Assembly: GCF_007990545.2 (NCBI RefSeq)
Contig: NZ_AP019829.2
Span: 1,426,001 to 1,490,000 of the forward strand
DNA length: 64,000 nt
Direction of reading: 5' to 3'
Origin: Leptotrichia wadei
GTDB taxonomy: Bacteria > Fusobacteriota > Fusobacteriia > Fusobacteriales > Leptotrichiaceae
Part shown: one piece after another, positions 1 through 64,000 of the stretch
Numbering within the stretch: the stretch's first letter is position 1
Layout of the letters: each line of letters starts with the position of its first letter
Made by a program: the position numbers and the translations under genes
Notes under the pieces: generated by a model
What the model was told of the DNA's origin: nothing
The model's database searches: none
Seen by the model: the letters and a program-made list of their open reading frames with translations, nothing else

Positions 1-125
1 TATTTATTTTAATTTTTTACTCAAAATTAAATCTAGTTTAATTTTAATCTTTTTGGTAAAATTTCAAATTTTATATTTACATTATATTTGATTTTTTTAC
101 AAATTACAAGTGTTTTTTATATTTT

Positions 126-968
126 TTATAAATATTTTTTTGCAATCATTCCAGTTAATTGGGAATTTACAAAATGTCCAGCTTTTATTGCAATAATATG
201 AGATTTTATCGGAGTTCCCAAAACATATAAATCTCCAATTATATCAAGGATCTTATGTCTAACAAATTCATCAGGATATCTTAACCCTTCTGGATTTAAC
301 GGTCCATCAGCTCCAACTACTACTGCGTTTTCCAAACTTCCTCCTAGTGCCAAATTATTCTTTTTAAGAAAATCTATTTCATAATCAAAGGCAAAAGTTC
401 TACATTTTGCAATATTTTCCACATAATTTTCAAAATTTACTTCTAATTCATAATATTGTGATTTCAAAAAGCTATGATTGAAATCAATCGTATAAGATAT
501 TTTAAATCCATCATAAGGCAATGCCATTACATATTTTCCAGCTTTCTCATCTGAAAAAATAACAGGCTCTTTAATCACAACAGGTTCTATTTCCTCATCC
601 AATTCTGAAGTTCCTGCACTTTCAATTTTTTCCACAAACTGAATCGAACTTCCATCCAAAATTGGCATCTCATTCCCTTCAATCTCCACAAAAATATCAG
701 TAATCCCACAAACCGAAAGTGCCGACATAAAATGTTCAATTGTATGAAGTTTTACCCCATCTTCATTTTGGATATTAGTCCCTCTTTCCAAATCAAATAA
801 ATTTTTATAAGCAACTTTTATGATATTATTTTTATCAGTAACATCCATTCTTTTAAAAACAATCCCAGTTTCTTGATTCACAGGTTTTAATTTCATTTTT
901 ATTTCTTTTCCCTTATGAAGCCCAATTCCAAAGATTTCAATTATATTTTTAATAGTTTTTCTTTTCAT
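126..968 (-). CDS. lpxC: UDP-3-O-acyl-N-acetylglucosamine deacetylase LpxC
   Basis: Zinc deacetylase for the committed step of lipid A synthesis, removing acetate from UDP-3-O-acyl-GlcNAc in the cytoplasm. The 280-aa protein is slightly shorter than the usual ~305 aa. The motif HTIEH gives Glu78 and His79; HKILDIIGD gives zinc ligands His238 and Asp242; AGHF gives His265. These are the same numbers as in the E. coli enzyme, so the active site is complete. The start has a GGAGGA site 8 nt upstream. It stands alone, divided from the peptidase gene upstream by a terminator. It shows that the host makes an LPS-type outer membrane. Confidence 0.97.
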   Translation of the reverse strand: MKRKTIKNIIEIFGIGLHKGKEIKMKLKPVNQETGIVFKRMDVTDKNNIIKVAYKNLFDLERGTNIQNEDGVKLHTIEHFMSALSVCGITDIFVEIEGNEMPILDGSSIQFVEKIESAGTSELDEEIEPVVIKEPVIFSDEKAGKYVMALPYDGFKISYTIDFNHSFLKSQYYELEVNFENYVENIAKCRTFAFDYEIDFLKKNNLALGGSLENAVVVGADGPLNPEGLRYPDEFVRHKILDIIGDLYVLGTPIKSHIIAIKAGHFVNSQLTGMIAKKYL

Positions 969-1137
969 TTTATACTTCCTCCATTTCTTATAAATTTAGT
1001 TTATTTTTTATTTATAGCATTTCTTTTTAACCATATATTTGTATTATATCATAAAACTAAGTGTTTTTCCTTTTATTCTTTATAGAATAATATTTTTTTT
1101 GCTTGGTAACTAAATATAAAATCTAAAGAAAAATTAA

Positions 1138-1174
1138 AAGGATTAACTCCTGCTTTATACAGAAATCAATCCTT
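1138..1174 (-). terminator. intrinsic terminator after the M13 peptidase gene
   Basis: A 7-bp stem (AAGGATT with AATCCTT) is followed on the minus strand by a T-rich run. It lies about 80 nt past the peptidase stop codon. The stem is short, so the call is moderate. Confidence 0.5.
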
Positions 1175-1254
1175 ATTGATTAGTTAATTTTCATATTCAA
1201 CTTTTTGAAATTTTTTCAAAAAATTATTATTTCAAGATGTTTTTTTATATTTTT

Positions 1255-3402
1255 TTACCAAATTTTTATTCTATCTTCAGGAGCCTTATACATTTTATCC
1301 CCTGGTTTTGTTTCAAATACTTTATGGAATGCATCTATATTTTCCAAAGTTCCATTTACACGGAATATATTTGGTGAATGTGAATCTGTTTTTGCTAAAT
1401 TCTTTAAATATTCTGGTGTTGATTTTTGGCGCCACATTCTTGCAAAACTTAAAAAGAATAATTTATTTATTGTATCTGGGTAGGCTTTTGAAGAATTTGG
1501 ATGATCCTTCAAATATAATTGTAATGCATCATAAGCGACATTTAATCCTCCAAGGTCTGCAATATTCTCTGTTAATGTGTATTTCCCATTAACATAAACT
1601 CCATCTCCAACTGTATATTTTGAAAATTGATTTTCCAATTTTTTTGTAGCCATGTCAAATTTTGCCTTATCTTCAGCAGTCCACCAGTTTTTGACATTTC
1701 CATCACCATCATACTCAGCACCAGAAACATCAAATGCATGAGTAAGCTCATGCCCAATAACTGATCCTATTGCTCCAAAATTACTTGCTACTTCCAATTT
1801 ACTATAGTCATAGAATGGATACTGTAAAATTCCTGCTGGAAACACAATTTCATTACTAGTTGGAGAATAATAGGCATTTATTGTATGAGGAGACATATAC
1901 CACTCTGTCTTATCTACTGGTTTTCCAACCTTTTTAAGCTCTTCGTTATAACCCCATTCGCTGATTCCTTTTAACTGATCATACAACGAGTCATTACTTG
2001 ATATTGTCATTTTGCTGTAGTCTTTCCATTTATCAGGGTATCCTATTTTAACATTTACTTTTGCCAACTTTTCAAGAGCCTTTTTCTTAGTTGCAGCACT
2101 CATCCAATCTAATTTTTCAATTCTGTTCTTCATTGCTTTTTTTATGTAATCAACCATTTCTTTCGCATTTTTTTTTGCTTCTGGTGAAAAATTTCTTTGA
2201 ATATAAATTTTACCAATTATTTCCCCAAGACTTCCATCGGTAAAGTTTAATGCTCTTTTTTCAAGTGTTTCTCTTTCTTTTTGTCCATTCAAATATTTCC
2301 CAAAAAATTCAAAACTTCTTGCACCAAGTTCATCATTCAAAACTCCTGCAGCTGAACTAATTAAATTATATCTCATATAATCTTTAATTATGTCGATATT
2401 CTCATCATTTACAAAATTATCCAAATTTTTATAATAATTCAATTCTGTTATTATTACTTTATCAGTCTTTACATTCAACTGTTTTAAATATTGAGCTAAA
2501 TCCACATTTTTAGACAATGTCCCCAAATCACTTACTTTTACTGGATTATTATATTTTTTTACATCATGACGCTCTTCATTTGTCATTAACGTATTTGCAA
2601 TTTTCTTTTCAAAAGCAACTATTTTTTTAGCTCTTTCAAGCGTATTGTCTTCTCCCAAGTATTTCAACATATCACTGACGTATTTTGTATATTCCTCCAA
2701 TATTGCCCTATTTTCCTTAGTATCCTTCTGGTAATAGTCTCTTGACAACCCAATTCCTGCACTTCCTAAATATACCGCATTATTTTTAGAATTATTAAGA
2801 TCTGTTCCTACTCCCCATCCATAAAATTCAGAACTTCCATATTTTGTAACTTCCACATTATATTTTTTTAAATCTTCAATATTTTGAATTCCATTTATTT
2901 TTTCCAAATCCTTTTGAATAGGCGACAACCCTTCTTCATTTCTTTTTTTCATATCAGAATAACTGTCATAAAGTGTTAATACTTTTTTTTCATCCGCAGT
3001 CAATGAAGCCTTTTTACTTTTTAATTCCTTTATCAAATTACGTAAAAAATCCTGATTTTTTTCATTAAGTTCATAGAATGATCCCCAAGCTGGCTTCGTA
3101 CTTGGAATTTGTGTCTTCTTATCCCAATTTTCATTTACATATTTGTAAAAATCATCTTGAGCCTTAGATTTAGTACTTAAATCGTCGAACAGCTCCTTAT
3201 CCTTTTCCTTCAAAAGTTTTGCCTGTTGCTTTTCATAGAAATCCCAAAATCCCGATCTTTGTTGAACAGGCTTTGTTGTCAAATTTCCATTATTTTGATT
3301 TACTTTTTCCAATGAAAGTTTACTATTGTCAACATTCTCATTTTCCGCATAAATTAAATTAATACTAGCTAAAAATAGCGAAACTATAAGTAATTTTTTC
3401 AT
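1255..3402 (-). CDS. pepO: M13-family zinc endopeptidase (PepO/neprilysin type)
   Basis: A 715-aa metalloendopeptidase of the M13 family. Residues 1-19 form a signal peptide ending near IYA, so it is predicted to be exported to the periplasm or surface. The long N-terminal M13 domain is followed by the catalytic half with HELTH near residue 551 and the third ligand motif ENIADLGG near residue 609, both intact. The C-terminus ends in the family-like RIKIW. M13 enzymes cut short peptides; oral relatives cut host bioactive peptides, but the substrate here is unknown. The ribosome site is weak. The gene is monocistronic, with a terminator behind it. Confidence 0.93.
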   Translation of the reverse strand: MKKLLIVSLFLASINLIYAENENVDNSKLSLEKVNQNNGNLTTKPVQQRSGFWDFYEKQQAKLLKEKDKELFDDLSTKSKAQDDFYKYVNENWDKKTQIPSTKPAWGSFYELNEKNQDFLRNLIKELKSKKASLTADEKKVLTLYDSYSDMKKRNEEGLSPIQKDLEKINGIQNIEDLKKYNVEVTKYGSSEFYGWGVGTDLNNSKNNAVYLGSAGIGLSRDYYQKDTKENRAILEEYTKYVSDMLKYLGEDNTLERAKKIVAFEKKIANTLMTNEERHDVKKYNNPVKVSDLGTLSKNVDLAQYLKQLNVKTDKVIITELNYYKNLDNFVNDENIDIIKDYMRYNLISSAAGVLNDELGARSFEFFGKYLNGQKERETLEKRALNFTDGSLGEIIGKIYIQRNFSPEAKKNAKEMVDYIKKAMKNRIEKLDWMSAATKKKALEKLAKVNVKIGYPDKWKDYSKMTISSNDSLYDQLKGISEWGYNEELKKVGKPVDKTEWYMSPHTINAYYSPTSNEIVFPAGILQYPFYDYSKLEVASNFGAIGSVIGHELTHAFDVSGAEYDGDGNVKNWWTAEDKAKFDMATKKLENQFSKYTVGDGVYVNGKYTLTENIADLGGLNVAYDALQLYLKDHPNSSKAYPDTINKLFFLSFARMWRQKSTPEYLKNLAKTDSHSPNIFRVNGTLENIDAFHKVFETKPGDKMYKAPEDRIKIW

Positions 3403-3610
3403 TTTTTATCCATTTCTTTATTTAAAAAGAAACTTATCCTTTCTTTTTTATTTTTATATTATTTTATTCTAACTCCTTTTAAAAAAATAAAAATAATATT
3501 TTAAAGAAGTTTGGATATATTATACATTTTTCTTAAATTTATTTCAACAAATTTATACAAAAAATAAATTTTTTTATTTTAAATTTATTTTTCGAATAAT
3601 AAATATTAAA

Positions 3611-3644
3611 AAAATAGCCTTAAATTAAATTTAAAGCCATTTTT
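3611..3644 (-). terminator. terminator of the met transport operon
   Basis: Arms AAAATAGCCTTAAAT and ATTTAAAGCCATTTT form a ~15-bp stem whose two mismatches become G-U pairs on the minus strand, followed by a T run. It lies just after the last metQ stop codon. Confidence 0.8.
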
Positions 3645-3662
3645 GTTTTGATCATCCTAAAA

Positions 3663-4487
3663 TTAAAATGCTGGAATTACTCTACCATCATATTTTTCTT
3701 CAATATATTTTTTAACTTTTTCACTTTGCAATGCCTTTACAAGTTTTTTCACTCTTTCATCATTTTGATTTTCTTTTAAAACAGTAACAACATTTACGTA
3801 AGGTGAATCTTTACCTTCTATCAAGATAATCTCGTTTTTTGTAACTTTTGCATCAATCGCAAAGTTTGAATTTATAATTGCTCCTGCAACTTCACTTAAT
3901 CTTGGTGCAATTTGTTCATTTGATAATGTTTCAATTTTAATATTTTTTGGATTTTTTATAATATCTGCTGGTGTAGAATCTAATTTTGTGTTGTCTTTTA
4001 ATTTTATAATTCCAGCTTTATCAAGTAAAATTAATGCACGTCCTCCATTTGTTGGATCATTTGGAATAATTAAAGTATCTCCATTTTTCAATTCATTAAC
4101 ATTTTTTATTTTTTTAGAATACAATGCCATTGGTTCTAAGTGAATATTTCCAACTGCTACCATATCAATATGATTTTTCTTACCAAAATCTTCCATATAC
4201 GGAACATGTTGGAAAAAATTTGCATCTATACTTTTATCTGCAAGTGCCTTATTTGGCTGGACGTAATCATTAAATTCAACTACTTCCAGTTCGATACCTT
4301 CTTTTTTCAAATCATCCTTTACCAAATTTAATAATTCAGCATGCGGGATAGGTGTTGCTCCTACGATTAATTTTTCAGTTTTTGCAGCTCCACTTTGACT
4401 GCTAGTTGATTCCTTATTTTCATTTTTATTTCCGCAAGCTACTAAAAATAACGCTATTGCTAATAATAATGATAATATTTTTCTCAT
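3663..4487 (-). CDS. metQ: methionine ABC transporter substrate-binding lipoprotein MetQ (second copy)
   Basis: NlpA/MetQ-family lipoprotein that delivers methionine (possibly D-methionine) to MetNI. The signal peptide ends in the lipobox LFLVAC; the mature protein is anchored by that Cys. Family stretches such as EFNDYVQPNKAL, NDPTNGGRAL and the C-terminal KALQSEKVKKYIEEKYDG are present. An upstream TTG gives four more residues but overlaps the GGAGG ribosome site, so ATG at 4487 is chosen. It is closely similar to the copy just upstream, a tandem duplication. The two could differ in substrate; the sequence does not settle this. Confidence 0.93.
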   Translation of the reverse strand: MRKILSLLLAIALFLVACGNKNENKESTSSQSGAAKTEKLIVGATPIPHAELLNLVKDDLKKEGIELEVVEFNDYVQPNKALADKSIDANFFQHVPYMEDFGKKNHIDMVAVGNIHLEPMALYSKKIKNVNELKNGDTLIIPNDPTNGGRALILLDKAGIIKLKDNTKLDSTPADIIKNPKNIKIETLSNEQIAPRLSEVAGAIINSNFAIDAKVTKNEIILIEGKDSPYVNVVTVLKENQNDERVKKLVKALQSEKVKKYIEEKYDGRVIPAF

Positions 4488-4536
4488 AAATACCTCCAAA
4501 AATTTTTATTTATAATTTATTTTACAACTGTTTTTA

Positions 4537-5349
4537 CTAAAATACTGGAATAATTACATCTTTATATTTTTCTTCAATATATTTTTTTACTTTTTCACTT
4601 TGTAATGCCTTTAATAATTTTTGAATTTTAGGGTCATTTTCATTGCCTTTCAATGTTGCAAGGACATTTGCATATGGAGAGTCCTTATCTTCTTTCAAAA
4701 GTCCATCATCTTTATAAGACAATCCAGCATTCAATGCAAAACTGCTATTTACAATCGACGCTGCCACTTCAGGCAATCTTGGTGGCAACTGTTCAGCTGA
4801 AAGTTCTTCAAACTTGATATTTTTTGGATTGCTTACAATATCCTTCAATGTTGCTTCCGTATTTTTATTATCATTTAATTTTATAATCCCACCTTTATCA
4901 AGTAAAATTAGTGCACGTGCTAAGTTTGTCGGATCGTTTGGCAATAAAATAGTATCTCCATTTTTCAATTCATTAATACTTTTAATCTTTTTAGAATAAA
5001 GTGCAAGTGTTGGTAAATAAACCTTTCCAACTGCTACCATTTCAAATCCATTTTTCTTACTAAAATTTTCCATATATGGAATATGTTGAAAGAGGTTCGC
5101 ATCAACTTCCTTTGATTGCAACACTTTATTTGGCTGAACATAATCATTAAATTCGACTACCTCCAATTCAATTCCCTGTTTTTTTAAATCATCTTTTACA
5201 ACATTCAAAATTTCTCCCGCTGGAACAGGCGTAGCTGCTACCTTTAATTTTTGAACTTTTTTATTTTCAGCATCTTTTGCAGATTTATCAGAATTTCCAC
5301 AAGCTACAAAAAATAATGCCACAACCAAAACTAATAAAATTTTTTTCAT
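4537..5349 (-). CDS. metQ: methionine ABC transporter substrate-binding lipoprotein MetQ (first copy)
   Basis: A 270-aa MetQ/NlpA lipoprotein with lipobox LFFVAC. It shares the same core as the following gene (EFNDYVQPNK, LPNDPTNLARALILLDK) but differs in the ligand-facing middle, for example PVPAGEI against PIPHAEL. AAGGAG lies 8 nt before ATG. It is third in the order metN-metI-metQ-metQ, with 115 nt between it and metI, longer than other gaps in the operon, so an internal promoter is possible. Confidence 0.93.
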   Translation of the reverse strand: MKKILLVLVVALFFVACGNSDKSAKDAENKKVQKLKVAATPVPAGEILNVVKDDLKKQGIELEVVEFNDYVQPNKVLQSKEVDANLFQHIPYMENFSKKNGFEMVAVGKVYLPTLALYSKKIKSINELKNGDTILLPNDPTNLARALILLDKGGIIKLNDNKNTEATLKDIVSNPKNIKFEELSAEQLPPRLPEVAASIVNSSFALNAGLSYKDDGLLKEDKDSPYANVLATLKGNENDPKIQKLLKALQSEKVKKYIEEKYKDVIIPVF

Positions 5350-5464
5350 AAAATCATCTCCTTTGCTGTATTTATCTTAATAATTATATTTAAAAGAAAT
5401 TTATTTATTCAATTTCCATTTTTATTTAATTCAATTTCAAAAAATTTAATCATATTTAATTAAA

Positions 5465-6148
5465 CTATACTCTTTTTCTTTTATTTGTTAATATTTTTAC
5501 TATACTATTTCCAATAAATTGTATAATTTGTACAAGTAAAATTATAACAATTGTTGCTTGCCACATTACTTCAGGTTTAGATCTTTGATAACCATCAATT
5601 ACAGCGGCATTTCCAAGTCCACCACCACCGATTGTTCCAGCCATTGCAGAATATCCAATTAAACTGATTAATGTCAAAGTCATCCCATGAACGAGTGCAG
5701 GCATAGCCTCAGGAATCATAACTTTAAAAATAATTTCAGGAGTAGTTGCTCCCATTGATTTTGAAGCCTCTATAAGCCCTTCATCCACTTCTTTTAATGC
5801 CCCTTCAATAATTCTTGCAACAAAAGGTGCAGATCCCAATGAAAGTGGAATAATAAATGCTATACTTCCATATGATTTATGCACAAGTAATCTTGAGAGC
5901 GGAATTAATAGTACCATCAAAATTATAAAAGGAATTGATCTTGTAATGTTTACAATTATCATATCCAATAACTTGTGAATTGTTTTATTTGGTTTTACAC
6001 CTTTTTCATCAGAAGTGACAAGTAAAATCCCAATCGGAAGTCCGATAATTAATGCTGCAATTGTTGAAATAAATACCATGTAAACTGTTTCCCATAATGG
6101 AACAACCATATTTTGAAACTGAAAAAACTTAATCCAATCAAATCCCAT
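5465..6148 (-). CDS. metI: methionine ABC transporter permease MetI
   Basis: Inner-membrane permease of the MetNIQ importer, 227 aa with about five membrane segments. The cytoplasmic EAA loop (EASKSMGATTPEIIFKVMIPEA) that contacts MetN is clear near residues 135-155, followed by the family stretch MAGTIGGGGLGN. Its ATG shares one base with the TAA of metN and has GGAGGTG 5 nt before it, so the two are translationally coupled. Confidence 0.95.
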   Translation of the reverse strand: MGFDWIKFFQFQNMVVPLWETVYMVFISTIAALIIGLPIGILLVTSDEKGVKPNKTIHKLLDMIIVNITRSIPFIILMVLLIPLSRLLVHKSYGSIAFIIPLSLGSAPFVARIIEGALKEVDEGLIEASKSMGATTPEIIFKVMIPEAMPALVHGMTLTLISLIGYSAMAGTIGGGGLGNAAVIDGYQRSKPEVMWQATIVIILLVQIIQFIGNSIVKILTNKRKRV

Positions 6149-7221
6149 TATAACACCTCCGAATCAATTTTATTTTCTTTTAGCCATTCAATAATGTCCT
6201 TGGCTTTCTCTTCACTTGCAGAAATTTCTATTAACAAATTTCCTACAATGATATCACCTACTTTATCAATAAATCCGCTCAAAATATTTACTTCAACATC
6301 ATATTTACGGATAATTTTTGTGATATACGACTCATTTACCTGATCTTCATTATATTTTAATCTTAACCGTAATTTCCCGTTATTTTCCTCACGTTGTTTC
6401 TTTTCTTCCTCTGTGCGAAATTCTTCATGGGAAATATTTCCTACAAATTCTTTTGCTAAATCTGTTTTAGGATTCAGGAAAATTTCTTTTGTTTCCCCTT
6501 TTTCAATAATTTGACCATCCGACATAATTGCCGTTTTATTGCATATTTTTTTTATAACTTCCATCTGGTGAGTAATTAAAATTATCGTTATCCCAAATTT
6601 TTTATTTATATCCTTCAATAGTTCCAAAATAGAATTAGTAGTTCTTGGATCAAGTGCCGACGTTGCCTCATCCGACAGCAATATTTTTGGATTATTCGCC
6701 AATGCCCTTGCAATCGCAACTCTTTGCTTTTGTCCTCCAGAAAGCTGTTCAGGATAATTCTGTTTCTTATCTGAAAGTCCGACAATTTCCAGCAATTCGT
6801 CTACTCTTTTTTCTATATCCTTTTTTTTCCATTTTGAAATTTCCAATGGAAAAGCCACATTTTCAGCTACACTTCTCGAATTTAACAAATTAAAATGCTG
6901 AAAAATCATCCCTGTTTTTTTTCTATATTGACGTAACATTTTCATATTAAATTTCAAAATATTTTTATACTCATACCCAGTAACTGTATTATTTTTTTTA
7001 TCAACAATTTCCTGTTTTACCAAAATTTCTCCAGAAGTAGGTTCTTCCAATCTGTTAAGAAGTCTAATGAGTGTCGACTTCCCAGCTCCACTAAGTCCCA
7101 TAATTCCATAAATATCGCCTTGTCCAATATCAAGGTTTACATTATTTACAGCTAACAATTCTTTACTGTTATTATTCTGATATTTTTTGACTAAATTTTT
7201 TATCTTAATAAAACCCTCCAT
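6148..7221 (-). CDS. metN: methionine ABC transporter ATP-binding protein MetN
   Basis: ATPase subunit of MetNIQ. Walker A GLSGAGKST lies near residue 40, signature LSGGQKQR near 143, and Walker B LLSDEATSALD follows. Residues ~285-355 form the C-terminal NIL domain that binds methionine and lets internal methionine inhibit transport. A GTG nine bases upstream overlaps the AGAGGTG ribosome site, so ATG at 7221 is preferred. First gene of the operon, with a good promoter about 50 bases ahead; the leader is too short for an S-box riboswitch. Confidence 0.95.
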   Translation of the reverse strand: MEGFIKIKNLVKKYQNNNSKELLAVNNVNLDIGQGDIYGIMGLSGAGKSTLIRLLNRLEEPTSGEILVKQEIVDKKNNTVTGYEYKNILKFNMKMLRQYRKKTGMIFQHFNLLNSRSVAENVAFPLEISKWKKKDIEKRVDELLEIVGLSDKKQNYPEQLSGGQKQRVAIARALANNPKILLSDEATSALDPRTTNSILELLKDINKKFGITIILITHQMEVIKKICNKTAIMSDGQIIEKGETKEIFLNPKTDLAKEFVGNISHEEFRTEEEKKQREENNGKLRLRLKYNEDQVNESYITKIIRKYDVEVNILSGFIDKVGDIIVGNLLIEISASEEKAKDIIEWLKENKIDSEVL

Positions 7222-7270
7222 ACTTCTCACCTCTTTTTCTTATTTTATCTTTATTTCTCCAGTTAAAAAG

Positions 7271-7299
7271 ATTATATGATTTATTACTTTAAAAGTCAA
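7271..7299 (-). promoter_or_regulatory. sigma-70 promoter of metNIQQ
   Basis: On the minus strand TTGACT (7294-7299) is followed after 17 nt by TATAAT (7271-7276). The predicted transcript starts near 7264 and leaves a ~43-nt leader before metN. Confidence 0.7.
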
Positions 7300-7641
7300 C
7301 TTATTTTTAACTAATTTTCTTCTGTCATAATTTCGTAATTTAAATTTTATAAAAAATAAAAATAATATTTAGTATTGATTTAATAATTCATTTTTTTTAT
7401 TTTTACAAAAAATTAGATTTTTTTTAAGATTAATTTATCTTATAAATTCTAAATCTATTTTTTGGATTTTTCTTTATTATAACATTTTTTTATTGTATAT
7501 ACAAGTAATATTTTAAAGTTTTTTATACTAACTTTCTATTTAAAAAATCAAAACAATATTAACATTAATAAGGGTATTACAAATTAAACTCATAATACCC
7601 TAAAATTAATACTAAATTTTATCTATAAAATAATGTTTTAT
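7300..7641. other. AT-rich intergenic stretch with a weak dyad
   Basis: No gene is visible. The only structure is a 9-bp perfect dyad, AGGGTATTA (7571-7579) with TAATACCCT (7593-7601), 41 nt past the glnQ-type stop codon. It lacks a clear T run, so it may be a weak terminator or transcript-end hairpin of the amino-acid transport operon. Confidence 0.4.
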
Positions 7642-8421
7642 TTATTTGTATTCAATAAATTCCCTTACCCTTCGAGAAACTGGATTTTCAAATATTTGTT
7701 GTGCAGTTCCTGTTTCCAGTATTTCACCCTTTTCCATAACAATTACTCTATCTGAGATTTCACGTACAAAGTTCATTTCATGACTTACAATTAACATTGT
7801 TATTTTTTGGCTTTTCAGCTTTCTTATTATATCCAATACTTCTTTTACAAGTTCTGGATCAAGTGCCGATGTAGGTTCATCAAAAAGCATGATATCTGGA
7901 TGTAGTGCCAAAGCTCTTGCTATTGCAACTCTTTGTTTCTGCCCTCCTGAAAGTTCATTTGGATAACTATTAATTTTATCAGATAGCCCTACCAAGTTCA
8001 GCATTTCTTTAGCAATATTTTCAGCTTTTTCTGTATCCATCTTTTTTACTAATTTTAAAGTTCTAACTATATTATTTCTAACTAACATGTGTGGAAATAA
8101 ATTAAATGTTTGAAAAACCATTCCAGTTTTTAGCAGCATTTCCTTCTTTATTTTTTTATCTACATTTTTATCTGTTAAATTGTTCCCTTCAATCAAAATT
8201 TCTCCAGATGTTATTGATTCAAGGTCTACTATACATCGCAAAATCGTTGATTTTCCACTTCCTGAAGGTCCTATTAATGAAACAACTTCTCCTTTATTAA
8301 TATGCAAATTAATATTTTTTAAAATTACGTTATCACCATACTGCTTTTTTAATTTTTTTACTTCTACTATTTTTTTTTCTTCCATATTTTTCCTATCTTT
8401 TGCAATTTTTTCACTTTTCAT
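7642..8421 (-). CDS. polar amino-acid ABC transporter ATP-binding protein (GlnQ/HisP type)
   Basis: ATPase of a PAAT-family amino-acid importer, 259 aa. Walker A GPSGSGKST, Q-loop GMVFQTFNLFPHM, signature LSGGQKQR, Walker B IMLFDEPTSALD and switch His in VSHEMNFVR are all intact. The start has GGGAG 7 nt upstream. A second Met at residue 13 could be the true start, since most relatives begin near EEKKIVEV. It is last in the operon binding protein-permease-ATPase. Substrate (glutamine, cystine or other) cannot be told from sequence alone. Confidence 0.92.
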   Translation of the reverse strand: MKSEKIAKDRKNMEEKKIVEVKKLKKQYGDNVILKNINLHINKGEVVSLIGPSGSGKSTILRCIVDLESITSGEILIEGNNLTDKNVDKKIKKEMLLKTGMVFQTFNLFPHMLVRNNIVRTLKLVKKMDTEKAENIAKEMLNLVGLSDKINSYPNELSGGQKQRVAIARALALHPDIMLFDEPTSALDPELVKEVLDIIRKLKSQKITMLIVSHEMNFVREISDRVIVMEKGEILETGTAQQIFENPVSRRVREFIEYK

Positions 8422-8485
8422 GATTTATCTCCCAATTTACTCTATTTAAATTTTATTTTGTTTAAATTTAATATTTTTAATTTTT

Positions 8486-9142
8486 TTAAATTCTAACTTT
8501 ATTTCTTTTTTCAATATTTTTAAACAATCTGTCAATTGCAAAACTTAGTACAAGATAAATAATAATTGCACAGATATATGGTGTAATATTATAATAAATA
8601 TTAGCCAACTCCTTTGTTCGCTTCATAACTTCTGTTACAGCTAGGACATATATAAGCGAAGTGTCTTTTATAAGTGTAATAGCTTCATTTCCCAATGTCG
8701 GCAATACCCTTCTTATTGCCTGCGGTAAAATAACATATATTATTTTTTGCCAATAACTGTAACCAAGCACTTTTGCTGCTTCATGCTGCCCCTTCTCAAT
8801 ACTTTCTATCCCACTTCTCATAATTTCCACAAGATATGCCGCATAATTTATAATAAATGTAATAGTTGCCGCAGTATATGGCTCAAGCACAATTTTATAT
8901 CCACCAATTTTCATAAGTGGAATCCCATAATAAACTACCATTAATTGCAGCATTAAAGGTGTTCCACGAAAAATCCAAGTATAAACTGAAATAAAAAATT
9001 TTATTATTTTATTTTTTCCTGCATATGCCAACGCTCCTAAAATTCCCAACGGGATGGAAAATAGAATCGTAAGTATATACAACACTATAATATTTGGTAA
9101 TGTTTTTACCAGTTCAATAAATATTGGTAATGCCTGTCTCAT
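8486..9142 (-). CDS. polar amino-acid ABC transporter permease (HisM/GlnP family)
   Basis: A 218-aa inner-membrane permease with about five membrane segments and the His/Glu/Gln/Arg/opine-family EAA loop EAAKVLGYSYWQKIIYVILP near residues 140-160. TAA of the binding-protein gene and this ATG are 2 nt apart and no strong ribosome site precedes it, so translation is probably coupled. A single permease gene implies a homodimeric pore. Confidence 0.93.
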   Translation of the reverse strand: MRQALPIFIELVKTLPNIIVLYILTILFSIPLGILGALAYAGKNKIIKFFISVYTWIFRGTPLMLQLMVVYYGIPLMKIGGYKIVLEPYTAATITFIINYAAYLVEIMRSGIESIEKGQHEAAKVLGYSYWQKIIYVILPQAIRRVLPTLGNEAITLIKDTSLIYVLAVTEVMKRTKELANIYYNITPYICAIIIYLVLSFAIDRLFKNIEKRNKVRI

Positions 9143-9144
9143 TA

Positions 9145-9933
9145 TTAATCTTTAAACCACTTAGAATAAATTTTTTGATAAGTCCCGTCTGCTTTTAATT
9201 CTTCAATTGCTTTATTTATTGCTTCTACTAACTTAGTATTACCTTTTTTAGCGGCAATTCCATATTCTTCTTCTCCGTAATTATCGCCTAAAATACTGTA
9301 AAGTTCCTTTTTAGCTTGGGTTTCTTTTGTTTTTTTTGTATATTTTGCCAATACTTCATCAGCTATAATTGCATCAATTCTTCCTGCATCAAGATCCATA
9401 AATGCCTGATCATATTGTGCATAAGTTTTAAATTCTTTAAACGTCTTATCTTCACCTGATTTTTTTACTGCTTCTTCCCCACTGCTTTCAGTTTGACTTC
9501 CAACAATTTTTCCCTTTAAATCAGCCTTTGTCTTAATACTTGAACCTGCTTTTACTATTATAAGTTGATGACTTGTCAAATATGGTTTCGTCATTTCAGT
9601 TTCTTTTTTTCTTTCATCTGTTATAGTAAGTCCATTCCAAATCAAGTCAATATTCCCGCCATTTAAGTCAAGTATCTTAGAATCCCAGTTTATTGGCTTA
9701 AATTCAACTTCACTTCCTAACTTTTGAGCTACCGCCCTAGCTAAATCAATGTCAAATCCTACGATTTCTCCCTTCTCATTTTTAAATCCCATCGGAACAA
9801 ATGAATCATCTAGCCCGACTACCATTTTTTTAGGAATTCCACTGGCATTATCTTCTTCTTTTTTTTCTTCCTTCTGGACACTACACATAAAAACACTCAA
9901 TGCCAATGCCATCAACAATAATATTTTTTTCAT
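9145..9933 (-). CDS. polar amino-acid ABC transporter substrate-binding lipoprotein
   Basis: Family 3 solute-binding lipoprotein. The hydrophobic signal ends at FMCS, so Cys is the lipid anchor. The SBP_bac_3 core is present: GFDIDLARAVAQKLG, GLTITDERK, and KFEINKAIEEL-type C-terminal helices ending in IYSKWF. An in-frame TTG upstream overlaps the spacing of the AGGAGG site, so ATG at 9933 is preferred (8-nt spacing). First gene of a three-gene importer operon with its own promoter. Confidence 0.92.
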   Translation of the reverse strand: MKKILLLMALALSVFMCSVQKEEKKEEDNASGIPKKMVVGLDDSFVPMGFKNEKGEIVGFDIDLARAVAQKLGSEVEFKPINWDSKILDLNGGNIDLIWNGLTITDERKKETEMTKPYLTSHQLIIVKAGSSIKTKADLKGKIVGSQTESSGEEAVKKSGEDKTFKEFKTYAQYDQAFMDLDAGRIDAIIADEVLAKYTKKTKETQAKKELYSILGDNYGEEEYGIAAKKGNTKLVEAINKAIEELKADGTYQKIYSKWFKD

Positions 9934-10010
9934 TTCCAATTCCTCCTGCCTTTATTTATAACTAAAAATTTGTTATTTTTTTATTCCCTTTCTAATTTTT
10001 GCTATTTTAT

Positions 10011-10040
10011 AATATACCATTTTTTTTAGCTTTTTGTCAA
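10011..10040 (-). promoter_or_regulatory. promoter of the amino-acid ABC operon
   Basis: Minus-strand TTGACA (10035-10040) and TATATT (10011-10016) with an 18-nt spacer lie about 80 nt before the binding-protein start. Confidence 0.6.
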
Positions 10041-10171
10041 TAATTTTAATATATAAGTTTTATATTATTTAATATATTTTATTAATGATTAAATCTTTCA
10101 CATAACTTATAATTGACAATTGCTCAAAACACCTTATTATACTAATCTCTTGAGTTTACTAAATTAATTTT

Positions 10172-11164
10172 TTATTTATTATTTTGCATCAATAAAACAT
10201 TAAAAACATTTTCCAAATCAGTTTTAGCACTCAAAATATTACTAGCACTTATTACAACATCTTGAATATTTTGATTTTTTACACCAGTTAGCATTTTTTG
10301 TGTATTTTCAGATAATGTCTCTGAACTTTCCTTTATCTTTTTAAAATCTGATTCACTTATATTTTCTTTTTTAGCACTCTCAACTGTCATTTTAGCTATA
10401 TTTTTATATGCCTTCTGTAACTCATTATTGGCTTTTTCCAAGCCTTTTATTTCCTCTTCGTCAAAATTCAAGTTATTTTTGCTAAAAGCAGCTTCTGCAA
10501 ATCTATCTGCCGAATTTACAAATTTTAGTATACTTAATTTAGCTGTTTTTCCATCCATTTGTAATTGTGCTTCCATTTTTTTATTAATTGCTTCTGCAAA
10601 TTCATGTAAAGAATTAGAAAGAATCTTACTATTTTCAATTCGATTTCGCAAAACAACCTTATATTTTTCGTTTAATTCATCAACTTTTCCCAGTTTATCA
10701 GTCTTATAATCTCCCTTTTCAAAATAATCATTAATTTCTGTCAAAACCTTTTGCTCTTGAATTAGGGAATCAACTAAATTTTCAGCGTTTTTATCAATAG
10801 ATTCCATTTTTGGACTTTTTTGCATTTCATCGGTTATTTCCTTTATGTATTCACCTATCAAATTAATTGAGTCATCAAGATTTACAATGGATATTATTTC
10901 ACCCGAAATATCTTTTATATTTCCATTTTTCTCGAAAAATTCATCTTTTTTTATTTCTGTAAAAAAATCATTCCATTCTTCTGAGTTTGGTTCTTCACTT
11001 ATTTTTAAATATTCACTATATTTTTTTATCTCTTCTTTAGAAATATCTTTTTTTACACCTACCACTTTTACTTTTTCTTTATTCTTATTATCTTTTTTAT
11101 TATTACAAGACACAACAACTAATAAAGCCGTCATTCCAATTAAAAAATATTTTTTTAATTTCAT
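10172..11164 (-). CDS. YiiG/DUF3829-like lipoprotein
   Basis: A secreted lipoprotein of 330 aa; the lipobox is LVVVSC near residue 20, followed by a charged lysine- and asparagine-rich linker. The rest is helical, with stretches such as NKYNEVVLR-like ELNEKYKVVLRNRI and a long C-terminal acidic helix region, which fits the DUF3829 (YiiG) family. No catalytic motif is seen; function unknown. An upstream TTG start would overlap the GGAGGT ribosome site, so ATG at 11164 is chosen. It ends 26 nt from the AEC gene and may be cotranscribed with it. Confidence 0.65.
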   Translation of the reverse strand: MKLKKYFLIGMTALLVVVSCNNKKDNKNKEKVKVVGVKKDISKEEIKKYSEYLKISEEPNSEEWNDFFTEIKKDEFFEKNGNIKDISGEIISIVNLDDSINLIGEYIKEITDEMQKSPKMESIDKNAENLVDSLIQEQKVLTEINDYFEKGDYKTDKLGKVDELNEKYKVVLRNRIENSKILSNSLHEFAEAINKKMEAQLQMDGKTAKLSILKFVNSADRFAEAAFSKNNLNFDEEEIKGLEKANNELQKAYKNIAKMTVESAKKENISESDFKKIKESSETLSENTQKMLTGVKNQNIQDVVISASNILSAKTDLENVFNVLLMQNNK

Positions 11165-11189
11165 CAGTTTTACCTCCAAATTTCTTTAT

Positions 11190-12134
11190 TTATACTAATC
11201 CTGCAATTTTTAAGATGTAAAGCCAGCTCGTCAATGTAAATATACTCATAATCGTTGTAACCATAACCGTTCCAGAAGTTACAGACCCATTATGTCCCAT
11301 TCCCCTTGCCATTGTAAATGAAGTCGGAGTTGTAGGACTTCCCAGCATCCCAAGCACTGCAACCAGTTTTTCATCCTTAAATCCCATTTTCACTGCTATT
11401 GGCAAGAATATCGCAGTAAGTATTATTAATTTAAATGAAGATGAAACTAACACAACTTTTATTTTAGAAAAAACTTCCTTCACATCAAAACTCGCTCCAA
11501 GTGCCAGCAATCCAAGCGGAGTCGCTGCAGCCGCAAATGTTGAAATAGATTTTTTCATAATAACAGGCTGTGGAATTTTTAACATTGCCCAAATCATTCC
11601 AGCTAAAATTCCCAATATTAAGGGGTTTTTAATAACCCCCTTTAACGTATTTTTCAAGACAACTCTGTTTAATTTTCCCTGTTTTGGACGAAGCAGCATC
11701 AAAATCACAACAGAAGCTACATTATACAACGGAACTGCTCCAATTACCATAAGCGCCACAATCTTAGCCTCTCCATAAACATTCTGCACAAAGGCATAAG
11801 CAAGTAAAGCCGCACTGCTCCTAAAGCTGGCCTGAATAAATTCTCCACGAATTGACCTATCCTTCAAAAAAATTGATGAAATACACATTATTAAAATTGA
11901 AAGAAATGTTGTAAAAAAGCAAAATAACAAATATTTTAAATCCCAAATTGCTGAAAAATCAGACAATGACAATTCCTTGAATAATAGTACAGGCAAAAGC
12001 GCTAAAAATACAAATCTGTTCATCTTATCTGCAAATTCCAAGTCTATAACTCCAACTCTTCTAAAAACATACCCAAGTATCATAAGTAAAAATACAGGCA
12101 TAGTCGCATTTAAACAAAATACTAATTCTTTCAT
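11190..12134 (-). CDS. AEC-family membrane transporter
   Basis: A 314-aa auxin efflux carrier family protein with about ten membrane helices in two inverted halves. Family features include ATMPVFLLMILGYVFRR at the N-terminus and the broken-helix region TPTSFTMARGMG near residue 275. Bacterial members export or exchange malate, other dicarboxylates or amino acids; the substrate here is unknown. AAAGGAGG precedes ATG closely. It is 30 nt downstream of mnmA on the same strand. Confidence 0.88.
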   Translation of the reverse strand: MKELVFCLNATMPVFLLMILGYVFRRVGVIDLEFADKMNRFVFLALLPVLLFKELSLSDFSAIWDLKYLLFCFFTTFLSILIMCISSIFLKDRSIRGEFIQASFRSSAALLAYAFVQNVYGEAKIVALMVIGAVPLYNVASVVILMLLRPKQGKLNRVVLKNTLKGVIKNPLILGILAGMIWAMLKIPQPVIMKKSISTFAAAATPLGLLALGASFDVKEVFSKIKVVLVSSSFKLIILTAIFLPIAVKMGFKDEKLVAVLGMLGSPTTPTSFTMARGMGHNGSVTSGTVMVTTIMSIFTLTSWLYILKIAGLV

Positions 12135-12163
12135 TTTCCTCCTTTATGAAATTTTATTTAAAA

Positions 12164-13315
<1,152 letters not shown>

Positions 13316-13463
13316 TCACTACTTAATCGCTTTATAAAAATAAGTATACCACAATATCCATTAACAGACAAGAAAATATATTTGAATAATTATTTCCTTA
13401 ACTTTTTGGTGCGAGATTAACTTCATACTTAATCTCTTTAATACCAGGTTATTTTAATAAATA

Positions 13464-13509
13464 AAAAAACGGAAATTAATTATAGTTTTCAAAACAAATT
13501 CCGTTTTTT
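13464..13509 (-). terminator. intrinsic terminator after the HAD gene
   Basis: AAAAAACGGAA (13464-13474) pairs perfectly with TTCCGTTTTTT (13499-13509). It is symmetric in its tails and could act in both directions, but the gene that needs it is the HAD phosphatase on the minus strand. Confidence 0.88.
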
Positions 13510-13561
13510 ACTTTCTAAATCAGACTTTTTTAAAATTCACTTATTCTAAAAGAATCTAAAT

Positions 13562-14218
13562 TTATTTTATTTTTTTTATAATTTCCTGAACGTTAGACAC
13601 TTTCACATCTTCACTAATTCCAGTTTCACCTTTCACTTCACCAAATCCCCATTTACAGTAAACAATATCAACTCCAGCATTTTTAGCAGTATTTACATCC
13701 ACAAGCATATCTCCAATAAATAGTATTTTGTCCTTTGAAACATTCAAATCTTGTGCCATTCTATCAACATTATAGGGATTCGGCTTATTTGGATATTCCT
13801 TTTCATTAGATCCAAATATTCCATCAAATTTCCATTTCGACAATTTTTTTTCAACAGCAGATAAGGCTGTTTCGTGATCCTTATTCGTCACAATTCCTTT
13901 TTTTATATTTTTTTCTGTCAAAAAATCCAGCAATTCAGGTATTCCTTCATAAGGCTCAACACCATAGTCAAAGTAAATATCATAATATTTTCTTATAACT
14001 TTTTCCATTTCCTCATTCATTATATCATCATATTTCTCTTTTCCCAAAATATTCCGTGCAAGCCCTGAAACTCCACCACCAACAAATTTTACACATTCAT
14101 TAGCAGAATATTGCTTTTTTCCAAGTTCTTCCATCGCTGAATTTACAGTCTTTGTAATAGATTTTGACGTATCCATAAGCGTTCCATCCAAATCAAATAT
14201 AACTAAATCATATTTCAT
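13562..14218 (-). CDS. HAD-family hydrolase, phosphoglycolate phosphatase-like
   Basis: A 218-aa HAD phosphatase. Motif I DLDGTLMDT supplies Asp9 and Asp11, motif II is VTNKDHE, the conserved Lys sits in YPNKPNPY, and motif IV is GDMLVDVNTAKNAG. A helical C1 cap follows motif I, as in Gph and PpaX. The substrate could be 2-phosphoglycolate, pyrophosphate or another small phosphate ester. The GGGAG site is about 13 nt from ATG, farther than usual. Confidence 0.9.
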   Translation of the reverse strand: MKYDLVIFDLDGTLMDTSKSITKTVNSAMEELGKKQYSANECVKFVGGGVSGLARNILGKEKYDDIMNEEMEKVIRKYYDIYFDYGVEPYEGIPELLDFLTEKNIKKGIVTNKDHETALSAVEKKLSKWKFDGIFGSNEKEYPNKPNPYNVDRMAQDLNVSKDKILFIGDMLVDVNTAKNAGVDIVYCKWGFGEVKGETGISEDVKVSNVQEIIKKIK

Positions 14219-14339
14219 AAATTTTTATTCACTCCCTTCCTAATTCACTTTAAACAATTACAAAAATCCATGAAATCTTGTCAATCCAACTTTCAAGATT
14301 TTAGGGATTAATCTCTAAATACTGTTATTACTATTTTAT

Positions 14340-14561
14340 TTACGCTTCAGGCTCAATAACATTCCCGTCATCATCAATCGGATTTCCATCATCATCCACT
14401 CTAACAACCTTAATACTGTCCAAATGCCCTCTCATACTTTCCTTAAATTTTTCAATATACATTTTTCTATATTTTTCACGCTCTTTCTTCTCTTCTTCGG
14501 TCAATTCTCTCTCACGTGCTAATTTTGAAAATTCATTTACTTTTTTAATAATATCTTCCAT
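14340..14561 (-). CDS. DUF896 (YnzC) small protein
   Basis: A 73-aa charged protein of the DUF896 family. The family helix-turn-helix hairpin is clear: KVNEFSKLARERELTEEEKKE, then YRKMYIEKFKESMRGHL. The tail is acidic (DDDGNPIDDDG). Members in Firmicutes belong to SOS or cell-division contexts, but the role is not settled. AAAGGAA precedes ATG. Confidence 0.85.
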   Translation of the reverse strand: MEDIIKKVNEFSKLARERELTEEEKKEREKYRKMYIEKFKESMRGHLDSIKVVRVDDDGNPIDDDGNVIEPEA

Positions 14562-14809
14562 TTTTCAATTTTCCTTTCTAAAAAAATATTATATTTTATC
14601 TTGATTTTTATCTAAAATACAGTATAAAATAAAATTTATTAGTATCAAGCTCTTAGTGTTGAATTTATTTTTTATCTTTTTTCCAATTTATAAATTTTAT
14701 AATCCAAAAAGTATATAACAATATTATTATACTGTATTGACTATAATTTATCAACACTTTTCAAAAAATATTTCTTCCCAATTTATATATTCTATAAATT
14801 TCTAAAACA
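14562..14809. other. AT-rich intergenic stretch
   Basis: Upstream region of the DUF896 gene. I see no gene, repeat or strong promoter in it. Confidence 0.4.
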
Positions 14810-14852
14810 AAAAATCACAGTTAATCTTAATAACCGTATAACCGTGATTTTT
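14810..14852 (-). terminator. terminator left from a lost gene
   Basis: AAAAATCAC (14810-14818) pairs with GTGATTTTT (14844-14852). It lies about 45 nt past the outer-membrane-protein remnant, whose terminator it probably was. Confidence 0.7.
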
Positions 14853-14894
14853 ATTTAAAGAAATTTTTTACTTATTATTCTATCTTATTATTTT

Positions 14895-14936
14895 TTAAAA
14901 TGCCGAAACAGCATATCCTACAAATGCAATATATGA
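14895..14936 (-). pseudogene. 3' remnant of an outer-membrane beta-barrel protein gene
   Basis: Thirteen codons and a TAA remain, reading SYIAFVGYAVSAF. Alternating hydrophobic residues with a terminal Phe are the usual last strand (beta-signal) of outer-membrane barrels such as autotransporters. The reading frame is cut exactly at the right end of the neighbouring mobile element (14938), and nothing of the gene is seen on the other side. The call rests on a very short stretch, but the terminator just downstream supports it. Confidence 0.45.
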
Positions 14937-14937
14937 T

Positions 14938-15220
14938 GTGAACTACTCACGACTAAAAGCCGAGAGCTTCATAAGATAACTGAAAAAGTAAGTTATCTTC
15001 TAAGAAGTTTGATTTTAAAATCCTTATTCTTTTTGGCTAGTCCACAATAGCCGCTACTAGATAAGACATTATGTCTACACTGCTACTTTTTATCTGTATA
15101 TTATATTTTAAACTCAAATATATTATACTCTAAAATTAGTAATATTGCAAATTTTAAAGCAACATTTTCAATGTTGGTGTTATTCATCTCATGGCTAAAG
15201 CCACGAGTGTTCTAACACAC
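14938..15220 (-). mobile_element. tnpB-less IS200/IS605-type element (MITE-like)
   Basis: About 283 bp with the two end structures of the intact TnpB element at 58.6-60.0 kb but no transposase. The right end begins with the same GTGAACTACTC, followed by an imperfect 9-bp hairpin. The left end holds hairpin CTCATGGC-TAAA-GCCACGAG inside an outer stem GTGTTA/TAACAC; the intact copy has GCAA/TTGC there, a covariation showing that structure is kept. The middle holds further stems (AAGATAAC/GTTATCTT, GGCTA/TAGCC, AGACAT/ATGTCT), like a guide-RNA scaffold. It would need a transposase in trans. Confidence 0.6.
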
Positions 15221-15265
15221 TTAATAAAAATTCATAAATTTTAACTAAAATATTTTTTATTTTCT

Positions 15266-16639
15266 TTATTTCACGCTTCCAAATAAGTCATTCAAAGCCT
15301 CGCTCATTGTCGGATGAGTAAATATCATATCTTTTAAGAATGTATATTTCTGTTCAGCTTTCATAGCCGCTGCAACAATGTTTATCATTTCGTGGGAAGT
15401 GTTGCATAATAAAGTACATCCCAATATTTTATCTGTTTTTGCATCTACAACCGCTTTAAGAAGTCCATCTGTCACACCTTCTATTTTTGCCTTTGGAATT
15501 GCCATTGCTTCAAGTCTTCCTGTTTTTACTTCATATCCTTTGGCAATCGCTTCGCTTTCAGTCATTCCAACTCTTGATAATGGCGGATTTACAAATACAC
15601 TGTATGGAATTACATTTCTGTCTTTTACCGTTCTGTTTCCTCCATTGTAAAGATTATCCCTTATTATTCTAAAGTCGTCAAGAGAAATATATGTAAATTG
15701 AAGTCCGCCTTTCACATCTCCCATTGCCCAAATGTTATCAGCTGCTGTTTTCAATGTTTCATCAACTATAACCGCACCTTTTTCATCAGTTTTTACTCCT
15801 GCTGCTTCTAGATTAAGACCTTCTGTATTAGGTTTTCTTCCGATTGCCACAAGAATTGCGTCTGATTCAATTTCGCTCTTGCTTGACCCTTGTGAAATTT
15901 GCACGTATCCTTTTCCATTTTTATCAATAATTTCCTCAATTTTTGATTCCAGTAAAAATTTAATTCCTTTTGCCTCAAATATAGCTTTTGCCCTATCAGC
16001 AATTTCTTCATCTTCTCTAGGCATAAGTCTTTGTGCCAAATCAATAACCGTAACTTCTGACCCAAAATCAGCATACATCGAAGCAAATTCCAACCCAATG
16101 TACCCTGCTCCCAAAATAGTCAATTTTTTAGGAAGTTCCTTTAGTTCCATAATTGAAGTGCTTGTATATACATAGTTACTTTCTTTAAGTCCTTTTATAC
16201 CAGGAATTATTGTAGTCGAACCTGTATTTATAAATATTTTTTCCCCTTCAATCTGAACATTTTCCCCATTGCTTTCAATATTAACTACATTTTTTGAAAC
16301 AAAGCTTCCAAATCCATCATAAATATCAATATTTTCCTTTGTAGCTAGCATTTCATAATTTTTTCCACGTAATGCACCAATCAGTGTATTTTTATTATTT
16401 ATACTTTTTGTATAAAATCTCTCCTTTTCCTCAATACCACTTAGTCCTTTATTTTTAAGAACTTTTGTACTGTCAACAAGTTTTTTCGTAGGAATACATC
16501 CAATATTTATACAAGTTCCCCCATACATCTTGTCCGATTTCTCAATCAACGCAACATTCTGACCTTTCCCAGCTAAAAATCCTGCCAAAGTTTTTCCACC
16601 TTTTCCAAATCCAATTATTACTGCATCATATTTTTTCAT
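15266..16639 (-). CDS. RclA/Har-like pyridine nucleotide-disulfide oxidoreductase
   Basis: A flavin-dependent disulfide reductase, class I. The FAD motif GFGKGGKTLAGFLAGKG starts at residue 9, and the redox pair lies in GGTCINIGCIPTK. A second Rossmann motif, GAGYIGLEFASMYADFG, binds NAD(P)H. The C-terminal FTHPTMSEALNDLF has one His where lipoamide dehydrogenases have HxH, as in RclA. The N-terminus is close to E. coli RclA, known to reduce hypothiocyanous acid and to protect from chlorine species; that role would suit an oral anaerobe. ATG at 16639 follows AAAGGA and matches RclA length; an earlier in-frame start adds nine residues. Confidence 0.85.
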   Translation of the reverse strand: MKKYDAVIIGFGKGGKTLAGFLAGKGQNVALIEKSDKMYGGTCINIGCIPTKKLVDSTKVLKNKGLSGIEEKERFYTKSINNKNTLIGALRGKNYEMLATKENIDIYDGFGSFVSKNVVNIESNGENVQIEGEKIFINTGSTTIIPGIKGLKESNYVYTSTSIMELKELPKKLTILGAGYIGLEFASMYADFGSEVTVIDLAQRLMPREDEEIADRAKAIFEAKGIKFLLESKIEEIIDKNGKGYVQISQGSSKSEIESDAILVAIGRKPNTEGLNLEAAGVKTDEKGAVIVDETLKTAADNIWAMGDVKGGLQFTYISLDDFRIIRDNLYNGGNRTVKDRNVIPYSVFVNPPLSRVGMTESEAIAKGYEVKTGRLEAMAIPKAKIEGVTDGLLKAVVDAKTDKILGCTLLCNTSHEMINIVAAAMKAEQKYTFLKDMIFTHPTMSEALNDLFGSVK

Positions 16640-16775
16640 TTTCTTCGTCCTTTCCATTTTATACAATTATAGTTACATAATTGTATTTATTATAAAATTA
16701 ATTTTTATATTATAAGAGTACCACATTTTTTGTAAAAAAACAAGAGTATTTGTGTTTACAAATTTTATTATTTTT

Positions 16776-16964
16776 TCAATCCCCCTTAATAACTAAAATA
16801 TCCAAAGTCTTCTCATCTTCCATAAACTCTACCATATAATCATTTAAAAATTCAGGAAATATCATCACAACTGTTCCAATCGAATTTTTTAAAACTTTAT
16901 CAGACAATTTTCTTTTTGCTTTTACTACATCATATTCATCAAACATAAAATCTTCATTTTTCAT
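16776..16964 (-). CDS. DUF4926 small protein
   Basis: A 62-aa protein with the DUF4926 layout: an N-terminal EYDVVKAKRKL, a central IGTVVMIF turn and a C-terminal YMVEFMEDEKTLDILVI strand pair. Members are often found near toxin-antitoxin-like or nuclease genes, but no partner is visible here. No strong ribosome site is present, so the start may be at Met7. Confidence 0.65.
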   Translation of the reverse strand: MKNEDFMFDEYDVVKAKRKLSDKVLKNSIGTVVMIFPEFLNDYMVEFMEDEKTLDILVIKGD

Positions 16965-17018
16965 TTTTATATCAAAACACCTATATTTATCATTTTATTT
17001 CACAATTAATTAAGCATT

Positions 17019-18245
17019 TTACTCTTTTTCTTTTAAAAATTTTTCATACTGCTTTATTCTTCCGCTTTGACCTTCGTTATAATTTTTTAATTTTGTTGAG
17101 TTTTTAACCACATCTACCCATTCTTTTATTTCTTTCAATTTTTTTCCTCTATAATAATATTTTAACAAATAATCAATTGCTCTATAATCTTTTAGCTCAG
17201 CCGCTTTTAAATACAAATCAAAAGATTCGAGTTTATAACCTTCTTCTTCCAAAATTTGTGCTAAATATATTTGTGAATCAGTGTATTCTGCATTCGCTGC
17301 TATCCTATACCATTTTTTTGCTTCATCAATATTTCTATTTCTATGCTCAATAATTCCTATAAAAACAGCAGCTTTCTTTAAACCATTTTCATATGCTTTT
17401 TTATATTTTTCCATTCCTTTTTCTTTTTCATCCTTAAAACGATAATAAAAATCAGCTGTATACAAAATTCCTTCTTTTTTTAACTTCTCCATTTGTAAAA
17501 AATATTTTTCTGCTGTATCATAATCTTTTTTTAAAATACTTTCCTCTCCTTTTATATACAACTCAAAGAACTCTTTATCCATTCTATCTTTTGATAAACT
17601 GTATTCCAGTAAATCATTTGCTTCATCATCAAATCTAAAAATTTCTTTTGTATTTAATATTTTATCTTGCCAGTATTTCAATTTTTCATTATCTTTTTTC
17701 ATATAATATATTTTTATTAAGTATAACATCGAATCCGCATCTTTGCGATTTCCAGCTTCTATAAAATATTTCTCAGCCTCATTTTTTCTATTTGTTTTAT
17801 ATAAAAATGTAGCAAAAGATTTATATCCTAATACATTCTCTTTATCCAATGATTTTTTGTACCATTCTTCCGCCTTTTTATAATCATTATTATCCTCAGC
17901 AATCATACCTAAAATTGTACCTGCCTTTTTATTTCCTTTTTCAAAAGCTATCTTATACCTCTTTTTCCCTTCATTTTCATCAATATGTTCATAATACATA
18001 TCTGCAATTGAAACATAAGCAGTTTTGTCATATTTTGCCACTTTTAAAAAATACTTTTCCGCTTCTTTATAGTTTTCTTTGTTCAATTCATAGGCAATTC
18101 TTGCCATTAATTGAGCTTTTTCAGGATTTTTTTTATTTTCCAGATAAAAATAAACATCATCAATATCTTTTATTACCACATCATTTCCTTGATTTCTACA
18201 TCCTATTAACAAACAAAGCAACATCAGTAAAATATATTTATTCAT
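17019..18245 (-). CDS. lipoprotein with TPR/Sel1-like repeats
   Basis: A 408-aa lipoprotein with lipobox CLLIGC. Most of the protein is helical-hairpin repeats of the Sel1/TPR kind; examples are KNYKEAEKYFLKVAKYDKTA, KKAEEWYKKSLDKEN, NEAEKYFIEAGNRKDA and DEAKKWYRIAANAEYTDSQ. Such solenoids bind proteins in the periplasm or at the surface. It ends a four-gene set with two unknown proteins and a second TPR lipoprotein. Gene order and the repeat shared with the first gene suggest one complex. AAGGCGG lies 8 nt before ATG. Confidence 0.8.
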   Translation of the reverse strand: MNKYILLMLLCLLIGCRNQGNDVVIKDIDDVYFYLENKKNPEKAQLMARIAYELNKENYKEAEKYFLKVAKYDKTAYVSIADMYYEHIDENEGKKRYKIAFEKGNKKAGTILGMIAEDNNDYKKAEEWYKKSLDKENVLGYKSFATFLYKTNRKNEAEKYFIEAGNRKDADSMLYLIKIYYMKKDNEKLKYWQDKILNTKEIFRFDDEANDLLEYSLSKDRMDKEFFELYIKGEESILKKDYDTAEKYFLQMEKLKKEGILYTADFYYRFKDEKEKGMEKYKKAYENGLKKAAVFIGIIEHRNRNIDEAKKWYRIAANAEYTDSQIYLAQILEEEGYKLESFDLYLKAAELKDYRAIDYLLKYYYRGKKLKEIKEWVDVVKNSTKLKNYNEGQSGRIKQYEKFLKEKE

Positions 18246-18270
18246 TTATAATTCCGCCTTTTCAAAGTTT

Positions 18271-18702
18271 TTATTCCTTCCGATTTTTAAATTCCGTACC
18301 AAATCCCGCCATCCTGCATTCATCATCAAAAAATAGCAAATATCCTTCCCAAATTTCAACTTCTAAAAAAATTTTCTTCCCTTCCTTTAAATAAACTGTT
18401 TTTCCATCAGCCCAATATTTTTCCAGCTTATCCTCAATTTCTATTTCTACATACTCATACAATCCATATTCATAATCCAAAATAACCGAATTCCCCTTAA
18501 ATTTTAATACTGCTTCCATTCCAATTTCTTTTTCAATTTTCTCATTTTCACTAACTATTTCTATTTTTTTCAGTTCTCCTGTTTCATAAGACAAATATAT
18601 TTTTATCTCTCCGTTATTAAAAGAAAAAATCATATCCCGCTCGCTTACAACATTCTCACTTTTTCCAGTAAAATCTATCATCTTCAATTTCAAATTTTCC
18701 AT
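18271..18702 (-). CDS. unknown protein, beta-rich, cytoplasmic
   Basis: A 143-aa protein I do not recognise. It is rich in alternating strand residues and Glu/Lys (MIFSFNNGEIKIYLSYETGELKKIEIV) and lacks a signal peptide. It overlaps the preceding gene by 47 nt in another frame, with AGAAGGA before its ATG inside that gene. It resembles its upstream neighbour in size and composition, and both lie between two TPR lipoprotein genes, so it may be an immunity-like or accessory partner. Confidence 0.6.
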   Translation of the reverse strand: MENLKLKMIDFTGKSENVVSERDMIFSFNNGEIKIYLSYETGELKKIEIVSENEKIEKEIGMEAVLKFKGNSVILDYEYGLYEYVEIEIEDKLEKYWADGKTVYLKEGKKIFLEVEIWEGYLLFFDDECRMAGFGTEFKNRKE

Positions 18703-19153
18703 AAATCAAAATTCCTTCTGCATAATTATCCCTATTTATTAAGATTACTATATTTTCACAAATTTTTACTCCAAAATAAATATTAAGCTTGTTATCAGTA
18801 AAATAACATCCGATAATATTTTTGGGAATATCAATCTCCAAAAAATCTAATTCTTTAACTTTTATACCAGCTTCATTGTATTCTTCTCTCTTAAAATAAA
18901 TATCGCCTTCTATTATATTTTCAGGAATTTCTATTTTATGTGTAAATTTAGCCATTTTCAATATATTGAGAATTTCCAGCGAATTTATTCTCCCGTCTTC
19001 TCCTATTAATAAATAAAAACTGTATAATTTTTTTTCATACGAAACGCTTGAAAGTTCCGTTACCTTCCTATTTAAATTAATCTCCACATATTCATCAGAA
19101 TTATTTTCAAATTTATCAATATTTTTTACAAATTCCAGTTTTTCTATTCTCAT
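18656..19153 (-). CDS. unknown protein, beta-rich, cytoplasmic
   Basis: A 165-aa protein I do not recognise, without signal peptide. Strands such as EIDIPKNIIGCYFTDNKLNIYF and ILIYGKFEIEDDRFYW dominate. Its ATG overlaps the TGA of the upstream lipoprotein gene in an ATGA coupling, which sets the start at 19153 rather than 12 bases earlier. Its 3' end overlaps the next gene by 47 nt. Tight packing means it is made with both neighbours. Confidence 0.6.
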   Translation of the reverse strand: MRIEKLEFVKNIDKFENNSDEYVEINLNRKVTELSSVSYEKKLYSFYLLIGEDGRINSLEILNILKMAKFTHKIEIPENIIEGDIYFKREEYNEAGIKVKELDFLEIDIPKNIIGCYFTDNKLNIYFGVKICENIVILINRDNYAEGILIYGKFEIEDDRFYWKK

Positions 19154-20163
19154 AAAACTCTCCATTTTTTATTTCTTTTATGATTTAATTTTTTCTGTTT
19201 TTCTATTTTTTCCAATTCTTCTAATTCTTCGTTTATTTTCAAAGCTTGATTATATTTCCCTTGCTTTTCATATAATTTGGCTAAACTCGTTAATGCAAGT
19301 TCCTTATGTGCAAGTTCTTTTGCTTTTAAAAGACTATTTTCAGCCTTGCCGTAATCTCCTTTCATTTCATAAACTTCTGCTAACAGACGCAATAATCTTG
19401 CTCTTTTTTCTTCAATCCGTTTTACATTGTCTTCTGAATGTGAAAATAATTTTTCCGATTCCTTTAATAACCATTCTTCAGCTTTGTCATAATCTTTTTT
19501 CCACATATAAAGTTCTCCTAAAAGTCTTTCTGCATTCGGATATTTTTCATTAACAAGCTCCTTGTAGAGTTTTTCAGCCTCATCAAAGTAATCATGCCTC
19601 TGATAATAAAAAGCCAAAGCATTTTTTACCTCAATATTTTTGTTTAAATTTCTTTTAAATGCTTCCACCACTTCGCTATTAATTTCTTTCCTTTCTCCAT
19701 ACACCCACACTCTAAACAAGGTGTCTTCCCTATAATCTCCCTGATCCATTGCCTTTATATAATATTTTCTTGCATTCATTTCATCTCTCTGATTAGCATA
19801 AATCTGTCCTGCAAATGCACTTGCTTCCTTCACTCCTCTGTCCGAGCCTTTTCTTGCCCATTTGAGTGCCTTTTCTTTTTCCCCTCTCGCACTATAGTTT
19901 CTTGCTAGATAATAATCTGCTATTGGAATATCCTTTTCCACACTTTTAAAATACACTACCCCAATTCGTAAATATTTTTCCTGAACTTCTAGCCCCTTTT
20001 GCAAAATTTTTTCTTTTTCTGCCATTGTCGGATTCTTCTTCATTTCAGCAATTTCCGTTTTTGCCTTTTTTAAAGCTCCTTTTTCCTCCTCCGAGAAAGG
20101 AATACCCCCACTACAGCTCACTAAAAATAATACACTTACCAAAATTAAAATTATCTTTTTCAT
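19150..20163 (-). CDS. lipoprotein with TPR/Sel1-like repeats
   Basis: A 337-aa lipoprotein with lipobox LFLVSC. Repeats include YLARNYSARGEKEKALKWAR, QIYANQRDEMNARKYYIKAM, YYQRHDYFDEAEKLYKEL, YMWKKDYDKAEEWLL and MKGDYGKAENSLLKAKEL, then a lysine-rich tail. First gene of the four-gene set. AAAGGG precedes ATG. It is a likely paralog of the fourth gene. Confidence 0.8.
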   Translation of the reverse strand: MKKIILILVSVLFLVSCSGGIPFSEEEKGALKKAKTEIAEMKKNPTMAEKEKILQKGLEVQEKYLRIGVVYFKSVEKDIPIADYYLARNYSARGEKEKALKWARKGSDRGVKEASAFAGQIYANQRDEMNARKYYIKAMDQGDYREDTLFRVWVYGERKEINSEVVEAFKRNLNKNIEVKNALAFYYQRHDYFDEAEKLYKELVNEKYPNAERLLGELYMWKKDYDKAEEWLLKESEKLFSHSEDNVKRIEEKRARLLRLLAEVYEMKGDYGKAENSLLKAKELAHKELALTSLAKLYEKQGKYNQALKINEELEELEKIEKQKKLNHKRNKKWRVL

Positions 20164-20304
20164 AACTTACCCTTTCTATATTTTTTCAGTATTAACAAAA
20201 TTTATATTTTAAATTTTATCCAGTAATATTATACCCTATTTTTTATTTACATTTCTTTTTTAAAATATAATTTTAACAACAAAATAAATTCTTTATTGCC
20301 ATAC

Positions 20305-20335
20305 AAAAAAGACTGAAAAAATTCCAGCCTTTAAT
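20305..20335 (-). terminator. terminator after traX-like gene
   Basis: AAAGACTG (20308-20315) pairs with CAGCCTTT (20325-20332); the one mismatch is a G-U pair on the minus strand, and T6 follows. Confidence 0.7.
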
Positions 20336-20436
20336 TAAATATTTCTATACCAATCTTTCATCCTATTTTACTATTAAGAAATTCTATAAATTTATGATTA
20401 AATCCGCTTTTTGTTACAATACTTATATCATTTAGT

Positions 20437-21231
20437 TCAATAAATGATGTATTTCTTTAAAAAAATATAAATCATTACAATTAACAAAAGATGCAATGGA
20501 TAAAAACTGTAAAACATATATTTTGTAATTTTATTATGAATACCTTGCTTTCCATTATAGAGCCATATAAAAACTAATGAAAATATTGCAAATGATTGTA
20601 CTGGTGCATATATTTTATTTCCAAAAAGATAAAAAGAAAAATCATATCTTGGTATAAGAAAAATATTTATCCATGCTAACAAGATGACTTGAGCCACAAA
20701 ATTCCACCATTTTCTACTTCTAAAAAAATAAAATACTAAAACTGTCATAATTCCGTATTCTAAATAGTCACTACCTATGAGACGTGTAATAAACATAGCT
20801 AAAATACTTATAATAATTTTTCCAAAAATTTTTACTGTTACAGGTAAGTTATCTTTATTTTTAATTTTTTCAATCAAAACTAGCATATATAAAGCAATCC
20901 CAAAAGTCCATAAAACATTATTATATGGAAAAAATATCGACGGACTCTCAAATATAGAAGTACTTAGCAAAAGATTAAAAGGAATTTCTGAAATAACAGC
21001 AAAAATAAAAATACGCTTTAAATATTTACTTCTATTCTTTGTTTTATAAAATCCTTCTACAAGCATAAAGGCAAAAATAGGAAAGGCAAGTCTGCCTAAA
21101 AGATTCATCCTTATCTGATTCTGATTAACAAAAAATACATTCCACGAATGGTCTAATGTCATAAATAAAATAGCCAAAATATGTAGTGTAAAAGAATCTA
21201 TCCCTCTTAAAAATATATTTTTTTGTTTCAT
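20437..21231 (-). CDS. TraX-family membrane protein
   Basis: A polytopic membrane protein of the TraX family, 264 aa from the chosen start. Family features are SFTLHILAILFMTLDHS near the N-terminus, LLGRLAFPIFAFMLVEGFYKTKN, and ISEIPFNLL. TraX acetylates F pilin in E. coli; chromosomal members of anaerobes are probably O-acetyltransferases acting on surface polymers. The open frame runs 27 codons further upstream, but AAGGAG sits 5 nt before ATG at 21231, which matches family starts. Confidence 0.85.
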   Translation of the reverse strand: MKQKNIFLRGIDSFTLHILAILFMTLDHSWNVFFVNQNQIRMNLLGRLAFPIFAFMLVEGFYKTKNRSKYLKRIFIFAVISEIPFNLLLSTSIFESPSIFFPYNNVLWTFGIALYMLVLIEKIKNKDNLPVTVKIFGKIIISILAMFITRLIGSDYLEYGIMTVLVFYFFRSRKWWNFVAQVILLAWINIFLIPRYDFSFYLFGNKIYAPVQSFAIFSLVFIWLYNGKQGIHNKITKYMFYSFYPLHLLLIVMIYIFLKKYIIY

Positions 21232-21312
21232 TTTAACTCCTTGTACAGTATAATTAAAATAATATCTAAATTTATTTTTTTTAATTTCTGGGCTTTTTAT
21301 TTCAACGTACAA

Positions 21313-21625
21313 TTGATTTTTTCACAATTGAAGAATTGATTATAAAGAAAATCATAAATAAAACTAACAATCTTTTTATTTTATGCTTCTTCCTAAAATT
21401 TTAAGCAATTCATAACACAACTAATTATTAAATCTTTGATACTACACAATTATTATAAACAACTGATAATTGTATAGATTTTTTACTAAAAACTTTCTTC
21501 CATTTTAATTTAAAATCATTTAGTATTAAACAAATATCTATTTGTCATAAACAAAAACGGACTGAAAAAATCCAGTCCTTATTTATTATTTTTTTATTTC
21601 CTTAACAAAAATTATTAAAAAATTT
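21313..21625. other. intergenic stretch
   Basis: AT-rich DNA with no visible gene. Its only clear feature is the terminator at 21553-21582. Confidence 0.4.
21553..21582 (-). terminator. terminator after the CobW-type GTPase gene
   Basis: GGACTG (21559-21564) pairs with CAGTCC (21573-21578), with A and T tails on either side. Confidence 0.75.
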
Positions 21626-22579
21626 CTATTTTAAATTTTTCATTTCATCAAGCTCTTTTATTAACAATTCCTTATCAATCGGATTTCCTATAAAAACTGC
21701 ATTGTTTTCTGAACTATCCTCCAAAATTGTAATATTATAATTTGTATCTACCACATCAAAGTGCATATTATAGTCATTGCCTTTAAATACACCTTTTGCT
21801 CTGTTTATATCCCCGTAAAAGCCTGAAATCAACTTTTCCAGAAAAGATACAAGAATTGCAGGATTATCAGAATATGAATTTTTATAAGTCATATTTTGCA
21901 TTTTATTTTTAACATCTATTAAATCTGAATTTTCTGTTTTTACAAGTTCTCCGCTAAAAAGCGCATTCCAGTAATCCGTATTTTGGTTATGATAATCATT
22001 TGTAAAAATATCAGCATTTGGATTAAACGATTTTATGTCTTCATAAATTAGCTGTAACTCTTCATCTGCCATATTTTCGACTTTTGAAAGCTGTATATGT
22101 GCTGCCATTTTTATCTGGTCTATGAATATTTCATCATATTTATTTTTATATTTAAAATATGTGCCAGCATCAATTATTGTTATTGGCGGGAACATTTTTA
22201 TTCTGTCATAGCCAGTATTTGTCACATTTTTTAAGATATTGCTCAAAATAGCTATTCCTGATGGTTCGACTATTAAAAAATCAGGATTTAAAGTATTATC
22301 AATTACAAGAAGTGAAGATATAAAATCTGCCTTTGTACTGCAACAGGCACATCCGCTTGTAAGTTCCCATACGTTTAATTCTACATTTCCATTTTTCTGG
22401 TTATTTTCTTTCATCTCTTCAGTATTATTTCTCAAGATTTCACCATCAATATTTACATCTCCAAATTCATTTTCAAAAATTACATATTCCCTTTTTGTGC
22501 TTTTAACCATCTCTTTAATAAATGTAGTTTTTCCTGCTCCAAGAAAGCCAGAAATAACAAGTATTCTCAATTTTTTCAC
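21626..22579 (-). CDS. CobW/COG0523-family GTPase, metal chaperone
   Basis: G3E-family P-loop GTPase of 317 aa. Walker A GFLGAGKTTF lies at 11-20, NEFGDVNIDGEIL is the family switch, and GCACC at 76-80 is the CxCC metal site. The C-terminal CobW_C part is short. Such proteins insert Zn, Co or Fe into client enzymes. The start is GTG. It lies 28 nt downstream of a zinc alcohol dehydrogenase gene in the same direction, so that enzyme is a natural client; this is inference from position. Confidence 0.88.
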   Translation of the reverse strand: MKKLRILVISGFLGAGKTTFIKEMVKSTKREYVIFENEFGDVNIDGEILRNNTEEMKENNQKNGNVELNVWELTSGCACCSTKADFISSLLVIDNTLNPDFLIVEPSGIAILSNILKNVTNTGYDRIKMFPPITIIDAGTYFKYKNKYDEIFIDQIKMAAHIQLSKVENMADEELQLIYEDIKSFNPNADIFTNDYHNQNTDYWNALFSGELVKTENSDLIDVKNKMQNMTYKNSYSDNPAILVSFLEKLISGFYGDINRAKGVFKGNDYNMHFDVVDTNYNITILEDSSENNAVFIGNPIDKELLIKELDEMKNLK

Positions 22580-22607
22580 CTTTTCTCTTTGCTTCTATTT
22601 ATCTTTT

Positions 22608-23696
22608 TTACTCATTTATTCTTTGTGAAGTCATATAAACTACAGGTTTTATTACTCCATCAGCTTTTGTTCTCATAAGTTCCAAGGCTTTTTCAACATT
22701 TTCAAAACCTTCAAATCTATGAGTAATCAAAAGGCTTGGATCTAATTTTCCAAATTCAATCAATCTTGCCAATTTTTCAAGTCTTAATCTTCCACCTGGC
22801 ATAAGACCTCCAAAAATTTGCTTATGTCCCATTCCAGCTCCCCATTCAACTCTCGGTATTTCTATAAATTCTCCGCTTCCTAAATAATTTACATTTCCTA
22901 TACGTCCTCCTGGTTTCAAAACTTTTACAGCTGTAGCAAATACTTTTTGATCTCCTCCAGCAATTAATACCCTGTCAACACCTTTTCCATCTGTCAATTC
23001 CATGATTTGTTCATCTGCAGGCGCCTTTTTAAAATCAACAATATCTGTTGCTCCATAAGCCTTTGCAATTGGCACAACTTGTTCTCTTGAATCCACAGCA
23101 ATTATTCTTCCAGCTCCCTTTAACGCAGCAGCAGCAACTCCCATAAGTCCCACAGGACCCAATCCAAATACTGCAACAACATCACCAAACTGAATATCAG
23201 CAAGTTCTGCACTATGGAATCCAGTAGGTACCATATCACTTAACATACATGCTGTTCCGTAATCCATACCTTTTGGAATTAACGCTAAATTACCATCTGC
23301 ATCATTAACGTGAAAATATTCTCCAAAAACACCATCTTTAACATTTGAAAACTTCCATCCAGCAAGCATTCCTCCACAATGCATCGGATATCCCGCCTGA
23401 GCTTCCACCGAATTCCAATCTGGAGTTATCGCCGCAACCAAAATTTTATCTCCGACTTTAAAATCTTTAACTAATTCCCCAACTTCAACTACCTCTCCAC
23501 AAGCTTCATGCCCCAATACCATATCATGTCTTTCTCCAACTCCACCTTCATAAACAGTATGTATATCCGAAGTACAAGGTGCAAGTGCAAGTGGTTTTAT
23601 AATCGCATCTGTCGGCCCACATTTAGGTCTATCTTTTGTAATCCAACCAACTTCTCCGATTCTTTTCATTACAAACGCTTTCATTTTTTCTCCCAT
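22608..23696 (-). CDS. zinc-dependent secondary alcohol dehydrogenase
   Basis: Medium-chain, NAD(P)-dependent alcohol dehydrogenase close to Thermoanaerobacter brockii ADH. Counting from the second Met, the zinc ligands fall on Cys37, His59 and Asp150, just as in that enzyme, and Glu60 follows. The cofactor motif is GLGPVGLMGVAAA. It should interconvert secondary alcohols and ketones, though aldehydes are possible. Start 23696 has AGGAGG 8 nt away; 23684 matches homologs and has GGGAG close by, so either may be used. A decayed Rrf2 gene lies upstream. Confidence 0.9.
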   Translation of the reverse strand: MGEKMKAFVMKRIGEVGWITKDRPKCGPTDAIIKPLALAPCTSDIHTVYEGGVGERHDMVLGHEACGEVVEVGELVKDFKVGDKILVAAITPDWNSVEAQAGYPMHCGGMLAGWKFSNVKDGVFGEYFHVNDADGNLALIPKGMDYGTACMLSDMVPTGFHSAELADIQFGDVVAVFGLGPVGLMGVAAAALKGAGRIIAVDSREQVVPIAKAYGATDIVDFKKAPADEQIMELTDGKGVDRVLIAGGDQKVFATAVKVLKPGGRIGNVNYLGSGEFIEIPRVEWGAGMGHKQIFGGLMPGGRLRLEKLARLIEFGKLDPSLLITHRFEGFENVEKALELMRTKADGVIKPVVYMTSQRINE

Positions 23697-23867
23697 TTTG
23701 GAAACCTCCTAGATTAACAATTGCATAATTTTTTCTTAATATGAGTATAACCTATAAATTTTAAAAATGCAAATTTTATTATTTAAAACTTTTTATTTTT
23801 TTTCTATTATTTAAAAATTTACTTAAATATGTTGTACTAAAAAATAAATCACAAAAAAGGAGTAACT

Positions 23868-24122
23868 ATGTTTTTAATAATTATTTTAATAATTTATATG
23901 TTATACTCATTAACATGAACAAATGAAATTCTAATATTTCAAAATTTAATAGAGAACTTAAAGATCTTAATGAGAAAAAGCGAGAATGAGAAGAACTAAA
24001 AGATAGAATGAGAGATTTAAGAAAAGAAATTTGTAAAATTAATGAAGAAATAGAAAAAAAAGATCTGAATACAAAAAATCCTATTTTCAATATTTGTACA
24101 AAAGAACCGCAGATTTGCAAAT
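23868..24122 (+). pseudogene. decayed small membrane-anchored coiled-coil gene
   Basis: A good ribosome site (AAGGAG) precedes ATG and a hydrophobic N-terminus (MFLIIILIIYMLYSL), then TGA. After a frame change, a charged coiled-coil stretch follows (EELKDRMRDLRKEICKINEEIEKK) with another TGA before it and TAG at the end. At least two stops and one frameshift make this a pseudogene. Original role unknown. Confidence 0.5.
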
Positions 24123-24185
24123 AGAATTAGATGATTATGAGTTTGAGCTAAAATAGGCTTACAAGCAAAAAGATAAAAATTAAAT

Positions 24186-24400
24186 AATTCGTTATTCTCT
24201 ACTAACTCAATCACTCCATACACACTATAAAATGTTATGTCTTTTAAAGGTCTAGTCACCTCAATTTCTCCAACCCCTCTCGCAATATTAATTAACCCTT
24301 TATTTTTTTAGTTGCATCAAATTTTTCGTACGATAACAGGATTTGTATTTATACTTCCAGCAAGAAAATCACTTGTAATTTTGTGACTTTTGTTATGTCG
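24186..24400 (-). pseudogene. decayed Rrf2-family regulator fragment
   Basis: This stretch reads like the Rrf2 gene at 29079-29519 with many changes. Shared parts include the DNA encoding PLK-ITFY-VY, EN-NELFNF and a near-identical 40-base block around GATTTGTATTTATACTTCC. An in-frame stop interrupts the middle and both ends are missing. It was once a second copy, perhaps controlling the alcohol dehydrogenase downstream. Confidence 0.7.
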
Positions 24401-24473
24401 GTAATCGTTTTGAAAGTTAAAACAGTTGTAAATACGACAAAAAATACTCCAAATTTATAACATATTTTAATAT

Positions 24474-25451
24474 TTATTTTTTGCCCTTCTGATACTGCAA
24501 TACCGTTTTCCCAGTCCATTTTTTAAATGCTCGATAGAAGGACGAAAGTTCCGTATATCCAACCAGATAGGCTATTTCATCTATTGAAAGTTCCTTTGTT
24601 TCCAAATAGTTGAAAGTCATTATTTTCTGAATATCTTTCACCAGCTGATTAAAACTTGTATTTTCTGCTGACAGATTTCTTTGAAGAGTCCTTCCACTTA
24701 TTCCAAACTCTTCTGCTACATTTTCCAGTCCAAAACGTCCGCTCGGAATAAGCTGAAAAAGTTTTTTCTGAACTCTGCTCGCAAAGGTTTCAAATGTCTC
24801 ACTTTCCATTTCTGCCAGTTTCTGCTTCAATTGAGGTTCCAAATATTCCACCATTATATTATTTGCCGTCAAAAATGGCTTTTTCAAATCTTTCATGCTA
24901 AAAATGACTTCATTTTGCTTTGCTTTATTTATCGCCGTATTTATCTCTTTTGTCAATAATTCCCCGTACTCAAAAGGACTTGTAACACTTACTGGAGATA
25001 TTTTTTCCCCAATTCCTTTATTTAGTAAATTTATCAACATAAGCTGTTCATTCAAAACTGCAAAACGTGGCAATTCCTTTTCCCTTTGTTCAAAAAAATA
25101 CTGCACTTGAACTATTTCTTCAAACTCTTTAATTTCCAAAAACACAGGCCCTATTAATTTCTTGTATTTTGCCAGCCTTTTTAAACCTTCACGTCCATTT
25201 TTTGAAGAAAGTGCTGCAAAAAATGAAGGAATAAACACATTTAGATTATCAATATTGCTAATTGCTGAAATTTGCTCATCAGTAATAACTTCATCAATTT
25301 TTTTCAAAAATAAATAATATTCCTCAGTAGAAAGCTGAATTTCCTCTTTCCATAAGATATTTGGTATTCCCGTTTCTTCAAGAATATTTTCAATTGATAA
25401 TCCAATACTCTTTAAAAAATCCTGAAACTGCTTTGGCATAGTTATTTTCAT
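24474..25451 (-). CDS. AraC-family transcriptional regulator
   Basis: A 325-aa regulator: an N-terminal ~200-aa AraC-binding-type sensor (as in OruR/MmsR-like proteins) and a C-terminal pair of helix-turn-helix motifs (NVAEEFGISGRTLQRNL and SIDEIAYLVGYTELSSFYRAFKKWTG). The inducer is unknown. GGAG lies 5 nt before ATG. It is next to an SDR gene in the same direction, a likely target. Its C-terminal 95 residues recur almost unchanged in a fragment at 33683-33973. Confidence 0.9.
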   Translation of the reverse strand: MKITMPKQFQDFLKSIGLSIENILEETGIPNILWKEEIQLSTEEYYLFLKKIDEVITDEQISAISNIDNLNVFIPSFFAALSSKNGREGLKRLAKYKKLIGPVFLEIKEFEEIVQVQYFFEQREKELPRFAVLNEQLMLINLLNKGIGEKISPVSVTSPFEYGELLTKEINTAINKAKQNEVIFSMKDLKKPFLTANNIMVEYLEPQLKQKLAEMESETFETFASRVQKKLFQLIPSGRFGLENVAEEFGISGRTLQRNLSAENTSFNQLVKDIQKIMTFNYLETKELSIDEIAYLVGYTELSSFYRAFKKWTGKTVLQYQKGKK

Positions 25452-25557
25452 ATTTTCTCCATTTTTCCTATTTTTTATTATATTAAGTTTTTCATTTTCA
25501 AAAATTAATTTTTTCTATAAGTTTCTCAGCAAAATTCAATTTTCAATTATTTTTTAT

Positions 25558-26376
25558 CTATTTCGAAGCATTTTTCATAATTTTATCAAAAATTCTTGCA
25601 GGAAGAACAGTATGTAAAAATACTAATGGTTTTGCCATAAATCCTATTAAATATCTCGCTTTTGGACGACGACTATTCACTGCTTTTGAAATTGCTTTTG
25701 TGATAACAATCGGGTTAGAACCCATATTTCCTGAATATTGCTTTTTCATTCCTTCTGATGTTCTCAAGGCTTCTTTTTCATAGGCCCCGTCTTTTGACGA
25801 ATCTACCAATTTATTCGCAGCGATGATTCCCCAGTCAGTTTTTATCAAACCTGGCTCAATAAGTGAAACATCTATTCCAAAATCAGCCACTTCCATACGT
25901 AACGCATCACTAAATGCTTCAAGTGCATATTTAGTCGCATGGTACCAGCCACCAAAATAGCTTGTCATTCTTCCTCCCATTGATGAAACATTTATAATTC
26001 TACCTGATTTTTGTTTTCTCATATGCGGAAGCACTAATTGAACCAATCTCGCCAATCCAAATAAATTCACTTCAAACTGCATTTTTGCTTCACTTATTTC
26101 AACATCTTCTATCGCACCATAAGAACCGTACCCCGCATTATTTATCAGAACATCTATACGCCCTTCATTTCCAATTATTGTATCAATTGCACTTTTTATA
26201 CTTTCCTCATCAGTTACATCCAAATACATAGGTTTAACTCCAAACTGTTTTAAAGTCTCCATTTTTTCAGTTCTTCTAGCTGCACCATAAACCACATGCC
26301 CTTCTTTTGCCAAACTTTCTGCTGTCTGATATCCAATTCCACTACTTGCTCCTGTCAATAAAATTACTTTTTTCAT
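25558..26376 (-). CDS. short-chain dehydrogenase/reductase
   Basis: Classical SDR of 272 aa. The cofactor motif GASSGIG lies at residues 9-15, NNAGYG at 79-84, Ser132 in NVSSMGG, and the catalytic pair Tyr145 and Lys149 in YHATK. The acidic-free residues after the first strand (AARRTEK) favour NADPH. Substrate unknown. Cotranscription with the AraC gene downstream is likely. Confidence 0.92.
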   Translation of the reverse strand: MKKVILLTGASSGIGYQTAESLAKEGHVVYGAARRTEKMETLKQFGVKPMYLDVTDEESIKSAIDTIIGNEGRIDVLINNAGYGSYGAIEDVEISEAKMQFEVNLFGLARLVQLVLPHMRKQKSGRIINVSSMGGRMTSYFGGWYHATKYALEAFSDALRMEVADFGIDVSLIEPGLIKTDWGIIAANKLVDSSKDGAYEKEALRTSEGMKKQYSGNMGSNPIVITKAISKAVNSRRPKARYLIGFMAKPLVFLHTVLPARIFDKIMKNASK

Positions 26377-26488
26377 ATCTTTAATTTCCTCTCTTCTTAT
26401 TATTAATTTTCATACAATTATTCTATCAAAGATATATTTTAAATTCAATAACAAAAGGCGACATTTAACTGACAAATAACGACAATTT

Positions 26489-27058
26489 TTATTTATTTTT
26501 TCTAATTTTTGGCATTGGAATATACCATATTGACAATGAAATAAATCCTATTATTAGCATAAACATTGGATTAAATAGACCTATTATCAAAGAAGAACTT
26601 TGCAAAATCGTTGCTATCTTATGTCTTCTAAGAGTTGTTATTGTGTTCTTTAATTTTATATTTTTAGAATCTGCTTTCATAAGTTCATCGCAAAGCCATG
26701 AATAAACAATATTTGCCCCTAACAAAAAAAATGTATACACGCATTCTACCAGATAACTGTGAGGATTTTCAGAAACCCATGATGTTATATACGGAAATAA
26801 TGTATTCAAAAACAGTAAAAATATCTGTATTCTAGCTATTTTAGGAGTTACTTTCTCAACCTTATCAAATATTGTATGATGAGTGTCCCAAAATACTGCA
26901 AATAGTGTAAATGTAGTTATATATGCAAAATAATGCACTCTATTTTCCCAAATAGCTGACAATGTTGTTCCATGAATTTTAGGAAGTTCTAACACTAAAA
27001 CTGTCATTACAATTGCTATAATTGCATCAAAAAATGCTACTAATCTTTCTTTTTTCAT
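26489..27058 (-). CDS. TMEM175-family (DUF1211) putative potassium channel
   Basis: A 189-aa membrane protein with about six helices. The first helix carries the family signature, here RLVAFFDAIIAIVMTVLVLEL, in place of the usual RxxxFSDGVFAIAxTLLVLEI. Bacterial TMEM175 proteins form tetrameric potassium-leak channels. Ser of the FSD triad is Phe here. It is a diverged relative of the tandem pair at 33978-35366. Confidence 0.82.
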   Translation of the reverse strand: MKKERLVAFFDAIIAIVMTVLVLELPKIHGTTLSAIWENRVHYFAYITTFTLFAVFWDTHHTIFDKVEKVTPKIARIQIFLLFLNTLFPYITSWVSENPHSYLVECVYTFFLLGANIVYSWLCDELMKADSKNIKLKNTITTLRRHKIATILQSSSLIIGLFNPMFMLIIGFISLSIWYIPMPKIRKNK

Positions 27059-27202
27059 TTTATTTCTTCTCCTTTTGTTTCAATCCATAATAGTAATTAT
27101 ACTAAAAAGGTTCAATAAAATCCAGCACATCTTTTATTTTTTGATATTTTATTTTCAATATCAATTGATACAAATTTTATCAACTGGAAAATGAAAAAAA
27201 TT

Positions 27203-28240
27203 TTAAATATCTTCTTCAATTTTTTTATATATTTCACCCAAAACTTCCCCAATATCCCCATCTAAACAAATACTTCTATCTTCAAGTTTAATCGGACAAA
27301 ATGCTTCCCTGTAATTTATACAAGCATAAACAGCTTTTTTGTTTTCCATCGTCATATACCAAAATGAATATTTCACGATTACAGGTGTATTTCTGCCAAC
27401 TCCTAATTCTAGAAATAAAATGTGCATATTTTTATGATTTTCAAGGTAATTTGAATATTCTTAAGACGCTTTATGCCATCCTTCATCTTCCACGAACGAA
27501 CTGTCAGCCCGAAGATTAGTTGTCATATCTGAGCCGTCATCAGGACATTTAGGAATTAATTCTGCCGGTATTCTCATAAGAATTTCTCCATTCATAGGAA
27601 TACTGAATACTTCATTTTCATCTTTTACAAATCCTTGTGCTTCCATCGCTTTCATTACCCATTCTTCATTATCATAGGTTTTTTGTATCTGCGGATTCAC
27701 ACTTTGGAATAAACCATAATCTCCTTGCGTATAGAAAAGTCTCTTTTTATCAAATCCTGCCTTTTGAAATTGATGATCCACATTTGTTGTAATAACAAAA
27801 TAATCTTTATCTTTTAAAAGTGAAAATAATTCATTATAGACAGGTTTTGGAGCTTTCACATAACGATTAAAATATATGTGTCTTGCCCACCAGGCCCAAC
27901 GAATTTCATCATTTGGAAATGGATAAAATCCACCTGAATACATATCTGCAATGCCATATTCCTTTATAAAGTCAAAAAAGTATTTTTCAAATCTTTCACC
28001 GCTATATGTAAAACCTGCCGAAGTTGATAATCCTGAACCAGCACCTACTACAATAGCATCCGCATTTTGAATTTCATTTTTCAAAAGTTCTATTCGTTCT
28101 TCTCTCGAACCTTTTCCTAATGAAAACTTATTTTCAAAAGTCCCCAATACCACCAATCCTTTTTGAATCGTTTCTAAATATCCATTTCTTCTACTGTAAG
28201 ATTTCTTCATAATATTTTTTATCTTCCTCTTTAAAAACAT
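27203..28240 (-). pseudogene. macrodomain-linked sirtuin (SirTM) gene interrupted by an in-frame TAA
   Basis: Sir2-family, class M sirtuin, which ADP-ribosylates proteins in other bacteria. NAD-binding GAGSGLSTSAG lies near residues 66-76, then TNVDHQF and TQGDYG, where canonical sirtuins have a catalytic His. Reading stops at TAA (27461-27463) after GWHKAS, but the same frame goes on without a break for 86 codons with the expected C-terminus (HILFLELGVGRNTPVI, INYREAFCP). One base change would restore 346 codons. It overlaps the macrodomain gene; a later Met at 28210 could be the start. Recent mutation, readthrough or a sequence error are all possible. Confidence 0.88.
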
Positions 28241-28997
28241 TAAAAATCACCCTTTCCATAGCATTTGGATTTTCCACTAACCATTTTTGTACTGTATCCA
28301 CAGCAATTTCTGCCGCCCTTTTATTTGGAAAACAGAATACTCCAGTTGAAATACAGCAAAATGCCACACTTTTCAAATTATTTTCCAGACACATATTTAA
28401 AACATTTGTATAGCAATCTGCCAATTCCTGTTCTAATTCTGCTGTAAGTCTATTTCTTACTATCGGACCAACTATGTGAATTACATTTTTTGCAGGAAGA
28501 TTATAAGCATTCGTAATCATAGGAATCGCTGTCGGTTGCTCATAATAGCTTCCATATTTTTTTCTCAATTCCTTCATTTTATGACTGCATTCTTCCCTAA
28601 GTTGTACTCCTGCATAAGTATGAATCTGATTATCAATGCACATGTGCATCGGTATAAAACATCCTAACATTTGAGAATTTGCCGCATTTACTATGGCATC
28701 CACTTCAAGCCTTGTAATATCTCCCTGCCAGATAGAAATATTCCCTTTAGTTACAGGAATATCTGAAAGCTGGACAATACCTTTTTCCTCAGCACAGACA
28801 GATAAATATTCATCCTGTACCTTCAATACTGAATCTGACATTTTCTTAGGCATACGTACATTCATTAAAGACCTTAAAATACAACGTTTTCCATTTATAT
28901 CTTCTGGAATTTCTATATCTTTATATTCAACTGAATCAGCTTTAAACTCTTCTAAAAGATAATCAAGCCTTTTTTCCTGCTCTTTATTCTTTTCCAT
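28191..28997 (-). CDS. SirTM-linked zinc macrodomain ADP-ribosylhydrolase
   Basis: A 268-aa macrodomain protein that should remove ADP-ribose from targets of the adjacent sirtuin. A helical N-terminal part of ~90 aa precedes the macro fold: WQGDITRLEVDAIVNAANS, then the zinc-binding loop with Cys and His residues in GCFIPMHMCIDNQIH, and the diphosphate loop CCISTGVFCFPNK. This is the Zn-Macro type found with class M sirtuins. GGAAGG precedes ATG. In streptococci and staphylococci this pair lies with lipoylated GcvH-L and a ligase; neither is present here. Confidence 0.9.
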   Translation of the reverse strand: MEKNKEQEKRLDYLLEEFKADSVEYKDIEIPEDINGKRCILRSLMNVRMPKKMSDSVLKVQDEYLSVCAEEKGIVQLSDIPVTKGNISIWQGDITRLEVDAIVNAANSQMLGCFIPMHMCIDNQIHTYAGVQLREECSHKMKELRKKYGSYYEQPTAIPMITNAYNLPAKNVIHIVGPIVRNRLTAELEQELADCYTNVLNMCLENNLKSVAFCCISTGVFCFPNKRAAEIAVDTVQKWLVENPNAMERVIFNVFKEEDKKYYEEILQ

Positions 28998-29078
28998 AAC
29001 TCTACCTTCCTTCCATTATTCATTCAAATAATTTTTATAATTTCACAAATATTTTCCTTAATTCTGTTATTTCTAAAT

Positions 29079-29519
29079 TTAATCTTCTTTCCCTAAAATT
29101 TCCTGTATTTCATTTTTAAGGCTTTCCAGTGTATATTTTTTCATTTCATCTTCCATAGCCTTCTGTATTGTTTCCATCTTTCTGTCAAGCAATTTATGAA
29201 TATTTTTCCCCACAGGACATTCTGGATTCGGATTTTTATGAAAATTAAACAATTCATTATTTTCCAATGGTTCTATTGCCACATATACATCATAAAATGT
29301 TATCTCCTTTAGAGGTTTTGTCACTTCAATTCCTCCTATTCCTCTTGCAACTGTTATCAATCCTGCATTCTTCAATTGTGTTAAAATTTTTCTTATAATA
29401 ACAGGATTTGTATTTATACTTCCAGCAAGAAAATCACTTGTAATCTTGTACTCATCTTTAAATACCTCTACACATGCAAAAATATGTAGTGCTATCGTAA
29501 ATCTACTTGATATCTGCAT
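29079..29519 (-). CDS. Rrf2-family transcriptional regulator
   Basis: A 146-aa winged-helix regulator. The DNA-binding part reads RFTIALHIFACVEV, then NPVIIRKILTQLKNAGLITVARGIGG. It lacks the three-Cys iron-sulfur cluster of IscR and NsrR and resembles YwnA-like redox members. First gene of the Rrf2-macrodomain-sirtuin operon. Two copies of the dyad GATGTAA-N9-TTACAtC lie at its promoter, so it probably represses itself and the operon. Confidence 0.9.
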   Translation of the reverse strand: MQISSRFTIALHIFACVEVFKDEYKITSDFLAGSINTNPVIIRKILTQLKNAGLITVARGIGGIEVTKPLKEITFYDVYVAIEPLENNELFNFHKNPNPECPVGKNIHKLLDRKMETIQKAMEDEMKKYTLESLKNEIQEILGKED

Positions 29520-29628
29520 AATCTCATTCTCCTTTTTTCTATATTTTTATTTTTTTTTAATGGCTTTTTTTATTTTCAAAACTTCAAAATTGACTCTGAT
29601 ATTCTATAAAACTTCTAATCTCCCTTTA

Positions 29629-29700
29629 GATGTAATAGTGATAGTTACATCTTATAAAATCATGATACAATATTTTTGATGTAATGTCAATAGTTACAAC
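29629..29700 (-). promoter_or_regulatory. promoter with two Rrf2-type operators
   Basis: Minus-strand TTGACA (29685-29690), 17-nt spacer, TATCAT (29662-29667). Two 23-bp dyads flank it: GATGTAA-N9-TTACATC at 29629-29651, just past the start site, and GATGTAA-N9-TTACAAC at 29678-29700, over the -35 box. They are 49 bp apart. The Rrf2 protein encoded next is the likely ligand. Confidence 0.7.
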
Positions 29701-29718
29701 AAAAAAATTATAAATAAA

Positions 29719-29761
29719 AAACTTCTTTAATTAAGATTTTTTCTTAAATTTAAAGAAGTTT
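29719..29761 (-). terminator. terminator of the decayed secreted-protein gene
   Basis: AAACTTCTTTA (29719-29729) pairs with TAAAGAAGTTT (29751-29761), with T runs on either side. Confidence 0.75.
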
Positions 29762-29828
29762 ATTATATTCACTTTAAATTACTTTGTAACTTTAGGTAAC
29801 TTTTATTATTTTACTCTTACCTTCAAAC

Positions 29829-30359
29829 TTATAATTTATTTCCTAAAAAACTTGGTTTATATAATCTAATCTCTTTGTCTGCTTCTCTCATTTGTAAATC
29901 ATTTTCATGAATATTTCATTTTTCATCAATATATCTTACAATTTCTCCATTAGAATCAAAATAGTATCTCTTTTCAGAAATTCCAAGAACTTTAGGATTT
30001 TCTTTCCATACAGACTCTCCTGTAGGCATTACTTTTATGATATGTTCTGTATGTGTCATTTTTTCATATATAAAGTAAACTTTATCATTTTTTATATAAT
30101 ATTCTCTATATTCATTTCCTGTTTCAAAATAAAAATAGCTTACTATTTTTTCAGTACATTTCCTTTATAGTAATAGCTAACTTCTCCTATAGCTCCATCA
30201 TCTACCTCTTCTTTTCATACTGTCAATCTCTCTTTATCTGTTCCATCCTTTTCATTTCTTATTTCCTGTATTACAGGATTTACCTTAGCTACAGCATACA
30301 CAGCAGTATTGAATGAAAAAAAATAACATAAACAATACAAAATTCGTTATTTTTCTCAT
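29829..30359 (-). pseudogene. decayed secreted protein gene
   Basis: AAGGAG precedes ATG at 30359 and a signal sequence MRKITNFVLFMLFFF. A frameshift in a run of eight T residues moves the rest (FNTAVYAVAKVNPVIQEIRNE) to another frame. That frame then meets TGA and TAG and shifts again before YYFDSNGEIVRYIDEK, another TGA and the end at TAA. The repeats of Tyr-Phe-Asp-Gly resemble MORN/YwqK-like secreted proteins of this group, a weak assignment. Its terminator is intact. Confidence 0.65.
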
Positions 30360-30377
30360 AACAAAATATCTCCTTTT

Positions 30378-30611
30378 CTATTCTTCTTTAGGATGGGTCA
30401 TTCCTCATTCTTTACGTAATTTTGTCATAATATCTATTCCAGCTTCATTTTGTTAATTTCTACTCAATAAAATATATCCTTGTTTCAAAGTGAAGTCAAG
30501 AAAAAGATAGAGTAAAAAAATAACAGTTTCATAATCATCGGTTTCCTTGTCATAAGACTTTTTTAATTATTTCTTACATTCGAATAATTTGTAGCTATCA
30601 TTTAAATCCAC
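30378..30611 (-). pseudogene. possible decayed ORF with three in-frame stops
   Basis: One frame gives DLNDSYKLFECKK, TAA, a charged and hydrophobic stretch (KKSYDKETDDYETVIF), TAA, IDIMTKLRKE, TGA and GMTHPKEE. Composition is protein-like and AAGAGGTG lies at the 5' end. No family is recognised. Confidence 0.3.
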
Positions 30612-30875
30612 CTCTTTATTATTGTACAAAAATCAATACAATTTGCTATTTTTACAACGAAAAGCTTTTCGTTTCATTTTTTATTTGTCATAATATCTTA
30701 TACAATCTGTGATTCAATTAAAAATATAGAGATATTTTTAAAATTTATTCAATCATTTTCTTTATATTTCCACAATTTATACCAAAAGGTAACTATATAA
30801 CAAAAAAGTGCATTCTTGCCATTTGTTTCATTATGTTATAAAATAAACATACAAAAGAAAAAGGAGGAATCATAT

Positions 30876-31226
30876 ATGAAAAATTATTCAATAGGAATTG
30901 CAGATGGAGCAAGAACAGAGTTTCATCAAACATTAGGATTAACAGGAGCGGAAGTAAGTTTTAACAGTTTACCTGCAGGTGTAAGCGTACCATTTGTTCA
31001 TTCGCATAAAGAAAATGAGGAAATATACATAATTACAGAGGGTAAAGGTACTCTGACAATAGATGGTGAAGTTGTTAAAATAAAAAAAGGAAATGTAATT
31101 AAAATATCCCCTAATGGTAAAAGACAATTTGCAGCCGCAGATGATGAAGGTATCAGCTATGTATGTGTTCAAGTAAAAGAAAATTCATTAACTTCATATA
31201 CTGAAAATGATGCCATTATATATTAA
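30876..31226 (+). CDS. small cupin-domain protein
   Basis: A 116-aa single cupin. Motif 1 is HSHKENEEIYIITEGKG and motif 2 is GNVIKISPNGKRQF, where the usual metal His is replaced. It may therefore bind metal weakly or be a structural or sensor cupin. The start at 30876 has AAGGAGG 7 nt upstream; the frame runs 20 codons further without support. It is followed by a terminator and a HxlR regulator gene that may control it. Confidence 0.88.
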   Translation: MKNYSIGIADGARTEFHQTLGLTGAEVSFNSLPAGVSVPFVHSHKENEEIYIITEGKGTLTIDGEVVKIKKGNVIKISPNGKRQFAAADDEGISYVCVQVKENSLTSYTENDAIIY

Positions 31227-31246
31227 TATTATATATTAATAGGGTT

Positions 31247-31334
31247 TGTCTCAAAAAAAAATTTAAAAAATAATGTGGAAACTGTATTTTTGAATTATTT
31301 AAAATTTTACTATTTTGAGACAGCTCTTTTTTTT
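31247..31334 (+). terminator. terminator after the cupin gene
   Basis: TGTCTCAAAA (31247-31256) pairs perfectly with TTTTGAGACA (31313-31322), then GCTC and T8. The loop is long (56 nt). Confidence 0.65.
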
Positions 31335-31386
31335 GTACTTACTTAAAGTATCATATGATGGTATAATGAATGCAAGAGGTGATTTT

Positions 31387-31701
31387 ATGAGAAAAATATA
31401 TACAGAATGTCCAGTTGAATATACTGCTTCAATGATAGCTAATAAATGGAAAATACTAATATTGAGGGATTTATTAACTGGTACAAAAAGATATAATGAA
31501 TTAACAAAATCTATAGTCGGAATCAGTGCAAAAGTTTTAACTGAAAATTTAAGACAACTTGAAAGTGATGGAATAGTTGTAAGAAAAGTATATCCAGTTG
31601 TTCCACCAAAAGTAGAATATTCTCTTACAAAGAAAGGTAGTGAACTAAAACCTATTTTTGATTTAATGAACGAATATGGAAATAAATATAAGAAAAAATA
31701 A
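31387..31701 (+). CDS. HxlR-family transcriptional regulator
   Basis: A 104-aa winged-helix regulator beginning MRKIYTECPVEY, with Cys8 in the conserved CPV position. The core is MIANKWKILILRDLLTGTKRYNEL and the wing GIVVRKVYPVVPPKVEYSLT. Family members sense aldehydes, quinones or disulfide stress. GAGGTG lies just before ATG at 31387, with a -10 box TATAAT at 31362-31367. It is probably linked to the cupin gene before it. Confidence 0.9.
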   Translation: MRKIYTECPVEYTASMIANKWKILILRDLLTGTKRYNELTKSIVGISAKVLTENLRQLESDGIVVRKVYPVVPPKVEYSLTKKGSELKPIFDLMNEYGNKYKKK

Positions 31702-31766
31702 GTATACTGCACCCAAAATTTTGGACACTCTCTAAATATAATATTATGAAAACTATATTTTGAATT

Positions 31767-31806
31767 AAAAGCTGTCTCATGAGGATTATTTTATGAAACA
31801 GCTTTT
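31767..31806 (+). terminator. terminator after the HxlR gene
   Basis: AAAAGCTGT (31767-31775) pairs with ACAGCTTTT (31798-31806); T-rich DNA follows. Confidence 0.75.
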
Positions 31807-31852
31807 TCATTTTTTAATCATTTTTTACTAAAATATAAACTTTACATAAAAA

Positions 31853-32185
31853 TTAAAGACCTGCTGGATCATAAAATATAATTCTCTTATCATAATCTAT
31901 TGCTATATTGATCCCTTCGTTCATAGATAAAGTCGAATTTTTATAATATCCAAGTATTGTTACTCCTATATTTCTATATCTTAATCCATTAATTCTACAT
32001 AATTTGAAATTCATAACAGTTCTCGTACCTCCTCCTCCGTGTACCTCTTCTCCCATCGTATACCTTCTTATAACCTTTCCTCCTTCACAATATCCCTTTT
32101 CAACTGTAATCTGAGGATAACCAAGTCCAAATGAAAAGCTCAAACTTCCTAAAACTAATGATAAAAGAATTACAATTCTTTTCAT
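31853..32185 (-). CDS. small secreted protein of unknown function
   Basis: A 110-aa protein with a signal peptide (MKRIVILLSLVLGSLSFSFG). The mature part has two Cys (YCEGG, KLCRING) that could form a disulfide, a glycine run (HGGGGTR) and a strand-rich C-terminus. I do not recognise the family. AAAGGTG precedes the chosen start; an earlier in-frame start adds eleven residues. Confidence 0.6.
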   Translation of the reverse strand: MKRIVILLSLVLGSLSFSFGLGYPQITVEKGYCEGGKVIRRYTMGEEVHGGGGTRTVMNFKLCRINGLRYRNIGVTILGYYKNSTLSMNEGINIAIDYDKRIIFYDPAGL

Positions 32186-32295
32186 AAAAATCAGCACCTT
32201 TCTTAATATATTTTTCAATTTTATATTATTTTACATCACTATCCTTTCTTTTTTTTTGATTAGAATATAATTTGAATAATAAAAATTTCTAATTT

Positions 32296-32329
32296 AAAAT
32301 ACGACAAAAATATTTACATCGGTTTTTTG
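32296..32329. repeat. direct repeat, left copy, flanking the AlbA_2 gene
   Basis: Shares AAAATACGACAAAAA, then TAC, TCGGTTTT and TG with the copy at 33633-33665, about 30 bp with few changes. Confidence 0.5.
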
Positions 32330-32336
32330 TGGTTTT

Positions 32337-33590
32337 TTAGTTTTTATAATACTTAGTTCCTCTTCCATTTCCAATAGTTACAATATATTTTTTCTCAACC
32401 AAAGATTTCAATAATTTCAAATTTTTGTCCTTTTTAAACCCTGTTATTTCTGATATTTCTTTATTCGATAAAATATTTCCATCTTTTAATATTTCAAATA
32501 CAATTTTTTCATCTTTAGACAAAAATATTTTATTAAAAATTGTAAAAAGTGTGATTTTTATTGAGTTTTCATTGATTTCATAAATAGGTTTTGTGCTATA
32601 ATTTCTGTAAATTTCATTTATTCTTCTTATTCCTGTTCCAAACATTTCAATATACTTCAATCTAAAAAAAACATTTCCCAAAATAGGATTTCTAAGTTGT
32701 GAAATTTGTCCGTTTAAATATTCTTTTTCAGTTATTCCCGAAGGCAATCCTCCTGGAGAAACAACTTCAATTCTATTCTCAAACATTGATATTCTTATAT
32801 TTGAGTTTATATCCCAAGTTCTATGAATTATCGCATTTGCAATCACTTCTCTAAAAGCTTTTTCTGGTATTAATTCTTTTTCAATTCTTTCAAAACCCTG
32901 AATTTCCTCATATTTATAGTATCTTTCAAATACTTCTATAGTTTTATGAAATTGAGAAAAAATAGACATATTGACAAATGTATTTCGATCAAGAATCTCA
33001 TTTATATCCTTACCAAATCTCGCAATATCTATTCCTGAAAATGAATTTTTATCTGCTACAAGTGCCGCAGCATTGTTATAACCTTCTTTATCATCATATA
33101 AATTCAATGTTTTAAGTAAATCAATAGAAAAATTTTCAATTGCAAGTTTTTCCTTTAATTCTTTTTTCAATACTTCAAATTTTAACTCTTGATCATTTGA
33201 TCGTAATTCTTCAAAATATCTGTTCATTCCTTCCAAAGTAAGTCTATTCAATTCTAATCTGTCAACTTCAACAGTTGATGTATCATTTCTTTTATAGGCT
33301 TTTCCTTTGTATAAATACGGTTTATCAAGTCCCTCTTTAACTACAAGTGTTATAGTTTTATCCCTATTATTTTTTATAAAACTAAAATTAGGTTTTGGTA
33401 CAATATTATCATTTATTTTATTTTCAAGACTTAAGCATGTCTCATCCAAATCATCTATCCCTACAATTTTTCCATTATCATCAATTCCAAAAATTATTCT
33501 ACCTGAACCATAATTAGCAAAAGCACTCACTGTTTTTAAAAAAGTATTTGTTATCGTTAATTTTAATTCTAATTCTCTATTTTCTTTCAT
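32337..33590 (-). CDS. AlbA_2/Schlafen-type DNA-binding ATPase-like protein
   Basis: A 417-aa protein of the COG2865 kind, often annotated as RecG-like regulator. The N-terminal AlbA_2 domain shows ELELKLTITNTFLKTVSAFANYGSG and IFGIDDNGKIVGIDD. The middle carries HATPase_c_4-like signatures (EKAFREVIANAIIHRTW, RIEVVSPGGLPSGIT, RNPILGNVFF, EMFGTGIRRI). A winged helix ends it. Such proteins occur as regulators and in defence islands. It is flanked by a ~32-bp direct repeat, hinting at acquisition as a cassette. AGGAGG precedes ATG. Confidence 0.85.
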   Translation of the reverse strand: MKENRELELKLTITNTFLKTVSAFANYGSGRIIFGIDDNGKIVGIDDLDETCLSLENKINDNIVPKPNFSFIKNNRDKTITLVVKEGLDKPYLYKGKAYKRNDTSTVEVDRLELNRLTLEGMNRYFEELRSNDQELKFEVLKKELKEKLAIENFSIDLLKTLNLYDDKEGYNNAAALVADKNSFSGIDIARFGKDINEILDRNTFVNMSIFSQFHKTIEVFERYYKYEEIQGFERIEKELIPEKAFREVIANAIIHRTWDINSNIRISMFENRIEVVSPGGLPSGITEKEYLNGQISQLRNPILGNVFFRLKYIEMFGTGIRRINEIYRNYSTKPIYEINENSIKITLFTIFNKIFLSKDEKIVFEILKDGNILSNKEISEITGFKKDKNLKLLKSLVEKKYIVTIGNGRGTKYYKN

Positions 33591-33632
33591 ACCTTTAAAT
33601 CCTCCTGAAAAAATTATACCATAATTCCGTCA

Positions 33633-33665
33633 AAAATACGACAAAAAAAATACGTCGGTTTTCTG
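33633..33665. repeat. direct repeat, right copy, flanking the AlbA_2 gene
   Basis: Partner of 32296-32329. It overlaps the terminator of the next gene, so part of the similarity may come from terminator sequence. Confidence 0.5.
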
Positions 33666-33674
33666 ACGCATTTT
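33648..33674 (-). terminator. terminator after the AraC fragment
   Basis: AAAATACGTC pairs with GACGCATTTT with one G-U pair on the minus strand, followed by T8. Confidence 0.7.
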
Positions 33675-33682
33675 AATATCTA

Positions 33683-33973
33683 TTACTTCTCTTTTTGATA
33701 CTGCGAAACTGTTTTCCCTGTCCAATTTTTGAATGCTCGATAGAAGGACGAAATCTCTGTGTATCCAACCAGATAGGCTATTTCATCAATTGAAAGTTCC
33801 TCTGCTTCCAAATAGTTGAAAGTCATTATTTTCTGAATATCTTTCACCAGCTGATTAAAACTGGTATTTTCTGCCGACAGATTTCTTTGAAGAGTCCTTC
33901 CACTTATCCCAAACTCTTCTGCTACATTTTCTAAGCCAAACTGTCCACTAGGAATAAGCTGAAAAAATTTCAT
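33683..33973 (-). pseudogene. C-terminal fragment of an AraC-family regulator
   Basis: Ninety-six residues nearly identical to the C-terminus of the AraC protein at 24474-25451 (NVAEEFGISGRTLQRNL, DEIAYLVGYTEISSFYRAFK). The sensor half is gone; the frame opens right after the TMEM175 stop. Both helix-turn-helix motifs are intact, and GGGAG lies upstream of ATG at 33973, so a small DNA-binding protein could still be made and compete with the full regulator. Confidence 0.75.
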
Positions 33974-33977
33974 ATTT

Positions 33978-34565
33978 CTATTTTTCCCTTCTCCTTTTTG
34001 CCGCCTTATATTGTGCGGGAAGTACAATTCCAAGTAAAGTAATATAAACACTTGTCATCATTGCAGGCGGATAAAAGGTGCACGATATTATTAACCCTAT
34101 AATTTTTATAATTGTATCAATACTTAACCATCTCATCCTTATTTTTAATGATTCCTGTAGTTTCTCATCGTTTCTATTTGCTTTTCCTATCAAATGCCCA
34201 GAAATTATATTACAAAATGTAACAGCCAGAACTATTATCCCATAAAATCCTTGTGCTACACTACTGTTGTAATATGAAGTGACAAAAGAAGTCACATAAG
34301 GAAAAAACGAAGAAAAAAACAGTAAAACTACGTTTGCCCAGACAACTGCCGGTGTAATGTATTTTATTTTATGCCATTCATTATGCATATTTATCCACAT
34401 TGTTCCAAGCCAGAAAAATGAAATCGTATATGCAAAAAAATTTACTCTTAAATTCCAAAGGGCTTTTAAAGTTGCTGTTTCAGGCTTTTTTAGCTCTAAT
34501 ATGAGAATTGTCATAATAATTGCAAGTACGGCATCCATAAAAGCTGCAAGTCTTTCCTTATTCAT
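33978..34565 (-). CDS. TMEM175-family (DUF1211) putative channel, copy A
   Basis: A 195-aa membrane protein with about six helices. The first helix carries RLAAFMDAVLAIIMTILILEL, a variant of the FSD signature. Other helices follow with FFAYTISFFWLGTMW and FFSSFFPYVTSF. TGGAG lies 7 nt before ATG at 34565; an earlier in-frame start has no support. It is 801 bp from a nearly identical paralog. Confidence 0.82.
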   Translation of the reverse strand: MNKERLAAFMDAVLAIIMTILILELKKPETATLKALWNLRVNFFAYTISFFWLGTMWINMHNEWHKIKYITPAVVWANVVLLFFSSFFPYVTSFVTSYYNSSVAQGFYGIIVLAVTFCNIISGHLIGKANRNDEKLQESLKIRMRWLSIDTIIKIIGLIISCTFYPPAMMTSVYITLLGIVLPAQYKAAKRRREK

Positions 34566-34609
34566 AATCAAACTCCATTCCATGATTTTATAATAATAGT
34601 ACAATTGTA

Positions 34610-34775
34610 TCATAAATCAGTAGAAAATTCAATTTTCAGTTTTTCATCTTCTTCATCTGAAACTTCTTCAAACCACTCTGCATCTCCAGCTGTAATGGCA
34701 ATATGTGAAAACCAGCTGTCTTTCGTTGCTCCATGCCAATGCTTTACATTTTCATGATCAGTATTAGATTTACTA
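34610..34775 (-). pseudogene. 3' fragment of a cupin gene
   Basis: The frame reads VKHWHGATKDSWFSHIAI, then GDAEWFEEVSDEED and stops at TGA. This matches the second half of cupins that precede or follow carboxymuconolactone decarboxylases (compare VKHWHGAGETTSMSHLVI in the gene at 40173-41297). The 5' half is missing. Confidence 0.75.
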
Positions 34776-34781
34776 CTCCTA

Positions 34782-35366
34782 TTAATCCCTTCTTCTTTTT
34801 ATTGCCTTATACTGTTCCGGAAATGCAATTCCAAATAAAGTAATATAAACACTTATCATCATTGCTGGCGGATAAAATATACACGATATTATTAACCCAA
34901 TTATTTTTATACTTATATCAACTTTTATCCATCTTATCATTATTTTTAATGATTCCTGCAATTCTTTATCATGTTTATTCACCTTTTCTATCAGATACAA
35001 CGAAATTATATTGCAGAATGTAACAGCTAGAACTATTATCCCATAAAATCCTTGTGCTACACTACTGTTATAATATGAAGTGACAAAAGAAGTTACATAT
35101 GGAAAAAATGAAGAAAAGAAAAGTATTACTACATTTACCCAGACAATTGACGGTGTAATATATTTTATTTTATGCCATTCATTATGCAGATTTACCCACA
35201 TTGTTCCAAGCCAGAAAAATGAAAGCGTATATGCAAAAAAATCTACTCTCAGATTCCAAAGGGCTTTTAAAGTTGCTGTTTCAGGCTTTTTTAGCTCTAA
35301 TATGAGAATTGTCATAATAATTGCAAGTACGGCATCCATAAAAGCTGCAAGTCTTTCCTTATTCAT
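34782..35366 (-). CDS. TMEM175-family (DUF1211) putative channel, copy B
   Basis: A 194-aa paralog of copy A, with the same first helix (RLAAFMDAVLAIIMTILILEL) and near-identical start region. It differs mainly in the C-terminal third. Both copies keep open frames and the same TGGAG ribosome site, so both are probably expressed. Two subunit types could form mixed channels; this is speculation. Confidence 0.82.
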   Translation of the reverse strand: MNKERLAAFMDAVLAIIMTILILELKKPETATLKALWNLRVDFFAYTLSFFWLGTMWVNLHNEWHKIKYITPSIVWVNVVILFFSSFFPYVTSFVTSYYNSSVAQGFYGIIVLAVTFCNIISLYLIEKVNKHDKELQESLKIMIRWIKVDISIKIIGLIISCIFYPPAMMISVYITLFGIAFPEQYKAIKRRRD

Positions 35367-35410
35367 AATCAAACTCCATTCCATGATTTTATAATAATAG
35401 TACAATTGTA

Positions 35411-35490
35411 TCATAAATCAGTAGAAAATTCAATTTTCAGTTTTTCATCTTCTTCATCTGAAACTTCTTCAAACCACTCTGCATCTCCAG
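35411..35490 (-). pseudogene. short 3' fragment of the same cupin gene
   Basis: Second, shorter copy of the cupin 3' end (GDAEWFEEVSDEED and the same TGA), carried in the tandem duplication and cut at 35490 next to the flavodoxin gene. Confidence 0.7.
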
Positions 35491-35497
35491 TTTCTAT

Positions 35498-36118
35498 TCA
35501 GTATTTTAAGCTTTTCACCCAATCTACAACCTCAGATTCATTATAACTGCTGGAAAATCTTTGTCCATCAACCCAGTTTCCTGTTTTTGTCAATTTTTTC
35601 AATCTGTTTCCGCTAGTCCCATCTCCTGTTGACATTGATGTACCAAACGGAATTACAGTTTTTCCAGTAAAATCATTTTTCTTAACAAAATCATCCAGAA
35701 CCCAGGAAGCCTCTCTCCACCAAATCGGATACCCGATAAATACGGTATCATATGAAGAAAAATCAGGAATAACCGCATTTTTCAATTCTACATTTCTACT
35801 ATTTGGGTTATCATGTTCTCTGTTAACTCTACTATTTTTATCAGTCCAATTCAAATCATCACTTGTATACTCGTTTTTTACTTCCAATTTAACCAAATCT
35901 GCATTCGTTTCTCTCGCAATAATTTTAGCAACTCCTTCAGTTGTTCCAGTTTGCGAGTAATATACAACTAAGACTTTTCCGTTCCCTTTTTTTGCATTTC
36001 CGTTTTTTCTTGAATTTTGGTTATTTACTGCTGAAGAATTATTTCCACATGCAACAAATCCAAATAATACCGCCATATTTAAAATTACTTTACAAAATCT
36101 ATTTACAAAATTTTTCAT
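35498..36118 (-). CDS. flavodoxin-domain lipoprotein
   Basis: A 206-aa Flavodoxin_4-type protein. The N-terminus has lipobox LFGFVAC, so it is exported and lipid-anchored, with a Asn/Lys linker. The FMN phosphate loop is YYSQTGTTEGVA, then YPIWWREASWVLDDF and FGTSMSTGDG. It should carry electrons outside the cytoplasm, or reduce quinones. AGGAG lies 8 nt before ATG. It sits with secreted hydrolases and a cupin-decarboxylase, a set common in anaerobes. Confidence 0.88.
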   Translation of the reverse strand: MKNFVNRFCKVILNMAVLFGFVACGNNSSAVNNQNSRKNGNAKKGNGKVLVVYYSQTGTTEGVAKIIARETNADLVKLEVKNEYTSDDLNWTDKNSRVNREHDNPNSRNVELKNAVIPDFSSYDTVFIGYPIWWREASWVLDDFVKKNDFTGKTVIPFGTSMSTGDGTSGNRLKKLTKTGNWVDGQRFSSSYNESEVVDWVKSLKY

Positions 36119-36165
36119 TTTTTTGTCTCCTGTTTTATTTTTAAATATACTCTATATTCTTTGTT

Positions 36166-37158
36166 TTATAAATTTTTATTATAAAACTGTGTCAATTTTC
36201 CACTAATTTCTTTCACAAACTCAGGCTTCCAGTAAGTTTGAATATGAGTTGCACCTTTTACTAAAAATAATTCTTTATTATTTGTTCCAGTTGCATTTTT
36301 AAAAACTTCTTCTGTCATATACAAACTATCAGCCTTATCTCCAGCTATCATTAATAATGGTTGATTTATCAAATCTACATTAGTGTTAACATCAAAAGAC
36401 ATTAAATCTAATAAGCTACTAACTGTATTATTAGTTTGAGAATTTGGGTGTTTATGAGTTACTCCATAATATTCATAACCATCTCTATACAATTCAAAAG
36501 GTAATGCTGCTATTTCTTCTTTTGTCATTCCATCTGCAAAAGCTGGTGTGTATCTAACTTCTCCACCTGCTGCTTCTTGTGCTCTTGCATCTGAAGCATC
36601 TTTTAAACGAGTTTGTATAGTATCCATTTGTGTACGATTATATCCATTACGTCTAACATCACCTGTATTAAACATACTTACAGTCGCTACAGTTTTAAAT
36701 CTTTTATCTGTTTGTGCTACTTTTATTGAGTAGCCACCTCCACCACAAATTCCTAATAAACCTAATCTATTTTTATCTACACCAGGATATTGAGTTATGA
36801 AATCAGCTGCAGCTCTTATATCTTCCATACGATTTGCAGGTTTATCTACATAACGAGGTTTTCCTCCACTTGCTCCTTGATAAGCAGCATCAAAAGCTAT
36901 TGTAACATATCCTTGTTCTGCTAATTTTTGTGCATATAACCCTGCAACTTGTTCTTTAACTCCACCATTTGGGTGTGCCACTACTATTGCTGGAAATTTA
37001 CCATTTGGAGTATAATTTGCAGGTTTGTATACATTAGCTGCAATATCAATTCCATTAATTTTATAACTTACTTTTTCTACATTTACCTTTCCTTTTTCAT
37101 TTTTTGTAATCGCTCCATCATATACAAATGTAAAAGGATTATTTCTATAATTTGCCAT
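36166..37158 (-). CDS. alpha/beta hydrolase with a Cys-type nucleophile elbow
   Basis: A 330-aa alpha/beta hydrolase of the dienelactone hydrolase/YcjY type. The elbow reads LGICGGGG, with Cys in the nucleophile place instead of Ser; Asp follows in MIAGDKADS and His in GATHIQTYW. Cys nucleophiles are known for dienelactone hydrolases. No signal peptide remains with the chosen start; AGGAGG lies 7 nt before ATG at 37158. Substrate unknown, probably an ester or lactone. Confidence 0.85.
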   Translation of the reverse strand: MANYRNNPFTFVYDGAITKNEKGKVNVEKVSYKINGIDIAANVYKPANYTPNGKFPAIVVAHPNGGVKEQVAGLYAQKLAEQGYVTIAFDAAYQGASGGKPRYVDKPANRMEDIRAAADFITQYPGVDKNRLGLLGICGGGGYSIKVAQTDKRFKTVATVSMFNTGDVRRNGYNRTQMDTIQTRLKDASDARAQEAAGGEVRYTPAFADGMTKEEIAALPFELYRDGYEYYGVTHKHPNSQTNNTVSSLLDLMSFDVNTNVDLINQPLLMIAGDKADSLYMTEEVFKNATGTNNKELFLVKGATHIQTYWKPEFVKEISGKLTQFYNKNL

Positions 37159-37199
37159 TGCTATACCTCCTATTAAAAATGTCATAATTGATAATAATT

Positions 37200-37502
37200 T
37201 TAGAAATTATAGCCAGGTGCTAATAATCTCATTAACTCTTCATCATGTTTATGTCTTATTTCTGACTTATCGTTAAAAATCATAACTGTCCCATTTTTAC
37301 GATTATATGGTTCCCATTTTGGTAAACCTTCTGCATTAGGATTCCCTGTTCTTGCAAAATTTATCCAAACTTGACTAATTTTTCCTGCTAATTTATAAGC
37401 TTCTTTTTCTCTAACTTTTATAAGTCCTTCAATCTTATCTATATCATTAAATACAAATGGAATTTCTGCTGTGTGGAAAGACATTGCCATACCCTCAACC
37501 AT
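37200..37502 (-). pseudogene. C-terminal fragment of a type B carboxylesterase
   Basis: One hundred residues close to the C-terminus of the full carboxylesterase at 38503-40176 (GMAMSFHTAEIPFVFN, WINFARTGNPN, KHDEELM-LLAP-YNF). It keeps the catalytic His but lacks the Ser and oxyanion parts, so it cannot be an enzyme. It starts just 7 nt after the stop of the intervening hydrolase gene. It arose by duplication, with the hydrolase gene now between the copies. Confidence 0.85.
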
Positions 37503-37509
37503 AAGTTAG

Positions 37510-38496
37510 TCACTTTTCATATTTTACACTTTGCTTTTCCCAAAATTTTATAGCACTATCTATCCAATTTTCTGCTGAAGTTCCAATGCCTAATCCAAAG
37601 CCATGCTCTACATTTTTATATTTATGAAATTCTACTTTTAAGCCTGCTTTTTTCATTTCATTAAATCTATTTTCAACAACTCTTGGATTAGCAATTCCAT
37701 CTCTGTCACCAACTGCCATAAATGTAGGAGGATCATTTAGTGTAAAACTAGCTAATCCTGTGTAAAGCATAACTATTGTATTGGGTTTAGTATAATTTTT
37801 TTCTCCAAAAGAAACTAAACCTCTTGAGCCAATTGCTGCAACCATCCTAGCTCCTGCTGAACTTCCCCATAAAGAGTAATTATTTATATCAACTTCAAAT
37901 AAATCTTTATTTTCAATTATATATGATATTGCTCTTGCTAGGTCCTGAGTTGCCCTATAACCATCTTCAACTCTATATTGTAAAACAAAAGCATTATAAC
38001 CTCTTTTATTTAATTCTATTGCATAAGGAAAACCCTCATGTATAGAACCAACATAGGAAAAGCCTCCACCCGCATTGATTATAGCAAAAGGTGCATTTTT
38101 ATTTCCTTTAAAGAAAAATATTCCTGTATTTGCTTTGCTCTTATCTTCTTTTATTTCTTTATCGGTATAAATTTTATAGAATATCTCTTCACCCTTTTCA
38201 CTTCTATCAATTATATAATTAATACTCTTTAAAGTTGTATCAGTATTTATATTATTATGATATGGTAATAAATAAGCTATATCTTTTAATTTTGAGTTTG
38301 GATTGTAACCATGTTCAAGAGGTAAAATAAATTTTGAAAACTCTTTTATACTTGGATAAGTTAAAAGTTCTTTTATTGTACTATCTTTATTTAAGTATTC
38401 TTTTTTTAACATTTTTTCTCCTCCAACACTTGCTTCTATACTTTTTATATAGAAAAAGTTAATAATAATTAAAATTAATATATTCAGTCTTCTCAT
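37510..38496 (-). CDS. secreted alpha/beta hydrolase (acetyl-esterase type)
   Basis: A 328-aa enzyme with signal peptide (MRRLNILILIIINFFY). The nucleophile is in WGSSAGARM; Asp in VGDRDGIAN and His in VEHGFGLG complete the triad. The oxyanion stretch is NAGGGFSYVGS. It resembles BD-FAE/xylan-esterase-like deacetylases. The ATG has a poor ribosome site, while GGAGGAG precedes a later Met (MLKKEYL), so a cytoplasmic form could also be made. It lies between the full and partial carboxylesterase genes. Confidence 0.85.
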   Translation of the reverse strand: MRRLNILILIIINFFYIKSIEASVGGEKMLKKEYLNKDSTIKELLTYPSIKEFSKFILPLEHGYNPNSKLKDIAYLLPYHNNINTDTTLKSINYIIDRSEKGEEIFYKIYTDKEIKEDKSKANTGIFFFKGNKNAPFAIINAGGGFSYVGSIHEGFPYAIELNKRGYNAFVLQYRVEDGYRATQDLARAISYIIENKDLFEVDINNYSLWGSSAGARMVAAIGSRGLVSFGEKNYTKPNTIVMLYTGLASFTLNDPPTFMAVGDRDGIANPRVVENRFNEMKKAGLKVEFHKYKNVEHGFGLGIGTSAENWIDSAIKFWEKQSVKYEK

Positions 38497-38502
38497 AATA
38501 TT

Positions 38503-40176
38503 TTAGAAATTATAGTCAGGTGCTAATAATTTCATTAACTCCTCATCATGTTTATATTTAACTTCTGACTTATCATCAAAAATCATAACTGCTCCATTTT
38601 TAGTATTATATGGTAACCATTTTGGTAAACCTTTCACATTAGGATTTCCTGTTCTTGCAAAATTTATCCAAGCTTGACTAATTTTTCCTGCTAATTTATA
38701 GGCATCCTTTCCTCTACCTTTTAAAGTTCCTTCAACTTTATCTATATTATTAAATACAAATGGAATTTCTGCTGTATGAAAAGACATTGCCATACCATCA
38801 ATCATAGGATTATCCCAAGCAAAAATATAACTATATACTGGTGCTCCATTTTGATCTGCTTTTAATCTTGTTGTTTTCAATGTTTGTTTTCTTAATAAAG
38901 CATCAACATAAAGTGCATCTACTGCTTTTCTTTCTGGATAAGCCTTTTTAAATTCTTTCGCTATTGCTTCTGCTCTATCACCATATTTTTCTTGCATTTT
39001 CTTTTTTATTTCTGCATTAGTAAAAGTATTTTTATTTTCAACTTTATTATTTGATAATACAAATGGCATTGTTTCCCATTCTGTTAAGTTAGTACCTATT
39101 AATAAAGGAATCTCTCTTGATTGTTCTGAATATTTTTCTCCTACAGGTTCTACTGGAATATAGCTATCTAATTTAGGTGCCCAATCAAGTCCTGGTTGTC
39201 CAGTTAAAACATTTTTATAACCTTGTTCCTCAGCTGTTTTTGCTAAGGCTTTTTCTGTTGCTTCCATAACTTTTTCATAAGGTATTTTTTGAATTTCATC
39301 TACATTTTTTGCATTTAATCCTAAATTTTCAAGAGTTAATTCTGCAACTCTTCTAGTAGCTTTTTCTGGTAAAAGTGTCATTCCCATTTTTTCTACTGCT
39401 CCACTTTCAGATATAGCTTTGTGGAATAAACCTTTTGCAGCTGGTGTAGCCATAAGAGTTAAAACTTTTGCTCCTCCTCCTGACTCTCCAAATATAGTTA
39501 CATTATTAGGATCTCCTCCAAATTCTTCTATGTTATCTCTTATCCATTCAAGAGAAGCAACTAAATCCATAATTCCAGCATTGGCAGAATTTTTATATTT
39601 TTCTCCATAAGCTGATAAATCTAAGAAACCTAGTGAATTTAATCTATGATTTACAGAAACTACTACTACATCTCCTTTTTTACTTAAATTTTTTCCATCA
39701 AAAATATAATTTTCAGCAGATGAACCGCTTCTAAAACCTCCACCATGTAACCATACCATTACTGGTCTTTTCTTTCCATCTTTTATACCAGGAGTCCATA
39801 TATTTAAGTTATGAGAATTTTCACTCATCTCTAATTTAGGTCCTGCAAACCAACCTCCACTTGAAACCATACTCTCACCTTGTGAAAAATATGTTCCAAA
39901 AGTTACAGTTTGTTTAATACCATTCCATTTTTCTACTTTTTTAGGTGCCATAAATCTTTCGGCTCTTGCATAAGGTACACCTAAGTAAGTATATATTTCA
40001 TCTTGAATAAATCCTTGTATTTTTCCACTTTCTGTTGTAGCTATTGTATTAGTATTTTGATTTACAGTATTTTCAATTTTTTTAACTACATTTTTATTTT
40101 CATTTGTTTCAGAAAATAATAAATTTCCAGTTCCAATTTGTAATAAAAATAAAGCTACTAATAGCATTTTTTTCAT
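38503..40176 (-). CDS. type B carboxylesterase, secreted
   Basis: A 557-aa carboxylesterase of the acetylcholinesterase fold. After a signal peptide (~23 residues) come the oxyanion motif HGGGFRSGS, nucleophile GESGGGA, and His in FHTAEIPFVF near residue 463. It should cut ester bonds of aromatic or short-chain esters in the periplasm. ATG overlaps the TGA of the cupin-decarboxylase gene (ATGA), with AAGGAG ahead, so the two are coupled. Confidence 0.93.
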   Translation of the reverse strand: MKKMLLVALFLLQIGTGNLLFSETNENKNVVKKIENTVNQNTNTIATTESGKIQGFIQDEIYTYLGVPYARAERFMAPKKVEKWNGIKQTVTFGTYFSQGESMVSSGGWFAGPKLEMSENSHNLNIWTPGIKDGKKRPVMVWLHGGGFRSGSSAENYIFDGKNLSKKGDVVVVSVNHRLNSLGFLDLSAYGEKYKNSANAGIMDLVASLEWIRDNIEEFGGDPNNVTIFGESGGGAKVLTLMATPAAKGLFHKAISESGAVEKMGMTLLPEKATRRVAELTLENLGLNAKNVDEIQKIPYEKVMEATEKALAKTAEEQGYKNVLTGQPGLDWAPKLDSYIPVEPVGEKYSEQSREIPLLIGTNLTEWETMPFVLSNNKVENKNTFTNAEIKKKMQEKYGDRAEAIAKEFKKAYPERKAVDALYVDALLRKQTLKTTRLKADQNGAPVYSYIFAWDNPMIDGMAMSFHTAEIPFVFNNIDKVEGTLKGRGKDAYKLAGKISQAWINFARTGNPNVKGLPKWLPYNTKNGAVMIFDDKSEVKYKHDEELMKLLAPDYNF

Positions 40177-41297
40177 TTTTCAACAACTCCTTTTAATCTA
40201 TTAGATGAATCACTATCAACTTCTTTATTTAAAATATTTACAACTTTTTCTAAATCACTTTTTTTAATTCCTAAATTAGTTATTAAATTAACATGTGAAG
40301 CTAATTGTGCCTCTCCACCTGATATTGTGGAAATGGTTGAAACTGTTGTTAATTCTCTATTTACATAGTTTAAATTATCTCTACTAAATAAATAACCAAA
40401 TAAATGTGCCTTTAAAGCATAGTCAACTCCATCAAAATTTTGTAATAATCCACTGCTATCTCTTTGAGATAAAATACTTAAAGTTTCTGTTCCATATTCA
40501 TAGTAATTTATATCCCCCTTATTTGTAGGAACTTTCCCTTCAATATCTTTTTTACCATTAACTTTTCTTTCTTCTAACACTTTATTTAAAGTAAGCATTC
40601 CATTTAGTGCTCTTGGAAAACCTATATAAGCATATTGATGATTTAAAATTTCTCTTATTTCATTAATAGTTAAACCTTTATCTAATCCCTTATTCAAAGC
40701 TACTTTTAATTTATTTAAATCTCCTTTTGCCGTATTAGCTGCTATTGAAACAATAGCTAGTTGTTTTTCTGTCAAAGAAGTATTTTGTTTATGTTTCTCA
40801 ATAGAAATTTTCAATCTTTCTTCTGTTGGTTTTTCATTTAATTCAACTTTTTCAAACCAAGTAGTTGTATTATTTTCAGTATCAGGTGTTATTACTAAGT
40901 GGGACATTGAAGTTGTTTCCCCAGCTCCATGCCAATGTTTTACATCTGCTGGTATCCATACAACATCACCTTTCTTTACATATTGAATTTCCTTACCCCA
41001 TTCTTGAACTCTACCTTCTCCCTCAGTTATATATAAATATTGCCCTTTTGAATGTGAATGCCAATTGTTAACTACTCCAACTTCAAAATCTACTATTGCA
41101 ACACTATCCTTAGATATATCAATTTGTGGTAAGATTGCAAACTCTGCTTCTCCTGAAAAATATTTTGGATCTGCTTTGATATATTTTAAATTTTCTTTTT
41201 TAGTAATACTTAGATTATTTACTGAATTTGCCATAATTAAATTTCCTCCCAGTAAAAAAATTATAAAAGTTAATATATATTTTTTTATTTTTTTCAT
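40173..41297 (-). CDS. secreted cupin-carboxymuconolactone decarboxylase fusion
   Basis: A 374-aa protein: signal peptide, cupin at ~45-130 (WHSHSKGQYLYITEGEGR and DVKHWHGAGETTSMSH, all metal His present), then two CMD-like helical domains (~165-235 and ~275-365; EIREILNHQYAYIGFPRALNG). The AhpD-type Cys pair is absent. Such fusions sit beside flavodoxin, AKR and hydrolase genes and are thought to handle small aromatic or quinone compounds, with no proven reaction. ATG at 41297 follows GGAAAG; an upstream start adds eleven residues. Confidence 0.88.
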   Translation of the reverse strand: MKKIKKYILTFIIFLLGGNLIMANSVNNLSITKKENLKYIKADPKYFSGEAEFAILPQIDISKDSVAIVDFEVGVVNNWHSHSKGQYLYITEGEGRVQEWGKEIQYVKKGDVVWIPADVKHWHGAGETTSMSHLVITPDTENNTTTWFEKVELNEKPTEERLKISIEKHKQNTSLTEKQLAIVSIAANTAKGDLNKLKVALNKGLDKGLTINEIREILNHQYAYIGFPRALNGMLTLNKVLEERKVNGKKDIEGKVPTNKGDINYYEYGTETLSILSQRDSSGLLQNFDGVDYALKAHLFGYLFSRDNLNYVNRELTTVSTISTISGGEAQLASHVNLITNLGIKKSDLEKVVNILNKEVDSDSSNRLKGVVEK

Positions 41298-41407
41298 TCT
41301 TTTCTTTCCAAATTTTATTTTAAGAGTCAAAATTATTTATTTTAGCATTTTTTTATTCCACATGAACTTTATCAAGATTTTCATGTGCTTTTATTACTCT
41401 GCTATTT

Positions 41408-42472
41408 TTATTTTGCTAATCCTTTTTCTTTCATCCATTTTTCCATGGCATTTGCTACTTCTCTATTATTTAAATCTGCCATCATAAAGTGTGTACTTCC
41501 TTTTATTCCTATATCAGGTAGCATTACAACTTTTACATCTCCACCTGCTTCATTCATCATTTTTTCCCATTTTTTAGCTAAATTTACTCTTATTCTCCAA
41601 TTATCTAAACCCCAGTTATCAGTTAATTCAGTTGGAATATTATCACCAAAATATACAACTATTGGAATTTTAGTTAATTTTTTAAATTCAGCATCAGACA
41701 CTTCATAGCCACTAGCTGGAAATGGACTTGTTGTTTTTTCAACTTCTGGTAATTTTCCTTTTGGAAATGGGAAAGTTCCAGGTTCTAATGCAATTACTCC
41801 TTTTACTTTGTCAGAAGCTATGGCAGTGTCCCAACCAGGTCCTCCACCAGCAGAATGAGTTACTAAAACTCCATTTCCTGATTTTTCAAAAACTTTTACC
41901 ATCGCATCACTTATAACTTTTTGGTCAAAATCTCCAGTATCAGGAGTCATTTGTCTAAAAAATTGCTCACGAGATTCATTATCTCTTGGTACAGAAACAT
42001 TATCATATATTCCTGGCCATTGCCCTATACGAAAATTGTTATACCAAAGTTGGTCATCAGGTCTTGCTGTTAAATTTCTTGGAACTGTTGACTGCCCAGC
42101 TCTACCACGTCTAGGCTGGTCAACAATATATGTACTGTATCCTTTTTCCAAAAATATATTTTGAAATCCATCTCTTCCATCTGGTGTACTTTCCCAACTT
42201 TTTCCTGACTGTCCATACCCATGTAAAAATACAATACTATTCTTTTTTGCTTTTACTGGCTTTTGATAAAATACATAGGCATGATCTCCATGTAATGTTT
42301 CCCCATCAAAATTCATAGGCTCGGAATCTTTATATTCTCCTGGTGATGTTACAACTGTTCCTCCTGCCATAAAACTTCCCTGTTCTTTAATTGTTACAGG
42401 CTTCTGAAATCCAAAACTTGCAGTTGCTGATAATATCCCTATTGCCATTAATAATATTAAATTTTTTTTCAT
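41408..42472 (-). CDS. secreted alpha/beta hydrolase (esterase)
   Basis: A 354-aa protein with signal peptide MKKNLILLMAIGILSATASFG. The fold reads FLHGYGQSGKSWESTPDGRDG, IVDQPRRGRAGQS, elbow THSAGGGPGW, and His in GIKGSTHFMMADL. A paralog lies at 45937-47028. AAGGAG precedes ATG. It is first in a likely operon running through the cupin, esterase, hydrolase and flavodoxin genes and is divergent from the LysR gene. Confidence 0.9.
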   Translation of the reverse strand: MKKNLILLMAIGILSATASFGFQKPVTIKEQGSFMAGGTVVTSPGEYKDSEPMNFDGETLHGDHAYVFYQKPVKAKKNSIVFLHGYGQSGKSWESTPDGRDGFQNIFLEKGYSTYIVDQPRRGRAGQSTVPRNLTARPDDQLWYNNFRIGQWPGIYDNVSVPRDNESREQFFRQMTPDTGDFDQKVISDAMVKVFEKSGNGVLVTHSAGGGPGWDTAIASDKVKGVIALEPGTFPFPKGKLPEVEKTTSPFPASGYEVSDAEFKKLTKIPIVVYFGDNIPTELTDNWGLDNWRIRVNLAKKWEKMMNEAGGDVKVVMLPDIGIKGSTHFMMADLNNREVANAMEKWMKEKGLAK

Positions 42473-42522
42473 ATATAATCTCCTTCATTTTCTTATTTTT
42501 ATTTCCTTATCTTCATGTAGTT

Positions 42523-42590
42523 ATAATACTAAAATTTAAGATAAAAGTACAATACCGTTTATAAAATGTGCTATAATTAAAATGCATACT
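42523..42590. promoter_or_regulatory. divergent promoter with LysR-type box
   Basis: Minus-strand TTGTAC (42547-42552), 18-nt spacer, TATTAT (42523-42528) drive the hydrolase operon. A 47-bp block (42544-42590) is shared with 45882-45928 at 36 of 47 positions, including AAAGTACAAT and GCATACT at its ends. On the plus strand the block contains CTATAAT, a probable -10 for lysR. Confidence 0.65.
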
Positions 42591-42619
42591 AGAAATAAAA
42601 ATTATATGAGGTGATTTAT

Positions 42620-43471
42620 ATGATAGAATTGGAACAACTTAAACAGCTTATTGCGTTTGCAACATATGGAACATTATCAAAAGCTGCTGAAGAGTTGTAT
42701 ATTTCACAGCCTGCCCTTTCCCGTTCGATACAAAAGCTGGAAAAAACTTTAGGGGTTGAACTTTTTGACAGGAAAAAAAATAAGATGGAATTAAATGGAA
42801 ATGGAAAAACTGTTATCCAGTACGCAGAAAAAATATTGAATCTTGTAGATGAAATGGAAGAAAAAGTTAATAAAAATAATCAGGTTCAAAATAATTTTTC
42901 AATTGGTTCATGTGCTCCTGCTCCATTGTGGGATATGATTTCATTATTTGCAAAATTTTATCCTGAAAAATACATTCTTCATAAAATAGAAAATAATCTT
43001 CAGTTATTTGAAAAACTTAAAAATGACATTTATCAGATGATTATACTTTCTGAGCCTATTGATAATTCTGAATTTTTCTGCATAAAATATAAAACTGAAC
43101 AATTATTTTTATCAGTTCCTCTAAGTCATCCACTGGCTAAAAAAAAGGAAATACATTTTTCAGATATTACAGATGACAGAATGCTCTTATTCAATCCGAT
43201 CGGAATATGGAAGGATGTAGTTTTAGAAAAAATGCCTAATATGAACTTCCTTATTCAAAGTGACAGGATTATTTATCAGGAATTAGCTGAAATGCAAAAT
43301 TTACTGCATTTCCGTTCAAATTTCACACTTGAACGTGAAGACAATTTCAAAAATAATATTTCAATTCCAATTGCTGACAAGGAAGCAAAAATGACTTTCT
43401 ACTGTGTCTGTAAGAAAAATATAAAAAATGAAATTGAGAAACTTTTTGATAGTTTTAGTAAAAATTTTTAA
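42620..43471 (+). CDS. LysR-family transcriptional regulator
   Basis: A 283-aa LysR regulator. The helix-turn-helix reads QLIAFATYGTLSKAAEELYISQPALSRSIQKLEKTLG; the sensor domain follows. A GTG nine bases upstream overlaps GAGGTG, so ATG at 42620 is chosen. Divergent from the hydrolase operon, its usual target, and a copy of its promoter box lies before the MATE operon, so it probably controls both. Inducer unknown. Confidence 0.92.
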   Translation: MIELEQLKQLIAFATYGTLSKAAEELYISQPALSRSIQKLEKTLGVELFDRKKNKMELNGNGKTVIQYAEKILNLVDEMEEKVNKNNQVQNNFSIGSCAPAPLWDMISLFAKFYPEKYILHKIENNLQLFEKLKNDIYQMIILSEPIDNSEFFCIKYKTEQLFLSVPLSHPLAKKKEIHFSDITDDRMLLFNPIGIWKDVVLEKMPNMNFLIQSDRIIYQELAEMQNLLHFRSNFTLEREDNFKNNISIPIADKEAKMTFYCVCKKNIKNEIEKLFDSFSKNF

Positions 43472-43504
43472 AAAATAAGAGGGAAGAAATCTCCCTCGTA
43501 TTTT
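43472..43504. terminator. bidirectional terminator between lysR and the aldo-keto reductase gene
   Basis: GAGGGA (43479-43484) pairs with TCCCTC (43492-43497), extended by AAAATA/TATTTT after one mismatch. Both genes end here. Confidence 0.78.
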
Positions 43505-43506
43505 TA

Positions 43507-44388
<882 letters not shown>

Positions 44389-44407
44389 TCATCATTTTAT
44401 TTAATTA

Positions 44408-45763
44408 CTATTTTTTTATTTTTATCCACATATTTTTTAAATAATATACACCAAAAATAATTGCCTTTACAACCCAGTCAAAAAACATCGCAACCCAAGT
44501 TCCAATCATTCCCATGCCAAATCCAAATGCAAATACATACGCTAAAACAATTCTACACAAAATCATTGATGTCATACTTACAATCATTGGAAATTTAGCA
44601 TTTCCAACTCCCCTAAAAATTACAGGCAATGAATATGCTGCAGGCCAGATTAAAATCATTAACACACCATGTGAAACAACTATAAACCATGCCATTTCTG
44701 TAGCTTCAGGAGACAAATTATAGACTTTCATTATTAATGGCATAAGTCCTAACACAATTAAAGTACTTACGATAAATGTGCCATGAATTATTCTTATAAT
44801 TTTCCTGTTATAATATTTTAACTGTTCATAATCTCCCATTCCATAAACTCTTGAAACAATTACTGATAATCCAAGATTAATAGCCATTCCAGGTAAAACT
44901 TCAAACATTACTATCGTTCCACCCACTGAATTTGCTGCAATGGAAGCAGTCCCAAATGATGCAACAACACTTAAGACAACAAGTCTTCCAAGATAAAACA
45001 TTCCATTTTCAAATCCAAATGGCATTCCAATATTTAAAATCTGTTTTATAATTTTTTTATCAAACTTCGTTTTCATCCATCCTTTTATACTTAATTTCAT
45101 TTCTTTTTTATTGGCAAGATAAAGGATGATAATTGCAGCCCCAATTCTCGAAACTAGTGTAGGTATTGCAACGCCAGCCACTCCCATATGGAAAATTATT
45201 ACTAGAATACCATTTCCAATTACGTTTAAAATATTCATTGATAACATTATCTGCATCGGCAGTTTTGAGTTTCCAGTTGTTCTAAAAATTGCAGCTCCAC
45301 TATTATATAGAGCCAAAAATGGAACAGATGGAAGGACTATCAAAAAATATATATTTGCAGCTTTCTGAACTTCAGTAGAAATTCCTCCAAACATATACTT
45401 AAATATCAATGGTTTTACCATATAAACAGTAATCATAATAAAAACTGAAAACCATACAGAAATTTTCAGAAGCTGTCTTCCTGTTTCCTTAGCTTTTGAA
45501 ATATCCTTCTTTCCAAAATACTGACCTGCTATAACTGCTCCACCTGTTGCCAAAGCCGCAAAAATACTAATCAGCAATGCCATAATAAAATCCACTAGTG
45601 AAACTCCTGAAACAGCTGCTTCCCCAACTTGTGCAACCATTATGGAATCTGCCATACCTACAATATATTCCAGCCCCTGTTCAATTACAAGTGGCAGGAA
45701 CAATTTAAATAAATCTTTATTTAAAAATATTCTATTTTTATTTTCAATTACTTCTCCCGTCAT
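44408..45763 (-). CDS. MATE-family efflux transporter
   Basis: A 451-aa membrane protein with about twelve helices in two MatE repeats (GMADSIMVAQVGEAAVSG in the first; GFENGMFYLGRLVVLSVVASFG in the second). It exports drugs or metabolites with Na+ or H+. AAGGAG lies 6 nt before ATG. It is the first gene downstream of the second LysR-type box and may export the compounds handled by the hydrolase cluster. Confidence 0.93.
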   Translation of the reverse strand: MTGEVIENKNRIFLNKDLFKLFLPLVIEQGLEYIVGMADSIMVAQVGEAAVSGVSLVDFIMALLISIFAALATGGAVIAGQYFGKKDISKAKETGRQLLKISVWFSVFIMITVYMVKPLIFKYMFGGISTEVQKAANIYFLIVLPSVPFLALYNSGAAIFRTTGNSKLPMQIMLSMNILNVIGNGILVIIFHMGVAGVAIPTLVSRIGAAIIILYLANKKEMKLSIKGWMKTKFDKKIIKQILNIGMPFGFENGMFYLGRLVVLSVVASFGTASIAANSVGGTIVMFEVLPGMAINLGLSVIVSRVYGMGDYEQLKYYNRKIIRIIHGTFIVSTLIVLGLMPLIMKVYNLSPEATEMAWFIVVSHGVLMILIWPAAYSLPVIFRGVGNAKFPMIVSMTSMILCRIVLAYVFAFGFGMGMIGTWVAMFFDWVVKAIIFGVYYLKNMWIKIKK

Positions 45764-45860
45764 TTCTTTCTCCTTTAAAATAAGATGCTTTTCATAAAAT
45801 TAATTTTTGATTTCAGAAACTTTTAAAATTATAATCGACATCCTTTATCATCTTGAGTAT

Positions 45861-45928
45861 ATTTTACAAAAAGTTTTTTCTAAAGTACAATATCAAATAG
45901 GAAAAGCACTATAACTAAAACGCATACT
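45861..45928 (-). promoter_or_regulatory. promoter and second LysR-type box before the MATE operon
   Basis: TTGTAC (45885-45890) and TAAAAT (45861-45866) with 18-nt spacing, the same layout as at 42523-42552. The 47-bp block 45882-45928 matches 42544-42590 without gaps. Confidence 0.65.
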
Positions 45929-45936
45929 TTCTTTAC

Positions 45937-47028
45937 CTAATCCAGTTTCTTTTCTTTCAAAAATTGTGATAACTGATTTGCAATCTGCACATTATTTAAA
46001 TCTGCAAAAGGAAAATGAGTATTTCCTTTTATTCCTATTTCTGGAAGATGTACAAGTTTTGCATCTCCTCCATGTCTGTTTATTGCATCGACAAACTGTT
46101 TTCCCCTCTCAAGAGAGAGTCTCCAAAACTCTATTCCAAAAATTGGTGATTCATATATATTATCTCCATATACTATAAGAATTGGCATTTTTGTCAATTT
46201 TTCAAATTCTTCTTTTGGAATCATATTAGGTTCTGAAAACTTACTGGCTAATTCATTTTTTGAAGAAATATCTGCAGGTCTTTCTCCTTCAGGAAATACA
46301 TATGTTCCTGGTTCATAAGCAACTACTGCTTTAACACTATTTGGATTTTTCATTGCTGTTTTCCATCCAAGTATTCCACTTGCAGAGTGTGATACAGCTG
46401 GACCTGATTTTTTGAATAATTCACTTACAGAATTAACCATATCGTCACTATTATCTACAAATTCTGAAACTTCTTCACCATTATCACTAACTTGCCATCT
46501 CATAAATTGATCTACAGATTTTTCATCTTTTGGAAATTTAGTATTTTTAAAAAATGTTCTTCCTTTTTCTGGTGTCCATTCTCCCAGTCTGAAAGCATTC
46601 CATGTCCCCATTTCTCCAGCTGTTGTAGGTATCATATCAGGTGCCATAAATTTAAGTTTTGATCTTCCTGCCCGTCCTCTTCCTGGCTGATCAATAATAT
46701 ATACAGACCAGTTACGTCTTGTAAATATCTGCATATAACCATCCCTTCCATCAGGAGTAGTTTCCCAGGTTTTTCCTGTCTGTCCGATTCCATGCCACAT
46801 TACTAAGGGATACTTTCTCGCATGAACTGGAATAAAATACTGAACATATGCATGATCTCCATGAAATGTACTTCCATTTTTTTCCTGATAAACTTTTCCA
46901 CCTACGGTAAAACTCCCCATATCTTTTAAATTAATATTCTTTTCTGCCGAAAATCCTGTTGCTGAAATTAAGGCAAGAATAACTGTAAATATACTTTTTA
47001 ATATCTTTTTCTTTAAATTATTTTTCAT
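45937..47028 (-). CDS. secreted alpha/beta hydrolase, paralog
   Basis: A 363-aa relative of the hydrolase at 41408-42472. Shared parts are GSFTVGGKVY, FHGDHAYVQY, TPDGRDGYMQIF, IDQPGRGRAGRS and GIKGNTHFPFADLNN. The elbow is SHSASGILGW, with Ser in the nucleophile place. Signal peptide is at 10-28. It forms a pair with the SnoaL-like gene upstream, facing the broken TetR gene. Confidence 0.88.
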   Translation of the reverse strand: MKNNLKKKILKSIFTVILALISATGFSAEKNINLKDMGSFTVGGKVYQEKNGSTFHGDHAYVQYFIPVHARKYPLVMWHGIGQTGKTWETTPDGRDGYMQIFTRRNWSVYIIDQPGRGRAGRSKLKFMAPDMIPTTAGEMGTWNAFRLGEWTPEKGRTFFKNTKFPKDEKSVDQFMRWQVSDNGEEVSEFVDNSDDMVNSVSELFKKSGPAVSHSASGILGWKTAMKNPNSVKAVVAYEPGTYVFPEGERPADISSKNELASKFSEPNMIPKEEFEKLTKMPILIVYGDNIYESPIFGIEFWRLSLERGKQFVDAINRHGGDAKLVHLPEIGIKGNTHFPFADLNNVQIANQLSQFLKEKKLD

Positions 47029-47069
47029 ATTTTTTATTTCTCTCCTTTTTTATTATTATGATAAATCAA

Positions 47070-47603
47070 TTATTTCATTTCTTCAGAAGTTCTCCAGTCG
47101 AAATTTGAAGTTCTTTTGGAAATAAGCCATTTTCCGTTTTCATACACATATTCATCATTATATCTGACTCCCATTGTATTTTTTATTAACTGACCTTTGT
47201 CATTTTTACCAATAAGCACTGTCATACAATACACAGTTCCTGTTGCTTTATTCCCTTGAATGTCAAATACCTTCTGACCATTAAAATGGTAAACAGTATC
47301 ATAACTAGTTAAAGTTTTGTTAAAAGTATCTCCTATTTCTTTTCTTCCAGTAAGTTTTAAACTAACTTTCCCATCTCTGACTATTTCAACAGTGGCATTT
47401 TCAGTAAAAAGAAATGTCTGACTATGAGCATCCTTCTTATCTGCCAGAACTGAAAAATCATCAACAAGTCTTCCCAATTCTCTCTCATTTTCTAATAACG
47501 ATTTCCCATTATTCTGATTTTTACCAGCCGAATAAGATACATTTGATGTTGATAAAGCTCCTAATAATAATATTGAAACTCCCAAAATTAATTTTTTTAG
47601 CAT
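47070..47603 (-). CDS. secreted SnoaL-like (NTF2-fold) protein
   Basis: A 177-aa exported protein. After a signal peptide ending near SYSA comes an NTF2-like cone: ELGRLVDDFSVLADKKDAHSQTFLFTENATVEIV, then RKEIGDTFNKTL and a C-terminal RTSNFDWR. SnoaL_4 members act on small hydrophobic compounds or only bind them. ATG at 47603 has AGGAG 9 nt upstream. Likely cotranscribed with the hydrolase 41 nt downstream. Confidence 0.85.
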   Translation of the reverse strand: MLKKLILGVSILLLGALSTSNVSYSAGKNQNNGKSLLENERELGRLVDDFSVLADKKDAHSQTFLFTENATVEIVRDGKVSLKLTGRKEIGDTFNKTLTSYDTVYHFNGQKVFDIQGNKATGTVYCMTVLIGKNDKGQLIKNTMGVRYNDEYVYENGKWLISKRTSNFDWRTSEEMK

Positions 47604-47724
47604 AATTATCATCTCCTAATTTATTTTTTTTATCCTTAATAGACTTTTTCAAATCTGTTATTGAATTATTTCTATGAATGAATTATAATACTAAAAAAAT
47701 CAAAATAGAACTACTCTTTTTTTC

Positions 47725-47768
47725 TAAAAGTTACTTATACCACATTTTATAAAAAATAGTTACTTTTA
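47725..47768. promoter_or_regulatory. candidate TetR operator
   Basis: Inverted repeat TAAAAGTTACT (47725-47735) and AGTTACTTTTA (47758-47768), differing at one base, lies between the tetR start and the SnoaL gene. Confidence 0.5.
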
Positions 47769-47780
47769 ATGGAGGAATTT

Positions 47781-48371
47781 ATGGAAAATGATAAAAATAC
47801 AAATATTAAAAGAAATGAAATTAAGGATTTAAGGGTAAAAAGAACCCTTGAAAATATAAATAATGCTTTTAATGAACTTATCTTTGAAACTGATTTTGAA
47901 AAAATTACAGTAAAATCTCTTTCTGAAAAGGCAAAAATTAATAAAAAAACTTTTTATACTTATTATTCTTCGCTTGATGATCTTCTTTTGGAATATCAGG
48001 AAAAAACTTCCAGCGAATACATTGAATAAATTTCAAAGTACCGTATTCCTGAAGATTTTGATAAAATAACCAGAGAATTTTTCCTGTTTTCTGAAAAATA
48101 TGGAGAAGCCTATGAAAAAATAACAAGTAATGAAAAATATTCATATATAAGACAACGAATGATAAATAATGTGATGTCTACAACATGGGGAAAATCGGGC
48201 ATATGCGAAAAAATAGGGGAATACAGATATAATCTTCTTATTGCATTTGTCCAATCAACAACTCTTTCAATGTACAAACAATGGATAACTGATGGGAAAA
48301 AAATCTCTCTTGAAGAAATTATTAGTTTAACTAGTGACCTTTTAATTGATGGAATGAAAAAGTTTTTTTAA
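47781..48371 (+). pseudogene. TetR-family regulator interrupted by an in-frame TAA
   Basis: The N-terminal part has a TetR helix-turn-helix (NINNAFNELIFETDFEKITVKSL, KAKINKKTFYTYYSSLDDLL). TAA at 48027-48029 stops it after EYIE, yet the same frame continues for 113 codons (PEDFDKITREFFLF, and C-terminal helices to KKFF). The pieces make a normal ~196-aa regulator. GGAGG precedes ATG at 47781. A truncated DNA-binding part cannot dimerise normally, so the divergent SnoaL/hydrolase operon is probably derepressed. Confidence 0.85.
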
Positions 48372-48404
48372 TCTATTTTGTAAAATTAAAATCCAACAAT
48401 AAGT

Positions 48405-48434
48405 AAATCAGGATAACTCCCATCATCCTGATTT
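48405..48434 (+). terminator. terminator between the TetR and Mrr genes
   Basis: AAATCAGGAT (48405-48414) pairs perfectly with ATCCTGATTT (48425-48434). It lies 34 nt past the tetR stop and may also serve the minus-strand operon. Confidence 0.65.
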
Positions 48435-48542
48435 TAAATTTCCCCTAAAGCCCATACTTCTAAAACCAATTGAAATAACCCCTTCTACTAATATTAATTC
48501 TCAAATTCAAGTATTTAACCTTCTAATAATTTGTATATACTA

Positions 48543-49583
48543 TTATTCTTGTAACATCTCATCAAAAATTTCTTTTAAATCAATACTCTCAATAATTGAT
48601 TTAAAAATTAATTTTTTTAGTTCTTCTGAAAAAATAACTCTAATTTCATTTTTTTGGCATTCTTCAATTAATTTTGGATTCTCTTCTTCTTTAGCTGGAG
48701 TTATAACCAAAATTTTATCAATTAGTTTTCCATCTTCCCATCCATATTCTTCAGCTTTGTTTACTTGGTCTATAATTATATTAATATTTTCATCAGAAAT
48801 CTCACCTTTGTAATTTTTTACTTGTATAGCTATGTTATAACTTTCTGAAATTGAGATTCCAGGTATATTTACCAAAACATCGGTTCCATGTTCTTCTTCT
48901 TTACTACCACCCGTTTTTTTAATTTTATATCTAGGATAGATTTTTTCTAAAATATCTTTTAATACCTCTTCCCACTGAGAAGCTACAAATTTTTGATTAT
49001 ATTCATCAACAATTTTGTCACAACATTCTTTTAAATTAAAATAAGATTTTACTTGCTCTGATATAATATTTTTTATATTTTCAATAACACTTGTTGATTC
49101 CCTATTTCCTTCTAAATTTTTTATGATTTTTTCAATATCCTCTGAAAAACGACTGATATTCCAAAATCTATTTCTTGCTTTTAACGTACTTTGTATATTT
49201 CCAGAAACATCTTTTCCGTGTCTGTTAAAACATCCAATATATTTTGCAGGAAAAATATGTCCATAATCTTTCTTTTCATCATCAATCTCAAACTTATATC
49301 CTTTTTCTTTATCATCCCAATCTTGAGTTGCTTCAACTATAGCAACACTACCCCAATCTGGCAATCTAGGTATTAACAGTATATCTCCTTTTTTTACATT
49401 ATGATACATGCTTAAATTTTTTCTAGCACCACTATCCTTTGTATCAGGTAGTTCTTGATTTTTATCATATCCCCAACCTTGTCGTAATCGTCCTTGTTCT
49501 AATTCCTTAAAAAAGAAATCTTGATTTTTTACATCAATTCTGTATCCCCAGTAATGCTTTTCTCTTTCTTGTGTATTTTCCAT
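48543..49583 (-). CDS. Mrr-type restriction endonuclease with N-terminal reader-like domain
   Basis: A 346-aa protein. The C-terminal Mrr_cat fold has QWEEVLKDILEKIYP, then GTDVLV with Asp235 and IAIQVKNYKG with Gln254 and Lys256: the D-QxK form of the PD-(D/E)XK site. The N-terminal ~150 residues (HYWGYRID, GRLRQGWGYD, VKKGDILLIPRLPDWGSVAIVEAT, DYGHIFP, RFWNI) look like a PUA/EVE-type reader of modified bases. This design fits a type IV enzyme cutting modified DNA. Last gene of the WYL operon. Confidence 0.85.
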   Translation of the reverse strand: MENTQEREKHYWGYRIDVKNQDFFFKELEQGRLRQGWGYDKNQELPDTKDSGARKNLSMYHNVKKGDILLIPRLPDWGSVAIVEATQDWDDKEKGYKFEIDDEKKDYGHIFPAKYIGCFNRHGKDVSGNIQSTLKARNRFWNISRFSEDIEKIIKNLEGNRESTSVIENIKNIISEQVKSYFNLKECCDKIVDEYNQKFVASQWEEVLKDILEKIYPRYKIKKTGGSKEEEHGTDVLVNIPGISISESYNIAIQVKNYKGEISDENINIIIDQVNKAEEYGWEDGKLIDKILVITPAKEEENPKLIEECQKNEIRVIFSEELKKLIFKSIIESIDLKEIFDEMLQE

Positions 49584-49620
49584 TCTAAATCCCTTCTTTC
49601 TATAATATTAATTAATTTAT

Positions 49621-50328
49621 TTATTTAACTGAATCTTCCACAATGTAAGCAATAATATTTATGAAATTTTCATTTTCTGGATATATTTGCAGTCCCCAAA
49701 GAAATGCCCGCTCATTAAGAATATTAGTCATTATTTTAGCAATATCTTTTATCTGAGTCAATTCAATATTTTTTCCTGCTGTTATATTCAAAAATATTTT
49801 ATAAGTTTTATTTTTATCAAAAGTTTCCAGCTTTAGTTTTAGGTTTTGCAAGAAATCATCAAAAGTTTCTAAATTTCCTTTTTCAAAAATTACGAAAGAT
49901 TTTGAGGTTTTTTGAAATACAGTTTTTAAGTCCGCTAAATCAAGAGTAACCATTCCTTTTGCTGTTAAAGTTTTTGTTATTCCGTTGATTCCATTTTTTA
50001 AATCTTCTGAAGATTTGCATTTTATGATAAAGTCTGTTTTTGAATCAAATAGGTCAGTATAGCCATTTTCAATATCGTAAATGCCAGTAAAAATGTCGTT
50101 TTTTTCAGTGTTTCTGATTATTTCTAAGGCAAAATTTTTATCATTTTCAAAATATGTATTTAAAATTATCAAAATTACATCTGTATCTTGAAAATTTATT
50201 TTTAAATCTTTGTAGTCATTTTTAATTGTAATAATGCTTATATTTTCATGTGTAATTATTTCTTTCTCAATAGTGCTTAGAGCTGTTTCTCCTAAACTTA
50301 TAATTTTTATTTTTGGTATTTTTTCCAT
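49621..50328 (-). CDS. shortened FtsZ paralog without GTP-binding loop
   Basis: A 235-aa protein that aligns with FtsZ over most of its length. LKNGINGITKTLTAKGMVTLDLADLKTVF, in parts, matches the FtsZ helix H7 and T7 loop; Asp130 and Asp133 stand for the catalytic NxDFAD aspartates, with Thr for Asn. NITAG (181-185) and AFLWGLQIYPENENFINIIAYI fit the C-terminal FtsZ domain. The N-terminus keeps the first strand (IKIISLG) but the GGGTGTG loop is replaced by LNTYFENDKN, and ~60 residues are gone, as is the C-terminal tail. It should not bind GTP but might cap FtsZ filaments. AAAGGAG precedes ATG. Confidence 0.75.
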   Translation of the reverse strand: MEKIPKIKIISLGETALSTIEKEIITHENISIITIKNDYKDLKINFQDTDVILIILNTYFENDKNFALEIIRNTEKNDIFTGIYDIENGYTDLFDSKTDFIIKCKSSEDLKNGINGITKTLTAKGMVTLDLADLKTVFQKTSKSFVIFEKGNLETFDDFLQNLKLKLETFDKNKTYKIFLNITAGKNIELTQIKDIAKIMTNILNERAFLWGLQIYPENENFINIIAYIVEDSVK

Positions 50329-50352
50329 AAATTTTCTCCTTTTTATAGAAAT

Positions 50353-51294
50353 TTATTTTAAAATTTTGTATTCAATAACGTAATCTCCCTGACTTCGTAG
50401 CCACATTTCCGCTCCAAAACTTCCATAAACTTCGATTTTTACAGTATAAACTGTAGTTTCCCGATTATTTTCTTTAACTATTTTTTCATCCAATATTTCT
50501 GCAGTTGGAAATTTATCAAGCACATACTCGATATAGCCTCTGTATTTAAATTCTATTCTTGTAAGAGGTCCTAAGTGCATAAAATGTATATATTTTCTAA
50601 ATTCACCATCTTTAAATTTGTCAGAATAATTTAAGATTTTAAATTTTCTGCCTGTATTTTCTATCTTTTTCATTCTATCAATTCTAAAAATTGCAGGATA
50701 TTCTTCTTTATTTTCAATATATCCAATTAGATAAAAATAATATTCAGAAAACATTATTGACAGTGGCTTTATTCTGTATTCTTTATATTGTTTATCTTTT
50801 TTTGTATAATTTAAATGCACCCATTCTTGATTTTTTATACATTGCGCTAATTTCCAAATACTTTCGAGTAGTTTCTGTCCATGTTGTAAAGGAATATAAT
50901 TCACCTTTTCACTATTTATCAAATTTTTTATTATCTCCCTATCGTTTATTGAGGAATTGTTAACTAGTTTCGTTATTAATTTTTCAGTTTCTTCTTTATT
51001 AAAAGCCCGACTTTCAAGGATAATTTTACTTATAGCCAAAAGTTCTTCGTTTGTAAAAGCTATCTTGTCATTCTTTTCAAGATAATAACCTTTTTTTGAA
51101 CTAGAATATTTTATATCCGATTCACCTTCTTCAAAAAAATAATTCCTCAAAGTAGCTATATCTCGTTGTATCGTTTTTTTATCGACTTTAAATTCATTAG
51201 CTAAATCACTTCTATTCACTATCTCTTTTTGATTCAACCTTTTCATTATTTTTAATATTCTAATTGATTTTTCCTCAGAATTTTCATTTTTCAT
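50353..51294 (-). CDS. WYL-domain transcriptional regulator
   Basis: A 313-aa regulator. An N-terminal helix-turn-helix (EIVNRSDLANEFKVDKKTIQRDIATLRNY) is followed by a WYL domain near 150-230 (WVHLNYTKK, YRIKPLSIMFSEYYFYLIGY, IFRIDRMKKI) and the WCX extension. WYL proteins such as BrxR and CapW control phage-defence operons and may sense nucleic acid or nucleotides. It is the second gene of the operon with the FtsZ-like and Mrr genes; the palindrome at 52551-52567 is its likely site. Confidence 0.9.
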   Translation of the reverse strand: MKNENSEEKSIRILKIMKRLNQKEIVNRSDLANEFKVDKKTIQRDIATLRNYFFEEGESDIKYSSSKKGYYLEKNDKIAFTNEELLAISKIILESRAFNKEETEKLITKLVNNSSINDREIIKNLINSEKVNYIPLQHGQKLLESIWKLAQCIKNQEWVHLNYTKKDKQYKEYRIKPLSIMFSEYYFYLIGYIENKEEYPAIFRIDRMKKIENTGRKFKILNYSDKFKDGEFRKYIHFMHLGPLTRIEFKYRGYIEYVLDKFPTAEILDEKIVKENNRETTVYTVKIEVYGSFGAEMWLRSQGDYVIEYKILK

Positions 51295-51368
51295 GATTAA
51301 GATTAAGCCTTTCTAAAAAATTTTTCTCAACGTTTTAATTATACCTTGATTTATCACTTTTTCAAAAT

Positions 51369-52499
51369 TTAAAACTTTTTCCTAATTTTTCTTTTACTTC
51401 GAAATCTTTTCTTTAATCTCTTTTCTTCAAAATATTCTACATATTCCTCTCTTATGTCTCTACAATTTTTCATTTTATTAAATTTCTCAATTTTTTCCGT
51501 TATTTTATCAACCATTTTTTTTATATCTTTTAATGAACTATCTAGATTTACTGCAAAACACATTAATGGAATTTCATTATTTTCACAATCAATATCTTCA
51601 TAATTAACTTCCTTAAAATCAGGAAATATATCTTTTAATTCTTTCTGAATTAATTTTATTGTCTTTTCTTCGACTTTATTATTATTAAACCATTTTAACA
51701 AAAAATAATTATTTGTTTTTTTATCTTCTGCAATTAAATTTACACAAAAGCATTCTATAAAAAATTCATGTTTCAACCATTTTATATAATCAAAACAACG
51801 ATATACATCATAATCTTCAAATTTTTTATTTATATAACTTTCTAAAACTAAATATAAAGATAAATTTTCGTTAATATTTACACCAAAATTTTTCTTATTT
51901 TCCTGATTAATTTGATTGTAATAACTGTCAAAAATACTGTCATCTATATATTTTTTTGAATTTTCAAATAAAGTTAAAAATTTTTCTTTATCGTATAAAA
52001 TATTTATTTCTTCTACTTCTTCCTTTTCATACCTAGAAATTAAATCAGATGAAAAATGAACAATTTTTACATTATTCTCTTCGTTTTCTTTTAAATTCTC
52101 ATATTTTTTTAATAATTTAATTAATTTCCCATTGTATTCATTAAAATCTTTTGAATATTCGTAATAACTAAAATCTCTGAAATATATATATTTTCTGTTT
52201 CCATTTTGATTCCTATTTAAAATTAACAAAATCGGACAATCACCTAAAATTCTATCAATAAAAGTTCCATTTTCAGAATAATAATTTTTATTTGAAAAAT
52301 GTATCTCAATATCTTCTGTAGTTAACTTTTCTCCTAAAATTTCCTCAATAAATTTTTTTGCCATATTTTTTAAAGCCACCTTACTACTATTATTTGTAGT
52401 CTCAACATTTAACCATTTTATCATCCAATATAAAAAAATATCGGTATCAAACTCAGCGTTATAAAAAGCATCATTTTTAACTAATTTTACATTACTCAT
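51369..52499 (-). CDS. unknown 376-aa protein, possibly a degenerate PD-(D/E)XK protein
   Basis: First gene of the WYL operon. I do not recognise it with certainty. The N-terminal layout (FDTDIFLYWMIKWLNVE, then FIEEILG, FIDRILGDCPILLILN, a Tyr-rich strand and KLLKKYENLK) recalls PDDEXK_4 nucleases, but the ExK pair is not visible. The middle is helical and acidic; the tail is very basic (KRLKKRFRSKRKIRKKF), fit for nucleic-acid binding. No signal or membrane segment. ATG at 52499 follows GAGGAG and GGGG. Confidence 0.7.
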   Translation of the reverse strand: MSNVKLVKNDAFYNAEFDTDIFLYWMIKWLNVETTNNSSKVALKNMAKKFIEEILGEKLTTEDIEIHFSNKNYYSENGTFIDRILGDCPILLILNRNQNGNRKYIYFRDFSYYEYSKDFNEYNGKLIKLLKKYENLKENEENNVKIVHFSSDLISRYEKEEVEEINILYDKEKFLTLFENSKKYIDDSIFDSYYNQINQENKKNFGVNINENLSLYLVLESYINKKFEDYDVYRCFDYIKWLKHEFFIECFCVNLIAEDKKTNNYFLLKWFNNNKVEEKTIKLIQKELKDIFPDFKEVNYEDIDCENNEIPLMCFAVNLDSSLKDIKKMVDKITEKIEKFNKMKNCRDIREEYVEYFEEKRLKKRFRSKRKIRKKF

Positions 52500-52534
52500 T
52501 TTCCCCATCTCCTCAACTTTATTTTTGTTATTTA

Positions 52535-52567
52535 ATTATACTTTTTATATGAGACACATTTTGTCTC
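52535..52567 (-). promoter_or_regulatory. promoter and palindromic operator of the WYL operon
   Basis: Minus-strand TATAAT (52535-52540) lies ~36 nt before the first gene. The -35 region is poor and is covered by the perfect palindrome GAGACA-CATTT-TGTCTC (52551-52567). This is where an activator or repressor would bind; the WYL protein is the obvious candidate. Confidence 0.65.
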
Positions 52568-52876
52568 TTTAGAATAAGAATTTATTTTTTCAAATAAAAA
52601 TTATTATTCCTAAATTTTCAGAATTTTAAATAATTTTAAATTTTTATTATATTCAGATTTTTCTTAAATTCTATAACTAAAATCATAAATTTCAATACTA
52701 AATGCAATGTTTTTTTAGATTTCCTCAAATTTAATTTCATTACTCCTATACTCAATTTTTTGTTATTTTCAGTATATTAAATTAATTTTTTTCATTCAAT
52801 TAAAAAATATGATATTCCTTTTTTTCTCAATCTTAACTGAATTAAAATAAGTTACAAAAATAACTTTATTAATAAA
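52568..52876. other. AT-rich intergenic stretch
   Basis: Divergent region between the WYL operon and the acyl-CoA dehydrogenase gene. No gene or repeat is visible. Confidence 0.4.
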
Positions 52877-52905
52877 TTGTCATTTTTTTTCATTTGTGTT
52901 ATAAT
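52877..52905 (+). promoter_or_regulatory. promoter of the acyl-CoA dehydrogenase gene
   Basis: TTGTCA (52877-52882), 17-nt spacer, TATAAT (52900-52905). The start site falls in an imperfect dyad ATAACAACTGTTAT (52904-52917), a possible operator. Confidence 0.72.
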
Positions 52906-52979
52906 AACAACTGTTATATAAACAAATTATTTTAAAATCAAAATATTTTGGTTTAAATTACTTACTTGGGAGGAGAAAA

Positions 52980-54422
52980 ATGAATAAATTTATAAATGGA
53001 AATTTGCTAAAAATGAATACAGAAGAATTTCTGTCTAATATAAAGAAAGCTTTCAATGATGTTTTTTCAAATGGAAATATTGAGAAAATAAACTTAATGA
53101 ACTATTTGTCAGAGAAGAAATGGTTAAGTATAAAAAAATGTGGACTTTTACTGCCCTTTCTACCAGAAAAATTTGGAGGAAGAAAAAATAGTCAGCTTGA
53201 AATTCAGGAAGTTCTTAGAATCGCTGGGAACTATGGTGTACCAGTTACACTTAGAACAGGAATTGAAGGAGCATTAGTATTGCAGCCGCTTCTTGAATAT
53301 GGGAATGAGGAGCAAATTGAAAAAGGTTTGGAAATGATATTTAACGGAGAAGGTGGAGGACTGGCTATAACAGAGCCTGAAACTTCTGGATCTGCTATCG
53401 CAAAAGAAATGCAGTCTTACTATGAATATGTTGATGAAAATACAATTCATGTTAAAGCTGATAAATATTGGCAAGGAAATTCTCAAAGTGATTTTTTATT
53501 AATTGCCGCAAAGGAAAAGAAAGAAGGTAAATTATCAAAAGTAATCAGCTTAATTTTAGTTCCAAGAGAATATATAACTTATGATGTACTAAATTCGGAA
53601 GGTTTAAAAGCAGTAAGATATGCTGTAAATCATGTTGATGCAAAGATTCCTGCAAAATATATAATAAAACTTTCAGAAAACAGGGCAAATTGTCTTAGAG
53701 AATTTCAAAATATCTTTATAAGAAGCCGATTGCAACTAGTTGGAATGACACATGGAATTATGGAATATATTGTAAAAAATATAAATAAATTTGCCAGAAA
53801 AGAAATACCATTTGTTCAAAATGAATTAAATGAAATCGAAAATACTTACGATATATCAAAAATTATGTATAGCTATACTTGCAATAATGTCTCTCCAGAT
53901 AAGTCTGTTTCAGATAAATTAATGGAAGCAAATATTATAAAGAGCCTTGCTACTGAATATACTTACAAGGCATCGAGAATCGCACAAAAACTTCTAGGGG
54001 CAAAAGGATTTGAAGCTGGGCATCCAATGAGTAATGTGGCAATTGACTTTAGACCATTTACTATCTTTGAAGGTCCAAATGATATGCTTTATTCAGAAAT
54101 TTATGATCAGTTTTCAAAAGCTACGGCTGTGGAAAAGAAGGAGGGAATCCGAATTAATAAAAATTCTACGATTTATGAAAGATTTATTTTGGATAAACGA
54201 TTTGAAAATATATCTGTAAATAATATTGTTAATAAAGTAGACGATTTAATCAGTTTTCTAAAACATCATACATTAAATGAGATGGATCAGATAAAAAAAG
54301 TTTTTGTTGGGAAAATACTAGCAAGATTGTTTCTTTTAATTCAAACAGAATCAGATAATTTAATAAAATTTTTGATAAGGGATATTAGAAAAGATATTTT
54401 GGATTTTGAATATAATAGTTAG
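52980..54422 (+). CDS. acyl-CoA dehydrogenase-family flavoprotein
   Basis: A 480-aa ACAD-family protein, about 90 residues longer than usual at the C-terminus. N-terminal helices lead to LPEKFGG, the FAD/substrate strand GGGLAITEPETSGSA, and the C-terminal IARIAQKLLGAKGFEAGHPM-type helix with FTIFEGPNDML, where the usual catalytic Glu motif YEGT is kept as FEGP. It stands alone, without CoA ligase or electron-transfer flavoprotein genes, so beta-oxidation is unlikely; a reductase or biosynthetic role is possible. GGAGGAG precedes ATG. Confidence 0.8.
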   Translation: MNKFINGNLLKMNTEEFLSNIKKAFNDVFSNGNIEKINLMNYLSEKKWLSIKKCGLLLPFLPEKFGGRKNSQLEIQEVLRIAGNYGVPVTLRTGIEGALVLQPLLEYGNEEQIEKGLEMIFNGEGGGLAITEPETSGSAIAKEMQSYYEYVDENTIHVKADKYWQGNSQSDFLLIAAKEKKEGKLSKVISLILVPREYITYDVLNSEGLKAVRYAVNHVDAKIPAKYIIKLSENRANCLREFQNIFIRSRLQLVGMTHGIMEYIVKNINKFARKEIPFVQNELNEIENTYDISKIMYSYTCNNVSPDKSVSDKLMEANIIKSLATEYTYKASRIAQKLLGAKGFEAGHPMSNVAIDFRPFTIFEGPNDMLYSEIYDQFSKATAVEKKEGIRINKNSTIYERFILDKRFENISVNNIVNKVDDLISFLKHHTLNEMDQIKKVFVGKILARLFLLIQTESDNLIKFLIRDIRKDILDFEYNS

Positions 54423-54431
54423 CTTAATAAA

Positions 54432-54467
54432 AAAAGAAGGATAGCTCATAAAAGCTATTCTTCTTTT
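54432..54467 (+). terminator. terminator after the acyl-CoA dehydrogenase gene
   Basis: A 15-bp stem, AAAAGAAGGATAGCT (54432-54446) with AGCTATTCTTCTTTT (54453-54467), one G-U pair, then T-rich DNA. Confidence 0.88.
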
Positions 54468-54515
54468 GTTTTTTTCTTTAATAAATTAAAGATCAAATTT
54501 TCTCAAAATCCAAGT

Positions 54516-54974
54516 CTATTTAATAAATTCCAAAAATTCTTTTACTTGTTTTTTCAAGGCTTCTTTATGCTCATCAGTCAAGTTCAATATTCCTGTTCCC
54601 CATGCTTCTGCTAGTACGATTAAACCTGTTCCAGTTCCTTCCATTGGATTCATACGGATATATAAAAATAATGTTGAAAGATTTTGTCTTACAAATTTTC
54701 CTTCAGTTGAACCTGCAATACTACTTACAGTTACTGGTTTTCCTGCTATTACTGTTGGTGTTTCCCTATCAAAAGCCACTAACGGACGAGATAACCAATC
54801 CAATAAATTTTTTAACACAGCTGGATAAGAACCGTTGTATTCTGGTGAAACTACCCACACAGCATCTGCTTTTCCAACTTGGTCACGAACATCTCTAACT
54901 GATTGAGGTGCTGGAAATTCTGTATCTTGTTCCAATAATGGCACATCTCTATAATTTAAAAATTCCACATTCAC
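54516..54974 (-). pseudogene. 5'-truncated NADPH-dependent FMN reductase
   Basis: The frame encodes 152 residues of an NADPH_dep_FMN_red protein (VNVEFLNYRDVPLLEQD, VSPEYNGSYPAVLKNLLDWLSRP, GKPVTVSSIAGSTEG). The first strand and the phosphate loop GSxRxxS are absent. Upstream, another frame gives FSDCIAKELKK, the expected preceding helix, so a frameshift lies near 54975-54985, and beyond 55015 nothing matches. The frame opens with GTG and no ribosome site. Confidence 0.75.
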
Positions 54975-55205
54975 ATCTTTTTCAATTCTTTTGCGATACA
55001 GTCTGAAAATGTTTGGATACTTTTAAGTAGTCTTTATTTTAAGATTTTTTAGCCCTAAATTATTATATTCAATATTGTAACTTATAATATTGTAAACTAA
55101 AATTCATTTAAACCTTGAATTTTTTCCCATTTTACTATACAATATTCTGAAGTATTCAAAACTAATTTTTTAAATTTTATTTCAAAATAAACAGAAAGGA
55201 AAAAT

Positions 55206-55994
55206 ATGAAACAATATGTTGTAGATGCCTTTACAGACACTGTTTTCAAAGGAAATCCTGCTGCTGTGTGTATTATGGATTCTTGGATAGATGACGACTT
55301 GATGCTTTCGATTACTAGAGAGAATAATTTGTCAGAGACGGCTTTTGCTGTGAAGGAAAATGAGAAATATAGATTGCGTTGGTTCACTCCTGGCGGAGAA
55401 ATCGACCTTTGTGGACATGCTACTTTGGCGACAGCTTTTGTGATAACTAATTTTTATGAAAAAAATATTGATAAAATCGTGTTTGACACATTGAGTGGCG
55501 ATTTAACTGTTCATAAAAAAGGAGAATTATTTGAGTTAAATTTTCCTTCTTATAACTTAAAATCTGTTGAAATTACGAAAGAAATAATTGATGCGATTGG
55601 AGTTAAACCGCTAGAAGTCTTTATTGACAGGGATTTAGTTTGTGTTTTGGAAAATTCGGAACTTGTGGAAAAGTTTGAGCCAAATTTGGAAAAAATTAAA
55701 TTACTTGATGGACTTCTCTTGCACATTACGGCTAAATCTGATGAAAACTCAGAATTTGATTGTATTTCTCGTTCTTTTGCACCAAAATTGAATGTTGCTG
55801 AAGATCCTGTTTGTGGCTCTGGCCATTGTCATCTTGTGCCACTTTGGTCAGATAAATTGGGAAAAAATGAGATTGTCGCATTTCAAGCTTCCAAACGGAC
55901 AGGAATTCTTTATTGCAGATTAAATAGAGAAAAAAATCGAGTTTCATTGAGTGGGAAAGCTATATTATTTGCAGTTTCAGAAATTTTTATTTAA
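55206..55994 (+). CDS. PhzF-family isomerase/epimerase
   Basis: A 262-aa PhzF-like protein with the diaminopimelate-epimerase double-hotdog fold. The N-terminus VDAFTDTVFKGNPAAVC is typical, the catalytic Glu44 lies in NLSETAF, GGEIDLCGHATLA follows, and EDPVCGSGH is the second-half signature. The reaction is not predictable from sequence. AGAAAGGA precedes ATG. It is just upstream of the 5-oxoproline genes and in the same direction. Confidence 0.92.
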   Translation: MKQYVVDAFTDTVFKGNPAAVCIMDSWIDDDLMLSITRENNLSETAFAVKENEKYRLRWFTPGGEIDLCGHATLATAFVITNFYEKNIDKIVFDTLSGDLTVHKKGELFELNFPSYNLKSVEITKEIIDAIGVKPLEVFIDRDLVCVLENSELVEKFEPNLEKIKLLDGLLLHITAKSDENSEFDCISRSFAPKLNVAEDPVCGSGHCHLVPLWSDKLGKNEIVAFQASKRTGILYCRLNREKNRVSLSGKAILFAVSEIFI

Positions 55995-56154
55995 AAAATT
56001 TTATTTTCTATTTTTCAAAACTTAAAAAGCAGTATAAAATTAGAAATCTATTTTTTTCTTAAAACTATTGCATTTTCACTATTTCAAGGTAAAATCATAT
56101 TAGGATTATATGATAATTTTAAAAAAATAATAAACTTTATTAGGAGGAATACTT

Positions 56155-56835
56155 ATGAATTTATGGATACTTATTGGTATTGTTATTATTGTAGTGGGAT
56201 TTTCTTTGAAGCTAGATGTGCTGGCTGTGGTGCTTACTGCTGGTATAGCTACTGGAATTGCTGCAAAAATGAATTTTTTTGAAATTCTTGGAATTATTGG
56301 AAAGGCTTTTGTGGATAATAGACTTATGTCAATTTTTTTGATTAGTTTGCCAGTCATTGCAGTCCTTGAAAGATATGGACTTAGAGAAAGAAGTGCAGCT
56401 TTAATTGAAAAATTAAAAAATGCGACTGCTGGTAGAATCTTAGGACTTTATATGGTAATCCGTTCGATTGCGAGTGCATTGTCAATTAGAATTGGTGGGC
56501 ATATTCAGTTTATACGACCTCTTATTTACCCAATGTCTGAAGCTGCTGCAAAAGCTCATAAAAATCAGGATTTAACAGAAAAGCAAACTGAAGAGTTAAA
56601 AAGTTTAAGTGCTGCAATTGAAAATTATGGAAATTTCTTTTCACAAAACATATTTGTCGGTGCATCGGGACTTCTTTTGATTCAGACTACACTGAAGGAA
56701 AATGGATATGCTGTATCTTTGAAGCAATTGGCGCTATCTTCAATACCAATTGGGATAATTGCAATAATTTTCACTTTTATTCAAGTATATATTTATGATA
56801 AAAAAATAATTTTGAGCAAAGGAGGTAAAAAATAA
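56155..56835 (+). CDS. 5-oxoproline transporter, DUF969 subunit
   Basis: A 226-aa membrane protein with about five helices. DUF969 features include an N-terminal IVVGFSLKLDVLAVVLTAG, then ERYGLRERSA and SIRIGGHIQFIRPL. It pairs with DUF979, and in many bacteria both lie next to pyroglutamyl peptidase, as here, which supports 5-oxoproline (pyroglutamate) uptake. AGGAGG lies 7 nt before ATG. Its stop overlaps the next start. Confidence 0.88.
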   Translation: MNLWILIGIVIIVVGFSLKLDVLAVVLTAGIATGIAAKMNFFEILGIIGKAFVDNRLMSIFLISLPVIAVLERYGLRERSAALIEKLKNATAGRILGLYMVIRSIASALSIRIGGHIQFIRPLIYPMSEAAAKAHKNQDLTEKQTEELKSLSAAIENYGNFFSQNIFVGASGLLLIQTTLKENGYAVSLKQLALSSIPIGIIAIIFTFIQVYIYDKKIILSKGGKK

Positions 56836-57776
56836 TGGAAATAAAAGCTCTTTTAAAACTTTTGACACAAATTATTTATATTCTTTGCGGACTTGTCAGT
56901 ATAAGTACTGGAATTAGAGGATTGAAAAATGAAAAGGCAAAAATAGGAACATTTTTGTTTTGGACTATTCTTGGGATAATATTTATTTTTGGAGAAGCTA
57001 TTCCATATAAGGTTACTGGCGGACTTCTTGTAATTCTTGCCATAATTACTGTAACAAAACAATTACATATTGGAAAATTTGAAAATATTTCTTCACAATT
57101 CAAAATCGCACAAAGTGAAAAATTAAAAAATAAAATTTTCATCCCAGCTGTATTAATTGGAATTGCCGCTTTTCTAATACTTCAATTTAAAATTGGAAAA
57201 ACTGCTATACCACCCGCATTAGGTATCGGTGGAGGGTCACTTGTCGCTCTTCTAGCAGCTGCAATTATCATAAAACCAAAATTCAGCGAAACAAATGAAG
57301 ATACTTCAAAACTTCTTATGCAAATTGGTGCAACTGCCATTTTGCCACAGCTTCTTGCTGCATTAGGTGCTGTATTCACTAAAGCTGGAGTTGGAAAAGT
57401 AATAGCCGCCAGCATTTCATCTGTTGTTCCAACTGGAAATATCTTTGTAGGAATCGTTATTTATGCTATTGGAATGGTTATATTCACTATGATTATGGGA
57501 AATGCCTTTGCTGCATTTTCAGTAATAACTGCAGGAATTGGAATCCCATTTATTATCAAAAATGGTGGAAATCCAGCTATTATTGGTGCTTTAGGAATGA
57601 CCGCTGGCTATTGCGGAACTCTTATGACTCCAATGGCAGCAAACTTCAATATTGTCCCTGCTTCAATTTTGGAAATAAAAGATAAATATGGAATTATAAA
57701 AGTCCAAGCTCCAATGGCTTTATTACTGCTTGTAACACATGTTATACTTATGCTATTGTTATTTGGAGTAAAATAA
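56835..57776 (+). CDS. 5-oxoproline transporter, DUF979 subunit
   Basis: A 313-aa membrane protein with about nine helices. The DUF979 core is visible in IGKTAIPPALGIGGGSLVALLAAA, GATAILPQLLAALGAVFTKAGVG and MTAGYCGTLMTPMAANFNIVPA. AAAGGAGG precedes ATG, which shares a base with the TAA of the DUF969 gene (TAATG). Confidence 0.9.
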   Translation: MEIKALLKLLTQIIYILCGLVSISTGIRGLKNEKAKIGTFLFWTILGIIFIFGEAIPYKVTGGLLVILAIITVTKQLHIGKFENISSQFKIAQSEKLKNKIFIPAVLIGIAAFLILQFKIGKTAIPPALGIGGGSLVALLAAAIIIKPKFSETNEDTSKLLMQIGATAILPQLLAALGAVFTKAGVGKVIAASISSVVPTGNIFVGIVIYAIGMVIFTMIMGNAFAAFSVITAGIGIPFIIKNGGNPAIIGALGMTAGYCGTLMTPMAANFNIVPASILEIKDKYGIIKVQAPMALLLLVTHVILMLLLFGVK

Positions 57777-57852
57777 AACTGAAAATACTATGTTTATTGA
57801 GATTTCTAAATTTTTGCAAACAACTAAATTAAAAAAAATCTAGAAAGGAGAG

Positions 57853-57908
57853 TATGAAATTATAAATTAAATCTATTTTTATAAAATCATACAAAAAATA
57901 CTATGAAA
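57853..57908 (+). repeat. 49-bp duplication/insertion separating pcp from its ribosome site
   Basis: TATGAAA occurs at 57853-57859, right after AAAGGAGAG, and again at 57902-57908, the actual pcp start. Between them only a three-codon frame (MKL, then TAA) can be read. Removing 49 bp would restore ideal spacing. Confidence 0.55.
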
Positions 57909-58544
57909 ATATTAGTTACTGGCTTTGACCCTTTTGGAGGTGAGCCCATAAATCCTGCTATCGAATCAGTTAAAAAATTACCTGATAATATTGCAGGAGC
58001 ACAAATTATCAAATTGGAAATTCCGACAGTAAAAGGAAAATCTATAAAAAAAATTGAAAAGGCTATTGAAGAGCATAATCCAGATGTTATCTTGTCAATC
58101 GGACAAGCAGGCGGAAGATTTGATATTTCCGTTGAACGAGTTGGAATAAATCTTGATGATTTCCGAATACCTGACAACGAAGGAAATCAAACTATTGATG
58201 AGTCAATTTTTCCAGATGGAGAAAACGCATATTTTGTAGATCTTCCTGTAAAAGCTATGGTAAAAAACATACAAAAAAATAAAATTCCAGCTTCAGTTTC
58301 GTACACTGCAGGAACTTTCATCTGTAATCATGTTCTTTACGGTACACTTTATTTAATAAATAAAAAATATAAAAGCAAAAAATCTGGATTTATTCATATT
58401 CCATTTTTACCAGAGCAAGTTATTAATAAAAAAAATACACCATCAATGGAATTAAATACTATTGTAAAAGGTTTAATTGCCGCAATTGAAGCTATTGTAA
58501 AAAATGATAAAGATATTAAAGAAACTGGGGGAACTATTTGTTAG
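57903..58544 (+). CDS. pcp: pyroglutamyl-peptidase I
   Basis: A 213-aa C15 peptidase that removes N-terminal pyroglutamate from peptides. The triad is Glu78 (ISVERVGIN), Cys141 (AGTFICNH) and His165 (GFIHIPFLP), and the substrate loop FDPFGG is at 8-13. Together with the transporter pair it would recover glutamate from 5-oxoproline. No ribosome site precedes the ATG directly; a good one lies 50 nt upstream at a mini-ORF. Its terminator is split by a TnpB element. Confidence 0.95.
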
Positions 58545-58595
58545 CAACATTTTTCTAAACATTTAGATATATCAAAAATAAAAAGCCTGCTTTTA

Positions 58596-58730
58596 GTGAA
58601 CTACTCCCGCTTTTAGAAGCGGGAGCTTCTTGGGAAGTATCTGCTTTTGTTAGCCAAATATATTTACCAAGCTCTTCGGGCTGTTCCTACCCTGTCTTCT
58701 TTTATTTTCTTAATATTTCAACATTGCTTT
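58596..58730 (-). ncRNA. putative omega RNA (TnpB guide RNA) scaffold
   Basis: TnpB guide RNAs run from the tnpB 3' end to the right end, with the guide in flanking DNA. This stretch has a tight hairpin (AGCCCGAAGAGCT on the minus strand) and the terminal 9-bp hairpin, then GTAGTTCAC. The guide would be the adjacent minus-strand bases TAAAAGCAGGCTTTTTATTT, the pcp terminator arm. Confidence 0.5.
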
Positions 58731-59807
58731 TCCAATGTTTTTTATATTCAGTGCCGCATTGTAATCTCTATCAATTTCAATCCCACAGCACTCACATTTA
58801 TAACTTCTTTCTGATAATTTCAGTTCCTCTTTAATATTTCCACATTTACTGCAAGTTTTCGACGATGGAAACCACTTATCTATCTTCAAAAATTGTTTCC
58901 CTAAAAACATCAACTTGTACTCAAGCATTTTCAAAAACATTCCCCATCCATTATCTCCTACACTTTTACCAAAATTTAATGCCTGGCTCATTCCTTTTAT
59001 ATTCAAATCCTCAACAACTACAGCATTATACGCTTCAGACAATTTTTTCGATAATTTATGTAAAAAATCTCTTCGACAATTTTTAATATATTCATGTAAT
59101 TTTGATATTTTCGCTTTTTGTCTATACCAATTTTTAGAAAATTTTACTTTTCTCGATAATGATTTCTGTAATTTTTTCAATTTTTTCTCCAACATCCTAA
59201 AATATCTTGGATAATCAGCTCTTTGGTTTTCAGAGCTGACAAATAATTCAGACATTGAAAAATCAAGTCCAATCACTTTATCATTACTTGGTATTTTTTG
59301 AATTTCTTTTTCAAATTCCGTCAAAACAGAAACATAGTAATTTCCATTACTGTTTGTCAATGTTACTGACTTTATCTTGTAATCCTTCGGTATTTCTCTA
59401 TGATATTTCAATTTTACTTTTTTCAATTTTGGCAAAACCAAATATTTGTTTTCTTCAATTCGTATCGAATTGTTCACACAATTTGTCGTGTAACTTTTAA
59501 CATTATTCTTTTTAGATTTGAACTTTGGAAACTTCGCTCTCTTCTGAAAGAAATTCATAAACGATCGTTTTACATTCAATTGAGCATTTGAAAGTGCCAG
59601 ACTATCTACTTCTTTTAAAAATTGATTTTCACTTTTCAAACTGGCAGGTGTAATTATTTTATTTTTTCCAGTTTCTTCATAAATTTTATTAGCGATACAC
59701 AAAATCGTATTGTAAACAAAACGAACACATCCAAAAGTCTTATTTATCAATAATTCCTGCTCTTTATTTGGATAAATTCTGTATTTGAATGCTAAATTAT
59801 ATTTCAT
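58710..59807 (-). CDS. tnpB: RNA-guided endonuclease TnpB
   Basis: A 365-aa TnpB, ancestor-type of Cas12. The N-terminal OrfB_IS605 part begins YRIYPNKEQELLINKTFGCVRFVYN in segments; RuvC residues are Asp182 (VIGLDFSM), Glu266 (VVVEDLNI) and Asp348 (DRDYNAALN). The zinc finger is C319-x2-C322 and C338-x2-C341. All catalytic residues are kept and the length is normal, so it is probably active. AAGGAGGTG precedes ATG. Confidence 0.95.
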   Translation of the reverse strand: MKYNLAFKYRIYPNKEQELLINKTFGCVRFVYNTILCIANKIYEETGKNKIITPASLKSENQFLKEVDSLALSNAQLNVKRSFMNFFQKRAKFPKFKSKKNNVKSYTTNCVNNSIRIEENKYLVLPKLKKVKLKYHREIPKDYKIKSVTLTNSNGNYYVSVLTEFEKEIQKIPSNDKVIGLDFSMSELFVSSENQRADYPRYFRMLEKKLKKLQKSLSRKVKFSKNWYRQKAKISKLHEYIKNCRRDFLHKLSKKLSEAYNAVVVEDLNIKGMSQALNFGKSVGDNGWGMFLKMLEYKLMFLGKQFLKIDKWFPSSKTCSKCGNIKEELKLSERSYKCECCGIEIDRDYNAALNIKNIGKAMLKY

Positions 59808-60083
59808 AAAATTACACCTCCTTTTAATTTTGAATATATTTTTTAATTATTTCTCTTCGATATTTTATACAAAAATTGTATCATAGACGTATCCTTTTTT
59901 CAATTTTTTTACAAAAAAAGCAATTCATCTCCCACTTGTAGAAGTCGGAGACTTCTTGCTATCTTTTTATTAAAAAAAATTCTAAAGCAGGTTTTATTAT
60001 TTATTTTTTACTTATAAAAGGTAAACTTTCTTTTAAAAAACAAAAACTAGATTTTATTTATTTGTACCGTTTAAATAAAATTT

Positions 60084-60587
60084 CTATTTAATCTCTTCCA
60101 TTAACAAATCCACAACTGTACCATTCACAATTCCAACTAATTTTTCAGTTTCCACTTCCATCTGCAATCCTCTTCTGCCAGCTGAAACCATTATTTTTTC
60201 AAATTTCTCCACTTCCTTATCAAAAAAAGTTCTATACAGCTTTTTCATTCCCACAGGAGAACATCCCCCACGAATATATCCTGTTTCCTTCTCAAGCTCT
60301 GAAAGCGGCAACAAATCAATATTTTTTTCCCCACAAGCCTTCGCCACCTTTTTCAAATCCAAATGAGCTGCTCCATGAATAACACAGACATATAAATTTT
60401 TACTTTTTCCCTTCAACACAATTGTCTTAAAAACTCTTTCTGCAAGTTCAGGAAATTTTTCAGCAACTCCAAGTCCCCCGCTTTTATCTTCACTCCATTC
60501 ATAAGTATGAATAATGTATGGAATTTTTTGTTTATCCAGTTGTCTTAAAGCATTTGTTTTTGCTATTTTATCTTTCTTATGTTTCAT
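60084..60587 (-). CDS. ybaK: Cys-tRNA(Pro)/Cys-tRNA(Cys) deacylase YbaK
   Basis: A 167-aa YbaK/EbsC-family editing protein that hydrolyses Cys-tRNA(Pro). Family landmarks are FKTIVLKG with the key Lys, IHGAAHLDLKKVAKACG, TGYIRGGCSPVG and the C-terminal SAGRRGLQMEV. AAGGAG precedes ATG, 2 nt after the stop of the flavoprotein gene, so the two are coupled. Confidence 0.93.
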   Translation of the reverse strand: MKHKKDKIAKTNALRQLDKQKIPYIIHTYEWSEDKSGGLGVAEKFPELAERVFKTIVLKGKSKNLYVCVIHGAAHLDLKKVAKACGEKNIDLLPLSELEKETGYIRGGCSPVGMKKLYRTFFDKEVEKFEKIMVSAGRRGLQMEVETEKLVGIVNGTVVDLLMEEIK

Positions 60588-60589
60588 AA

Positions 60590-62254
60590 TTACTCCTTCG
60601 TTTTACAAATCATTTGATAATACCCAATCACATACTCTGCACATTTTATCCCATCAACCGCAGCCGACATAATCCCGCCAGCATATCCTGCACCTTCTCC
60701 GCAAGGCATAAGTCCTTCAATATTTGAGAAAAACTTTTCATTTCTAGGAATTTTTACTGGAGATGAGCTACGACTTTCTACTCCCGATAAAATTGCATCA
60801 TAACTGGCAAATCCCTTTATTTTTCTATCCATCAAGAAAATTCCTTCTTTAATGGAATCATTTATATATTGTGGAAAAATTTCATTTAAGTTTGCAAATT
60901 TATAACCTGCCAAATAACTTGGTTTTACTTTTCCTAATTTTGTTGAAATTTTATTATTTACAAAATCACCAAATAACTGAATTGGAGCCTTGTAATTTCT
61001 TCCACCAAGTTCAAATGCCTTTTCTTCCAATCTTCTTTGAAATTCTACTCCAGCTAAGACGCTTTTTCCTGGAAAATCTTCAGGAAATACGTTTACTAAA
61101 ATTGCTGAGTTTGCATTTTCCAAGTCCCTTTTTGAATAACTCATTCCATTTACAACAAGCCTTTCTTCCTCACTTGAAGACGGTACAACAACTCCGCCTG
61201 GACACATACAGAACGTATAAACTCCACGTCCATTGCTTGTTTTCACGTTTAATTTATATTCTGCAGCTGGTAATTTATTGGCAAATTTTCCATATTGAGA
61301 ATGATTTATCATACTTTGAAGATGTTCAATCCTAACTCCAACTGAAAAGGTTTTTCGCTCCATAGTAACATTTTCTTCATTTAACATAAAGAAAGTATCT
61401 CTGGCACTATGTCCAATTGCTAAGACTACAATATTAGCTGGAATTTCATAGGTTTTGTTTTCATCAGTATCTTCAATATTTTTCACATTCTCAACTAAAA
61501 TACTTTTTATTCTATTATTTTCAGAATCTGTTTTTTCATAATTTATTTTTATTAATTTTGTACTAAATCTATATTCTCCACCAAGGCTTTCAATTTTATG
61601 CCTAATTTTTCTCATTATTTCAATTAATTTATCAGTTCCAATATGTGGTTTTGACATATAATTAATTTTTGGATCAGCCCCAGCGAGAATTAATTCATCA
61701 TAAACCTTTTGAATCCTGAAATTATTTGTATTTGTATTCAATTTTCCATCTGAAAACGTTCCAGCACCGCCTTCTCCAAACTGCACATTTGAATACTTTT
61801 CAAGTTTCCCAGTTTTAAAAAAATTATAAACATCCTTTTCCCGTTCGTTCACATTTTTCCCCTGTTCAATAATAATTGGCTTTAATCCAGCCTCAGCAAG
61901 TACAAGCCCAGCAAAGATTCCCGCAGGTCCGCTTCCTATAACAACAGGTCGTTTTATATTTTCACTTTCTGTAAAATTCTCAATTTTTTCTGTAAAATAA
62001 GATTTTTTCTCAATTTTTCTAACATTTTTTACATTTTCAAATCTTTTCTTTTCCATTTCCTCATCAAATTTAAAGGAAATATCTACTGCATAAACAAATA
62101 CAACATTATCTTTTTTTCTCGCATCAATTGCCTGTCCAGCGATTTCAAAGGACTTTACTTCTTCTTCATTAATTCTGTAAAGTTTATAAACTGTTTTTTT
62201 TAAATCATTTTTATTGTGTATTACAGGCATTTTTATATTATTTATTCTAATCAT
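60590..62254 (-). CDS. FAD-dependent dehydrogenase (COG2509)
   Basis: A 554-aa FAD-binding oxidoreductase. An N-terminal ~90-aa domain precedes the FAD motif VVIGSGPAGIFAGLVLAEAG; then come FGEGGAGTFSDGKLNT, the strand RTFSVGVRIEH, and the C-terminal GEGAGYAGGIMSAAVDG typical of the family. Substrate unknown. AAGGAGA precedes ATG; 28 nt separate it from the BaiN-type gene. Confidence 0.9.
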   Translation of the reverse strand: MIRINNIKMPVIHNKNDLKKTVYKLYRINEEEVKSFEIAGQAIDARKKDNVVFVYAVDISFKFDEEMEKKRFENVKNVRKIEKKSYFTEKIENFTESENIKRPVVIGSGPAGIFAGLVLAEAGLKPIIIEQGKNVNEREKDVYNFFKTGKLEKYSNVQFGEGGAGTFSDGKLNTNTNNFRIQKVYDELILAGADPKINYMSKPHIGTDKLIEIMRKIRHKIESLGGEYRFSTKLIKINYEKTDSENNRIKSILVENVKNIEDTDENKTYEIPANIVVLAIGHSARDTFFMLNEENVTMERKTFSVGVRIEHLQSMINHSQYGKFANKLPAAEYKLNVKTSNGRGVYTFCMCPGGVVVPSSSEEERLVVNGMSYSKRDLENANSAILVNVFPEDFPGKSVLAGVEFQRRLEEKAFELGGRNYKAPIQLFGDFVNNKISTKLGKVKPSYLAGYKFANLNEIFPQYINDSIKEGIFLMDRKIKGFASYDAILSGVESRSSSPVKIPRNEKFFSNIEGLMPCGEGAGYAGGIMSAAVDGIKCAEYVIGYYQMICKTKE

Positions 62255-62282
62255 GGTTGATCTCCTTAAATATGTTTACATA

Positions 62283-63518
62283 TCAAATATTTTTTCCTAA
62301 AAAATATCCAGATGCCCAAGCCCACTGTAAATTAAATCCTCCACATTCACCATAAACATCCAGTATTTCTCCAGCAAAATAAAGATTTTTAACTTTCTTA
62401 GACTCTAGATTTTCTAAATTTACTTCACTTAACGGAATTCCTCCAGCAGTAACTTGAGCCACTTTAAATCCATTTGTGTCAATAATTTTTATTTTATATT
62501 TTTTCAAAATCGTACAAATTTTACGAATTTCATTGTCTGTTAAATCATTTATACTTTTCGATAATTTTTCTATTCCTGCAGATTTTGTCAAAAATTGTCC
62601 TAATTTCTTATTAACAACCCCATTGAAAAACTGTTCCATTGTAAAATCTTTCAATATTTTTCGACGTTTTTTCAAAATTTCAAAAATCTCATTGTACGTA
62701 AATTTTGGCATAAAGTCAATTTCAAATTCTACATTTTTGTAAATTGGAAAAACATAAGAAATATTAAAAACCACATTTCCAGAAATCCCAAAATCTGTAA
62801 ATAACAATTCTCCATCATAAGTACAAATTTTTATTTTTTCTCCATCTTCATTTTCTCCAAAAGCCGTAACTTCCACATCCGACTTAATCCCCTTCAGTCC
62901 CCTTATTTTCTCCTTTTCCGCCTTCAACTGCACAATAACAGGCGTTAATTTCGTAACAGTATGTCCAAACTTTTTCGCCAGCTCATACCCGCTTCCATTA
63001 GATCCCAGCTCAGGATAAGATTTACCGCCAGTGGCAAGGACAACCTTTTTTGCAGTAATTTGCCTTTTATCTTCTGAAATTATCTTAAAATCAAACATTT
63101 CCTTTTCAATTTTCATAGCGTAAAAATCTGTAATTATCTCTATTCCAAGGCTTTGCGCATAAAATCTAAGCCCATCCACAATCGAAGCCGCCTGTCCGCT
63201 AAGCGGATAAACCTTTCCTCGATTCTCCTCGTTGCAAATAATTCCAACTTCATCTTCAAAAAATCTCATTGCATCTTGCGAAGTAAAACTTCCTAAAATT
63301 TTCTCAATTGGCTGCCTCATTTTTTCAATTCCAAAATAATTTTGATTTGAAGCATTTACATTTGTCAGATTACATCGACCATTTCCAGTAGTTAGAACCT
63401 TTTTTAAAACCCTGTCCTTTCTTTCTAAAATGACAACATCTTTTCCATTCTTCTTGGCAGTAATCGCTGTTAAAAATCCCGAAGCACCGCCACCAATTAT
63501 TGCTATTTCTCTTTTCAT
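62283..63518 (-). CDS. HI0933/BaiN-family flavoprotein
   Basis: A 411-aa NAD(P)/FAD oxidoreductase. FAD motif IIGGGASGFLTAITAKKNG lies at 6-24, TGNGRCNLTN follows, then VVLATGGKSYPELGSNGSG and the C-terminal FAGEILDVYGECGGFNLQWAWASG. BaiN of gut clostridia acts in bile-acid dehydroxylation, but most relatives have no known substrate. First gene of a three-gene operon with the COG2509 protein and YbaK. Confidence 0.9.
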   Translation of the reverse strand: MKREIAIIGGGASGFLTAITAKKNGKDVVILERKDRVLKKVLTTGNGRCNLTNVNASNQNYFGIEKMRQPIEKILGSFTSQDAMRFFEDEVGIICNEENRGKVYPLSGQAASIVDGLRFYAQSLGIEIITDFYAMKIEKEMFDFKIISEDKRQITAKKVVLATGGKSYPELGSNGSGYELAKKFGHTVTKLTPVIVQLKAEKEKIRGLKGIKSDVEVTAFGENEDGEKIKICTYDGELLFTDFGISGNVVFNISYVFPIYKNVEFEIDFMPKFTYNEIFEILKKRRKILKDFTMEQFFNGVVNKKLGQFLTKSAGIEKLSKSINDLTDNEIRKICTILKKYKIKIIDTNGFKVAQVTAGGIPLSEVNLENLESKKVKNLYFAGEILDVYGECGGFNLQWAWASGYFLGKNI

Positions 63519-63586
63519 CCTATAATTTTATTCTCCTAACTATTTATTCAATACTATTTTTTATTAAATGGTCAAACCATAAAATA

Positions 63587-63609
63587 AAAACGAGCCATGT
63601 GCTCGTTTT
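63587..63609 (-). terminator. terminator upstream of the BaiN-type operon
   Basis: AAAACGAG (63587-63594) pairs with CTCGTTTT (63602-63609); on the minus strand TTTTTATTTT follows. It ends the short RNA described here and may also end cinA transcripts. Confidence 0.8.
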
Positions 63610-63657
63610 CTTGTATGAAAGAAGTCTAAATGTAGAGATGGGGCATCCCTATTAGAC
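63587..63657 (-). ncRNA. candidate short structured RNA or attenuator leader
   Basis: About 70 nt between a strong promoter and a terminator. The RNA would begin right at stem GTCTAA/TTAGAC (63651-63656 and 63623-63628 region), enclosing hairpin AGGGATG-CCC-CATCTCT with one G-U pair. Then comes a single-stranded linker and the terminator hairpin. It is either a free small RNA or a leader controlling the BaiN operon 69 nt further on. It matches no riboswitch class that I know. Confidence 0.5.
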
Positions 63658-63663
63658 AGTTTA

Positions 63664-63692
63664 TTTATATCATATAAATACGTTTTTGTCAA
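63664..63692 (-). promoter_or_regulatory. strong promoter inside the cinA-BaiN gap
   Basis: Minus-strand consensus TTGACA (63687-63692), 17-nt spacer, TATAAA (63664-63669), predicting a start near 63657. Confidence 0.75.
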
Positions 63693-63706
63693 GCTTTGTA
63701 CTTTTA

Positions 63707-64000
63707 TTAATTTTCTTTAATTTCCACAGCCTGCGGATAAATTTCTTTAATCTCATCTGCAATTTTATCAATTTCAGCAATCAAATAATCTGAACTCCCA
63801 CGATCTCCCTTCATCGCAATTCTAACGTGAACACACCCTTCCTTTGCATAAGGGGCAACAGTTGGATTTGACATTTCAAAATAATTCTTTAACCTATCAT
63901 CAATTCTTCCTTCTGGAATTCCTCTTATTTCCAGTGTTCTCATTAATAAAACATCATTTGAATATTGCTTCAAAAGTGGCAAAACTTGATTGTCAACCAT
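63707..64000 (-). CDS. cinA: CinA-like protein, 3' part
   Basis: The gene continues past the window edge; the ATG at 64000 is internal. The 97 residues read VLPLLKQYSNDVLLMRTLEIRGIPEGRIDDRL in segments, then NPTVAPYAKEGCVHVRIAMKGD. This is the region after the MoCF domain in CinA. The frame ends soon after, so the C-terminal amidase domain of full CinA is missing, making this a short MoCF-type CinA (ADP-ribose pyrophosphatase-type half). Confidence 0.82.
   Translation of the reverse strand: MVDNQVLPLLKQYSNDVLLMRTLEIRGIPEGRIDDRLKNYFEMSNPTVAPYAKEGCVHVRIAMKGDRGSSDYLIAEIDKIADEIKEIYPQAVEIKEN

Follow-up and report, generated by a model that had tools for sequence, protein, structure and literature searches.

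A conserved GACA-N5-TGTC dyad at the head of an operon in Leptotrichia wadei is a likely operator of the operon's own WYL protein

Which protein acts on the perfect inverted repeat in front of a WYL-containing operon of Leptotrichia wadei, and does it switch the operon on or off? The window analysed here, i.e., the whole stretch of 64,000 nucleotides, carries on its minus strand the promoter of an operon that encodes an HTH_11-WYL regulator among other proteins (Table 1), and this promoter contains the 6-5-6 dyad GAGACACATTTTGTCTC. The first-pass annotation had described an exact GAGACA-N5-TGTCTC palindrome at 52551-52567, just upstream of TATAAT and in a place where the -35 hexamer is poor. 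All of this was confirmed; the repeat lies exactly there, the -10 box downstream of it is perfect and, at a spacing of 16-18 bp, no -35 candidate matches more than two of six positions. Taking TATAAT as -12 to -7, the inner part of the dyad occupies about -37 to -25. The promoter had been assigned to the "WYL operon", which is correct in that the dyad heads an operon containing the WYL gene, but the first gene of this operon encodes a 379-aa protein and not the regulator.

Table 1 Coordinates of the dyad, the promoter elements and the genes of the operon in the window
Feature	Position	Strand	Remarks
Dyad and proposed WYL binding site	52551-52567	-	Core GACA-N5-TGTC at 52553-52565; from sequence and conservation
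-10 box of the operon promoter, TATAAT	52535-52540	-	Follows the dyad core after 12 bp; -35 hexamer not recognisable
First gene, 379-aa protein	51369-52508	-	No Pfam match at E 0.1; hhalign E 1.3e-8 to PDDEXK_4 paralogue
Internal promoter-like site of the WYL gene	51338-51365	-	TTGAAA 51360-51365, N16, TATAAT 51338-51343; dyad-free
HTH_11-WYL regulator, 313 aa	50353-51294	-	HTH_11 E 3.3e-7, WYL E 4.9e-11
FtsZL, 235 aa	49621-50328	-	FtsZ-derived in its C-terminal half, with T7-like LDLADLKTV; without the GTPase signature
Mrr-like restriction-endonuclease-like protein, 346 aa	48543-49583	-	Mrr_cat E 0.0026, below cut-off

As a bare repeat, the dyad is unremarkable. The window is AT-rich (28.9% GC) and holds 57 exact 6-5-6 dyads, 10 of them with at least two and 3 with at least three G/C per arm. 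GAGACA-N5-TGTCTC has a single match at up to two mismatches in the whole window, namely the dyad itself, and 0.94 such matches are expected in the shuffled window, so that the dyad alone is not beyond chance; in the 2.34 Mb genome it is also the only occurrence at up to one mismatch. The abundance of such repeats would be compatible with a repeat that arose by chance or with an RNA hairpin, in either case without a regulatory role, which we consider very improbable. The dyad lies upstream of the predicted start and would therefore not be in the RNA of this promoter, which speaks against the hairpin, and a chance dyad was rejected because of conservation, on which its significance depends.

The conserved unit is the inner GACA-N5-TGTC, while the outer two base pairs of the 6-bp arms vary and are not retained in every close relative. 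In a search across the phylum (98 genomes), 22 WYL matches reached E 1e-20 or better, spread over 19 genomes. Of these 22 relatives (window counted), 18 have the core in the 3 kb before the WYL gene, down to 40% identity; dinucleotide shuffles (300 runs) gave a mean of 0.25 and a maximum of 2 of 22, and three control words gave 2 matches in 66 tests. Absence of the dyad from orthologous promoters had been named as what would refute an operator of the WYL protein, and it is not absent, as the core with a -10 box stands upstream in 10 of 11 close orthologues (68-100% identity, window counted) and in 8 of 11 distant relatives (39-58% identity). This box is TATAAA at G049 and G077 and TATAAT at the other core-bearing loci. 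At the 10 close core-bearing loci, which are near relatives and not independent, neither the eight core bases nor TATAAT vary, in contrast to the outer arm bases. Three loci (G087, G077 and G075) were found only after the motif had been fixed, and the first two of them have it. The dyad is also kept between the window and G019 despite near-saturated synonymous sites in the WYL gene (dS about 2.1), which argues against chance as well.

The association of the core with the regulator extends to WYL genes with 40-48% identity whose operons are different in other respects. In G038, G049, G077 and G087, the dyad is found 60-73 bp before the WYL gene itself, and in G048 the core lies 2.66 kb upstream of it, heading a row of genes for a radical-SAM (NrdG-like) protein, NRDD, HEPN and WYL. 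In G003 the first gene has been lost and the dyad and -10 box are retained with the WYL gene. On the basis of these occurrences, the earlier proposal that the dyad is an operator of the operon's own WYL protein is supported, and we regard it as likely. G004, G026, G075 and G044 have no core in the 3 kb before the WYL gene, and the dyad is absent from two Clostridia WYL relatives of 49-50% identity whose recognition helix is almost the same and from three weaker WYL matches outside the 22 (the broken fragment of G001, G024 and G032). In G004 the upstream region is different, and a gene for a 299-aa FtsZ paralogue (L029:3276-4175) is located directly upstream of the dyad-less operon. In the dyad-less locus of G026 (L036:6142-7185), the WYL protein differs from its relatives in the C-terminal part, which is similar to a segment of the PDDEXK_4 paralogue of the operon (at about 45-48% identity).

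A role of the dyad as operator of the divergent gene at 52980, which is acyl-CoA-dehydrogenase-like, was rejected; this gene is preceded by a TTGTCA-N17-TATAAT of its own, and at the 10 close dyad-bearing loci the far-side neighbour is of five kinds, while the dyad stays with the operon.

A search of 60 genomes for the motif with TATAAT at 11-13 bp gave 26 places, compared with 6 for the reversed control, and 15 of them belong to WYL operons, 14 as judged from a tblastn match within 1.5 kb and the one in G048 from the order of its genes. The other 11 places, outside the operons of this WYL family, could suggest that some other regulator binds the dyad and that its closeness to WYL genes is secondary; binding by the WYL protein is itself a prediction from sequence. 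This alternative is improbable, since these 11 places are not far above the control count of 6, the association with WYL genes holds at 40-48% identity in different operons, and the window site is the sole one of 22 core sites in the organism's own genome (G000) with TATAAT at 11-13 bp. By itself, the core shows no genome-wide enrichment, with 22 sites against 22 for the control in G000 and 22 against 50 in G019. The other 21 sites in G000 comprise 15 in reading frames or long stop-free frames, 5 in one shared 13-mer and 1 that is intergenic and without a -10 box; of 13 core sites that were fetched, 12 are inside reading frames and the remaining one is this intergenic site, three further sites are in stop-free frames of at least 406 codons, and one copy of the 13-mer was checked and is 16S rRNA, the other four being assigned by 13-mer identity. 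No further target, and thus no wider regulon in the own genome, is supported among the 22 core sites. In G019, three places with motif and TATAAT were found beyond its two WYL operons. One of these (L071:5399) is flanked by a methyladenine glycosylase gene and by a divergent gene whose product is weakly (30%) like the HTH end of a WYL-like protein, and it is taken as a lead only because such places are near background overall. One WYL gene of the same genome (L038:5605-8344) has the same upstream motif and is followed by a NERD-UvrD helicase gene.

The promoters that carry the core have a common geometry. In each of the 18, the closest -35 candidate at a spacing of 16-18 bp matches one to three of six positions, and the distance from the core to the -10 box is 12 bp in 12 promoters, 11 bp in 3 and 13 bp in 3. 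In a control within the window, 34 TATAAT boxes precede long reading frames, though many of these boxes need not be promoters; only 7 of them have at least four -35 matches, and because of this proportion, the absence of a -35 hexamer alone is weak evidence for activation. The WYL gene has in addition an internal promoter-like site, which is kept in 11 of 11 close relatives, including the dyad-less G004, as TTGAAA or TTGACA, a spacing of 16-17 bp and TATAAT. Since this separate site is dyad-free, the dyad would govern the front of the operon and not all WYL expression, and production of the regulator need not depend on the dyad promoter, as would be expected of a sensor that is always present.

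A similar promoter arrangement has been described for DriD of Caulobacter crescentus, an HTH-WYL protein like the regulator of this operon. DriD is an activator that is itself activated by ssDNA, and didA, bapE, recJ and dnaG are among its targets, which include a division inhibitor and an endonuclease. Its consensus, ATACGAC(X)7GTCGTAT, is placed over the -35 region at a fixed distance to the -10 box, with -35 matches of one to two of six (PMC12340889), and a core over a poor -35 at a near-constant distance of this kind is likewise seen in 18 of 18 core-bearing promoters here. The DriD core GAC-N7-GTC is the same as that within GACA-N5-TGTC, whereas the outer arms differ. The published probe for DriD holds an exact GACA-N5-TGTC, and the site in the driD promoter differs from it in one of eight bases, with a -10 box that by our counting lies about 11 bp after the half-site, compared with 11-13 bp here; in the didA and bapE promoters the agreement with the core is poor, with three and two mismatches of eight, respectively, at best.

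On the protein side, Foldseek with a predicted model of the WYL protein gave DriD chains as the top three matches (best E 4e-8, over about the whole length; model mean pLDDT 60, TM-scores about 0.3), and the arrangement of wHTH, WYL domain and C-terminal extension known from DriD was also found in this regulator. Profile comparison with DriD (8tp8) gave a non-significant E of 0.27, and nothing was found for the WYL protein among PDB sequences at 0.01 by phmmer or profile. Residues R44-D45 of the recognition helix and R204-x-D206-R207 of the WYL domain are invariant in 13 of 13 aligned relatives, and R204 and R207 line up with DriD arginines in the profile alignment at E 0.27. On this evidence the regulator appears to work like DriD, which is short of proof that it is a DriD-type protein. 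There are also differences between the systems. DriD controls scattered genes, whereas the regulator here is inside its own target operon. DidA, the division inhibitor under DriD, acts on FtsN/FtsW/FtsI, and FtsZ rings are reportedly not disrupted by it. In keeping with the separate promoter-like site of the WYL gene here, the level of tagged DriD is reportedly unchanged on damage (PMC4211646). From the missing -35 and the DriD-like geometry, it seems more probable that the dyad is an activator site of a DriD-like, probably ssDNA-sensing WYL protein than a classical repressor operator.

CapW is a WYL repressor of phage-defence operons, and the operon resembles those of CapW and BrxR in that a WYL regulator and an inverted repeat head a cassette-like operon with nuclease-like genes. 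It might be supposed that the WYL protein acts as a repressor and, bound to the dyad, keeps the promoter closed as long as no ligand (perhaps ssDNA) has released it, in the manner proposed for CapW and BrxR with defence operons, and we consider this rather unlikely. The dyad does overlap the expected place of sigma region 4, the four distant loci with the dyad shortly before the WYL gene also fit auto-repression, and BrxR and CapW are among the Foldseek matches of the model (pLDDT 60), though both are outranked by DriD and PafBC. BrxR was reported to bind inverted repeats near its own promoter and to repress it (PMC9122601). Its repeats, however, are 11 bp long, have a 5-bp spacer between them and are located after the predicted -10, unlike the 4-5-4 core here, which is upstream of the -10 box at the -35 place, and in this promoter there is no recognisable -35 for a repressor to block. 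The mycobacterial PafBC and SiwR are WYL activators that act in the promoter region from -35 to -10. PafBC is a heterodimer on a non-palindromic -26 motif, compared with a palindromic core and one WYL gene in the operon here, and SiwR has a 19-bp palindrome spanning from the -10 to the -35 region (for WYL comparisons, see also PMC11804915, PMC10693628 and PMC6789036). A literature search over titles and abstract openings gave, among the matches listed, no description of this operon or of a WYL operator in these bacteria.

If the dyad is an activator site, the WYL protein would be produced at a basal level from its internal promoter, and its dimer would settle over the missing -35 when the WYL domain is loaded, probably with ssDNA from damaged or invading genomes. 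The loaded dimer would then anchor RNA polymerase on a promoter that has a -10 box only, by which the whole operon, i.e., the genes of the PDDEXK_4-related protein, the WYL protein, the truncated FtsZ and the nuclease-like protein, may be switched on, and from the nature of these products we infer division arrest and attack on DNA as the effect.

The composition of the operon varies among relatives. Judging from the alignment with its PDDEXK_4 paralogue, the 379-aa protein has apparently lost the catalytic motif. The slot after FtsZL is filled by the Mrr-like protein or, in some relatives, by a PDDEXK_4 paralogue of the 379-aa protein, and FtsZL is missing in G019 and broken in G007. Synonymous divergence from G010, G009 and G005 is 0.08-0.16 for FtsZL, compared with 0.72-0.79 for the WYL gene and 0.80-0.86 for the first gene, and from G019 it is 0.26 for the gene of the Mrr-like protein against the near-saturated value of the WYL gene given above. 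Because neighbouring genes differ so strongly, the operon (48543-52508, together with loci L026-L035) is read as a mosaic with module exchange under a kept promoter, as in defence systems. PADLOC matched only the WYL protein, with two WYL models (E 9.9e-25 and 2.9e-18) and Cas3c (E 1.4e-7), and the Mrr-like protein, with a weak AbiEii match (E 0.0046), and recognised no known defence system in the operon.

FtsZL aligns with FtsZ by its C-terminal half only (TIGR00065 E 7.8e-9, PDB FtsZ E 3.4e-8). The glycine-rich loop of FtsZ is missing from it in the alignment, and it has no match to the GTPase domain PF00091 at E 0.1 and thus lacks this mark of FtsZ. Its predicted structure was set aside because of a mean pLDDT of 50.7 and the lack of a fold match at E 0.001, and FtsZL had no match in phages and plasmids at E 1e-5. 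Five FtsZ-like matches were observed in the organism's own genome (G000:C1, at 178160, 179853, 1203735, 1475624 and 2229911), with open frames of 319, 286, 325, 243 and 378 aa. There are 2-6 such matches per genome in 13 genomes of this genus, the count of 6 in G007 including two pieces of the broken FtsZL, and 0-3 in the 47 others searched; judged from these matches, FtsZ paralogues are expanded in this genus. In general, an FtsZ fragment that keeps the T7/C-terminal half could cap FtsZ filaments. It may be speculated, with considerable doubt, that a DriD-like ssDNA-sensing activator drives the entire cassette, that a GTPase-dead FtsZ fragment caps the host FtsZ through its T7/C-terminal half and halts division, and that exchangeable nuclease modules act on DNA, in which case a damage checkpoint would have been turned into a defence system with a site code shared with Caulobacter.

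DNA damage or phage attack could thus switch on nuclease-like proteins and a stripped-down FtsZ in these bacteria. If the activator reading is true, the promoter logic of DriD, with GAC-N7-GTC over a missing -35, would belong to a more general WYL code, recognisable from sequence and extending beyond Caulobacter, and ssDNA- or damage-responsive operons would become predictable in little-studied bacteria. The operon would then add an FtsZ-derived candidate division inhibitor with swappable nuclease-like modules, and with it a connection of the damage response to phage defence that can be tested.

What the first reader, a model, noticed from the sequence alone, without database searches (positions are those of the whole stretch)
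63587..63692. Promoter, nested 5' hairpin and terminator: a candidate new small RNA or riboswitch-like leader
Seen: TTGACA-17-TATAAA, then a ~70-nt stretch opening with a nested hairpin (AGGGATG-CCC-CATCTCT in an outer GTCTAA stem) and closing with a good terminator, before a flavoprotein operon. Inference: a free RNA or an attenuator for the BaiN-type genes.
Basis: partly seen in the sequence, partly recalled or inferred. Interest (0 to 1): 0.6.

Follow-up and report, generated by a model that had tools for sequence, protein, structure and literature searches.

The report
Conserved 72-nt small RNA of Leptotrichia
The short stretch is very probably a previously uncatalogued small regulatory RNA that Leptotrichia and its closest sister genera keep almost letter for letter wherever it sits in the genome, so it is not a switch for the neighbouring flavoprotein gene; what it regulates is still unknown.

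Summary
TTGACA (63692-63687), a 17-nt spacer with extended -10 TGATATAAA, then a 72-nt unit (63657-63586): 5' hairpin, 13-nt unpaired linker, intrinsic terminator (fold z = -6.2; terminator-like sites expected by chance 0.1).

A covariance model over 98 Fusobacteriota genomes finds one strong copy (>100 bits) in 19 genomes: all 13 of the window's genus, Leptotrichia, plus 6 in four sister genera. No other match exceeds 30 bits. Between genera the RNA is about 93% identical while flanks are ~50% (background) and the adjacent flavoprotein is 64-69%. All 19 keep TTGACA-17-TGn-TATAAM (one TAATAT), with the same start G.

The RNA precedes the HI0933/BaiN-like gene in only 14 of 19 genomes. In three Leptotrichia genomes that gene is 84 kb to ~963 kb away, yet the RNA is intact; and the gene exists in 12 genomes without the RNA. 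There is no open reading frame, no Rfam match and no phage/plasmid copy.

Best reading: a new, Hfq-independent, probably base-pairing sRNA with a C-rich apical loop and pyrimidine-rich linker as candidate seeds. Incomplete target searches gave no convincing conserved target. The RNA is nearly invariant, so covariation neither supports nor refutes the helices.

The parts
63687..63692 (-). -35 box TTGACA
   Evidence: Sequence; TTGACA in 19 of 19 orthologous loci
63664..63672 (-). extended -10 box TGA-TATAAA, 17 nt from the -35
   Evidence: TGn-TATAAA/C in 18 and TGG-TAATAT in 1 of 19 loci, always 17-nt spacing
63586..63657 (-). small RNA, about 72 nt, predicted start at G 63657 (inferred from 5-6 nt spacing to -10; not measured)
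   Evidence: Conserved in 19 genomes, single copy, >100 bits
63624..63657 (-). 5' hairpin: outer stem GTCTAA/TTAGAC, inner stem AGGGA/TCTCT with C-rich apical loop (candidate seed 1)
   Evidence: Fold z -6.2; stems intact in all copies, apical U-A pair in only 3 of 14 distinct sequences
63611..63623 (-). unpaired linker TTCTTTCATACAA, invariant in all 19 (candidate seed 2)
   Evidence: Alignment A2; unpaired in predicted folds
63586..63610 (-). intrinsic terminator, stem GAAAACGAGC/GCTCGTTTTT, loop ACATG (ACACG in relatives)
   Evidence: Terminator scan; conserved in all copies
62283..63518 (-). neighbouring HI0933-like / BaiN-type flavoprotein gene; downstream neighbour in 14 of 19 genomes, judged not to be controlled in cis
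   Evidence: PF03486 and TIGR00275; synteny

Best explanation
It is a stand-alone small non-coding RNA gene, a new family restricted to Leptotrichia and four sister genera. RNA polymerase with the housekeeping sigma factor would start at G 63657 and stop at the terminator, releasing an RNA of about 72 nt capped at both ends by hairpins. Shown by sequence: the gene unit, its conservation, single copy, independence of neighbours and lack of coding capacity. Inferred: that it is transcribed, that it acts in trans, and that it works by short base-pairing to mRNAs through the C-rich apical loop (CGCCCCA) and/or the invariant pyrimidine-rich linker (TTCTTTCATACAA), probably on G-rich ribosome-binding regions and without Hfq. 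Confidence that it is a trans-acting sRNA gene is about 0.85; that the mode is mRNA base-pairing is about 0.6.
For: One copy over 100 bits in 19 of 98 Fusobacteriota genomes and nothing else above 30 bits. RNA 90-96% identical to the window's copy, against 45-59% for the upstream flank and background-level flanks between genera; the BaiN-like neighbour is 64-69% identical between genera. Promoter TTGACA-17-TGn-TATAAM kept in 19 of 19 (one TAATAT) with start G at fixed spacing. Neighbours change: five loci lack BaiN directly downstream, and upstream genes differ widely; BaiN is far away in G010, G012 and G014. Near-invariant bases include unpaired ones (linker, loop), as expected of a recognition surface. 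No ORF kept, no Rfam match. The genome has its 6S RNA elsewhere and no detectable Hfq. C-rich seeds are the documented mode of the fusobacterial sRNAs FoxI and FoxJ, FoxJ's lying in a hairpin loop (PMC11005410).
Against: No expression data were available. No base pair shows a compensatory change because the sequence hardly varies, so the helices rest on thermodynamics. Target searches were incomplete and gave nothing convincing: linker complements did not exceed the reversed-pattern control; the loop complements examined lie inside coding sequences; the energy scan of 421 start regions was no better than shuffles for the linker and only marginally so for the loop; the two candidates followed up (BCCP-like gene, mnmA) were not seen in the distant genera whose loci were read. 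A protein-binding role is therefore not excluded.
Confidence: 0.75

Rival explanations
1. A trans-acting RNA that works by binding a protein (titration or modulation, in the manner of CsrB or 6S RNA) rather than by pairing with mRNAs.
For: Extreme invariance of both stems and loops, including the terminator loop; constant promoter suggesting steady expression; no convincing conserved mRNA target found.
Against: No repeated motif such as the multiple GGA sites of CsrB; too short for 6S, and 6S is found elsewhere in the genome. Linker and loop are typical accessible seeds.
Confidence: 0.17
2. A 5' leader (riboswitch or attenuator) of the HI0933/BaiN-type flavoprotein gene, with the terminator controlled by a ligand or protein.
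For: In 14 of 19 genomes the next gene on the same strand is this flavoprotein gene, starting 113 to 307 nt after the anchor motif used; a terminator lies between promoter and gene.
Against: RNA is kept intact in G010, G012 and G014 with the gene 84 kb to ~963 kb away and a gene of opposite direction next downstream; in G021 another gene is next. Gene present without the RNA in 12 relatives. No alternative fold.
Confidence: 0.05
3. A short regulatory DNA element without a functional RNA product (for example a terminator with a fortuitous promoter, or a repeat element).
For: A terminator is present and the element lies between genes.
Against: Single copy per genome; conservation covers promoter, linker and start position, and ignores the neighbours; no phage, plasmid or viral contig carries it.
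Confidence: 0.03

Closest known systems
FoxI and FoxJ, sigma-E-dependent sRNAs of Fusobacterium nucleatum (PMC11005410)
   Same: Same phylum, stand-alone small RNAs acting without Hfq/ProQ; C-rich seed, in FoxJ placed in a hairpin loop.
   Different: FoxJ is about 156 nt and both use sigma-E promoters; this RNA is about 72 nt with a housekeeping-type promoter. No genome outside the 19 gave a match above 30 bits.
Leptotrichia manA-II and fhsA motifs (riboswitch candidates, PMC11109978)
   Same: Structured RNA elements with terminators, found in Leptotrichia species.
   Different: Those precede specific genes (manA/pflA-like, fhsA) and are leaders; this one is independent of its neighbours.
Hfq-independent base-pairing sRNAs with C-rich loops in Gram-positive bacteria (for example RsaE/RoxS, LhrC; from general knowledge)
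   Same: Short, hairpin-capped, unpaired C-rich or pyrimidine-rich seeds presumed to meet G-rich ribosome-binding sites.
   Different: No sequence match in Rfam; resemblance of design only.

Membership tests
Bacterial trans-acting sRNA gene (general kind) | Own promoter and own intrinsic terminator | tested here: met
   Promoter in 19/19 loci; terminator in all copies
Bacterial trans-acting sRNA gene (general kind) | No conserved protein-coding frame | tested here: met
   The ATG in the window's copy is ACG in most relatives; frames on the other strand shift with linker indels
Bacterial trans-acting sRNA gene (general kind) | Conserved independently of adjacent genes | tested here: met
   Synteny breaks
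Bacterial trans-acting sRNA gene (general kind) | Discrete transcript detected | not testable with these tools
   No RNA-seq data available here
Bacterial trans-acting sRNA gene (general kind) | mRNA targets with conserved complementarity | tested here: inconclusive
   about a fifth of one genome scanned by energy, patterns in 7-11 genomes
Cis-acting leader (riboswitch/attenuator) of the BaiN-type gene | Always directly upstream, in sense, of the regulated gene | tested here: not met
   14 of 19 only; 84 kb to ~963 kb apart in three genomes
Known Rfam family | Match above the curated gathering score | tested here: not met
   Best is STnc370 at 23.2 bits against a cut-off of 54, E 2.3
FoxI/FoxJ | Sequence homologue in Fusobacterium | tested here: not met
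   No match above 30 bits outside family f1; FoxI/FoxJ sequences themselves were not compared
6S RNA | Match to RF00013 | tested here: not met
   The genome's 6S is at G000:C1:2100566-2100768, elsewhere

The most novel reading that the evidence does not exclude
A core regulatory RNA of the Leptotrichia lineage under near-complete sequence constraint, acting on several mRNAs at once or on a shared RNA-binding protein, in a bacterium without Hfq, through a mechanism not described for sRNAs of other phyla.
Probability: 0.2. Interest if true: 0.65.

Novelty: new member of a known kind. Interest (0 to 1): 0.45.

Why it matters
Leptotrichia, the oral genus that supplied several Cas13a enzymes, has no small RNA that I could find described in the papers searched. 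This candidate is single-copy, near-invariant and probably constitutively expressed, so it is easy to test and could be the entry point to post-transcriptional control in an Hfq-less lineage. It is also a clean case of an sRNA that keeps its own sequence while its neighbours are reshuffled.

Tried and rejected
Rfam at E up to 10: only chance-level matches. Riboswitch/attenuator for BaiN: rejected on synteny. Small protein or toxin ORF: rejected. Mobile or phage-borne element: no phage, plasmid or viral contig match. Covariation test: uninformative because almost no pair varies. A first covariance model, R1, had a mis-set structure line and was replaced by R2. Target search by pattern and by duplex energy: no robust target. 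Follow-up of two candidates: GGGG next to the start of the BCCP-like gene is seen in G000, G016, G012 and G014 but not in G017 or G020; the mnmA complement is seen in G000 and G016, weaker in G011 and G005, and absent from G012, G002, G017 and G020. Orthologues returned in reverse orientation (for example G007, G021, G003) were not turned round and read, so these two follow-ups are partial.

Full report
What was checked. The finding lies on the minus strand between a cinA-like gene (stop at 63707) and an HI0933/BaiN-type flavoprotein gene (62283-63518; PF03486, TIGR00275). Its elements are real: TTGACA 63692-63687, 17-nt spacer, TGA-TATAAA ending at 63664, a predicted start G at 63657, a nested hairpin to 63624, an unpaired linker, and a terminator 63610-63586. 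The RNA folds at -25.8 kcal/mol against a shuffle mean of -10.2 (z -6.2). One terminator-like site is present where 0.1 is expected.

Distribution. A nucleotide search over the family found clear copies in all 13 genomes of the window's genus and in six genomes of four other genera. Named records recovered with the flavoprotein (L. hongkongensis, Leptotrichia sp. oral taxon 879) have the contig lengths of G007 and G009, so the genus is Leptotrichia. A covariance model (R2) run over 98 Fusobacteriota genomes separates cleanly: 19 genomes at 101.7-107.5 bits, one strong copy each, and nothing else above 29.9 bits. The other genera of the family, and all other families, lack a detectable copy. 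Phages, plasmids and viral contigs have none.

Constraint. Across genera the RNA body is about 93% identical to the window's (90% in the most different congener) while upstream and downstream flanks fall to about 50%, and the neighbouring flavoprotein is 64-69% identical. Invariant positions include unpaired ones: the linker TTCTTTCATACAA and the CCCC of the apical loop. The promoter is kept in 19 of 19 loci at exactly 17-nt spacing with an extended -10, and the start G is always 5-6 nt further on. The window species is slightly unusual: with two relatives it has U at position 13, closing the apical loop to CCC; the other species have C there, giving a 7-nt CGCCCCA loop. Because so little varies, no compensatory pair changes exist and covariation gives no verdict on the helices.

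Not a leader of the flavoprotein gene. The flavoprotein gene is immediately downstream in 14 of 19 loci. In G014, G012 and G010 it is about 84, 935 and 963 kb away (counted along the contig) with the RNA intact; in G021 and G022 it lies about 5.3 kb and 1.4 kb downstream with other DNA between. Twelve relatives have the gene and no RNA. Upstream neighbours also vary: cinA, an ilvE-like gene, aspartate kinase, a glutamate-transporter-like gene, a TetR-like gene (names from my reading of the translations except cinA). This is the pattern of a free-standing gene.

Mechanism. The design (blunt 5' hairpin, accessible C-rich loop, pyrimidine-rich linker, terminator) is that of a base-pairing sRNA. 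The genome has no Hfq detectable with PF17209, as reported for F. nucleatum, whose sRNAs FoxI and FoxJ use cytosine stretches as seeds. I therefore favour Hfq-independent mRNA pairing, as inference. Target searches were limited and negative: linker complements did not exceed the control, the loop complements examined fall inside coding sequences, the energy scan of 421 start regions showed at most a marginal excess for the loop, and two followed-up candidates were not seen in the distant genera that were read. Protein binding remains possible.

Novelty. No Rfam family matches. The papers found describe Fusobacterium sRNAs and Leptotrichia riboswitch candidates, not this RNA. The intergenic survey of PMC11109978 includes L. 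buccalis and might list this region in supplementary tables that I could not read. As a kind of thing it is ordinary, a lineage-specific sRNA; as a family it appears new.

Noticed in passing
window 58710-59807 (-): An intact-looking IS200/IS605-type TnpB (RNA-guided nuclease family); a very similar protein is encoded elsewhere in the genome, within G000:C1:1-400000.
   Followed up: no
window 63707-64000 (-), L002: The cinA-like gene next to the RNA encodes only 256 aa, ending after the KH domain, against 414 positions in the NCBIfam models; it stops 14 bases before the -35 box of the RNA.
   Followed up: no
G012:C1:395484-396561: A second, broken copy of mnmA, 93% identical to the intact Leptotrichia gene, beside the normal copy at 1040719.
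   Followed up: no
G000:C1:2100566-2100768: 6S RNA of this genome, just above the Rfam cut-off (51.9 against 46.4 bits).
   Followed up: no
window 63645 (RNA position 13): U in the window species, G016 and G011 but C in all others, changing a C.A mismatch to a U-A pair and shrinking the apical loop from 7 to 3 nt.
   Followed up: partly
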